From Ianthella basta (lineage: Eukaryota > Porifera > Demospongiae > Verongiida > Ianthellidae), in contig OZ025874.1 in assembly GCA_964019415.1 (NCBI GenBank), forward strand, positions 3,819,696 to 3,883,695: a stretch of DNA of 64,000 nucleotides, given 5' to 3'. Below are positions 1-64,000 of this stretch, piece after piece; the first letter of the stretch is position 1, and each line of letters opens with the position of its first letter. Both the position numbers and the translations under genes were made by a program. Under the pieces are notes generated by a model. It was not told the origin of the DNA. It searched no databases and was given only the letters and a program-made list of their open reading frames with translations.

Positions 1-105
1 CCAGTCTCTCCTCCCTCTCCCTCTCCCTCTCCCTCTCCCCCTCCCTCTCCCTCTCCCACTCCCTCTCCCTCTCCCTCTTCTTCTCCCTCCCTCTTCCCTT
101 CCACC
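1..105. repeat. (CCCTCT)n pyrimidine microsatellite
   Basis: CCCTCT/CCCTCC repeats fill the first hundred bases. They lie in the CLN3 intron just before the first visible exon (acceptor at 129-130) and may serve as an extended polypyrimidine tract. Confidence 0.85.
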
Positions 106-130
106 ACACTTACCCTGCTCCATGCCTTAG

Positions 131-1456
131 GTATCAGACAGTCTACCAGCTGGGGGTCTTTGTCTCTAGATCATCAGTCAAGATTGTACCCACTCGACAG
201 GTGTGGATATTTGCTTTGCTGCAGGTGTGTTTCAATGCTTCAGCCCTGGGCAGTATTTAAATAACCACCCCAGCTGTATCTTGTAATGCCTGATATGTGT
301 GTGTGCATTTTTGCATACATGTGTGCATGCATGCATGGGTGCATCCATGTTTGCGTGCATGTGTGCATACGTGTGTGTGTACACTGACTGATTCCTCCTT
401 CATTCCACCCCCCCCCCCCCCTGCAGATGCTCAACTTTGCCTTCTTCTTCTGTGAGGCTGCTTATCAGTTTGTGCCGTGGTTTTGGCTGATGATCATACT
501 GGTGTTGTGGGAGGGGCTACTGGGTGGAGCCACTTATGTCAATGCCTTTTACCACATTGCTAAAGAAGTGAGTCACTGGCACTGTGTCCTGCTGTATTGC
601 AACGCAAAACTTCCTTTGCGTATCCAGTCTGTTTATTTGCGTGCTTGTGCATGTGTGTGTGTGTACACTGATTGATTCCTTCTTCACTACCATTCTCATA
701 AGTGAAAGGATGCCTGGCCTGAGTCTGACTTGAAGTCTGCCTCTCTTGGTCCTGTAGAAGACTTGTCAAGTCACTGTGTAATGCGTATTAATCATGCTGA
801 CTTTCCTCAGCTCTTTATAAAGGATGCAGCTGTTTCACTTTGCTGTCATAGTGAAAAATACGTTCGTGGGCTTGGGCACTCAAACACAGAAGCATCCCAA
901 TACTTCAGTGTTGCAGAAACACAGCAGAAGTAATTTTGACCATGAATCTAAATGATTTCATCCGAAAGAAAGACTTAGTAAGAAATATTGCAATAACCGA
1001 GTTAATTTTCACTTTCACATACGTGCCATGCACGGGTACACGTGTGTGCATGTGAACAAGACGAGCATTACTTGTATCACTGCAGTATGCCCTCAACCCC
1101 ACTACCATGACACCCTCCCTTATTTTCCACCTTCCAACTCCTCCAACAACCGCATTCTTTACTCTTCAACTCCACAGTTCCTTCCCCCTCAGTCTCCACC
1201 AAACAAACATCAGCTCCATCTTTCCCCCATCTTTCCCCTCCATCAACTCCCTCCCCAACTACCCCTTCCTCCATCTCAGGCTAATCCAAAGGACAAGGAA
1301 TTCTCCATGGGGATAGCCAGTGTATCTGACACCTGTGGCATCGCGGTGGCCGGACTGTGTTCCCTCTACGTGCACAGCTTCATCTGCAGCACCTTTGTAA
1401 CTAACTATCAGCTGGTGGCGTTTGCACTGCAGAATTCAACGTCAGCCTGGTTCTGA
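131..1456 (+). CDS. CLN3: CLN3 (battenin), last three exons
   Basis: This is the 3' end of the gene for battenin, a polytopic lysosomal/endosomal membrane protein whose loss causes Batten disease in humans. Exons are 131-224, 427-567 and 1280-1456 (stop TGA 1454-1456), each with AG/GT borders. The first reads YQLGVFVSRSSVKI, matching the YQ-GVFASRSS region of human CLN3. The second is hydrophobic and holds EGLLGGATYVNAFYHIA (human EGLLGGAAYVNTFHNIA). The third holds EFSMGIASVSDTCGIAVAG (human [20 protein letters not shown]). Reading frame is continuous across both joins. The protein ends NSTSAWF with no obvious C-terminal CAAX box, which vertebrate CLN3 has. Upstream exons lie outside the window. 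Identity is near certain. Confidence 0.96.
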
Positions 1457-2503
1457 GCAGAACACATTTGTGGTTCTGACATATACTAAGTATAATGTAA
1501 CCTTGCATGTGTTAAAGAAGACAATACGTTATCATATTTGAATACGTATTATAAACGGCTAATCATCTAGGCTGTGCTTGTTATACTATAATTATATACA
1601 TTATTATTATAAGGGTTAATCACTGGATATTACGCCTACCAGCCTTCTACACCGAAGTGTTTCAGGAGGCTGGGGGGCCGGAGCCCTATTGATGGCAACC
1701 AGTGATCGCCCTCCCCCATTACTAGTCATCCTACAAAGATGGAAGAGCCACAGACAGCTGTTTCGCCCTGATTGGGGCTCATAAGTGTGGCGTACTGATG
1801 GAATGCAGGATGACTAGTCACTCTTGTATCCCCCACCAGTGAAACACTTGTTGTTTCAACAAGAGTGAATATTAATGGGGGAAGGCTAAGTCATGACTTA
1901 GCCTGCCATCAGTACGCCACACTGATGAGCCCCAATCAGGGCGAAACAGCTGTCTGTGGCTCTTCCATCTTTGTAGGATGACTAGTAATGGGGGAGGGTG
2001 ATCACTGGTTGCCATCAATAGGGCTCCGGCCCCCCAGCCTCCTGAAACACTTCGGTGTAGAAGGCTGGTAGGCGTAATATCCAGTGATTAACCCTTGTTC
2101 AACCTAGCCCGGCCTGGCCGTTGCAGTGGCTTACTGCAATGAACCGACCTCTCAACATTATTATTATGTATGACATATATATTAGAATTATTGGTATGAA
2201 TATGTGTGTATAGTGCATACATACTATATTCCTGGGATTAATAGTGATCATATCGATCAGTATTACATAGTTGCACGCATGTCTGTACTGTTCATGATCC
2301 ATATGTCTTATTACTGTGTGTATGTCTTAGAATTACTGTATGTGATTCTCATGGCCAGTTGAGTGTTGGCATGCACATGCATTGGTACCAATTAAGCTAC
2401 ATAATTATACGGGTATAAGCTACGTACCTAACACTGAACACATCACCAAATGATTCTTTCATGATTGAATAAACTTTAAAGTGTAATTGCACCCTATAGT
2501 CCA
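1457..2503. other. CLN3-TMEM258 intergenic region
   Basis: This spacer separates the convergent ends of CLN3 (+) and TMEM258 (-). About half of it is the foldback element at 1611-2154. The rest is AT-rich with no coding signal seen. Confidence 0.7.
1611..2154. mobile_element. Foldback element with 13-bp target duplication
   Basis: The left arm (from 1613, TAATCACTGGATATTACGCC) returns as its reverse complement ending at 2094, so most of the element is one long hairpin around a short centre. It ends with a non-palindromic tail reading GAACCGACCTCTCA. The element is flanked by perfect 13-bp direct repeats ACATTATTATTAT at 1598-1610 and 2155-2167, which mark an insertion. A second copy with its own 14-bp duplication lies at 55120-55789. 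No coding capacity is seen. Confidence 0.85.
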
Positions 2504-3126
2504 TCACACATAAATGCCCACAGTCAGTAGCAGGAAGAGTGTGCCAAACCCGAGGAACACTGACGCAAAGAAGGAGAGAGTCAACTCTCGCACAAGGTTA
2601 CGACTGAACTTGGTAGACGTGACCTCATAGCTGTGGGAGGGGCTAGTTAGGGAATATTCTGATTTTGCAACAATGAATACAGTCATACACACACACCCAG
2701 GTCTGTTTGGCACATGTGCACATGCACACGCACACACAGACGAGCGCGCGTACACACACACACACACGCACGCACACACACATCACACGCATTCAGCAAA
2801 CTATAAAATGGCCGATAAACACACCACAACATACAAACTCTATGGAGAGCAACAACTTTTGGGGTGGATACACAAAGAACCAAGCCATGAAGAAGAAACC
2901 CATGGTCATGAGGACGAGGGCTAAGTGGGGGTACACTGATGGGTTGATGGGGCTGACGTACGGCGACATGTTATCCTGTACGGGCAGAGATGGGAAAGAA
3001 CAAAGACGGAAGGATAAAGGAATGGTGCGCTAATTCGGAACACACTCGTGTCCTCGAACGATCCATACGCATCAGAGTGCTGAAACAGAATTTAGCAGGG
3101 TAGCAGAACAATGAAGGACTCACCAT
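2504..3126 (-). CDS. TMEM258: TMEM258, oligosaccharyltransferase subunit
   Basis: This encodes a small two-pass ER membrane subunit of the oligosaccharyltransferase complex (N-glycosylation). Exons in transcript order are 3126-3124 (ATG only), 2975-2872 and 2630-2504 (stop TGA). The product is 77 residues; human TMEM258 has 79. Key matches are [16 protein letters not shown] (human MSRYTSPVNPAVFPHL), [15 protein letters not shown] (human AWFFVYEVTSTKYTR) and the C-terminus [14 protein letters not shown]. The VYEVTS junction is split as GT|C. Two hydrophobic segments are visible, at about residues 18-36 and 54-77. The start codon is the last codon of exon 1, directly before GTGAGT. The intron at 2631-2871 carries a (CA)n tract. 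Identity is near certain. Confidence 0.96.
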
Positions 3127-3591
3127 CTTGTCGGGTGTGGGCTGTGACGTACTTTGATGTCACGACAAGTCACGTGGTTGTTTTTTGGATTGCATTGCTC
3201 ATAGATAGAGGAAAGAACTTCTTTCCTCTATCTATGCACTGCTGTAGCACCGCTGCACTGCGTATAACCTATGAAGCAGCTGCCACTCTTGATCTACACA
3301 TATATTTGCAATATGCGCGTGCATAAATGTGCCTTTCCAATCGTTTGAGAGAACATTATATTATACGAACCAATTTTAAATGCTAAAAGAAGGAGGACGC
3401 GTTTGGCGGCAGACGAATTCAGTGTCACATATTTAATCGTGTATGATGATGCAGACCAAGTATTGATTGTTTTCGGAAGATATCCACCCTCTGTAGCGGC
3501 GGACTCAGCTTATTGACTATTTATGGAAGTGGGTTAAGCGTGACGCCATGCTTCATCACAACGCACGTGACTTGGACCTAATCGAACCAAG
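3127..3591. promoter_or_regulatory. Bidirectional promoter, TMEM258 / ARPC4
   Basis: Only 465 bp separate two divergent start codons. E-box octamers GTCACGTG (3169-3176) and its reverse complement CACGTGAC (3564-3571) lie near the two ends. A 17-bp perfect-arm hairpin (ATAGATAGAGGAAAGAA, about 3202-3236) sits between them. No clear TATA box is seen for either gene. Confidence 0.6.
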
Positions 3592-5202
3592 ATGGTGAGC
3601 CGGTGAACAGTTACAACTCATTCCTATTCTCTGTAGATATGTCATGCTAGGTGATGTCGGTTTGGCTGTAGGAAGAAAGGGCCATTTATAATGAGCTGTG
3701 TGACACTGAGCGCCTCGCATGGTGTAGTTCGGTCGGTTGAGGGTACAATGGGCGTCTAGCGCTTAGGGCGTCTGGGTACTGTCCAATAGCGCCGGACTGT
3801 GTTGGCTGTATCTTTCAAGTGTGCCTACCATGCGTTACCTTAGCATGAGTGGGAGAGCGTGTGGTGCGTGTGGCGGGTGGGCTCGGACAGGCGGTCTGTA
3901 GGGGACTGTGGTTTGGCTGCGTGTAGCGAGCCTGCGGTACTCCCATGAGAAGTACCAGATGATATCCATTCACCTGGCTTTCTGGGGTGTTGGGTGCTTG
4001 TCCTTGGCGAAGACATAATTTGTATTTCACCCAGTAATGCCCCTTCAGGTGTACAACTCTCCCTTTCAACCCACCGTCTGTCACTGGACAGCACGTTGTT
4101 TAGAGCTCATTGTAGAATTAGACTGACTTTAGACTTTTGATTCACAGCATGTTATCAAGTGGAGGGGGATTTACTCAATGAATAGCTATAGTGTGTGTTA
4201 CGTATCAAGTGTGTTGTAGTTGCTGAAGTGTGTTGGTCCTCTTGTCCATAGTGTATGTTAGTCTCGCGTAGCCAGACCGCTTTCCAGGGGAAAGAGCCTG
4301 GTACATTGCCTATGTGCCGCTTGTGCAGAGACCCCCCGGAACTAGGGGGTAATAATTGCATTCTACGCCTACGCGTTACCAGGCAACCGCCCGCCCACAA
4401 CTACTGGTGTTTCGCCAGCCGTGGCAGTGAAGGCCACGACTCGATCGGCGTGTAGCAGGCTGCTACGAAAAGGCTTTGCCAAGCGAAATCGCTCCAACTG
4501 CGAAGGCTAAAAACTCAGCGCTGAGTGAATCATGGCCTTCATTGCCACAGTTTGCGCAACACTGGTAGTTGTGGGCGGGCGGTTGCCTGGTAATGCGTGG
4601 GCGTAGAATGCAATTATCCTTCTCCCTGACCGATAACGTCATAATATAAAATGGAGGGGAGAAGCGGTCTGACTACACGAGACTAAGTGTATGTATGCTG
4701 AGTGCAGTCGGCATTACTCGACGTTGTAGCACTTTTAGTCCCCTTCAGTCAGTGTGTGCCAATTAGCATCACTTGAGACAGTGAAGGGTTCGTTATAGCT
4801 ACGGTGATGGTAGATTAGTTGAGTGATTGTAAAGGTCTTCTAGCTACGTAGAATTACTACTGTTGCCACTGGCTACCACTAGCAGTGGCTGCTTCTGTAG
4901 TTTATCTCCAATCCATGTATTAACACTCGAGTCACTCTATTCTTTCCCCCGCTGCAGGCTGCCACTCTAAAGCCGTATCTCAATGCTGTGCGCGCCAGCC
5001 TTACGGCTGCCATGTGCCTGGAGAACTTTGAGTCTCAGATGGTTGAGAGGCACAACAAACCAGAAGTTGAGGTACGGAGCAACAAGGAGCTCTTGTTGAC
5101 TCCTTTGGTCATCAGTCGCAATGAGAAGGAGAAAGTGCTGATTGAAGGATCCATCAACTCTGTTAGGGTCAGCATCGCAGTCAAACAGGTATGCTGGAGG
5201 GT

Positions 5203-5291
<89 letters not shown>

Positions 5292-6494
5292 CACACATGC
5301 ACATGCACACACACACACACACATATACCATGCAGTGCCACTGTGCATGAAGTGCACACACACTCAATTATACATGCAGACCTGACTTCCAACTCGTCTA
5401 GTACTCTAGCAGTGAAAGTGGAAAGCTATTCAACCAGATCTGTATAACTTGTGTGAATAATGTGATTTGAATGTGTTGCTTGGCGACCACTGCCTCAGGC
5501 ATACTGAAGTAAGGTTGATTCATCTTGCGTTGTGTTTTCTAACTGCCATCTTGGTTTACCTTTACAGGCAGATGAGATCGAGAGGATCTTGTGTAAGAAG
5601 TTTATGAATTTCATAATGCAGAGAGCAGAGCACTTCTTTATCTTGAGGAGAAAGCCAGTTGAGGTATGTGTGGTGTGATGTGTGGTGTGTTGTGTGGTGT
5701 GTGGTGTGTGGTGCTGGTCTGTCTGTGTGTGTGTGTATGTGTGTACGTATGTGTGTGGTGTGTGTGTATGAGCATGTATGTATACTGTATTCTAATGGCA
5801 GTGATAGTTAGCATACACATGCGTCAATTGGAACACACATGCACATACAAAGGAATTTTCCTTCATTCTCTCTCCCCTCATTCAGGGCTATGACATCAGC
5901 TTCCTCGTGACCAACTTTCAGACTGAGCAAATGTACAAACACAAACTGGTGGATTTTGTCATTCACGTAAGCCAACTGCAGTGCCATATGCACATACGTA
6001 GTAATTTCCATGTGGGGCTTGTACGTATTTAAGTGCGTTCTGCCAGTGCCAATCCTTATTCTATGCACTGATTGTTCAAGGGTGTGGTATGTTTTTTGTA
6101 TGTCAGTTATTAGTTTTGTCATTCTTTCCTGCCCCTTCCTTCCTCAGTTCATGGAGGAGATTGATAAGGAGATAAGTGAGATGAAGATCACTCTTAACGC
6201 TAGAGCACGCATCTGTGCAGAGGAGTTCCTGAAGAATGTAAGCACTTGAAACATACACAACTCATTCTAGTACAACACCACTTGAAACACTCAATGTGAG
6301 TGTCTTCTTGACCATTGCAGTTGTACATACTTCTTCCTCTGTTTCCTTCCACTTCTCATCTCCACTGGCACCCTCCCTCCCTTTACTGTCACTCCCCCCT
6401 CCCCCACTTCCTCCCTCCTTCACTCATAACTCTCCCCCTCCCACCACTGAAAACTGACCCCCTCCCCCTCCCCCCTCTATCTTTGCAGTTCTAG
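3592..6494 (+). CDS. ARPC4: ARPC4, Arp2/3 complex subunit 4
   Basis: This encodes the 20-kDa core subunit of the actin-nucleating Arp2/3 complex. Exons are 3592-3594 (ATG only), 4958-5188, 5568-5663, 5886-5966, 6148-6237 and 6489-6494 (TTC TAG). Every intron is phase 0 with GT-AG ends. The product is 168 residues, the human length. Diagnostic stretches include [16 protein letters not shown] [54 protein letters not shown] and [14 protein letters not shown]. Both the first and last coding exons are minimal (one codon; one codon plus stop). An AATAAA signal lies at 6574-6579. Intron 2 begins with about 115 bp of (CA)n. Identity is near certain. Confidence 0.98.
4259..4685. mobile_element. TAGTCTCGCG-type MITE in ARPC4 intron 1
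   Basis: The left end TAGTCTCGCGTAGCCAGACC and the right end GGTCTGACTACACGAGACTA are imperfect inverted repeats. Inside, a pair of subterminal blocks (about 4350-4400 and 4560-4615) is also inverted. No ORF is seen. Related ends occur at 23720-24289, 24453 and 39033-39111. Confidence 0.65.
5204..5324. repeat. (CA)n microsatellite, ARPC4 intron 2
   Basis: About 120 bp of CA dinucleotides begin 15 bp after the 5' splice site at 5189. Confidence 0.95.
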
Positions 6495-7344
6495 GTCCAT
6501 TTTCAACATGTGGCTTCTGCTGCGTTGTTAGTGTGTTGGATTAATATGTATGCTTGGTGTGAACTTTAATAGTAATAAATGTTACCAGTCACTGAATACA
6601 TGGCCTTCAGCTTATGCTACCTTATGTATTGTATCTTATTATACACTTACATAGGAATAATTTCTATTTCTGGACTGCTATAGTGTGTATGTAGTTAATT
6701 GAAGGCCCATTATAAGAGGCAGTGTGATGCACAGTAATTATTGCTATAATACTTAGGTTGCTACCCAATACTGTTAATGTAGTGTAGTCACTGGCCAGCG
6801 TTGCATGCACGTCTACTGCCAGCTGTTCACACTGTGCAGAGTGAGCTAGCCATGCTAAGCAATGCTGTGTGTCTCGTAGGTACTGTGCACTAATGTAATG
6901 GCCTGTTTGCAGGCACCGGCTGATCATGATCTAGCTGCTTGTGCTCTCAATAAGCTCCCACACACGTATACCCCACCCCTCCACCCTAGACATCTATCAG
7001 TGCAGTTGCTTCATGCATCGTGCGAAACACACCTACAGAGAGAGACTGTGACCACATGCACTAGTTACAGTACATGCTTCAAATCATACACTATTTCACA
7101 CATTGATCATAAAATCATCTGAAAATCATTAAAACTGATACACAGCAATTGCATTGAAATTGATATACTGTAGCATACACTAAAGTGGGGCTTTTGCTTA
7201 CATTTGCCCCAAATTATAAAATGACACAGCATACATATATACACATCATAGCGGGAACACTGACTACGTAAACTTGACTGCAACACGGGACTAATGGACT
7301 CAATCAAATTCAACGGGTGGTGGCCAGTGCATCAACTGTCCACT
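6495..7344. other. ARPC4-ankyrin gene convergent spacer
   Basis: This AT-rich spacer lies between convergent gene ends. It contains the ARPC4 polyadenylation signal (6574-6579). Nothing else is recognised. Confidence 0.6.
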
Positions 7345-9574
7345 TCACAGTAGAGTGACACTTTGCTTCTTCTTGGCAGCATTGAAGAGCCGATTGATGG
7401 CAACCAGTTCACCAGAGGAACACTGGAGGAGACGGCGAGGGCATGGGATGTGTGAGGCACATCACAGTGTATGCCAACAACTGTGGGTCCACATGAGATA
7501 AGAAGGATAACATCTATTGCATTGATTGGCCACGTGTTGCCTCGTTACTTTAACCAGGTGTAGTGCCACTGATGACAGCTGACCAGTTAATAATCACTAA
7601 TTGGGCCCCAATTGTCGTGGTTAACGGCATACTTGCATAATTATGCGACTTGTACAATCCTTTGTTCTACGCCACTTCTGACCACAGCACTGGTGTTACA
7701 GTACTACACTGTTCACACAATACTGTATGCAGCAATGTTATGAATCAAGTTATATCATTGTAAGATAGTGGGTTAGGGCTTTAGGTGCTATTATGTTGCC
7801 TATAGACTAGGCCAAGCAGGTACACCACCCCATACACTGCCTGCACCACCCCACACACTGCCTGCACCACCCCATACACTGCCTGCACCACCCCACACAC
7901 TGCCTGCACCACCCCATACACTGCCTGCACCACCCCATACACTGCCTGCACCACCCCACACACTGCCTGCACCACCCCATACACTGCCTGCACCACCCCA
8001 CACACTGCCTACACCACCCCATACACTGCCTGCACCACCCCATACCTCATTCCTTGTGTGTACTTCCTCTGCAGCTGTCTTCCCCGCACTGTTCTTTATT
8101 GTCACATTGGAGCCATGATCCAACATGAGTTGGATAGCATCTTTGAACTGAGCACATGTAGAGTGAGCAGACACACACACACACTTATGACACTGCATTC
8201 ACCTGGAAGCTACAGCATACATACATAGTGCAGACAAACAGTACCTCTCTGAGGTGGAATTGCACTCAAACCAACCAACCAACTATGGCACATTAGTGGA
8301 CATTGCGCCGGTTTGGACAGGTCAGTGCCGATGTTCACACGCCGTGTAACAACTTCAACTACGTCACACCATGTCGAATCCTCCCCTCGAGTGTAAACAG
8401 TGTGTTACTGTCTACGTATGTATACCAGTGTTGGCAGTACACTTTGTATAGCTATGTATGTACAGTAGACTGGTACTGTGTATTCACTTGCATTGTCAGC
8501 AAAACAATGAAGTTAAATAAGTACACATACACCATTCCTGCCAATTGAAATAACACACACTTCCCCCCTCCACACACACTTACCCTCCCCTCCACACACA
8601 CTCCCCCCCCTCCACACACACTCCCCCCACACACTCACCCCCCACACACTCACCCCCCACACACTCACCCCCCACACACACTCCCCCCCCACACACTCAC
8701 CCCCCACACACACCCCCACACACTCACCCCCCACACACTCCCCCCCTCCACACACACTTACCCTCCCCTCCACACACACTCCCCCCCCCACACACTCCCC
8801 CCCCACACACTCACCCCCCACACACTCCCCCCTCCACACACACTCCCCCCTCCACACACACTCCCCCCCCACACACTCACCCCCCACACACTCACCCCCC
8901 CACACTCCCCCCCCCCACACACTCACCCCCCACACACTCCCCCCCACACACTCCCCCCCACACACTCCCCCCCACACACTCCCCCCCACACACTCCCCCC
9001 CCACACACCCCCCCCACACACTCACCCCCTTCCATGCAGCTGCATGAAGAGGAGTGTCCCCAGAGTCATTCTGAATGTTGGGCCTTGCTCCATTTTTCAG
9101 AAGGAATCGTACACAGTCAGTGTGCTACAAGGAAGACACATAACAACACATACAGTAACGGATGATTCAATAGTAAAACTTGCTGTACAAGTGGACAGCA
9201 TTCATGTTCAGTTGGAACTGAAAGAGAATTCACCATGAAAGCTTCTTGTGGGATAAACAATGTGTTCACAACAATGAATACAAAATCAGGGCAGAAACTT
9301 CAGAGTAGTTTTACAGGCCACGGTTCCTCTACAGTGCTATTCCCGTATACGTATGTTCAGAGCTTACTCCATACTGTGCTGCAAAGTGGAGTGCTGTGTA
9401 GCCCTTTCTGTTTTTCCTGTTAATGTCACATCCAGCAGCTACGAGCAACTGCATCACAGGCAAATGCTGTAGTGAGAGAAGCAGAACCAACTCATGGAAC
9501 TGCTACTGGCAGCCACTGGACATACGCAGCAGACTGGCTTACTAGCAGGATAGTTTGATCAAAGTAATACATTT

Positions 9575-9638
<64 letters not shown>

Positions 9639-11452
9639 ACTCCGCCCAAAGCCGCCCAGTGTAGTGGGGTGTAGCCATCTTCATTGTCCCAATCCACTGC
9701 ATTACTGCTACAAGTGAGGTCCTTCAACAGTACCTTCAAGACTTCACTATGCTGTGAGCATGTGTGTGTGCATTAGATGGAGGGAGGGAGGGAGGGAGGG
9801 AGAGGGAAAAGGAGGGAGGGAGGGAGAGGGAGAGGGAGGGAGGGAGGGAGAGAGGGAGGGAGGGAGAGAGTACTACCACATATACATCTAAGATGGATTA
9901 CATACGTATGATACATTCCAATACAAACACATGCCATAACACATATATCCACAAAAAGAACCACTTCCCGTCCAAGCATGCACTCCCATCTATTGAACCC
10001 CTACCACCATCCCCCGGCTATGGCCTGCCTCCAGTCCACAAATACATGCATGCACTCACGCCCATCCATGCTGCCAGGTGATGAGGGAGTTGACCATTAA
10101 TGGTTTTGGCTTGAGTGTTGCAGCCCTTAGCGCGGAGTAGTTCAACAATGTTCGCATGCTACAAAGGAACAAAGGAAGGTGTCACTCCATCTACAAACAG
10201 GCCTGACCTTGCATAAAATATAACAATCTGTTACAAATTCTGTAACACTATCAACACCCCCCTCTTACAGTAGACATGTAAGCATCCATACATAGCTTAC
10301 AGTATCTATGGAGACGTGCTGCTAGACACTTACTCCGAGGTAGGCAGCATAGTGTACCAGATACCATCCATTGGGAGTTTGATAGTTGGCACGAGCCTCG
10401 GTTAAATCGGCACTCACCTGCAAGAAACACACTCAAGTTTACAATTACACTTTAGGGACATACACCCACTCTCCTCCCCCCCACCATGTTTACAGACATA
10501 GGGATAACACTAGCACTGAAGAGGCTCACACCATCCAGCAATAACAGAGAAAAAGGTAAATTTCTTAATCCATCACGGGACCAATAGTTCTTGCTACAAA
10601 TTAAATTTTCGCTGGTCTCTGCTTAAAAAAGGTACTCAACGATTCAATACAATTATACACAACAGGGACCTGTACTTCATACATCCAATATACGTAGAGG
10701 CAGTTCTGTTGTCCGCAATACGAGCATGGAAATACACCCCTCCTGTGCAGTGTGACTGCTTACCGCCCACACAACAACAAAACATGTATTATAGGCAACA
10801 CCCATGGTGTTAAGGTACCACTTGTAGTGTACGTTACTCCACGTTATGGTCTTGAGTTAGTCCGTACTTCTTTACAACTACAGAAGTTCAATTAACTAAT
10901 AACAAGCCCATCTCACATAGCAAGGTAGTGCTGTCTACATGCAGGGATGGCGGCAGCTGCCTCTCTTGCTCTGGAGAACGTAGTTTATCCCTTAGGTATT
11001 TAACAGGCACGGCATGATGTAGACACAACCTGCTTCACTCTACCTTAGCTATCAAAGGCCAACCCGAATAAGTGGGCAATAGGGCATGAAATATATGTCA
11101 CTGGGCACGTCAGCGCATTCAACACTCGAATCAACAGTGCTAGAGGTGCTGGTGGAAGTACGTACGTGTGTGTGGAATGCCACGTGGAACAGGAGCAACT
11201 GCACTGCAATCATAACACACACACATTCCACAGGTTTCCACCATGAAGGCCCACCCTATTCAACAAATAAAATTCCTTGTTACTGAGCTGGTTGGCATGT
11301 ACATCACCCCTCCCTCTTCCCACACGTGAAATGCAAATTCAACCATGTGAAGCACGGATGTGGAGGGAGTGCAGAACATTATGAAAGCTTGTAGTAAATC
11401 ACACACATGACCAAAGTAATAAGACTCTGTGTGTGTGTGCGCGCGCGCGCAC

Positions 11453-11500
<48 letters not shown>

Positions 11501-12307
11501 ATGTGTGCTCTTTGTACAAGGATGGGTGATCACAACCACACACACACCCTCAGAACATCCTCTACATTCCCATGTGCCCCACTGCGTCCACCTGCACTCA
11601 CGCTCTCAGCGTCCCCTGCCCTGATGGCTTGTAGAATGGTTTTCATGGTCTGCTCTTCAGAAGGTTCTTCTGGAATACCAGGGATGGAGGACATGTCTGC
11701 GAGGTTGGAGCAGCTGCCATATGGACTGGAGAACTCAGGCGGGTGCTAAAAGAAGGGAAGGTGAACCGAGTGATGTGTGTGCTTGGGAAAGAGACTGCAT
11801 TGCAATAAGGCTACATGAAGCTTGTTACGCAGAGAGAATGCAGCAAGATAAATGAGATTTTTGGGGGAGATGAGCTCCAAGCCTAGACCTGCAGTCCAAC
11901 TACCCAGCAGCTGCAGTGAGTGCAGATATGATGACATTGCCTTCAACCAGAAGGGTATTGCATTTGAGGACACAACATAGCATCACATGATACATGAAGG
12001 CTCACAAATCAACCCATATTGCAACTTGATCACACACACATGAATGGTAATAGCTACCAGGTGGACATTATAGCATTCTAATAGTAGCACCTGACAGTGT
12101 CTATGGTACGTAGGTATTCCCGCCCCCGCTAACTAATATCACGGATGCTATGGAAGCCGTCGCACAGACTGACAGGCGTTAGGCTGCCGCTATCATGCAG
12201 GACAACCCGTCAGATACCTTACTGAGGTACTCCTTCATGCTTAGACTACTACCCGGGCTATTCTTGCGGAGTGCCTTCGTAAAGTACGCATGAAGTCGTT
12301 CTGCCAT
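7345..12307 (-). CDS. Ankyrin-repeat protein, 9 exons
   Basis: Exons in transcript order are 12307-12218, 11745-11602, 10417-10334, 10158-10060, 9751-9641, 9466-9368, 9124-9026, 8147-8046 and 7422-7345 (stop TGA). All introns are phase 0, giving 301 residues. Residues 1-78 lack repeats and start MAERLHAYFTKALRKNS. Exons 3-8 carry about six ankyrin repeats, cut at the same point (usually ...G|H...), one repeat per exon. Core signatures are GYTPLHWAALGG, GYTALHFAAQYG and GDTPLHAAAWKG. The tail ends AAKKKQSVTLL. No other domain is seen, so the partner and pathway are unknown; ankyrin repeats are general protein-binding surfaces. The gene diverges from the USP gene and converges on ARPC4. The family member is not identified. 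Confidence 0.9.
7820..8045. repeat. 21-bp minisatellite in last ankyrin-gene intron
   Basis: About ten copies of a 21-bp unit (GCACCACCCCATACACTGCCT on the plus strand) start exactly at the 5' splice site of exon 8 (minus strand, donor at 8045). In the gene's sense the unit is GTATGGGGTGGTGCAGGCAGT, so each copy repeats the donor GTATGG and contains a GCAG. Because 21 is a multiple of 3, all minus frames stay open and produce spurious Gly/Trp-rich ORFs. Confidence 0.9.
8550..9025. repeat. C/A-rich minisatellite in ankyrin-gene intron 7
   Basis: The plus strand is a degenerate array of CACACACTCACCCCCC-like units; the gene strand reads GGGGGGTGAGTGTGTG. It begins at the 5' splice site of exon 7 (donor at 9025) and repeats the donor core GGTGAGTGTG many times. 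Runs of six to nine G make quadruplex formation possible. Confidence 0.9.
9578..9636. repeat. (CA)n microsatellite at ankyrin exon 5 donor
   Basis: About 58 bp of CA on the plus strand (GT in the gene's sense) follow the donor GTACGT at 9640 almost immediately. Confidence 0.9.
9778..9870. repeat. (GGGA)n purine tract
   Basis: GGGAGGGA repeats lie in an intron of the ankyrin gene. Confidence 0.9.
11434..11502. repeat. (GT)n/(GC)n microsatellite
   Basis: A GTGTGTGC(GC)n(GT)n tract sits in ankyrin-gene intron 2. The GCGCGC core is potentially Z-DNA forming. Confidence 0.85.
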
Positions 12308-12621
12308 TATCCTCCCCAGGTCCACCGGATTAGTAATGGGCTTGCTCCTGGGCTTCGTGCACTAATGCGCTCTACATTAACGACCACTGTTTCCTAGGCA
12401 CTGGTATGCGTGTACAGGAAGAGTACTATACCTGGAACAGCGCGTCCGGCAACCGCAACTCAATCGGTTTAGCCAAGCGGTGCCCCTCCTCCACCATTGT
12501 TTAGCTTCCGTTTCGAACGCGGCACTTCGCGTTCTGAATGACGTCACCACTTTCCCCTGCGCTGAATCAGTGCGTCGTGTAGTGAGTTCGAAGAATAACT
12601 CTTCTATACCAAGGTAGCTAC
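12308..12621. promoter_or_regulatory. Bidirectional promoter, ankyrin gene / USP
   Basis: About 310 bp separate divergent start regions. It contains a perfect CRE octamer TGACGTCA at 12539-12546. No TATA box is evident. Confidence 0.55.
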
Positions 12622-27657
<15,036 letters not shown>

Positions 27658-28264
27658 TATGGCCATGTTGAAAATGTTGTAATTGTTAGACAATGCCAAT
27701 AGTAGTAGCAATACTGTTGAACATTATGTTACTGCTAACACTGAATACTGTATTTAACTAGCTATACTTAAGTGTTAGAAGTGGTAATCTTAATATGTAA
27801 TTTATTTTCGCAACGAAATCCAAGTGTGCATGCATACGAAATTGTAATAGGCAAAAGGCTCCCAATTACAAGCTGCAACAATATACTTGCATTAATAGCC
27901 AATTTGGTGAAAGTGTGTACATGTACGGCATGTGTTACTATTCATCGCCTAAGCCTAATTGCCATATATTATATGGCACACAAACAGCCAATTTAAATCT
28001 GACAACACACGTCCACTATCTTTGGACATCCACATCATCTCATGCTTGCAACATGCATGCAACTGTACATAGCATGTACTTGGTTCTAATGCCATCAGGT
28101 TGCATTAAGGCACAATGCATTGATCATTTGTATAATCACTCAAGATTGAGGAATACCAGATAATGCTAATAAGTTTAAAACACAAGGCAACATAGCACTA
28201 TGTGGTTAACACTGGCACGTCATGGAAGGCTCTCATGTTGGCATAATCTTCAGAAATTGGTGGT
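27658..28264. other. USP-H3 convergent spacer
   Basis: This AT-rich spacer lies between the USP stop codon and the 3' processing signal of the H3 gene. No genes or repeats are recognised in it. Confidence 0.6.
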
Positions 28265-28280
28265 GGCTTTTAGAAAAGCC
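28265..28280 (-). promoter_or_regulatory. Histone mRNA 3' stem-loop
   Basis: On the minus strand GGCTTTTCTAAAAGCC forms a 6-bp stem (GGCTTT/AAAGCC) with the four-base loop TCTA, 29 bp after the H3 stop codon. This matches the stem-loop bound by SLBP in replication-dependent histone mRNAs. A purine-rich stretch (TCTGAAGA) follows, as expected for the U7-binding element. The mRNA is therefore probably not polyadenylated. Confidence 0.92.
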
Positions 28281-28309
28281 GTTTGTTTGAAAGTTCAGTA
28301 GCAATGCAC

Positions 28310-28951
<642 letters not shown>

Positions 28952-30739
28952 ATGGCCGCTAGCAGCAACCAGGTGGTAAGGGGGCGTGCAGGTACGTACC
29001 AAGTGAGCCAGAGCATCGGGAAGGGAGCGTATGGGGAGGTGTTCCTGGTGAAGAGCAAAAAGGATAGGAAATTGGTGAGTTCTATAAGAAGATTCATGGC
29101 TACCTTATCGTATGAGCGTAAGCGTTTACCAATCAATGTACGTAAATCATGAGTGCAGTGTTACTATGGGGAGGCCGTGGCGGGAGAAATGCATTTTGCT
29201 GTATGTTCTATTTCAACTGCATAGTTTACAGTATTAGTATTCATTGTATGTACATTGGCATCATATTGCTGCAAACTGATCAGTAATGTGTGCACACCAT
29301 TTTGCTGCATGACAAATTACATAGACAGCTTCAGAGTCTGAGGTTGACCCAAGACATAGACACATATAGCGTAGATCTAACATTGGGCATGTGTTTCTGC
29401 ACCAGTTCTGTAGTGTCTAGACCCACCCCTGTAGCTACCTAATCCCATGCAGGCCAAACTGCTATAGCCCCCTATGATTCATGTCTGCATGTTATGTGAA
29501 TCAGGATTCAAGGCAATCTGCCCAACACATGGGATGTGTTCTCACTACATGTAGAGTGTACAGAGAGAGATGGTGAGGTATGTTGCTGCAGGTCCAAGTC
29601 CAAGTGTCTGAGGCTGTGCACATCTAATGGATACCTTTCTAGTTTGCTTCTAGCGACTGCAGCAGCACTGTGGAGGGTGTTTACATACATGCATATACGC
29701 ATATCTTCACATTATGAATGGTCCTCTTTTGTGTAGTTTGTAATGAAAAACATCAAGTTGGGCAACAGTGGTGCAAAGGAGAGGACTGCAGCGGAGCAGG
29801 AGGCCTCCCTTCTCTCCCAGCTTCAGCATCCCAACATTGTGTCATATAAGGAGTCGTTCCAGGACTCGCATGGTGTCTTGCATATTGTCATGGGATACTG
29901 TGAGGGAGGTGATCTGTGTACACGTTTGAAGGCTCAGAAAGGGGTAAGGATAGACAACATGACTAGTCTCCACTCTGTGTCAGTTTGTCACTTTGTAAGC
30001 ATGCTGGTGCAGTTAGCGCCAGTTTCAACTGGTTCAGCTGCAGTAGTTGATGTTGGCTACTTTGTTCACACATTGGTGCAGTCTGATCTACAGTTTGACC
30101 TGTTTTCTGTTTCCCTGTCCAAGGTGCTTGTGTATTCCTGGTTGTTCAACTCCTTTGTTTGCTGTACATGTTTGGGATTGTCAACAGTCATCCATTCGGT
30201 GCTTACAGACTGTCAGCTATTTTATGTATGGTACAGTATAGCTACATGTACATACGTATGTGTGTAGGTTTCACTAATAGATTTCCAGGCTCCTAAGCTT
30301 TCATTGGATTGGACCGTCATCTGTGTGCACACGTGGCACTGTTTCCTCTTTGTGGTGGCCTATCCTTTCCTACATACGTGCTGTACATATGTAGTGGTGT
30401 GTGTTCTCTGTTTGGTCTTGCGTGCACAGGTACCTCTCCCAGAGTCACAAGTAATTGAGTGGTTTGTTCAGATAGCCCTGGCATTGCAGTACCTACATGA
30501 GAGGAACATCCTTCATCGAGACCTCAAGACGCAGAACATCTTCCTCAGTAGGACTGACATTATTAAAGTACGTATGTACATCAGAGTTATTGTGCAATGT
30601 ACAGTACACATGCATGGGTGTGAGTGCACTTGTACAGGTACATGCATACATACACAGACACACCGCCACCACCACAAGTACACTGCTGGACGAGCTCTTA
30701 TGTATCTCTGTCTCACACATACACACACACATACACACA

Positions 30740-30804
<65 letters not shown>

Positions 30805-30862
30805 CCACACACACACACACACACACATACACACACACACACATACACACACACACACACAG

Positions 30863-30912
<50 letters not shown>

Positions 30913-30913
30913 C

Positions 30914-30946
<33 letters not shown>

Positions 30947-30976
30947 ACACACACACATACACACACACACACACAG

Positions 30977-31028
<52 letters not shown>

Positions 31029-31029
31029 C

Positions 31030-31120
<91 letters not shown>

Positions 31121-31135
31121 CCACACACACACACA

Positions 31136-31182
<47 letters not shown>

Positions 31183-31187
31183 ACACA

Positions 31188-31260
<73 letters not shown>

Positions 31261-31267
31261 CCACACA

Positions 31268-31317
<50 letters not shown>

Positions 31318-34300
31318 CCACACGGCACACCACTACATTATACTGGTGTTGACGAATGCACATGCACGCAGACATACGTAGACACACACTTGTGGGTATA
31401 TACACATCACCACACACACTATGTAAATGTACTTCCTGCTTCCTATTAGGTTGGTGACTTGGGTATTGCCCGTGTGTTGGATGGGTCATGTGATCTAGCC
31501 CACACTGTCATCGGGACACCGTACTACATGAGCCCTGAGATATTTCAGAATCAACCGTATAATCAAAAGTCAGACATCTGGGCCTTGGGTGAGTGAATAT
31601 ATTGTGCATTTCAAAATGGCTAACAGTCCTAGCGATCAAGTTACAAGTGGTAGCTTCAACGCGCGAGACTTGGGTGTAGAACTTTCAAGCGGCACTGTAT
31701 ATAGCTCTTGTCTCTAACCACTAGTTAAGTAATTGGCTGGAAGCCGCGTACCAACTAACTGGAGTGTGTTTCTAAGTCTTGCATTTACGCCATTACGTGT
31801 AAGGTACTTAATAGAAGGTGGGAGTGTGATTGCCCTGGGACCTGTTTATGACATCCCCAACACACTGTTGAACACTGTACCTCCTGGTACCCAGAGGTCA
31901 CCGTGGACATTGTTCTGTGGGTGCTTTGTTGTGCATGTTTGCACCTGGTGGTAACAATGTAGCACATCCGGGCACACCTTCACGCTACATGTTACGGTGG
32001 TTCCCATTGGTACGAAAGTAGGGCCTGAATGTGGTGGTTTAGTGTGTTTTGCTGGCGAGCGCAGTGTACAACAATCCTCCCTGTATGGTGATCGATGAAA
32101 TCTACTCTTCTCAAGTTTGTTAAGAAGTTTGAGAGACCCCATGTTTTTGGTCTACTTGTTGTTGTAGCAGGCTTTATACTCAATGTCACCTTTGGTCTCT
32201 GTTATTCCCATGGCAACATCACTCCCTACATTATTTCGTACACACGGCGTTATTCCCTGGACCCCAGTCGAGAGTCAGTCACTCTTAGTTCTGCACCCTG
32301 GATCAGTGGTGGAGTTCTGGTGTGTCGCGCGCTCTTTGTTCCTCTTGGTGGCTGGCTGAGTAAGAAGATTGGAACCCGCTTTACTACCATACTTGGTGGT
32401 ATCCTGATTGTGACAGCCGTTTTTCTGACTGCGTTGACGATACAGCTGTCCTTCTGGGCTGTAGTACTCACATATGGCGTTTTGGTCGGAATTGGGGAAG
32501 GACTAGCGCACAACTCTGTTCTCCAAGCTGCAGTACAGTGGGTGCCTCAGTATAAAGGAGTTGTTCTAGGGCTACTCCTAGCAGGGCTTGGTCTCTCTCC
32601 CTTTGTGTTCATCCCAATTCAGACATCCCTCATCAACCCAAACAACCTACAACCGGAACACTGGCCAGACACAAGTGTCGATTTCACCTACTTCCTCCAG
32701 GACGACGTATTGGAAAGAATACCTTCTGCTTTTCTGTACATGGGGTGTATCATGCTGGCATTGCAGTTGCTGACTATTATGTTAGTGGTGGAGCCTAGAG
32801 GAGTTAGCATTGGTAAGCCTGTGACTTTCCTCTCCATAGTGCAATACCTGTGGAAGACGTTAAAGCCCTCTCCATATTTGTGTTGCAAGAACTGCAGAGA
32901 ATTCTTGGCAAATTCAAAGTCAAACGGAACTGCAGACGGCATTCCTATCACAGACCAATCACCTCCAGAAGAGAATCATGAACAAGAAACAAAATTTGGT
33001 GCAGACGATGACAGTTGTGTCAACGGGTCTACTTTGAGAAATGGTGCATCTTCTGATAACACTAGCAACACATCTGCGGATCGTGAGGAAGCCAGCCCTA
33101 AGAATGGGGAGAAAGATACAGACCAAGTCACTCCACTTCAGCTGCTAAAGCGCTGGGATTTTTATCTGTTTTGGCTTGGGTATGCTTTCATAGGCATCCC
33201 TAACGTCTACATTGTGGCAGAGTACAAGGTCTTTGGACAAGAGTTCATTTTTGATGACCACGTTTTGGCATGGATTGGATCAGCGGCATCTATTATGTAC
33301 TTCCTTGGTAGGCTCATGTGGGCATTCGTAACGGACCTGCTGGATCCAAAGTCTGTGCTAGTAGTTGTTGCAGGTGGAGTGACAGTGTTCATGTACACCC
33401 TCTACAGCTCGTCTCTTATTAAAATGTACTTACTTTGGATCTGCTTGCTCTACTTCTGGCTGGGAGGAGTGGTTACTGTTTTCCCCTGTTGCACGGCTGC
33501 TTGGTACGGATCGGAACACTTTGCCACTAACTTTGGAATAGCCTACTCCTCTCAAGTGATTGGGGGAATTGTTGCCATGATCTTGCCTGCTCTCGGTCAT
33601 CTCAATATTGGGTGGGTAGGTGAAATGTTCAGCGTTGGAACTGTCTCGCTTGTAGCAGTTGTGCTCATCATCATAGCAGGAGATCGGAAAGTAAAGAAAA
33701 AGAAGGAAAATGCACCGTAGGGAACGTGTTGTCTATGGACATACGTAACTGTTTTTCTCCTAATGTCAAGTGTTTGTATTGTATCGTACTAGTGTACGTA
33801 CATACGTATGTAGACATTGCATGCTTTTCATGTATTAATATGTAGTTGTTTGCTGTACATCACCCATTGTGTCATCTGCCATGTCACTTACTGTGTCATC
33901 CACTGTATCACCCATGTGTCATCCACTATGTCACTCATGTGTTGTCCACTGTGTCACTCACGTATTGTCCACTGTGTCACCCACTGTCTTGTCCACCATG
34001 TCAGGAATTCAACAGACATAAATACGTAGCTATTATATTTTTCTCAGAACATGAGTTTAGGCTCTTCATAGCATTGCTAATTAGACCACTTTCTATAGTC
34101 TTATTTATTTTGATTCTTTGCTAGTACATACGTGTTTGCACACATTAAGACTATGTTTATTGGATATTGTATATCCATGTTATTTACTAGTCATTCAGTC
34201 AATCTATTGTCATTGAAGCAACATTGTTGGTTTGTGGGTTTGTATCGTTGGTCACAGTTACTAATTCGCGAGCGAACATGTAGCAAGTCGATAGATGTAT

Positions 34301-37300
34301 GCAGTAAGATGTTTTGACCACAAAGCTTCGTCAGTTAGGAACCAAAGATCTTTGTGCTTGATACATCTTAGTGTGTTCCTCTATCAACCTGCCACGTGTT
34401 CACTTGTGAAGCAGTAACTCTGTCTTATACGTATGCCCCATAGCAATGGGCATCTGTGGCGTCATGTGTCATTGGTGTTTAGCTGTAGGTAGACTATGCA
34501 ATTCATGCATGGGTGATGTGGATTGGATGTGGTGAATTGGTCACATCAAGTCAAGGCTTACTACATGGTGACTAGACCAGATGTGTACTGTGTACGTGTG
34601 TGCAAACGCTCAGACATGAAGCTAGCTCACCCTTCCTCTTAGCACCCCCTGCCAACTACCGGCATCGGCTCACAGTGGCCATGTCTCATGGACCACCTCT
34701 CTTATATATCCTCATGCTACTAGTCCTGTCATTTCATGCAGGGGCAGACTAATAAAACTCTCCCACATGTAAGATGACAAGTAGGGTCTAGCAATGCTAG
34801 ACTACACTCACAGGCTATTTCATCTACTCATATCAGATAGCACTGAGTTGCTAGTGCTACCATATGTAGGGGCAGACGGGTGGTGGTGGTGGTTTGTATG
34901 CTGTGTTTCAGCCAAAACTACTGCTACATACATTATTATATACGTATGTATGCATGTATACTGTGGTAAGTATTACAGTATAAATGCATTGCTTGGGCTT
35001 CATGAGCATGATCATTGATGTGTCACTTATGAATTAATTTCTCTACATGCTGCCATTAAATGATAGGTTGCTGTGTGTATGAGATGGCTACACTGAAGCA
35101 TGCCTTCACTGCAAAGAACATTCATGCTCTTATGGTGCGAATTGTACAGGGAAAGGTGAGAAATGTGGAGGGTGGCAGTTGTGTGCGTAATTGAGAGTGA
35201 GAGGGTGAAGGGCATGGGTGAATGGGTGGTGGGTGAAGAACGTCTGTGTGTGTGCTAGGTGAAGAGTGAGTGTGCCAGGTGAAGGGTGAGTGTGCCAGAT
35301 GAAGGGTGAGTGTGCTAGGTGAAGGGTGAGTGTACTAGGTGAAGGCTGTGTACTAGGTGAAGGCTGTGTACTAGGTGAAGGGTGGTGTGCTTGGTGAAGT
35401 GTGTAAGTGGGCTAGGTTAACGGTGGTATGCTAAGTTAAATGTGTGAGTGTAAGTGAATATACTTCTTCCCTTTGGCCCTCCCTCCCTCCCTCCCTCCCT
35501 CACTACCATGAAACCACCCTTATCTATTGCCTACCATATACCTCCACACCGCAAACACAACCCATACACACTCAACATGTGACTCCTATCCACGTCTCTC
35601 TCTCTCTCTCTTCCTCTCTCTCCCTCTCTCTCTCAGCTGCCTGAGATGCCCAGTCACTACAGTGCTGAGCTGTGTGACCTGATCCGCAGGATGCTGGCTC
35701 AAGTGGCAGACGACAGACCTTCTGTGCAGGAGCTGTTACGCATGCACTTTGTGCGGCGGCACATCAAACTCTTCCTTGAAAAGGCCTCCCAGAGGAAGGC
35801 GTGAGTGAGGGACACATTTCCCAAGGGATGTCGCTGTGTGTGAGAGGGTATTACGTATTAGTCCTTGTAGTCCACTGAGGTGAATTATGTACTGTTCAGT
35901 GTACCTGTAGGGTCTGTAGTGTAGTGGATATACTGTTCGTGGTTTTGTATGCACATACTCTATATGCAGTCCAGTATGTGCATACAAACAGATGCAGTAT
36001 GTTTATACAGCTGCATCTGTTTGTTTGTAAGCACACATTTTATGACTCCATATGGCAGCTTTGTGAGGACTCATACAGGCAGTATGGTTGCTATCACATG
36101 CAGCCTCTCACACTTACTAGGTGTCTCCATTCGTATTGCTCCCAACTAGACGTGACAATTGTGCTCTGTACCAGCGATCTGTTGCCTTAACCCACATGAG
36201 CCTCTGTTATCCTTTTCACACCAACCTCACTCTCCCCAAGTGCTTCTTTAGCTGTTGTTGGTTGCAGTGTCACATGTAGTGGGTAAGACCGTTGTAGTCT
36301 AGCGTTGCTGACCCATGTGCACTTCTTCCTCTTTAATATGATGTAATCAACGATGTGAGAAGGGGTCTGATCAACAGTCTTCATTGTGTAAGCAGCGGTA
36401 CTTGGTGACTCATTAATATACAGTTGTCATCTTGTCTTGTGTTGGTGCTGTCCTTTTAGAACGATGTAATAGGGTCAACTAGTGAGACTAAGACCACTGT
36501 TGCAGCAGGTCCAAGTGTTTGCTGTTTGTGATAGACAGAGAGACAGACACCTGCCCTTGCAATTTTGCTATTTATAATACCATTTTGAATCATCCTATCT
36601 ATGGGTGCGACCACTAGCTTAAGAAACGCAAGGAAGGAAGTGCCATTTCACAGTCATGACATGCAGGGTGTCATTGCCACTTCAGTGGGTGGTTCTTTAA
36701 CACTAGTGCTATGTGTTGTGAAGAGTGAAAGCAAGTACAAAGGGGTGGTGATAACAAGTGCTGGTTGTTAACAAGGGTAGGTAGTAGTAGTAGTACCAAT
36801 GAATGGGTCATTGGTACAAGGGGGTGGTGATGGCAAGGGGTGATTAATCACAACAACCTGTAGCATGCAGTGTGGGTGTAAGGTTGACCATATGTGAGGC
36901 AGCACATATTTGTACGTGTGGGTAGTATGTTTTGTGTACAAATGTGTGTTTTAGGTATGTATGTATGACTGTGTGTACATACATATGGCTTCATAGTACA
37001 GTATGTGTGTACAGATGGCTGCATGCTATTAGTACACATGTACACTTCTCATAGTACTTCGTGTTCTTATAGAAGAAAGACTGCCCCTGCCGGTGAACTG
37101 CATCCTTCAACGAGTGACCAGACTGGAGTCTCTGGTCACACAAAGCAACCTGGTGGTGTCCCTCACTCAAAAAGCGAAAGCAGTGGTAGCAAGGAAAGAA
37201 GCAGCTCTGTTACTGAAGAAGGCACGCAGAGCAGTACTTCTCTCACACCGCCAGTGGAAGATAGCAGGGAACCACCAGCTAATGGTGCTGCATCAAATGA

Positions 37301-39736
37301 CCAACTTGGTGTGGATTGTGAAGAGCAATGTCCGAGAGTGGAAGAAGACCTTAGCGCACAGACTGTTAAACAGAGCGACCCCAAAGCACCCACGTTGCAA
37401 CCTGATTTTACACTAAAGGCACCTGAAGGTCAGAACGACCAAGTGAGTAGCGATATTGGAGCAAATTTGGAGGTTTCAAAGGATGATGGTCAAGAGAGGC
37501 AGGATGACAAAGCGACTGCTAAGACACCACTGTCCACATCTGAACATGACGTTATCGTTGAACCAAGCAGATCTGATATAGTGAGGACTACCTCCTCCAC
37601 TGAAGACGTTGACGCTTCAACAGTGCAAATACCATTAGACCCACTGTGTGCTGCTAATGATGGGAATGTGGCCAGCAAGTGTGCTTCAGTTAAGAGTTTG
37701 GACCCAGATAACAGCGATGATGGAATTTACAGGGTAGGTACAACTCATATGGCTACTTACATGTGCATATTCAATATAGGCACGTACGCTATCCATAATA
37801 CATTGTCTGCAGTAGGACAGCAATTACATGTCTATTGCACTACATGTGTGTGTATTGGACTCTAGCTACCATCCCCTTTGCAGCAGTCTCACTCACCACA
37901 TGTGTTTCTTTAGCTTTTTGTTTGGCTGCAGTGCCACATTCAGTCCCTATTCCTTTATCCTCCCATGTATGTATGTATGTAGTCTTCCTCTGGTACTTCC
38001 CTCTCCGTTGCACGAGAGAGGAGGAGGAAGAACAAGCAGTTGAGGCAGCAAGGCAAGCGAAGCTTCTCGGGGTGCAAGATGGTGCTGAAATCTCGCTCGT
38101 CTTCTGACATTAAAAAGGAGGAACAAGAACACACATCTCATCAAGCTACAGCAGAGGAGAAGATTACTTCAGCTTCTGTGCCAAAGGGGGAGGAAGTTGG
38201 TGCGGTGGTATCTGGTGAAGAAGGGAGCAGCCATATGCCAGACATTGATGCAGAGGAGGTGGATGGACCAGGCATACCACGCACACAGAGCGACCCACCT
38301 GCCTATCACTTGACTGGTCAAACAGATTCCCGTAATGTCAAGAGGCAGGCACCCTCAGTTGGCAGGCAACCCAATCACTTGCGCCCTGTTGTCTCTGGCA
38401 GTGCTGGCATTGGTGGGTCTGAGCTGCAGACATCATCAGATGTTTCTGATTCCTCCGACCAACATAGGAGTGGGAGTGAAGAGGGAGGGGAGAGGGGAAG
38501 CGAGGAGCTGGACTCCATGCTGACCATTCTGGATGCCACACTTCTCTTGCCCCCACCTGAGGAGCCCCGGGAGACCACACCCACTCCCCCTAGGGAGGCT
38601 TTTGTACCAGGTGTGTGAGTGCAGTTCTGTCTGCCCTGTAGCGTAGGGTAGTGTGATGTGTAGTGCACAAAGCACTGTAGTGGAAAGTGCACTGCTGTGG
38701 GTTGTTACAACAGCACTGATGTCCTTTAGGGCTGTGCATTCTTGGACTGGTAGTTGTCGTTAAAAGCAGGCCGAATGTGTAGTAGGTGTGGGTGGTACAC
38801 AGATGTGCGCTGACACCCAGTACTACTAGTATACATTGTTGCCAATAAGTACTCTTAAAGTTTATCAAGGTTGTTAGTGTAGCTTTTCTTGAGTACTGTG
38901 TGTGTATATATAATATAGCCATAGTTGCCCATAGTTGTCAGCCATTTTTCTTCATTGCATGTGTATACGTTCCAGAGCTTGTGCACACTTCCTTTACTTA
39001 TAACACAACTGAGTGTCCTGTAAATTGGCTTCTAGTCTCACTTCCAGACCCTATTTCTCCACGCATATTATTGCGCGATTGTGCAATAATAGGGGCTGGC
39101 ACATGAGACTAAGTGACTTTGTTGCAATGTGAGTGGTTATGCACATCCACTAGATCCAATGTCTCCCCCCTCCTCCAGTGTCCCCTCCTGCTTCTGGGAG
39201 GCTATACAGTCGTATTGAGGCTCTAAAGAAAGAGCTAAAAGCTGGTCTGGGGAAGGAGCTGTTTTCTAAGGCCTACTCTGTCCTCAATCATGAAGGAGGA
39301 CTGGGCGCTGAGAATGAAGAGGTATGTGCATATATGTACGTACATACTGTACATACATATGTATATACGTAGGTGTGGCAGAGTGTGCAAGGATTGGTAC
39401 TTCACGCTTGTATGTTATTCTTCATGCACAGTTTGGACTAATTGCTGCAGTTTAATATTATAATACTGTACATACAGTGTGTCTGTGCGTGTGCGTGCAT
39501 GTGTGTGTTGTACTGTAGGTCATGCTTTCTGTATGAGTGAACCTGCTCAATACACTGTACTTGCATATGCATGCACATCTTAGTCTCTGGCACTTCACGT
39601 TGGCCTATTGATGTTCATAATACATACATATTCTCTGAACACACAGAAACTGTTAAAGATACTCGGACAGTCTTGTTACAGTGAGTTCAGTGAGAAGCTG
39701 AGGCAACTCAAGTTTTGTGAACAGTCCCTTTTTTGA
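28952..39736 (+). CDS. NEK4: NEK4 serine/threonine kinase
   Basis: A NIMA-related kinase linked in vertebrates to cilia and DNA-damage responses. Ten exons: 28952-29074, 29737-29943, 30430-30567, 31450-31588, 35067-35155, 35637-35800, 37073-37733, about 38019-38610, 39179-39321 and 39647-39736 (TGA). The summed length gives 781 codons; human NEK4 has 841. The kinase domain (about residues 16-280) shows GKGAYGEVF, the lysine in [24 protein letters not shown] (DLG as in NEK4), GTPYYMSPE and [13 protein letters not shown]. The long middle is Ser/Glu-rich. The C-terminus [19 protein letters not shown]...[14 protein letters not shown] matches the conserved NEK4 tail (human ends ARQLKFFEENMNF). Intron 3 has about 600 bp of (CA)n. 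Intron 4 hosts an MFS gene. The start of exon 8 is uncertain by a few bases. An ATTAAA signal lies at 39854. Confidence 0.96.
30714..31320. repeat. 600-bp (CA)n array with CAGCC spacers, NEK4 intron 3
   Basis: CA repeats are broken at irregular intervals by ACAGCCACAC and ACATACAC. The recurring order of interruptions suggests amplification of a higher-order unit of about 60-120 bp. Long His/Thr and Cys/Val ORFs in all frames are artefacts of the repeat. Confidence 0.95.
32095..33720 (+). CDS. MFS transporter, oxalate/formate-antiporter or monocarboxylate type
   Basis: A single uninterrupted 541-codon frame. About twelve hydrophobic segments are visible, in two bundles: residues ~18-245 and ~355-532. 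A long Asn/Ser/Glu-rich cytosolic loop separates them (~275-345). The MFS motif-A-like [12 protein letters not shown] follows the second segment. [20 protein letters not shown] and [19 protein letters not shown] resemble OFA-family and monocarboxylate/pyruvate carriers. It ends with a Lys-rich tail. The gene is on the same strand inside NEK4 intron 4 (31589-35066). It has no introns while its neighbours have many, which suggests a retrocopy or recent gain. Substrate cannot be told from sequence. Confidence 0.85.
   Translation: MKSTLLKFVKKFERPHVFGLLVVVAGFILNVTFGLCYSHGNITPYIISYTRRYSLDPSRESVTLSSAPWISGGVLVCRALFVPLGGWLSKKIGTRFTTILGGILIVTAVFLTALTIQLSFWAVVLTYGVLVGIGEGLAHNSVLQAAVQWVPQYKGVVLGLLLAGLGLSPFVFIPIQTSLINPNNLQPEHWPDTSVDFTYFLQDDVLERIPSAFLYMGCIMLALQLLTIMLVVEPRGVSIGKPVTFLSIVQYLWKTLKPSPYLCCKNCREFLANSKSNGTADGIPITDQSPPEENHEQETKFGADDDSCVNGSTLRNGASSDNTSNTSADREEASPKNGEKDTDQVTPLQLLKRWDFYLFWLGYAFIGIPNVYIVAEYKVFGQEFIFDDHVLAWIGSAASIMYFLGRLMWAFVTDLLDPKSVLVVVAGGVTVFMYTLYSSSLIKMYLLWICLLYFWLGGVVTVFPCCTAAWYGSEHFATNFGIAYSSQVIGGIVAMILPALGHLNIGWVGEMFSVGTVSLVAVVLIIIAGDRKVKKKKENAP
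33850..34005. repeat. GTCATCCACTGTGTCAC tandem repeat
   Basis: About eight degenerate units of 17-21 bp built on 'gtgtcatccactgtgtcac' lie just after the MFS gene. The remaining intron to 35066 holds nothing recognised. Confidence 0.8.
35225..35450. repeat. GGTGAAGGGTGAGTGTGC tandem repeat, NEK4 intron 5
   Basis: About ten degenerate 17-21 bp units begin about 70 bp after the exon 5 donor. Most contain AAGGGTGAGTG, a near-consensus 5' splice site. Confidence 0.85.
39033..39111. mobile_element. 79-bp TAGTCTC MITE remnant, NEK4 intron 8
   Basis: It starts TAGTCTCACTTCCAGACCC and ends CACATGAGACTA. Its interior (CCTATTTCTCC...CGCGATTGTGCAATA) matches about 24395-24430 in USP intron 19. Confidence 0.6.
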
Positions 39737-40436
39737 GATTCACCCCATCAGAAATGGATAAATGCATGTTTATCATAAACTCTCATCATTTTAATATAAT
39801 AATACTATGGAGATTAATTGCTGTACACTACTGTATTGTAAATTATATGACATATTAAATAATACACTTGTCACAATGCCTGCACATATAATTCATATCT
39901 ACATAAAATCTAATTTGTTTTGTAGTTAATAGTTTTAAATTAAAATTCATCTTCGTTGAAGAGGAATCAGCTGCAGGGCATGCAGCTAGAGGGAAGTATA
40001 GCTAGCTATAGACTGATCATAAAAGCTTGAGCTGAGAGCTATAGAGAGGCAGAGGGAAATAAGAAGGAGATGGGATATGTTTAGTTATTTAACGAGAGGT
40101 TATATTGAAAGTGTGAGAAAATTTTGATGTCCAAATGAGGAGCTATATAGAGTGCAGAATACATACATAGAAGATACACACACGTGTGCGCACACACCCA
40201 CACACACCCACACACACCCATGAAGATGACATATACATGGAGCGAGCTCGTGCAAGTGGCCGGTGCTCTGAGGGACATGTACACCAATATAGAGTTGACA
40301 GAAGCAATGTACAGAAAACTAACATAACAGTGCACATCACTACACACAGTACTCATGGCACATGTTATCTGCAGCTGAGTGCTATATAAATGACAGTTAA
40401 GGCTTCAAACTCAGCAACTCACCGTTGAACTTTGAC
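39737..40436. other. Spacer between NEK4 and kinase-DUSP chimera
   Basis: The convergent 3' flank of both genes. It is AT-rich, with ATTAAA at 39854-39859 for NEK4. No further gene is seen. Confidence 0.6.
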
Positions 40437-43400
40437 TTAATACAAGGTCTCCCTGGGCCATGTTCCATCATCCTTCTTCACCTCCAGTATCATCAGATGC
40501 CCGGTGTAGATCCCTGACTCCTGAAGCATGTCATCATCTGGTGAGAGACAGGAAGATGCCCACATTCTGGAATATTACAGCTTAGACAAAAGGTTCAAAG
40601 GAGGCCAGTGGACTAGAGCACACTGTAAACCAGTTGACAGCCTCACGTCCCTGTATCCACAGACCTACCTAGTCCCAACAAATGCTACAGAACTCACTGC
40701 ACAGTGTCTGTGCACTCACCCAATGACTCACCTTTGACTTGTTCGTATGAGTTGGTCTTGTATCGGTGCCAGAGGCGACAGTCCTTCACATCAGACAGCT
40801 GGAATGCATCCAAAATGGCCTTCTTCACATCATCTAGAAGCAATCACGGAGGGAGAGAGGGAAGGCTAGCTACTTTACTGCTGTTTTATCTGCAGCCATC
40901 AAATTCATTACAGAACTTGCAGAAGGTCCACAAAATGTATAGATGGCCAACCTAGGGCAGTTGTCTTAATCATTGCAACATAAAGTCCACTCCACTCATT
41001 CTCACTTACTCACTATAACTTACACATCCTGTCCACCCTACTGAAAGTCTTGGTGACTGTACTCCCCTCCTCCAAGGGATGGAGACCTAGCTCCAGACGG
41101 ATGGGGTACACCTCAACCTACAGAGAGGAAGTGATACAGAAAATGCATGTGAAGAGATATGCTCAAGGTATTGCATAAACGCAGCACACATGTAGGCTAG
41201 CTACAGCTGTATGGACTGTGCAGTGGTGAGCGGAAATGTATTAGAGTACTGTACAAAACCATTACATGGTACTTGAGCAGCAGCAGTAGTCTGTCACAGA
41301 ATAGATATACGTAAAGCAAGAACATACACTTGAACGTATCAGTGAAAGAAAAACGTATGTAGGTAGGTACATAATGTGGTAGAGGCTCATGCTATGTTGT
41401 CTAGCAGGTTTATGAGGCGTTGATGAGCATTCACGTAGCTAAAAAGGATAGTTCAAGTAAAACATTTTGACCACGAGTCAGTTACAAAACATCAGTGTTT
41501 TGTAACTGATGAAGACCCTTGTGGTCGAAACATTTTACTTGAACTATCCTTTTTAGCTACGTGAATGCTCATCAACGCCTCATAAACCTAGGTAGGTACA
41601 TGTCAAGTCTAATGGAATTCATGACTCGGAGGAAATGTAGGCTAGGAAGAGAAAATTGGCATCAGCCGGCATCGAACCCGGGACAACCTACGTATGCCCA
41701 TTGATGGGTTTCAGTAGCCCAAAGGCAAACCAACCACAATTTGCCCTTCCCTGCCCCATAGGCTAGTTACAACTGACTCGTCTACGCATATATCTTACAT
41801 ACAAATAAATACATAGCACAATGTCATGACAAAACCGATATAGCACAGACTAAGGGGGGAGGTGTTTGGTGACTGTGAGAATGACAGGCAACCCTTGTGA
41901 TACACTTCAATTATTCCTTCCTCACAGTTAAACAACTGAAGAAGGCCTCCTGGGCAAAAACATTCTGTTATTGACTTTCTATGCTAAGTGAAATTGCTTA
42001 TCAATTCCCCCACTTGTAGATTCCTTCCTCACCTTGAGGTGTTTGACGTACACGCCCCACTCAATCACATTCCTGGCAATGGGTCGTGACCCTTCAGCCA
42101 ATCCGTACCAAATCAGTAGCTTGTTCCACCCTCCCTCAGGTACAAGAGAGTAGTCAAGATCTTCCATCAAGCTGTTTTTCAGCCTATCATTACGACCACC
42201 TCAACATGAGATGATAGAAGTTACTATAACACTCCAAATTAGACACACATATAAACATTACTGCTCAATTGACTATACACTACTAGCACAGTGTCTGAAT
42301 AGACCACACCCATATGCACAAACAGAAACAACACTGAGTGCATGGTTTCATCATGCAAAACTTGCAATACCTTCCAAAACTGCAGAAAGGGAGCACTACA
42401 CACAGGACACACAGATATGCAGGATACGTATATCCCAAGACTTTGTAGGTAGCATCTGTCTCACAGATTCGGATATAACTGGCAAACTACTTGCTTCTAA
42501 CTACAGGGTTAACTGCTGTGTGAAGAGCAGTTGCAGGAAGAAATTCTTAATCATCAACACAGCTAGGCCGTTGGAAGAGGGCCACCTCCGAAGATAGGCA
42601 CAATGGAAGAAGGCTAAGTCCGAAGACCTATTGGCAATGCGTCGACAAGACACAACTGGCCTATGGACAGTAATGACGCTAGCTGTGTCTAGTCAACACA
42701 TTGCCAAGAGGTCTTTGGACTTAGCCTTCTTCTATCGTGCCTGTCTTCGGATGTGGCCCTCTTCTAATGGCCTAGCTGTGTTTACGCATATAAATTTCTT
42801 CTGAAATCGCTTGCTTGTACAGTGGAACCTGCATAATCCGACTACTGTGTAATCCAGAGTTCTCTGCAAACCGACGTGTATTTGGAGTTTTGCTACTGAA
42901 GATAGCATACATTATGGTTCTTGATAATCTGACAATCTCTGTAATCCAACATACTTCTTGATCACCGTCGTACGTCAGATTACACAGGTTCTACTGTACA
43001 GTATAATTAAGACCTCAGATAGATGCAGACAAAGCCCAAACACAGGCCCACACACAGGTCTCACCAGAGGTGATTCATTAGCAAAGCCCTTCATAGTACA
43101 TAAGAGTGGCATATAGTATACACAAAAGCACACATACACACAAAATGCATTATACATACTTACCATTAGGTACAGTCTTCACTGATATGCTGCTCCCCTC
43201 TCCCCTTCCAACAGTAGTCTCAGCAGACACAGTGAAGTGGTACAAAGTGTTCTCCTCCAAACCTGTCACTGTGTAGCATGTGACAGATGCTGGAACATTC
43301 TCTGAACTGGTAGCGCCACTGCCAGTGCTATAGGTTAGGAAATACCCTGTAATTATGCCATCGGGTTCAGTGGGAGGAGTCCATGCTATTTGAACACTTG

Positions 43401-43523
43401 TTGCAAACCCACTCCCTCTCAGGGACATGACACTGCTGGGAGCTGCACAATGAAGGACAAATAGTGTTAAGCCAACACTAATGTTAGATAAGTGGGAGCA
43501 CACACACACACACACATACATGC

Positions 43524-43599
<76 letters not shown>

Positions 43600-46500
43600 C
43601 TACATTCACATGTATGCACACATACGTTACGTACACAGTACACACCTGTACACAAATGCACGAACACTCCCATACTACATACCTGCCAGCAGTGACTTGT
43701 TGTCAATTGGTCCAGGGTTGGCAGAATCCTCCCCAACCTGGGACCTGTCCCAGGTATCAAATCCAACATACTTCTTCCACTGCCTCATCCAACGGACATC
43801 CACAAGATACCTGTACAGTGGCAAACATGCAGCCAAACTAGAAATTACCACAATGAAAGGTTAGTTCTCCTTCAAATTTATTTTAATAGCGTAGTAATGC
43901 TGTCGTTAGTCTGGCTAGATTGACCGTCCCTAACAAACACCAGTGGTGTGGAAGGGGAGGGACGGTCTAGCGTACATACCGATTAGTTCACACCTGTGAA
44001 GAAATTCTTTGTGGCTAGGTTCTTGCATGCTGGATCGATTAGGGAAACCACAAGGGTTACCGGCTAGTGTGGTTTCCCTAATCAATCCAGTAGTTCACAC
44101 CTTTTACTTACTGCAATGTGGAAGGTGTGAAGTAGTAAACAAATGATTGACTTTGCAGATGGCCCATGGCCGAAAGCAGCAACAATGGATGGGTGTAGAT
44201 GCTTCGATTAAATGTCATTTCTTTCCAACTTTGATAGGATAAATGCTATTGATTCCTCACTGATAGAGTCACTAGCGACAACCATTTTCACAATAACAAT
44301 GAATACCATTGCCACGATTCCTTGGCAACAGTATTCATAGCAGTCGTATCTGAGCATCTCACTAGTCTGGAGTCACACAGCTAAGTGTGAATTAATCACT
44401 GTGTATGCTAGACTGTCCCTTCCTTTTGCGTCTTCCTGCCCTGGACAGTCTAGCTAGCCAGACTACGCCATTGTATGTCTGAGATTGACGTCACTTGCAG
44501 AACTGGGTTTAAACATGTGAGTGTCAATCAGATGGGAAATAAGCCAGTTACGTCCCATTTACTCTTGTGATATCCTGTCATCGCCTGTGACTTCAGCTCC
44601 ATCTCAGTCTTGGGCGACAAATAGTAAGGGATGGCATAAAAAGGGCAGAAACGCATAAATATTGCTACGAGGAGAAGCATTAACAATGGTCCCTACGTAC
44701 ATACAAGGATGGTGCAGCTACATTCTTGCATGTAAGGACATTGTTAATACTCCATTTCCTGCAGTATTTACTTGTTTCTATCCTTTTTATGCCATCCCTA
44801 CATTCTTACTACTTTTGTAGAATTTTTATCATTTCCATCTCTGCAAATGTCATGGGAGCTGTGTGTATCATGTGTGTCTAGTAGGCACTATGGAAAGAGA
44901 TCCATGTGATAACATCAACACAATCTCTATTATATATTTAGGTAGAGCTGGAATCCTCGGTTCGTAAACTACTCCTGCAGCTTGAGAGCGCAATCAATGC
45001 CTAATTTGGAAATATTATGAGGTGTGCATGGAGATGGTTATAAGGGGGTAGACGGAAGACGAATCGCCGCGCCTGTGAAGAGTGCTGCACATTTTCCCTC
45101 CATTACGGGAAAAGACAAGATTCCGGTTACGTAATGTTACAATAACACTGTGCCATGCCAAAGGGAGAGCGCTCGCTCTGCCCTGCAACAGAACTACAGC
45201 TAACACTATCTGTGGCTCCATACTGATGTAAATCAGCTACCATTGTGACACCAGAATGCAGCAACATGGTATACCTATTCCCTCTGTGAGCATGTTGCTA
45301 TTTTTTTGCACCAAGTCAATGATAGCTAGCTATATCTGTCAGCAACAACCTAGGCCTTACTTTCTGTGAGTGTGTTGCTGCTTTTAGCTGCTAGTCAATG
45401 AGCAATAGCTAACTAGCTATCGTCAACAATATTTTGCATGATATTGTTCTTACTTTGCCCATCGCAACTCCTTCCAATTGCTTCATGCCCTTTAGCTACT
45501 ACAGCTTAGTCACCTTCTGTCCACCTTTGTATATACTGCTCTTTGTTCCCTTTTTACCAATTATGCAATTGCTTCCATGCTGTTATATCTATTGTTGATT
45601 CCACTTATTCTGGGCAATTCTTTATCCACATCATGCTACACACAGCATCGCCTACAACATGCATGGTTGTGGCCTGCAACTGGCACATATATCCACACCA
45701 TTATATTCCACACTGGTGTTGCCTGGCCGTCGTGGAGCAGCTGTCGTGGTAGCACTGGAGCAGGGAAGCCCGCCGAAGGCAGGCTTTCCTGCTAGTGTGC
45801 ACTAAATACACACTTGTTGCCCACTAAGCAGTGTGTAATGGGTAAAATGCCACTGCATGACTGTATCGGGAAACAGCAAAAGCAGTGAACCAGTATACGG
45901 CCCCTTATTAGCTCCACATCCCTTATCAGTGAATGCCATTACTTACAATGTTGTCCCTTCTTCAAGTCCGCGGGCTTTCAACAGAGGTCGAAGTTCATCT
46001 GCCTGTGCCTGGGCACTGGGCATCTTCGCCTGCTGAGGTACTCCTTTGCTAATTTCATTGCCACTTTTGAGGGCATCTGCGCTAACCCGGCTCTTCATCC
46101 TTTTGGGGATGAACACAGCACAGGGACAAAACAGTAAACTGTACTAAGAAATTCACATGACAAGGATCTATAGAAATAGCATGATTTGTAATTATCTTTT
46201 TGTGCACTATCATCACATGCTTGCATGTGCTGTGGTCAGACCTTGACTTGGGAGCTGGTGCTTTCATGTCTGACTGTGTCCTGACCACAGGAGCTGCTTC
46301 AATCTACACATGACACATTTACTAAAATCACACACCAGCACAACAATGTACAAAGCATGTGCTGTTGGGCTGACCTGGCTTTTCAAGCTTTGAATAGTTG
46401 TTCCCTTAGAAATTAATTCTTGCTGGAGGTCTTGCTTCTCCTGCTGTATAGCAGAAATATCCTGCTGAAGTTGTGCATTTTTCATTTGCAAAACTGCATT

Positions 46501-47825
46501 GTCCTCTTTTATCTGTTGCACAGATTTCTCCATTGCAGCTTCACGAGCATTCAGATGCGTCACTGTTTCCTCCAGCTCAGCTTCACGAGCAGTCAGATGA
46601 GTCACTGTTTCCTCCAGCTCAGCTCCACGAACATTCAGATGAGTCACTGTTTCCTCCAGCTCAGCTCCACGAGCACTCAGATGCATCACTGTTTCCTCCA
46701 GCTCAGCTTCACGAGCATTCAGATGCGTCACTGTTTCCTCCAGCTCAGCTCCACGAGCACTCAGATGAGTCACTGTTTCCTCCAGCTCAGCTCCACGAGC
46801 ATTCAGATGAGTCACTGTTTCCTCCAGTGCTTTTTTCTCTTTCTCGAGCTTGGTAACCAATGCATCCCTTTCTGCAGTTATCTCTGCACACATGGCAGGC
46901 CAGCTGGACCTACCAGGAGGGACTTTCTGCACTAGAGCAGCTTCAATACACTTCACTTCTGTTACCACCTCAGAGCTCGTAGGACGACGGTTAGGTCTGT
47001 TATCGAGTGAGCTCTGGATAACGGGGAGGAAATGGGCCTTTTCACCTTCAGTGAGATCTTAATGTGCTGCTCGCGACGCTGGCATTCATTGAGAGCAACC
47101 AACTGCTCCCCTTCATAGCGAGTTGGCATATCAGGCGTCGGCCACTGGTGGGTTAGTGTGGCAATAATGACATTCCCAAATGAGAACACATCCAGCTTTG
47201 CATCATACTTCGGAGGCTCGCGCAATGCCTCAGGAGCCATGAAGGCCAGGGTGCCTTTGATGGAGGAGCGGCGAGTGAGTGCAGCCACGCTAATGGGCCT
47301 CGTCATTCCGAAATCGGTGATTTTCGCCTGAAAGGACCACTCGCACAACATTATGTTATTGGTGCTCAAATCGTGGTGGACCAGCGGCGGGTTCTGGTTG
47401 TGTAAGAAGCTCAACGACTGAGCGACCTGGCGTAGAACGGACACTTTATGAAGAATGGGGAACTTCTCTTTGCTATGCTGCTCTAGGTAGGCTGAAAGAG
47501 TAGTGTCCGTCTTCTCTAGGACGAGGATCGGGGTAGAAGAGCCTTTCTTGAAGTACACCCCTAACAGCTGGACGACGTTGGGATGTCGCAGTTGTGCCCA
47601 CGTCTGGCACTCTTGCTCAAAGTCACCGATGACCTTCTGCGATTCAGCAGCCGACACTCCCTCTAGAAAGATTTCGTGCACGTTCTTGGCTGCGCAGATA
47701 GTACCGTGCCAGTCGACCTCCAGAACCTGGCCGTATGACCCTCTCCCAAGCACAGCACCGGTGGGTGCCACGCCGTCAATTAGCAGGCCGTGAAATCTCT
47801 CCGAATCTGTTTTGTTAGCGGCCAT
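40437..47825 (-). CDS. Kinase-coiled coil-DUSP(FN3)-ubiquitin-like chimera
   Basis: Exons in transcript order are 47825-46375, 46303-46242, 46099-45947, 43810-43683, 43442-43164, 42199-42033, 41117-41024, 40833-40732 and 40537-40437 (TAA). Exon 1 encodes a TKL-like kinase ([40 protein letters not shown]) and, in another frame, a coiled coil of 14-residue repeats ([14 protein letters not shown]). The next exons are copies of USP exons 1-6. Their lengths (128, 167, 94, 102) equal the originals at 13582, 15325, 15953 and 16411. One extra phase 1-1 exon adds a fibronectin III domain inside DUSP. The last exon ends WPRETLY-stop, where the USP has WPRETFTSQ. Exon 1 lacks one base at about 47056; restoring it makes the whole frame 846 codons, divisible by 3. 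It could be a real fusion gene, a recent pseudogene, or carry a sequencing error. Confidence 0.72.
41406..41589. mobile_element. Hairpin MITE with long perfect arms
   Basis: The left arm AGGTTTATGAGGCGTTGATG... and the right arm ...CATCAACGCCTCATAAACCT are near-perfect inverted repeats of about 75 bp around a short centre. It lies in an intron of the kinase-DUSP chimera, and the high arm identity suggests youth. Confidence 0.8.
42558..42782. mobile_element. Hairpin MITE (ACACAGCTAGGCC ends)
   Basis: The arms share 'cacagctaggcc', 'agagggccac', 'ccgaagata' and 'gaagaaggctaagtccgaagacct', inverted around 42670. It lies upstream of the copied USP exon 3, inside a chimera intron. Confidence 0.75.
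42820..42996. mobile_element. CAGTGGAACC-type MITE, chimera intron
   Basis: The left end CAGTGGAACCTGCATAATCC and the right end GATTACACAGGTTCTACTG are inverted and flanked by TA. It belongs to the same family as 18582 and 19801. Confidence 0.75.
43164..43442 (-). other. Fibronectin type III exon inserted in DUSP
   Basis: A 279-bp exon, phase 1 at both ends, encodes one complete FN3 domain: [12 protein letters not shown], the conserved W in [20 protein letters not shown], then [24 protein letters not shown] and ISVKTVP. It is an exon of the kinase chimera. It sits between copies of USP exons 2 and 3 and so splits the DUSP domain. The intact USP gene has no FN3 exon in the matching intron (13710-15324). 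Symmetric 1-1 exons are the classic unit of exon shuffling. It could also be a skipped cassette exon, since skipping keeps frame. Confidence 0.85.
43505..43600. repeat. (CA)n microsatellite, chimera intron
   Basis: GT repeats in the sense of the chimera gene, just upstream of the FN3 exon acceptor. Confidence 0.9.
43907..44465. mobile_element. TAGTCTGGCTAG MITE
   Basis: The ends TAGTCTGGCTAG and CTAGCCAGACTA are perfect inverted repeats. Sub-terminal blocks 'gaccgtccct' and 'ggacagtcta' are related. No ORF is seen. It lies in the 2.1-kb chimera intron. Confidence 0.7.
44627..44799. mobile_element. AGGGATGGCATAAAAAGG inverted-repeat element
   Basis: It starts AGGGATGGCATAAAAAGG and ends CCTTTTTATGCCATCCCT, with a smaller inner inverted repeat. 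The remainder of the intron up to 45946 contains no recognised feature. Confidence 0.75.
46540..46830 (-). repeat. 42-bp coding repeats of the coiled coil
   Basis: Seven tandem 42-bp units encode [18 protein letters not shown] 14-mers, two heptads each, with Leu/Val at core positions. They extend the coiled coil after the kinase domain. The paralogous kinase at 62444-63580 has a coiled-coil-like tail without this expansion, so the amplification is specific to this copy. Confidence 0.9.
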
Positions 47826-48103
47826 TTTCAACCTCCACTGATTTCGAAGAGAGATGGTGGACGTCACGTGTCCTGCACAACCCCAGTCTTAGTCCTCGCT
47901 GGTGCATGCGTTCAGTGTTGCAGACAAGTAAGAGAAGGGCGAGGATGCCGTGTACGTGCGGAATGTCGCCATGTTATTAGACACTACCCCTTTCTTCAGG
48001 ATTTTCTGCTGTCATTCTTAAGAATTTCAAGCTTTGTAGTATGTGTTATGCCTCTTCTTTTCCGGTATCGTCACTTTATGAGTGTTTCGGGCATAGTGCA
48101 AAG
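47826..48103. promoter_or_regulatory. Bidirectional promoter, kinase chimera 1 / HTT copy
   Basis: 278 bp between the kinase ATG (-) and the huntingtin-type ATG (+). It contains ACGTCACGTG (GTCACGTG at 47863-47870) and is partly alignable with 63581-63886 (for example GTAAGAGAAGG near the middle and GAGTGTTTCGGG near the HTT start). Confidence 0.6.
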
Positions 48104-49493
48104 ATGGCATTATCTTCGAAGCTAGAGACGCTGGCCCGTATGACCGACTCCTTCAAGACTGCTCTGTAAGACAAACATGTTGGACGTGAAGCAAAGTGCG
48201 TCCTCAGCAATGGACATGTGCATGTAGTTGTAGTTATGTCTACAAGTGACACACCTGGTGTGTTGTACTGGGCATAAGGCACATTGTGTGCAAGTGCAAC
48301 AAAATGTCTGTAGTCCACATAGCTGTGTATATTCAATTCAATCATTATTAGAGTGCACCGCACCAAATGGTGCTAGGACACAAAAGGTCTAATGTAGCAC
48401 TAACATAAGAACACAAGCATAAAGACTAGTTCAACAGAGGGAGAAAAGAACAGAGCTAGGGATGTGGACCAAAAAGCATGTTACTTATTAAGCACTTACA
48501 CATCGAAACAGGCACGCCACATAGAGCTAAGGTGTTTTAGAATACTAGGATTAGTGCATGATAAAGACAGTATAATGGCAGTCTGTTCACTATGACTCTG
48601 CTCCTTAAATCTGTCACAACGGTTGACTTCTGTCATCAAAGGCTGCCTGAGGTGGTCCCAGGCAGGGCACCGTATCAGCCAATGGCAGATGTCTTCCACC
48701 TCTTGACACTGGCAGTCCTTGCATACTCTCTCCTCCCTGTCCACTCCTTGTCACCTTCCAACCTCTATCTGAAATGGTGCTGTTCCCCCTCTCAACTTCA
48801 CCAACATTGACCTCTCTTTCTTCCTTTTCACCACTGCACAGCTCGACTCACATTCAAGGTTTACAATTTCTTTCATCATCCTCAGCTTTGGTTTCTCCTC
48901 CACTTCCTTCATCAGCATACTCTTCACCTTCCTCCATGCAGCACTAGACAACATAGCTCCAATCTCTAAATCAGTAAGGTCCGCAATTGCATCTGGTGTA
49001 CAAATGGCATATGTAGGATATTGTCTTGCATGCTTCCAATTCTGCACTAGATTACAATCGCATGATGTGAACCCACTTCGAGTAGCATAGACAGTACACC
49101 TTCTCAGAACTGCACATCCCTTCTTCTCCCCTTATAGGAGTGCTTGCCTCAGTTATTTTGCAGCAAGTATGCCACTTCTGTTCTAAAGCCCTTTACTGCT
49201 CTGCTCCAGCTAAAGGACAGTTCTTACTGGCTAGTCAGGTGTGAAAGTGCTACCCCTATTATTGGCCAACAAGATGGTGTAGTATGCTTTTGTGTGGTGT
49301 CTCTCACTCTTTCTACTTTACGTATGCCTTTGTGACTGCGCCTGGCACCCTTACTCCTTATCCTCTTCGATCTGAATGTGGTTCTTCTGCTTCTCTCTAC
49401 GTCTTCCTTCACTTCCTCTTGTTCAGGTTGAGCTAGTGGACCTCCTCTCCTCGTTGGACTATGCCCACATTGGCTGCATCCCAAGACTTTATA
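48104..49493 (+). pseudogene. HTT: Huntingtin fragments (N17 exon plus two HEAT exons)
   Basis: The first exon, 48104-48165, reads MALSSKLETLARMTDSFKTA then GTAAGA. It resembles the amphipathic 17-residue start of huntingtin (human MATLEKLMKAFESLKSF). Exon 49138-49238 ends LKDSSYWLVR, and 49427-49493 reads VELVDLLSSLDYAHIGCIP. Human HTT as remembered has [20 protein letters not shown] at about residue 800. Some 700 intervening residues are missing, a LINE fragment fills the gap, and the two HEAT exons do not join in frame (phase 2 into phase 0). This is a broken partial copy, with no polyglutamine tract. A second copy of the N17 exon begins at 63887. Confidence 0.72.
48490..49050 (-). mobile_element. 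LINE reverse-transcriptase 3' fragment (a)
   Basis: Two overlapping frames (49047-48751 and 48744-48496) together give a non-LTR ORF2 C-terminus. The motif DREERVCKDCQCQEVEDICH ... C is the Cys-Cys-His-Cys cluster typical of such tails. The frame is broken near 48748. It lies inside the huntingtin pseudogene. Confidence 0.7.
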
Positions 49494-49713
49494 GTTAGCA
49501 TCAAGCAGAAAGATTTGGATAATTATAAAACATAACCGCATGATTGGCAAACTAGCTATACAGCTAGTACAATTTTACAACACATCCAATGCCTTAGCTC
49601 CCAATCGTGGACTAGTACTTCCTGTTAAAGTATCCTTCCACCACTCTGTGTAGTCAATCCTGTTACCCTAATCTAAAATGGTATCCTCTCTGTTAGCTGT
49701 GTGTGTGTGTGTG

Positions 49714-49783
<70 letters not shown>

Positions 49784-50043
49784 AGTGTAGTAGAGAGTGG
49801 GTAGGGATGCCACTGAGGTATAGTTCTTCTTTGCCGATGAATATATTATTATTCAAATTTTATCCAGACATTTGATAATAATGGCTCTTCATAAGTCATG
49901 CAGCATAATTGCCAGTCATATACAGGAGCTTGTGCACTAAGTGATCAACTGTCGTGTAAATTAAAGTGATCTCATGACAGTGTGCACGTGGGCGACATTT
50001 CACTATAACCCTAATGCCTCCCCTCTGCTCCGCCCTCTTCCAG
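49494..50043. other. Spacer between HTT and NEK4 pseudogene pieces
   Basis: It contains a (GT)n microsatellite at about 49701-49780. Nothing else is recognised. Confidence 0.6.
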
Positions 50044-50590
50044 GACTGGCCCCCTCCTGCCGGGAGAATGCATGTGCAGTCATATTGAGGCTCTAAAAAA
50101 GAGCTTAGACTTGGTCTGGGGAAAGAACTGTTAGCTAAGGCTTACTCTGTCCTTGAAGGAGGACTGGATACTGAGAATGAAGAGGTATGTACAATGCCAT
50201 ACGTACATTGCTGTAGCAGAGTGTGCCATGAGTGGCCCTGATTCTGGTCCTGTCTTGTCTTCCTGTTTCTATAAATACACAGTTTCTATAAACACATATA
50301 TACAATATGAATTGCTATAAAATTATTGCAATAATAATGTATGCCAAATTTTTGTGTATTGCAAATTAAATTCATATAAAGAGAAGCAGCTCAAGTACAT
50401 GTGTTGTTTTCATCTCATGTATGTACACATTGGCCTTATTATATGTACCACTATTTGAGTATATATCTCCCTGTACGTACACACAGAAACTGCACATGTT
50501 GGGGATGTACACTCGGACGAGCTTAATGAGCTCAGTGAGAAGCTGAGACAAGACTTAGTCAAGTTTGCGAACATTCCCGTTGAGATTCAA
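50044..50590 (+). pseudogene. NEK4: NEK4 3'-end copy
   Basis: 50044-50184 copies NEK4 exon 9 (39179-39321): GGCTCTAAA...GAGCT, GGTCTGGGGAAAGAACTGTT and a donor after GAATGAAGAG. A one-base loss (CTAAAAAAGAG against CTAAAGAAAGAG) shifts the frame. 50487-50590 copies exon 10 (AAACTG...CAGTGAGAAGCTGAG) but is also frame-broken. No kinase exons accompany it. It lies between the two kinase chimeras, same strand as NEK4. Confidence 0.85.
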
Positions 50591-51049
50591 CACATTATCT
50601 ATAGAGCATTATTTTTGCAGCTAAATTGCCATGAATGAACTAATTGATCAGAGTGCACGTGTCTAATTAATAGTACTAAAAGAACTTGCTGTGCATAGTT
50701 GAAATCAATTAACATATATACGGACCATTTTCAGATGTACGTATATAATTAAAACAATAATGATTTATGTTTCCACAAATAACTTACACATTATAGTACC
50801 AGCTGTTCGATCATTCCTATACAAACTTATAGCACTGAACATGGCTATTAACGTTTTCACTGTGAACACCCAAGCACAGCCTGCAAGTAATGGAGAGGAA
50901 ATGTCAAGAAAGAGAGAATAATAGAGCCAGAGGACAGCAATGACAGACATTGATGAGGGCTGTAGAAGATGACTCTAACAAAGAACCTGATGGGACGTCA
51001 CTAATAAGCTGCAAATCATCCATCTAAGCTCGTGGATCTCATACCCCTA

Positions 51050-51235
51050 TTCCATCTCAGTTTACCCCGATTGAAGGACAATCACTGGATGTTATGTCAA
51101 CTCACCCACTACACCAATATATAGATGTCTCAGTTGGTAGGGGGGGCACTAAGCCCTACTGAGTTGGTAACTGAGACACCTATACTGGTGCACAGTTGGT
51201 GAGTTGGCGTCACATCCCTGCAATGATTTTCCTTC
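51050..51235. repeat. Inverted repeat hairpin
   Basis: Blocks 'tatagatgtctcagttgg...cactaagccc' and their complements ending 'actgagacacctata' form a stem, flanked by 'caactcacc' and 'ggtgagttg'. It resembles a small MITE. Confidence 0.55.
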
Positions 51236-51499
51236 AATCAATTTTGCATCTGCAGTGGTAACTGCAAGCAATTGACCCCTCAGCCCATCCTCTCACTCCA
51301 CAGTCATACCCAAGGCCTTGCATTCCACAGTAATCACATTCCACGCCATACACAACACATAACACTCTGTCTAGCTCTGTCCAATCCAGAACATCCTAAT
51401 GAACTGGTGCCGGGTTTGACTGTAGCGGTTTATATGTATGTGAATGCAACAAAATGATGGCATTGGGGTATGTTAGTACACAAGGAAGACAAACTTCGT

Positions 51500-52155
51500 G
51501 CCCACTCTAGTGCTGTACTTATTATTGCCACCGGCACTCGGATATTCGCCTTTCATGTCTGTACACAAGTTCTTGTGCAAGACTTGGGTCCATAAGCGCC
51601 CTACATCTCTGAGGGGACCAATTTTCAACAACTCCAACATGTCAGTGGCTACCAAGAGAGTGGTCTATAAGGCAGTTGCTTTAGCAGTACTGTTTTAGGT
51701 TTGAAATTTGGGTGTTAAAAGCCCAACACACAAGAAGGCTAAATGCCTTTCAAAATTGCTGTGATAGTACTATTCTAGGAGTCACCAGATACCAGCAATG
51801 GCAAGAGAGACTAACAACTCAGGCTGTCGCTGAAAGGTTCAGCATGACTCAGACCATCCCTGATGTGATAATGGAGCAGCGGTTGAAGTGGCTAGGTCGT
51901 GTGGGTAGAATGGATGAGGGACGACTGCCAAAGAAGCTGTTGTTTGGGGAATTGAGGAAGACAAGACCAAACCATGGAACAAAGATGTGGAGAGATGTAG
52001 TTAGTCATCAACTGAAGTCAATAGGTGCCAAAGACAGCTGGTACAAGAGATGCCAAGACAGGAAGGGGTGGCTCAATGTTTGTCAAGCGGTAGTTGATAA
52101 GGCAGCAGTAAATTATAGTCTGAACAGATGTGCATACCTACCATCTCAGGAGTAA
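51500..52155 (+). mobile_element. LINE reverse-transcriptase 3' fragment (b)
   Basis: 51600-51700 reads LRGPIFNNSNMSVATKRVVY. After a frame break the 147-codon frame 51712-52155 reads RRLNAFQNCCDSTILGVTR, then LKWLGRVGRMDEGRLPKKLL and LFGEL. These are the conserved C-terminal phrases of RTE/CR1-like non-LTR elements (compare RRLRWLGHVLRM-D-R-PK). It is truncated at the 5' side and has stops, so it is inactive. Confidence 0.8.
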
Positions 52156-53438
52156 ATTTGAATCTTTGACTGCAGAACAATGTTTCGACAAGCAAGTGAC
52201 CTTAAGGGACATCAAAGATTCTGTCAGAGACCACTAGCCAGCAATATCCCATTTGCCCAGGATCACAATCCAAGGGCCCAGCAATCAGAATAACCCTACT
52301 ATGGGTGGGTTCAAGTTTCAAGGTTTATATGCACCTACGTATATGGCTCCCCTGCTGCAGTGTGAGTATGCTGAAAGTGAAGGCAAACACCAGACTGTCC
52401 AAGAAATCATGAGATTCAGTGAAGTGAGCTCTCAGAAGTGGTCAAAACGTTTCAGCACTAGAAGACCAGTACTCAACTGACGATCATCAGAAGTCAGCTC
52501 AGGGGAACAACCATGAGTCATCTCAAGGGACAAACTGAAGTCAGCTTCGTTTACTTAGGAGGGTAATTCATGGAGGAAGGGAAGACATGCGGCAAGCAAT
52601 CATAACTTGTACTCATTTGCTTGCCGCATTATGCTCTCCAATGGTGCCGGTGCTGATCCTGGCCCTCTGCAATTTGTGCTGGTGGTCATTTTCAAAGCTG
52701 AGATGGTGCAACAGTCTATGTGTGCCTTTACTCCTTCACCACTGTAGCTGGTTGATTGCTGTGGCCAACAAGCCCAAATACTCTACTGGCACTTATGGTG
52801 GGTACCATCAGCAACATGCACTGGTGGTGGTGGCCTTCCAGCAATATTCCTAACTACTCTACATGCACTGGTGCTGGTTACCCTGTGTAGCTTGTACTGG
52901 TGGTGTTTTCCTAGTATGTTTTGCCGCATATACTGGCTACACAGATGCAGATAACTTGGACTGTGTGGTGGATGAGGTGGTGGTGGCGGTGGTGGCCGGT
53001 GGTGGTGATGGTATTAGATGCCTTCCAGCAATGAGTGAAACTACTCTGCATGCACTGATAGGTGTTACCTTGTGAAACTTGTACTGGTGTGTGGTGTTTC
53101 TAGTATGTTCTGCCACATATACTGGCTACACAGATCCAGATTATAACTTGGACTGTGTGGTGGAGGTGGTGGTGGTGGCAGGCCCGAAGGAAGCATTTTA
53201 AAGGTGGTCAGGCCACGTCAGTGGTGGTGGTGGCCAGTGGTGGCGGTGGTGGTGTTGGTTATCTTTTACAAGATACTACCTATATAGTTAGGAAACTGGA
53301 AATGCATTAAATCACAAAAATTACTAGAAGTTGTGACATTAAAACCACAAAATGTTTGATTTTGAATGCAAATATTAATCGCGAAATTTCTTCCACAACT
53401 TTTCCCGCTATGTGATAGTGACTATATTGTTAGTACAG
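52156..53438. other. GGTGGT-rich tandem duplication, no gene seen
   Basis: From about 52880 a unit of 190-200 bp ('tgtactggtg...cctagtatgtt...gccgcatatactggctacacag...tggactgtgtggtggaggtggtgg') is present twice (about 52885-53080 and 53085-53230), ending in (GGT)n tracts. The rest is unremarkable. Confidence 0.6.
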
Positions 53439-54445
53439 TCACTTGCTACTGTGAACAAGGAAACTACATACACACACCTTCGATTTTTCTTCATCGTAGC
53501 ACTTTTCCTTCCACTCCTCCCAGTCACAAGCAAGATAGACGTTGCCTGAAGATATTATATAGCATATTTGTATAAGTATGTCAACTGATGCATATACCAA
53601 CATATAAAATGTACATATACTACTATGTTGCAGCCGTAAATGGTTACCTCCCTAACACATACCCAGTGAACATCTTTACTCAGTTTAGGCTTATAATTAT
53701 GTAGGTTGCCATGGAGATATGCTATGCAGAGCAGACATTGCCTTGGCTGTCTTCCATGCCTGTCCATGTGTACCCCTAGGGCCATGCTGACAAAGCATTG
53801 CTTCTGACTGTTCTATAGAAGTACGCATTGTTAGCATAATAGCATTATATACACAAAAGAGCTAGCCACTCAGTTAGCTACGTATTTATTGGTGTATGTT
53901 GCTAGTTATGCAGCTAGCTATTGTGCCTGGGTCATAGCTACACCTCTTTTACCTTCCAACAGCATACACTGTGTGCTATTACAGAAAAGTGAGCAACGAT
54001 TACTGTTGACAGATGCAAGGGTGAAAATACTATCTGTCTTTCTCATACATGTTCATCCATAATTAGCATTCAGTTATGACTGTCACAGGCATTATTATAA
54101 AGCCATGATAAAATGAGTACTAGGAAAGCCAGTTGGGCCTGTAGAAGAGGTGTGTCTCTTAAGGTTGTGGTATGAGTCTCTTTGGTACGCCTGACAGACC
54201 AGTGTTGTGACAGTCGCCTGTTCCAGTGATCGTCAAGCACGCTTCATTCCATTTGCCGCTACGATAGATAGCCAAAGTTCGCACCTTGGACGGGTTGCCA
54301 TTCTCCGCTTCTTCCTTTGTGGGGCTCTGACTTTCTCATCCAGTGCTGCCTAAATGACAGTTCTGGAGTTGTAGGAACAAGCTTTTAGCGAAACTGACTG
54401 TCTTCCAACACTCGCTACCTCACAGCAGCCATTTTGGCAGTGACG

Positions 54446-54490
<45 letters not shown>

Positions 54491-54491
54491 C

Positions 54492-54535
<44 letters not shown>

Positions 54536-57500
54536 CCCAGTTTCAATTCCGTTCCATCCTTCCTCAGTTTCATTAGTGTCTGACTGCCATAAGCATTGAC
54601 AGAGAAAACATCAAACATCATTGGCTCTCCTTCTTCTTCTTTGACCTTCTCTTCTTCCTCCTCCTCCTCCTCCTCCTCCTCTTCTTCCTCATCCTTTCCT
54701 TCATTCTTCTCTATTACCAAAAAATAAAAAGGATTTGTTGTGAACACAATTATAATAATCTATACATGCTTGTGCTCAGATATGAGCTGTGTATTGTGAA
54801 TTTCTGTCAAACACATTATGTAAAGAGAATTTGTAATAGATAAGTGCTGACCTAGAGGTGTCTGCGGGGTGTAGAGCATGAGGCATGAAGCACCCTAGTG
54901 TTGGGTGGTCTAAAATCTCACAAACGCTGATTGGTGTCATTTTAGTTATTCTTTAGTGCAATCAACTCATCCTCCTTATTATTACAACACTTCCCCCGAA
55001 AGGCATGGGGATCGTTCATACAAGAAGACGAGCATATTAACTTCAGTATGGTCATGAGATGTTATAAAATTTTCCAAAGATGCTTAATTTCAGAAATGAC
55101 ATTTGACATAGAATAATTAAACAAGGGGTAATCACTGGATATTATGCCTACCAGCCTTCTACACCGAAGTGTTTCAGGAGGCTGGGGGGCCGGAGCCCTA
55201 TTGATGGCAACCAGTGATCGCCCTCCCCCATTACTAGTCATCCTACAAAGATGGAAGAGCCACAGACAGCTGTTTCGCCCTGATTGGGGCTCATCAGTGT
55301 GGCGTACTGATGGAATGCAGGATGACTAGTCACTCTTGTATCCACCACCAGTGAAACACTTGTGCTTTATTAATGGGGGAAGGCTAAGTCATGAGCATGA
55401 CTTACGCGGGATTGTTGAGAGGTCAGTTTGTTGCAGTAAGCCAGTGCAACGGCCAGGCCGGGCTAGGTTGAACAAGGTAATCACTGGTTATTACGCCAAC
55501 CAGCTTTCTACACCGAATTGTTTCAGGAGGCTGGAGGGCCGGAGCCCTCTTGATGGCAACCAGTGATTGCCCTCCCCCATTACTAGTCATCCTGCAAAGA
55601 TGGCTTTGTAGGATGACTAGTAATGGGGGAGGGCGATCACTGGTTGCCATCAATACGGCTCCGGCCCCCCAGCCTCCTGAAACAATTCGGTGTAGAAAGC
55701 TGGTTGGCGTAATATCCAGTGATTAGCCTTTGTTCAACCTAGCCCAGCCTGGCCGTTGCAGTAGCTTACTGCAATGAACCAACCTCTCAACATAGAATAA
55801 TTACGCAAAAGTAATAGTCATGAACCGCAAAGTATACATCTTGACATCAGTCAGAAAGTACGTTTCACTCCACTGCATTCTTGGCCTTCCTCTTAGTCTT
55901 TTCCTCTCATTACCATCTTTGTAATAAAACCAATTTGCTGTTTTACCTTCTTCTTCCCAAACTTCTCTCTTTGTATGCACCTGCTCCACAACTCCATCCT
56001 GCCTTAACTGTGCTCTGATGTCTTCACTTCATACACAATCTATTCTTGCTATCTTCTGTAGCACTCATCTCTGCTGACTGATTTCCTTGTTTTCTCTCTC
56101 TCCTATAGCACAGAAGATTCTACACCATACGTACGTCAAAGTTGGCTTTACCGTTGCCTTATACATCCTATCTTTGCATTTTTACTCATGTCCCCAGCCT
56201 CAAAACTTGGCCTCTGGCTGCCCCCGCTGCACATATTTAATGCTGCACCAATCCTCTTCTCCAGCTCACACTCCATTCTTGCATCCTCACTCAAAATCAC
56301 TCTGAAATGTGTCTGCTCCCTTACATTTGCCATTTTCCAGCCTCCACGTTAGAATCCACTTTAGAATGGGTATTGCAGATGAAAGTGAGCCATACTCTAT
56401 CTATTGCGGACATCAGATAATTAATACAGTTTAAAAAGATAAACATTCTTACCACTACTAGAATATCTCCGAGGATCATTCACCTCTCCTTGGACCCACT
56501 TGATAACAGTGCACAAGCACTTATTGGCTGTTGCCAAGTAGTGGCTATGTACATTGGGTGTATATACCGTATATGTTTGTATAGAGGCCGGGCTCAAATA
56601 GAAGCTGGGGCTCAAATAGAAGCCGGGGGTCAGAGCAGCTATTCTTTAATAGAGGCCGGGTCCGAATAGATGCCGGGTCTGAAATCGACACACTGGCTCT
56701 GTCATTGACATCTGAAGTGCAGGTTTGAGTCGATTGCAGTGTGATCCGTGCGACTGATTGGAGTTCCGCTGCACTCACGGCAGCGATGTCCACGAAGAAA
56801 TCTTACTATTTCCCTCAGCTGAAGGCTGTGGAGGCGCAGAAGAGCAAAGAAGCTGCTGCGAGGAAGTTGGGCGTCGCTGGGTTCCAGACCGAATTGGCGA
56901 CTTCCCACAACTCGTGCCTTCTAGAAAGAGCTCAGCAGATCGATGACCAATTGCTTGTTGTGACACTGACAGATTTTATACAGGAAGCATGGCTAGGTAT
57001 CAGTTCAATTTAAACTAGTTTCCAATAGAAGCCGTGCTCAAATAGAGGCTGGGTCAAAAATCACTTGAAAGAAATAGAAGCCCGGGCCTCTATTTTGACA
57101 TATACGGTACATTACTGGTGCAAAGTGAATATATCCAAGTGGATGGCATGTTTATCCATAAATACCTGACCCCCGCACTCTTGATGTTCATTTAGGAATG
57201 CTTCTGATAAGAATGTCTATTTCCATTGCAATGAATAAGTGTGCATTGGCGATACTAGCCAAACAGTGGCAGTGAAGAACATGTAAAGGTCATGGAAGGT
57301 CATTCTTTCTATGTATCGAAGATGACAGCACCCCCAATGCCAGCCTGGAGTACATGTATAAGACAAAAGCGCCACAGGCCTCTCTTATATACCCCATTTA
57401 GTTTTTTCACATTCTTGTTGTTTTCCACTGAATGTTTGCGCTTTCCTAACACATGATGCAGGGCACCTATGGACCAATGGATGTGAAGGCCAAGGGTCTG

Positions 57501-60500
57501 AGTACCTTGTGGCAATCCAAATGGCACATGCAGCATTGTAGCACATTCAAACTTTGTGTTCCTGGGTGCTATGTAAGCTCTAACTCTCTTATTCTGAGTT
57601 GAAATTGTCATTTGCTTTTGAATGATACATTTGTACTCACTGCTCCAAATTTATTCTTGCTTGCTGCACTTGCTGCTCCAATAGAAATAGAAGAGTTCTG
57701 CACCACATTCCCTTGTATAGCAAATAAATCACATTTGACACCCTCCACTTGGGACATAGCTCATTGATTAACAGTCTGTACTTGTGTGCTTTGTGCCCTC
57801 ATACCTATATTTCAGCCACACCCCTCTCAAGCATTTCACAACTATACAGAATTCAAGATTTACAGTTGCTACCAGATACAACACTAGTGCTTACTAATGC
57901 CACCTCATGTACAATTACAACATTCCCTACCCTACCACCACTCACTCACCACTCTCTGTGCCCTTGCACTCCTCGTCCTGCTCCTTCACTTCTGCTGGTG
58001 TCCTGATGTACCTTCGGCACTGAGTTATGATGGCTTGGTACAGTGACTGGTAGGTGGTGCCATTGCGAGGCACAGTCACGAGGATGGGCAGCCCAAAGAG
58101 TCGGGTGTAGTGCTGGGTGTAGGAGCCTCCAGAGTACTGGTGGTTGAAAGTCCTGGAGCTACAAGGATGGGAAGAAGATGATAGACTAAGTGCAGCAGTA
58201 AATAGTACCATTGCAGGGGAGTTGTTGAATTCTGGGGTGGGTTCAGAGGGGGTGAAGAGTATGTGGACACAAAGCTACGTAGACTTGGCAAGGGTTAACT
58301 AGTGGATCCAAGCAGGTGCCACAGAGGGGCAGTGTGCATTAGCAGCACATAAAATCATTCATTGCTTCTTATCGTGACCTTTTCACTACCAAAACTCAGT
58401 AGACGACGGTTATACACTCCACACAAACATAACCATTGTGCACTACACCTCTCCATTTACTCAACTCACTAATGCTCTCTGTGGTAGACAGGCAGGACCA
58501 CCCAGTCAGGGTCCTCAGCACTGCTGACTGGGACCTCATAGATGTAGATGTCATCTCTGTCCAGGATGTGGTTGAGGCCCTCTCGAGGCTCATAGATCCG
58601 GTGGAAGCGATGCTGGTACACATCAATGGTGACCATCTACACACAGAGGCAGGATACAAGCCTCTACAATACATAGTGCAGCACGTCTATGACCACCTAC
58701 ATACAGGGAGGGAATGGTACAAGAAACTACTGCGGGTTATAGATCCTGTTGCCATGGTAATGTGCTTCTAAATGTTGATTCTATATCTCAGAGAAGCATT
58801 CCAATTGCTTCATGCATTATTCTAAATCCCATAAATGAATGTGGCAGGCAGAGTGTGTGTGAGGATAAATCCAATAAACATACAGTATGTTGTGTGAAGT
58901 TTATATGATGTCATGTCTCATATCTTGCTATAATACGCACTTATCACTGCGAACTATTTCTTCAGTGCTCACTGAATGGCTGCCTTATGAAGGACTAAAG
59001 GTGGGCAGTGAAGGAGTGCAACGAGAAGGCTCACATGTGGGGAGAGCTCTTCTGTTGGGCTTTCTGCATTGTCGTCAGTTACCAATGACACAGGCATTGT
59101 CAAGACAAGAGATTTTGATTGGGTTAGAGAACAGCTTAGGATCTATAATACTTAGATGCCACCCAATCAGTGCCCGTAAGGATTTAGACTACTCAGCAAA
59201 ATTCTCAGTGACATATTATGATGTCTTGCTCCCCCCACAAATACATTGAAATCCATAATACCGTATGGCTAGAAATTTTGGTTGGGAATTTATTTGTGCG
59301 ATTCGTCAATATTTACTCTGCCAAAATTTGCTATTATTACAGCCTTTTCATAGTTTCCTGTATAAACTAGGCTTGCAGATAGATGCACTAGGCCTGTAGG
59401 CTAATTGCCGGCATGGGGTCCACCAACGACAGGTGTGCATGAGGACACCATTTCTCGAAGAGTTCTGGACTGGAGGTGGGAGAAGAGCGGTCTTATCAGT
59501 ATGGCAATCTGAATGGTGTCTTGTATCCAGTTGCTGTGAAGACTGACCTTGATATAGTTGTCTGTCATTTACTGAGGAAGTTTCTGTGTCGGAGCTTTAT
59601 GATTGTGTACGATATCACAGGCAGCAGGTGAGTGTCAGCAGATCTACCACAAGGAGGCTCGGAAGTCTCTCGCATGTTGAAGAATTCGCAGACAAGGTAA
59701 AGTATTTGAACAAAAATACGTAGTCCAGACAACAATTTGTACACTACTCAGTTACATTTAATCGTCATTTGTAACTTAGCTCCGCCCGTTCCCTGATTAG
59801 CCATTCGCTATAAATATCATCATGGCATAAAGCTTGCCCAACCACCAAAGTAAATTTGCCAAATGCCACAATTTCAGCAATCTGCCAAAATTTCTGGCCA
59901 TATGATATACAGTCGTGTTGTAATGCTCTTCTACAGAACTTATAAAGGAGAGTACACGGAACACCAACGAGAGGGGGGTGATGCAAGCGGATGCAAATGA
60001 ACACGTTCCACACAGAACATGAGGCAAGACACAACTTAATCAACAACAAACACTACAAACAATAGTGAAAAATAGCACTAGAATACACAAAGCATTGAAT
60101 ACAATATATAGCAATAGTAAACAAGACTACATGTCACTACAAGTTGTTACGCCCATATGCACCAAGCAATCTTCCACACACCTACATGTATATGTATACT
60201 GTAGATAAACAAACATGCACACACACAAACACACAAAATAAGCAGTACCTTGCTACTGTCCAATCCACTGAGTCTGGCCATCTCCTCCTGAAGATCGCTT
60301 ATAGTGCCTTGTTTGGGCAACTTGAGTTTGTACTGAGCAATGGAATGAAAGGGCAAGAGAGTCCAGGTAAACAGATGGCTCTCAAATATTCATTGACACA
60401 CTATGCATTACACAGATCCAATCATACATACGTATGTATATGTCATTACAAATAGGCTGCTATACAATTGGAATGGGCCTAGGTTACTCTTGTATGTTGT

Positions 60501-63500
60501 CAGTTGCAGACTAAACAGTGATATATATATAGACCCTGCACCTTCTTGATGCTCCAAAGTGTGAGTAAAGCTTTGTTTTTGCATCCAACCAAGTCACCAC
60601 ATCGTTTTAACTTCATGATTGAGCCAAACCAGTTTTCAAATCACATCCTCATGAGGTTAGTTGAATCTGTATTGGCTTGTTCTAAATCTATTTCGGTTTG
60701 AATGCACTGAACCAGTTTTATATTACTTTGCATTTAGTTTTGCACGCTTGTGTGAACACCATAGTTGCCAGGCAACATTTATGCAGAGATGAACCTGAAT
60801 ACATACATACATAGATCCCATTGCTATGGTAACGTGCATCTGAACAATGATTCTATCTCAGAGAAGCATTCCAATCGCTTCGTGCATGATTCTAAATCCT
60901 GTAGACATACGAGGCAGGCAGAGTGCACATGATGATAAATGCCTACAACGTATGTTGTGGGCAGAGTGCATGTGAGAATTATATGAATCATGACAGCCAT
61001 TTTGTAGCTGCTGTAGGATGCTCTTGTCGCTGTGAACTATTCTTTCATTTCTTGTCCAATGGCCTTCTACGAAGTAGTATTAAGGACAGATGACAAAGAA
61101 GCGTAATGAGAAGGTTCACGGGTGCCAGAGAGTTCTCTTATTGCATGGGCTCTCGCAACATCATTGGTTGCAAGTGATGCGGACATCGTCAAGAGGAGAT
61201 AGGGGAGATGAATTTGATTGGATTAGAGAATGGTTTTTGGATCTATATAACTTAAATGCCACCCAATCAGTATTTGTGATGATTTAGACCACTCAGCACT
61301 TGGGCACTTTGTGCCCTTGAGCTTTGTGCTCTAAATCTCACAGACACCTCTAGGGCGGCATTTAATTAACTAATACATACACACAACATTACTCATACTT
61401 AGATGTGAACAGATACACCCAATGTGAACCAGAATAAAATGCCATGTGCTCTCTATTAAATTACAGCATTAACTGATTATACTGCTTATTGCTCCTGTCT
61501 ATATAAGCAGCTGAAATTTCCAGTTGTGATCTTCACAATTTGTCTGTAGGCTTGTTGCCATTTGATGTGCATTTGATCCAGGATGCAATGTGTGTTGCTT
61601 GAGTCTGGATCAATGTGCACATAGCATTGCCACATTCATACTACATTTGAATCACCAGTTTTAATGTAGAAACACAATTATACAATTTGTTGTCACAAGG
61701 AAATAGGTGATACAAAACATCCTGCATCGTCGTCTTTAGTCAGTTTTCTCTGGACCTTGCCAAGTTGGATTGGCTTGTTCTGTACACTGGTCAATGCTAC
61801 AGTTGCATCCCAGCTCTATTTCAACCCAGCCACCCACCTCGGCATTGAAGCAGGGAATAAATGTTCCATGTAGGCTATTTTGAGTGAATACGGGTACCAC
61901 AATGTTGCAATTTGTCATTTGTATGGTTGCTATTTCATTTCAGCCACTGCACCGTCACTATGTTGGCTATTCTTGCCTTCAAATGTATGAGCTCAATTGT
62001 GTATTGAACTTCAGTATGAATTGAATATTCAGTATGAATTGAAAGCACCTTGGGAGGCAGTTTTGCCGAATCTGGATTTGATCTGGATTACAATCAATGT
62101 GTAATAAGTGTGAACGCTCAAATTCGGTTCGATCTGGATTGAATCTGGATGCAAAGTCCTTAAGGAGATATGCATGTGAACTTGGGATGGAGATCATGCA
62201 CACTCACACTTTCCAATAGAAGATTAGGGTCTATTCTCACCAGAGTGGTACCCAGCAACCTCTGCAAGTTCAACACAATGGAAAAGTTACATAAAAAGTG
62301 TTTGAGTGTAAAATTGCTTTATCACATTTCAAACTTCTGTCAATCAAAACAATGGTATGCAATTATTGACACATGCAGCGCCAAAACTTTAATTGTTAAC
62401 AGAAATGTATATATACACTCAAGTTCATTTCAGCTTAACATACCTGATGTGGACTTCCAGTGTTATCCTTCACCGCCCTTAAGTGACACTGCAAGTAGCA
62501 CTTTTCCTGTTTCAAAATGGTACACTCTTCTTGCAGTACTTTGTTTGTCTTATTCAATTCACAAATGGACTGCTTCAGATCAAGCTCACTACGCCTGAGG
62601 CGACCATTGGCTTCTTGAAGTGCTGCTATCGTTTCCTCATTCTTGCTGTATGCACCCACTTGCTGAGATAAGTCACTCTGAATGCGCTTCATCTCTTGCA
62701 CCATCTCTGAACTAGATGGACGACGACTTGCCCTATTTTGTAAGGTGTTCTGAATGATCTCCCGAAACAGGGCTTTCTCAGTTTCGTTCAACAGCTCAAT
62801 GTGATGCTCACGCCTCTGAAACTCATTCAGAGCAACCAACTGCTCGGAATCATTTTCGTAACGAGTTGCCAATTCAGGCGTGGGCCACTGATGGCTTAGG
62901 GTGGAAAGAACAACATTCCCAAACGAGAACACATCCAGCTTTGCATCATACTTTGGAGGCTCGCGCAGTGCCTCAGGAGCCATGAAGGCCAGAGTGCCTT
63001 TGATGGAGGAGCGGCGAGTGAGTGTAGCAACGCTTATTGCCCGGGTCATTCCGAAATCGGTAATCTTCGCCTGAAGAGACCATTTGCACAACAATATGTT
63101 ATTGGTGCTCAAATCGTGGTGGACCAGCGGCGGGTTCTGGTTGTGTAAGAAGCTCAACGACTGAGCAACCTGGCGTAGAACGGACACTTTGTGAAGAATG
63201 GGGAACTTCTCTTTGCTATGCTGCTCGACGTAGGCGGAAAGAGTAGTGTCCATCTTCTCTAAGACGAGGATCGGGGCGGGTGAATCCTTCCTGAAGTACA
63301 CCCCTAACAGCTGGACCACGTTGGGGTGCCGCAGTTGTGCCCACGTCTGGCACTCTCGCTCAAAGTCACCGATGACCCTACGTGATTCGGCTGCCGACAC
63401 ACCCTGCAGAAATATCTCGTGCACGTTCTTGGCCGCGCAGATTGTTCCGTGCCAATCAACCTCTAGAACCTGGCCGTACGACCCTCTACCAAGGACAGTG

Positions 63501-63580
63501 CCAGTGGGTGTCACGCCATCAATCACCAGGCCGCGAAAGCTTTCCGAAACTGAGCCAAGTTTAGCCTTAGATTCAGCCAT
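53439..63580 (-). CDS. Kinase-coiled coil-USP insert chimera
   Basis: Exons in transcript order: 63580-62444, 62261-62208, 60332-60249, 58636-58470, 58158-57950, 54710-54534 and 53545-53478, with a stop at 53439-53441 if the last donor is not used. Exon 1 (379 codons) is an intact TKL-like kinase: GRGSYGQV at 31-38, Lys51, HHDLSTNN at 154-161, DFG at 175-177, APE at 201-203, then a coiled coil rich in Leu/Glu/Lys. The next exons copy parts of the USP insert: a stub of exon 12 (LVRIDP), exon 13 (84 bp), 14 (167 bp), 15 (209 bp), 17 (with the EEEE run) and 18 (68 bp). Lengths and phases match the parent, and exons 1-7 sum to 632 in-frame codons. No protease catalytic box is present. Whether these exons form one transcript is inferred from phase and splice sites. 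Confidence 0.7.
54448..54533. repeat. (CA)n microsatellite at copied exon 17 donor
   Basis: GT repeats in gene sense begin exactly at the donor after the copied USP exon 17, mirroring 22314. Confidence 0.9.
54850..54965. repeat. Dispersed repeat, copy 3
   Basis: Contains 'agaggtgtctg', 'gaagcacc', 'gtggtctaaa' and 'ctgattgg', shared with the other copies of this family. Confidence 0.45.
55120..55789. mobile_element. Foldback element, copy 2, with 14-bp target duplication
   Basis: Same family as 1611-2154. It is flanked by perfect 14-bp direct repeats ACATAGAATAATTA at 55106-55119 and 55790-55803. It contains two head-to-head units, the second from about 55480, each opening with 'taatcactgg' and carrying 'ctggagggccggagccc'. 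It ends CCAACCTCTCA. It lies in an intron of the second kinase chimera. Confidence 0.85.
55800..56340 (-). mobile_element. LINE reverse-transcriptase fragment (c)
   Basis: Minus-strand frames read SEDARMECELEKRIGAALN (56333-56148) and, later, RKRLRGRPRMQWSE (55989-55801). Both are stock phrases of the C-terminal part of non-LTR reverse transcriptases. The frames are broken, so it is inactive. Confidence 0.7.
56566..57108. mobile_element. ACCGTATATG inverted-repeat element
   Basis: It begins ACCGTATATGTTTGTATAGA and ends with the inverted CATATACGGT. Phrases 'tagaggccgggctcaaatagaagc' recur inside both ends. A central unique block (56750-57000) has a plus-strand frame with MSTKKSYYFPQLKAVEAQKS, not recognised. 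Confidence 0.7.
58960..59195. repeat. Dispersed repeat, copy 4
   Basis: Shares 'gagaaggctcac', 'gagagctcttct.ttgggct', 'gttaccaatgac' and 'tagatgccacccaatcag' with copies 2 and 5. The stretch from 59200 to 60248 otherwise shows no recognised feature. Confidence 0.5.
61030..61365. repeat. Dispersed repeat, copy 5
   Basis: The longest copy: 'gaaggttcacgggtgccagagagttctc', 'gcggacatcgtcaagaggagata', 'aatgccacccaatcag', then 'gtgctctaaatctcacagacacctctag'. The surrounding 60333-62207 intron holds nothing else recognised. Confidence 0.5.
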
Positions 63581-63886
63581 TTTCTTGCACTTGATTAAGT
63601 AACGTCACGTGTTCTCGTGAGCTCGAGGAGTCGTCCTGTGTTTGCTAGTGCAAGCGTTTAGTGTCCTGGTCCGGTAAGAGAAGGACAAGGACTTCAGCTA
63701 TTAATTTAATTTTGTTTTCTGTGTTCAGAAGATAATGTTTTATATCTAATTAGTATCTGGTTTTCATATTATATGAACTCCAAGCTTAGCTAGCTGATAT
63801 GTTAAGAGCTGTATTTAGTGTAGTCCCCCTCTCCTTCCCATCTATAGGTAGCACAGCTGTAGAGTGTTTCGGGCCATAGTGCTAAG
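63581..63886. promoter_or_regulatory. Bidirectional promoter, kinase chimera 2 / HTT copy
   Basis: 306 bp between the kinase ATG and the huntingtin-type ATG. GTCACGTG lies at 63604-63611. It is a duplicate of 47826-48103, with an AT-rich insertion near 63700-63790. Confidence 0.6.
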
Positions 63887-63916
63887 ATGGCATTATCTTC
63901 GAAACTGGAGATGCTT
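63887..63916 (+). pseudogene. HTT: Huntingtin N-terminus, second copy (truncated)
   Basis: ATGGCATTATCTTCGAAACT matches the N17 exon at 48104 (one T for G difference region), giving MALSSKLEML. After ten codons the sequence runs into (GTAT)n/(GTAC)n to the window end, so the rest of the helix is lost or displaced. Whether a functional HTT gene continues beyond the window cannot be seen. Confidence 0.55.
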
Positions 63917-64000
63917 GTATGTATGTATGTACGTATGTGTGTATGTATGTACGTATGAAGGTATGTATGTATGTATGTAAGTATGTACGTATGTGTGTAT

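What the first reader, a model, noticed from the sequence alone, without database searches (positions are those of the whole stretch)
40437..47825. Kinase fused to the DUSP and ubiquitin-like front end of a deubiquitinase
A minus-strand TKL-like kinase with a coiled coil is followed, through phase-compatible splice sites, by two linker exons and then copies of USP exons 2-6 with identical lengths. The linker's end ([22 protein letters not shown]) is itself homologous to USP exon 1. The total frame, with one base restored in exon 1, is exactly 846 codons and ends at a TAA in the copied exon 6. I know of no described animal protein with kinase, coiled coil, DUSP and FN3 together. A kinase that borrows the substrate- or spliceosome-binding DUSP-UBL module could phosphorylate the USP's partners or compete with the USP.
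Basis: partly seen in the sequence, partly recalled or inferred. Interest (0 to 1): 0.92.

Follow-up and report, generated by a model that had tools for sequence, protein, structure and literature searches.

The report
Kinases fused to deubiquitinase regulatory domains
In this probable sponge genome, three neighbouring protein kinases carry pieces copied from a deubiquitinating enzyme's own regulatory parts, which suggests a way to bring a kinase to the ubiquitin machinery; it is not yet shown that the proteins are made.

Summary
At 40437-47825(-) (F1), a TKL-like kinase with a coiled coil runs through phase-matched GT-AG introns into copies of exons 1-6 of the neighbouring USP4/11/15-type gene (DUSP and ubiquitin-like domain), plus an FN3 exon. 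One 1-bp frameshift sits in the kinase exon. A second copy 28 kb further on, outside the window (F2), is an intact 686-aa kinase-coiled coil-DUSP-UBL frame without FN3. A third kinase (F3, 63580-54534) is spliced in frame to most of the same USP's insert, the part that interrupts its catalytic domain; in human USP4 the DUSP-UBL binds that insert (PMC4243247). Between F1 and F2, exons hold 1 frameshifting indel against 29 in as much intron; dN/dS is 0.35. Of 216 related kinase ORFs from public assemblies, 13 end with the USP exon-1 peptide, exactly at its splice boundary. The family's usual C-terminal partner here is an NHL propeller (89 of 128 scored kinases). So this is very probably a real fusion family in which USP docking modules replaced NHL. 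Most likely the kinase docks on the USP or its partners. Transcription and function are untested; F1 itself may be impaired.

The parts
46375..47825 (-). F1 exon 1: kinase domain plus coiled coil; 1-bp frameshift relative to F2 near the end of the kinase domain
   Evidence: Pfam PK_Tyr_Ser-Thr 7.6e-33; GT donor
46242..46303 (-). F1 linker exon l1 (62 nt), needed to keep frame; donor GTCTGA is weak
   Evidence: same length in F2; a DNA search with l1+l2 matched F1, F2 and, for the end of l2, the USP only; similar peptide at the same place in P0020 (by eye)
45947..46099 (-). F1 linker exon l2; its end is homologous to USP exon 1 (start of DUSP)
43683..43810 (-). F1 copy of USP exon 2 (first half of DUSP)
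   Evidence: 128 nt in all three copies; 96.9% identical to USP
43164..43442 (-). F1-only FN3 exon (279 nt, symmetric) inserted inside the DUSP
   Evidence: Pfam fn3 7.1e-15; nearest relatives in a tandem FN3 array at C12:7.11-7.13 Mb, 77% aa, 83% nt
42033..42199 (-). F1 copy of USP exon 3 (second half of DUSP)
   Evidence: 167 nt in all copies; 94.9% over 158 aligned nt
41024..41117 (-). F1 copy of USP exon 4 (start of UBL)
   Evidence: 94 nt in all copies; 96.8%
40732..40833 (-). F1 copy of USP exon 5 (UBL)
   Evidence: 102 nt in all copies; 93.1%
40437..40537 (-). F1 copy of USP exon 6 (end of UBL), ending in TAA; F2 stops at the corresponding place
62444..63580 (-). F3 exon 1: intact kinase plus coiled coil
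   Evidence: Pfam Pkinase 2.5e-35
62208..62261 (-). F3 exon 2: homologous to the last 54 nt of USP exon 12 (start of the insert)
   Evidence: place in USP4 by alignment
60249..60332 (-). F3 exon 3: copy of USP exon 13 (UBL2)
58470..58636 (-). F3 exon 4: copy of USP exon 14 (UBL2)
   Evidence: 98% aa identity to USP; Pfam USP7_C2 4.4e-08 over residues 396-479 of F3
57950..58158 (-). F3 exon 5: copy of USP exon 15
   Evidence: 94% aa identity
54534..54710 (-). F3 exon 6: partial copy of USP exon 17 (exon 16 has no copy); start placed by eye at an AG, downstream end unresolved (TG repeat)
   Evidence: 90% aa identity over 30 residues; acceptor
12684..22313 (+). Parent USP4/11/15-type gene, exons 1-17 as modelled here (catalytic Cys region in exons 8-11)
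23277..26126 (+). Parent USP, second half of the catalytic domain; no copy on the minus strand within the 124 kb examined

Best explanation
F1 and F2 are paralogous genes for a kinase-coiled coil-DUSP-UBL protein, and F3 is a sister gene for a kinase-coiled coil-USP insert protein. They belong to a large TKL-like kinase family whose usual C-terminal module in this genome is an NHL propeller. Beside the USP gene that module was replaced by regulatory, non-catalytic parts of the USP. Mechanism (inferred): the coiled coil dimerises the kinase; the DUSP-UBL of F1/F2 docks on what the USP's own DUSP-UBL docks on, namely the insert of the USP (or of F3) and recruiting partners of the SART3/BRAP kind. 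That places an active kinase next to the deubiquitinase and its complexes, to phosphorylate them, and may also activate or compete with the USP in trans. Shown here: gene structure, frames, constraint, the shared end of F1/F2, fused ORFs in public assemblies, kinase motifs. Inferred: expression, splicing of l1/l2, docking, substrates. I give about 0.85 to a real fusion gene at F2 and its kin, and about 0.4 to docking on the USP or its partners as the main function.
For: F2 is an open 686-aa frame over 8 exons with kinase 1.5e-33, DUSP 1.4e-19, Ubiquitin_3 6e-15. F1 versus F2: 1 frameshifting indel in 2051 aligned exon bp against 29 in 2040 aligned bp of six introns, p 2.8e-8; without the worst-aligned intron 1 against 13, p 2.7e-5. 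dN/dS of DUSP-UBL: USP-F1 0.28, USP-F2 0.35, F1-F2 0.35; kinase 0.16-0.19; F3 insert 0.44 with and 0.32 without its first exon. Changes on the F1 and F2 branches together are short of nonsynonymous ones, p 0.008. USP exon 7, just past the shared stop, aligns over only 9-10 of 76 nt in F1 and F2. 13 of 216 related kinase ORFs end with the USP exon-1 peptide; 9 end exactly at its last Trp and 4 go on with Tyr-Val, as expected of GT splice donors at that place. For one of them, P0040, the best match in this whole genome is F2 at 53%, so it comes from another genome and its nearest kin here is F2. 89 of 128 scored kinases have an NHL exon downstream on the same strand, 0 on the other; the C7 three have none among the rows compared. 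Kinase motifs GxGxxG, AAK, HHD, DFG, APE are intact in F2 (motif reading recalled). USP4 DUSP-Ubl binds the isolated insert (KDfit ~44 uM) and raises catalytic-domain activity in trans up to about ninefold (PMC4243247, passages and section 10).
Against: No transcript or protein data. F1 has a frameshift in the kinase exon, and its DUSP is split by FN3. The l1 donor (GTCTGA) is weak. The coiled coil/linker shows weaker constraint (0.46). Per-branch tests are marginal (F1 p 0.048, F2 p 0.054). The DNA behind the public ORFs could not be read, so DUSP exons 2-6 downstream of those tails are not shown; 203 of the 216 ORFs lack the tail. The USP4 interaction is weak and was measured on the human protein. 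No kinase-DUSP protein appeared among the 19 hits of the DUSP-UBL search.
Confidence: 0.6

Rival explanations
1. Two separate genes: the kinase ends after its coiled coil, and a truncated DUSP-UBL minigene starts at the ATG at the second base of exon l2 (46098). The minigene would act alone as a trans regulator of the USP.
For: The l1-l2 intron has stops in the frame of that ATG in both F1 and F2; the l1 donor is weak; DUSP-UBL alone can activate human USP4 in trans.
Against: In public ORFs such as P0032, P0040 and P0106 the USP exon-1 peptide sits in one uninterrupted frame with kinase and coiled coil. l1 keeps the frame between kinase and DUSP in both F1 and F2. Frameshifting indels are depleted in exons taken together, linkers included.
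Confidence: 0.12
2. Decaying debris: inverted USP duplications landed behind kinase genes and are pseudogene fragments; the frame is left over from a recent origin.
For: F1 frameshift; the copies lack the catalytic exons; F1 and F2 branches are only moderately constrained.
Against: Intact F2 and F3 frames; indel contrast between exons and introns, and exon 7 past the stop no longer aligns while exons 2-5 do; recurrence in other kinase clades.
Confidence: 0.1
3. F1 alone is a pseudogene or null allele, F2 and F3 being the working genes.
For: Of the three fusions only F1 has a frameshift; FN3 interrupts its DUSP.
Against: The rest of F1 is open; its DUSP-UBL branch has 9 synonymous and 10 nonsynonymous changes (p 0.048); a single-base slip may be an assembly error; the FN3 exon is symmetric and could be skipped without loss of frame.
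Confidence: 0.35
4. Assembly artefact joining unrelated segments.
For: None found.
Against: Two diverged copies with homologous introns and upstream flank, and fused ORFs in public assemblies.
Confidence: 0.02

Closest known systems
USP4/USP11/USP15 deubiquitinases
   Same: DUSP-UBL of F2 matches solved USP15 DUSP-UBL over 192 of 199 query residues (best E 9.6e-59), and USP4 and USP11; exon lengths match the local USP
   Different: No catalytic domain; fused behind a kinase and coiled coil; ends after the UBL
Kinase-coiled coil-NHL family in this genome and in public ORFs (P0149, P0153)
   Same: Same kinase family and coiled-coil layout
   Different: C-terminal module is an NHL propeller (Pfam NHL 1e-25 for the one exon tested) and not a USP part
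Raf/CTR1-like TKL kinases
   Same: Best solved-structure matches of the kinase domain are CTR1 (2.6e-27), then WNK, one tyrosine kinase (7t6f) and B-Raf
   Different: Pfam found no Raf-type regulatory domain in F2; own large expansion
PIPSL, hominoid chimeric gene (PMC2773790, start of abstract in the search listing; its kinase and ubiquitin-binding make-up is recalled)
   Same: A kinase gene joined to a ubiquitin-system gene
   Different: Made by co-retroposition; a lipid kinase and no introns (recalled); here introns are kept and the kinase is a protein kinase
Plant kinase fusion proteins with integrated decoys (search listing only)
   Same: Kinases with swapped accessory domains, at the level of design
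   Different: No homology claimed; no immune role tested here

Membership tests
USP4/11/15 deubiquitinases | N-terminal DUSP plus UBL | tested here: met
   F1 and F2: Pfam DUSP and Ubiquitin_3 above cut-off
USP4/11/15 deubiquitinases | USP catalytic domain with Cys and His boxes | tested here: not met
   D1 and D2 exons found only in the + strand USP among 124 kb
Active protein kinase (TKL group) | Kinase fold profile and catalytic motifs (glycine loop, Lys, HxD, DFG, APE) | tested here: met
   Pfam 1.5e-33 for F2; motifs read in the translation; activity not testable here
Kinase-coiled coil-NHL family | Kinase related to the expanded family, with coiled coil | tested here: met
   The other 125 scored kinases are 49-59% identical to the F3 kinase; coiled-coil tails of the loci read (by eye)
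Kinase-coiled coil-NHL family | NHL exon downstream | tested here: not met
   None within 6 kb of F1, F2 or F3 among the 142 NHL rows compared; one search had 214 matches, 150 listed
Expressed fusion gene | mRNA spanning the kinase-to-DUSP junctions | not testable with these tools
   No RNA data
Conserved fusion family | Kinase and USP exon-1 peptide in one ORF in other genomes | tested here: met
   13 of 216 ORFs; whole-genome check that the ORF is foreign to this genome was answered for P0040 only
Conserved fusion family | DUSP exons 2-6 follow in those genomes | not testable with these tools

The most novel reading that the evidence does not exclude
A kinase family has split a deubiquitinase's internal switch between separate kinases: F1/F2 carry the DUSP-UBL and F3 carries most of the insert that the DUSP-UBL binds in USP4. 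The kinases would pair with each other or plug into the USP in trans, coupling phosphorylation to deubiquitination, or serve as integrated baits for whatever attacks that switch. The same kinase family may have joined the same USP exon more than once: a single clade of the three groups that hold exon-1-tailed kinases is rejected at AU p 0.0014, though one old fusion with later losses is not excluded.
Probability: 0.27. Interest if true: 0.9.

Novelty: new variant of a known kind. Interest (0 to 1): 0.78.

Why it matters
The searches made here met no annotated protein that joins a protein kinase to a DUSP domain: none by the Pfam columns of the 19 hits or of the 120 listed (of 547); the paper searches (20 of 442 listed; 0 papers; 8 of 24 listed) showed none in titles and abstract starts. 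If expressed, it is a natural test of how a kinase can be wired to a deubiquitinase by borrowing the enzyme's own regulatory contact. It also shows a modular kinase family exchanging its C-terminal recognition domain (NHL, DUSP-UBL, USP insert, FN3), with intermediate states still readable in the DNA. The binding prediction (F1/F2 DUSP-UBL to F3 or USP insert) can be tested directly.

Tried and rejected
Considered and set aside: chance juxtaposition (second copy F2, fused ORFs elsewhere); FN3 as part of the ancestral design (present in F1 only; nearest relatives on C12; loss from F2 is not excluded); a whole second USP on the minus strand (exons 7-11 and the second half of the catalytic domain have no copy there); other kinase-DUSP loci in this genome (the 6 and 15 DUSP-UBL exon rows fall in three loci only, at those thresholds). 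A genome-contig scan with P0032 found no relative. Solved-structure search with the F3 insert gave no match. First USP models had wrong exon ends, so one search's downstream frame is wrong; one search is the corrected one. The u2-u3 intron, which holds FN3 in F1, was left out of the indel count. Rows left out: one search used 75 rows (64 of the 216 ORFs, 8 of the own-genome kinases, F1-F3); one search used 72, without P0038, P0162 and P0222 (long branches). One search left out the last two codons and 2 ambiguous sites. One search also gave weak rows (P0192 iE 0.033 and worse), not counted. One search compared 128 scored of 784 kinase candidates with 142 NHL rows pasted from the 150 listed of 214. 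Whole-genome checks of P0106 and P0032 did not complete; against the 72 loci held, the 13 tailed ORFs match at most 87%.
Full report
The window is C7:3819696-3883695 of an unnamed 209-Mb genome in 96 contigs. The finding calls for a search of sponge proteomes; I did not establish the species. The parent gene, a USP4/11/15-type deubiquitinase, runs on the + strand from about 12.6 kb, with DUSP-UBL in exons 1-6, the Cys region in exons 8-11, the insert beginning within exon 12, and the second half of the catalytic domain at 23.3-26.1 kb.

F1, the reported locus, is confirmed. Nine exons on the minus strand have GT-AG introns and matching phases. Copies of USP exons 2-5 keep their lengths exactly, and exon 6 is copied up to a TAA. 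Pfam finds kinase, DUSP, FN3 and Ubiquitin_3 in the two pieces on either side of the single frameshift. The FN3 exon is symmetric (279 nt) and lies inside the DUSP; its nearest relatives are FN3 exons of a tandem array on C12, 77% identical in protein and 83% in DNA. It is therefore probably an exon gained from elsewhere, and might be skipped without loss of frame.

Genome-wide searches found DUSP-UBL exons in only three loci: the USP, F1, and a locus 28 kb beyond F1 (33 kb start to start), outside the window. The last one, F2 (C7:3895547-3900710), has the same kinase, coiled coil, linkers and USP exons, no FN3, no frameshift, and a 686-aa open frame. F1 and F2 stop at the corresponding place in exon 6. 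Beyond that stop, USP exon 7 cannot be aligned to either (9-10 of 76 nt), whereas exons 2-5 are 92-97% identical.

A third kinase at 63580-62444 (F3) is spliced in frame to copies of the end of USP exon 12, exons 13-15 and part of exon 17; exon 16 has no copy. By alignment with vertebrate USP4 proteins and a Dysidea USP4-like protein, this stretch begins close to the start of the insert that interrupts the catalytic domain and covers most of it (insert 485-775 in human USP4 from PMC4243247; the offset between numberings rests partly on recall). Pfam finds USP7_C2, a model also listed for USP4 proteins, in the F3 stretch. The end of F3 is unresolved.

Are these genes or remnants? Between F1 and F2, 1 frameshifting indel falls in 2051 aligned exon bases and 29 in 2040 aligned bases of six introns; without the badly aligned l2-u2 intron it is 1 against 13, p 2.7e-5. 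dN/dS is 0.28-0.35 for the DUSP-UBL comparisons, 0.16-0.19 for the kinases, 0.46 for coiled coil and linkers, and for the F3 insert 0.44 with its first exon and 0.32 without it. Assigning changes to branches with a transition-weighted neutral expectation, F1 has 9 synonymous and 10 nonsynonymous (p 0.048), F2 13 and 18 (p 0.054), both together p 0.008. The constraint is real but moderate.

The strongest support comes from elsewhere. A protein search with F2 returned kinase ORFs, mostly from ENA assemblies without names (120 listed of 547), and one with an alignment of tailed ORFs returned more (120 listed of 665); together 216 ORFs. A profile made from the USP exon-1 peptide alone finds it at the end of 13 of them, at 13.9 to 44.4 bits; the best of the shuffled tails of the 120 ORFs reached 7.3 bits, and the best real row not counted 8.9. 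In 9 of the 13 the ORF ends exactly after the last Trp of that peptide and in 4 it goes on with Tyr-Val, as expected if the ORF runs into a GT splice donor at the USP's own exon-1 boundary; the DNA itself was not seen. P0026 and P0037 share one tail and may be near copies. In such ORFs the start of the DUSP is in one uninterrupted frame with the kinase, which speaks against two separate genes. Some ENA ORFs without the tail may come from this very species (P0049 lies at almost no distance from a kinase of this genome in the tree). The tailed ones do not look so: P0040's best match in this whole genome is F2 at 53%; only the three C7 kinases here exceed 59% identity to F3, and P0032, which matches them at 75-87%, differs from each of them in having its tail in the kinase exon. 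For P0106 the whole-genome check did not complete; its best match among 72 held loci is 59%. P0020 shows an l1-like peptide at the right place, and P0035 an off-frame reading that resembles F3 exon 2 (by eye); P0021, P0023 and P0035 share a listed contig length (469223), which suggests one contig.

A kinase tree puts the tailed ORFs into three groups: A (P0039-P0046), B (F1, F2, F3 and 18 relatives, of which 3 ORFs show the tail) and C (P0059, P0106). A and B fall together (92/66, not starred); A+B+C as one clade is rejected (AU p 0.0014, groups named after a first tree was seen). Either the fusion arose more than once, or it is old and was lost in the expanded families.

The family context is informative. 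The kinase has 125 further scored relatives in this genome, out of 784 candidates, mostly on C11. Of the 128 scored kinases, 89 have an NHL exon downstream on the same strand within 6 kb (median 2.2 kb), 0 on the opposite strand, while 54 have one upstream on the same strand, as a tandem array would give; 39, the C7 three among them, have none. P0149 and P0153 hold kinase, coiled coil and NHL in one ORF. So the usual plan is kinase-coiled coil-NHL, and beside the USP the NHL part was exchanged for USP parts.

How it may work. The kinase keeps the glycine loop, the lysine, HHD, DFG and APE (motif reading recalled; sequence), and the nearest solved kinases include CTR1, WNK and B-Raf. In human USP4, DUSP-Ubl added in trans raises catalytic-domain activity up to about ninefold, and it binds the isolated insert with KDfit about 44 uM (PMC4243247, passages and section 10 read). 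The review PMC7935551 (passages read) lists BRAP as a DUSP-UBL binder, SART3 as binding between DUSP and UBL, and phosphorylation of USP4 at Ser445, Thr149 and Thr219 as regulatory. A dimeric kinase that carries the DUSP-UBL would dock on the USP's insert or on such partners; F3, which carries most of the insert, would dock on the DUSP-UBL of the USP or of F1/F2. The affinity of one module is weak, and the coiled coil could add avidity. All of this is inference from the human protein.

Limits.

Noticed in passing
window 12622-12766: The ATG of the + strand USP at 12622 is out of frame with the DUSP start in the same exon: a single-base break, another 5' exon, or an assembly slip.
   Followed up: partly
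genome G000, contig C11 and others: Very large, largely tandem family of TKL-like kinases (128 scored of 784 candidates), 89 of the 128 with an NHL propeller exon downstream.
   Followed up: partly
L008:1-760 and L008:1350-1800: A transposase-like coding stretch (by eye, Tc1/pogo type) and a long inverted-repeat element between F2 and F3.
   Followed up: no
window 29000-31500 (+): Another kinase gene (NEK-like by eye) between the USP and F1, with long CA/TG runs.
   Followed up: no
window 28310-28738 (-): Histone H3-like open frame (by eye).
   Followed up: no
window 13860-14640: Tandem array of 25-base units in USP intron 2 (26 copies of the core counted).
   Followed up: partly
C12:7.00-7.13 Mb: Dense array of FN3 exons with AG/GT flanks, the likely source of the F1 FN3 exon.
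   Followed up: partly
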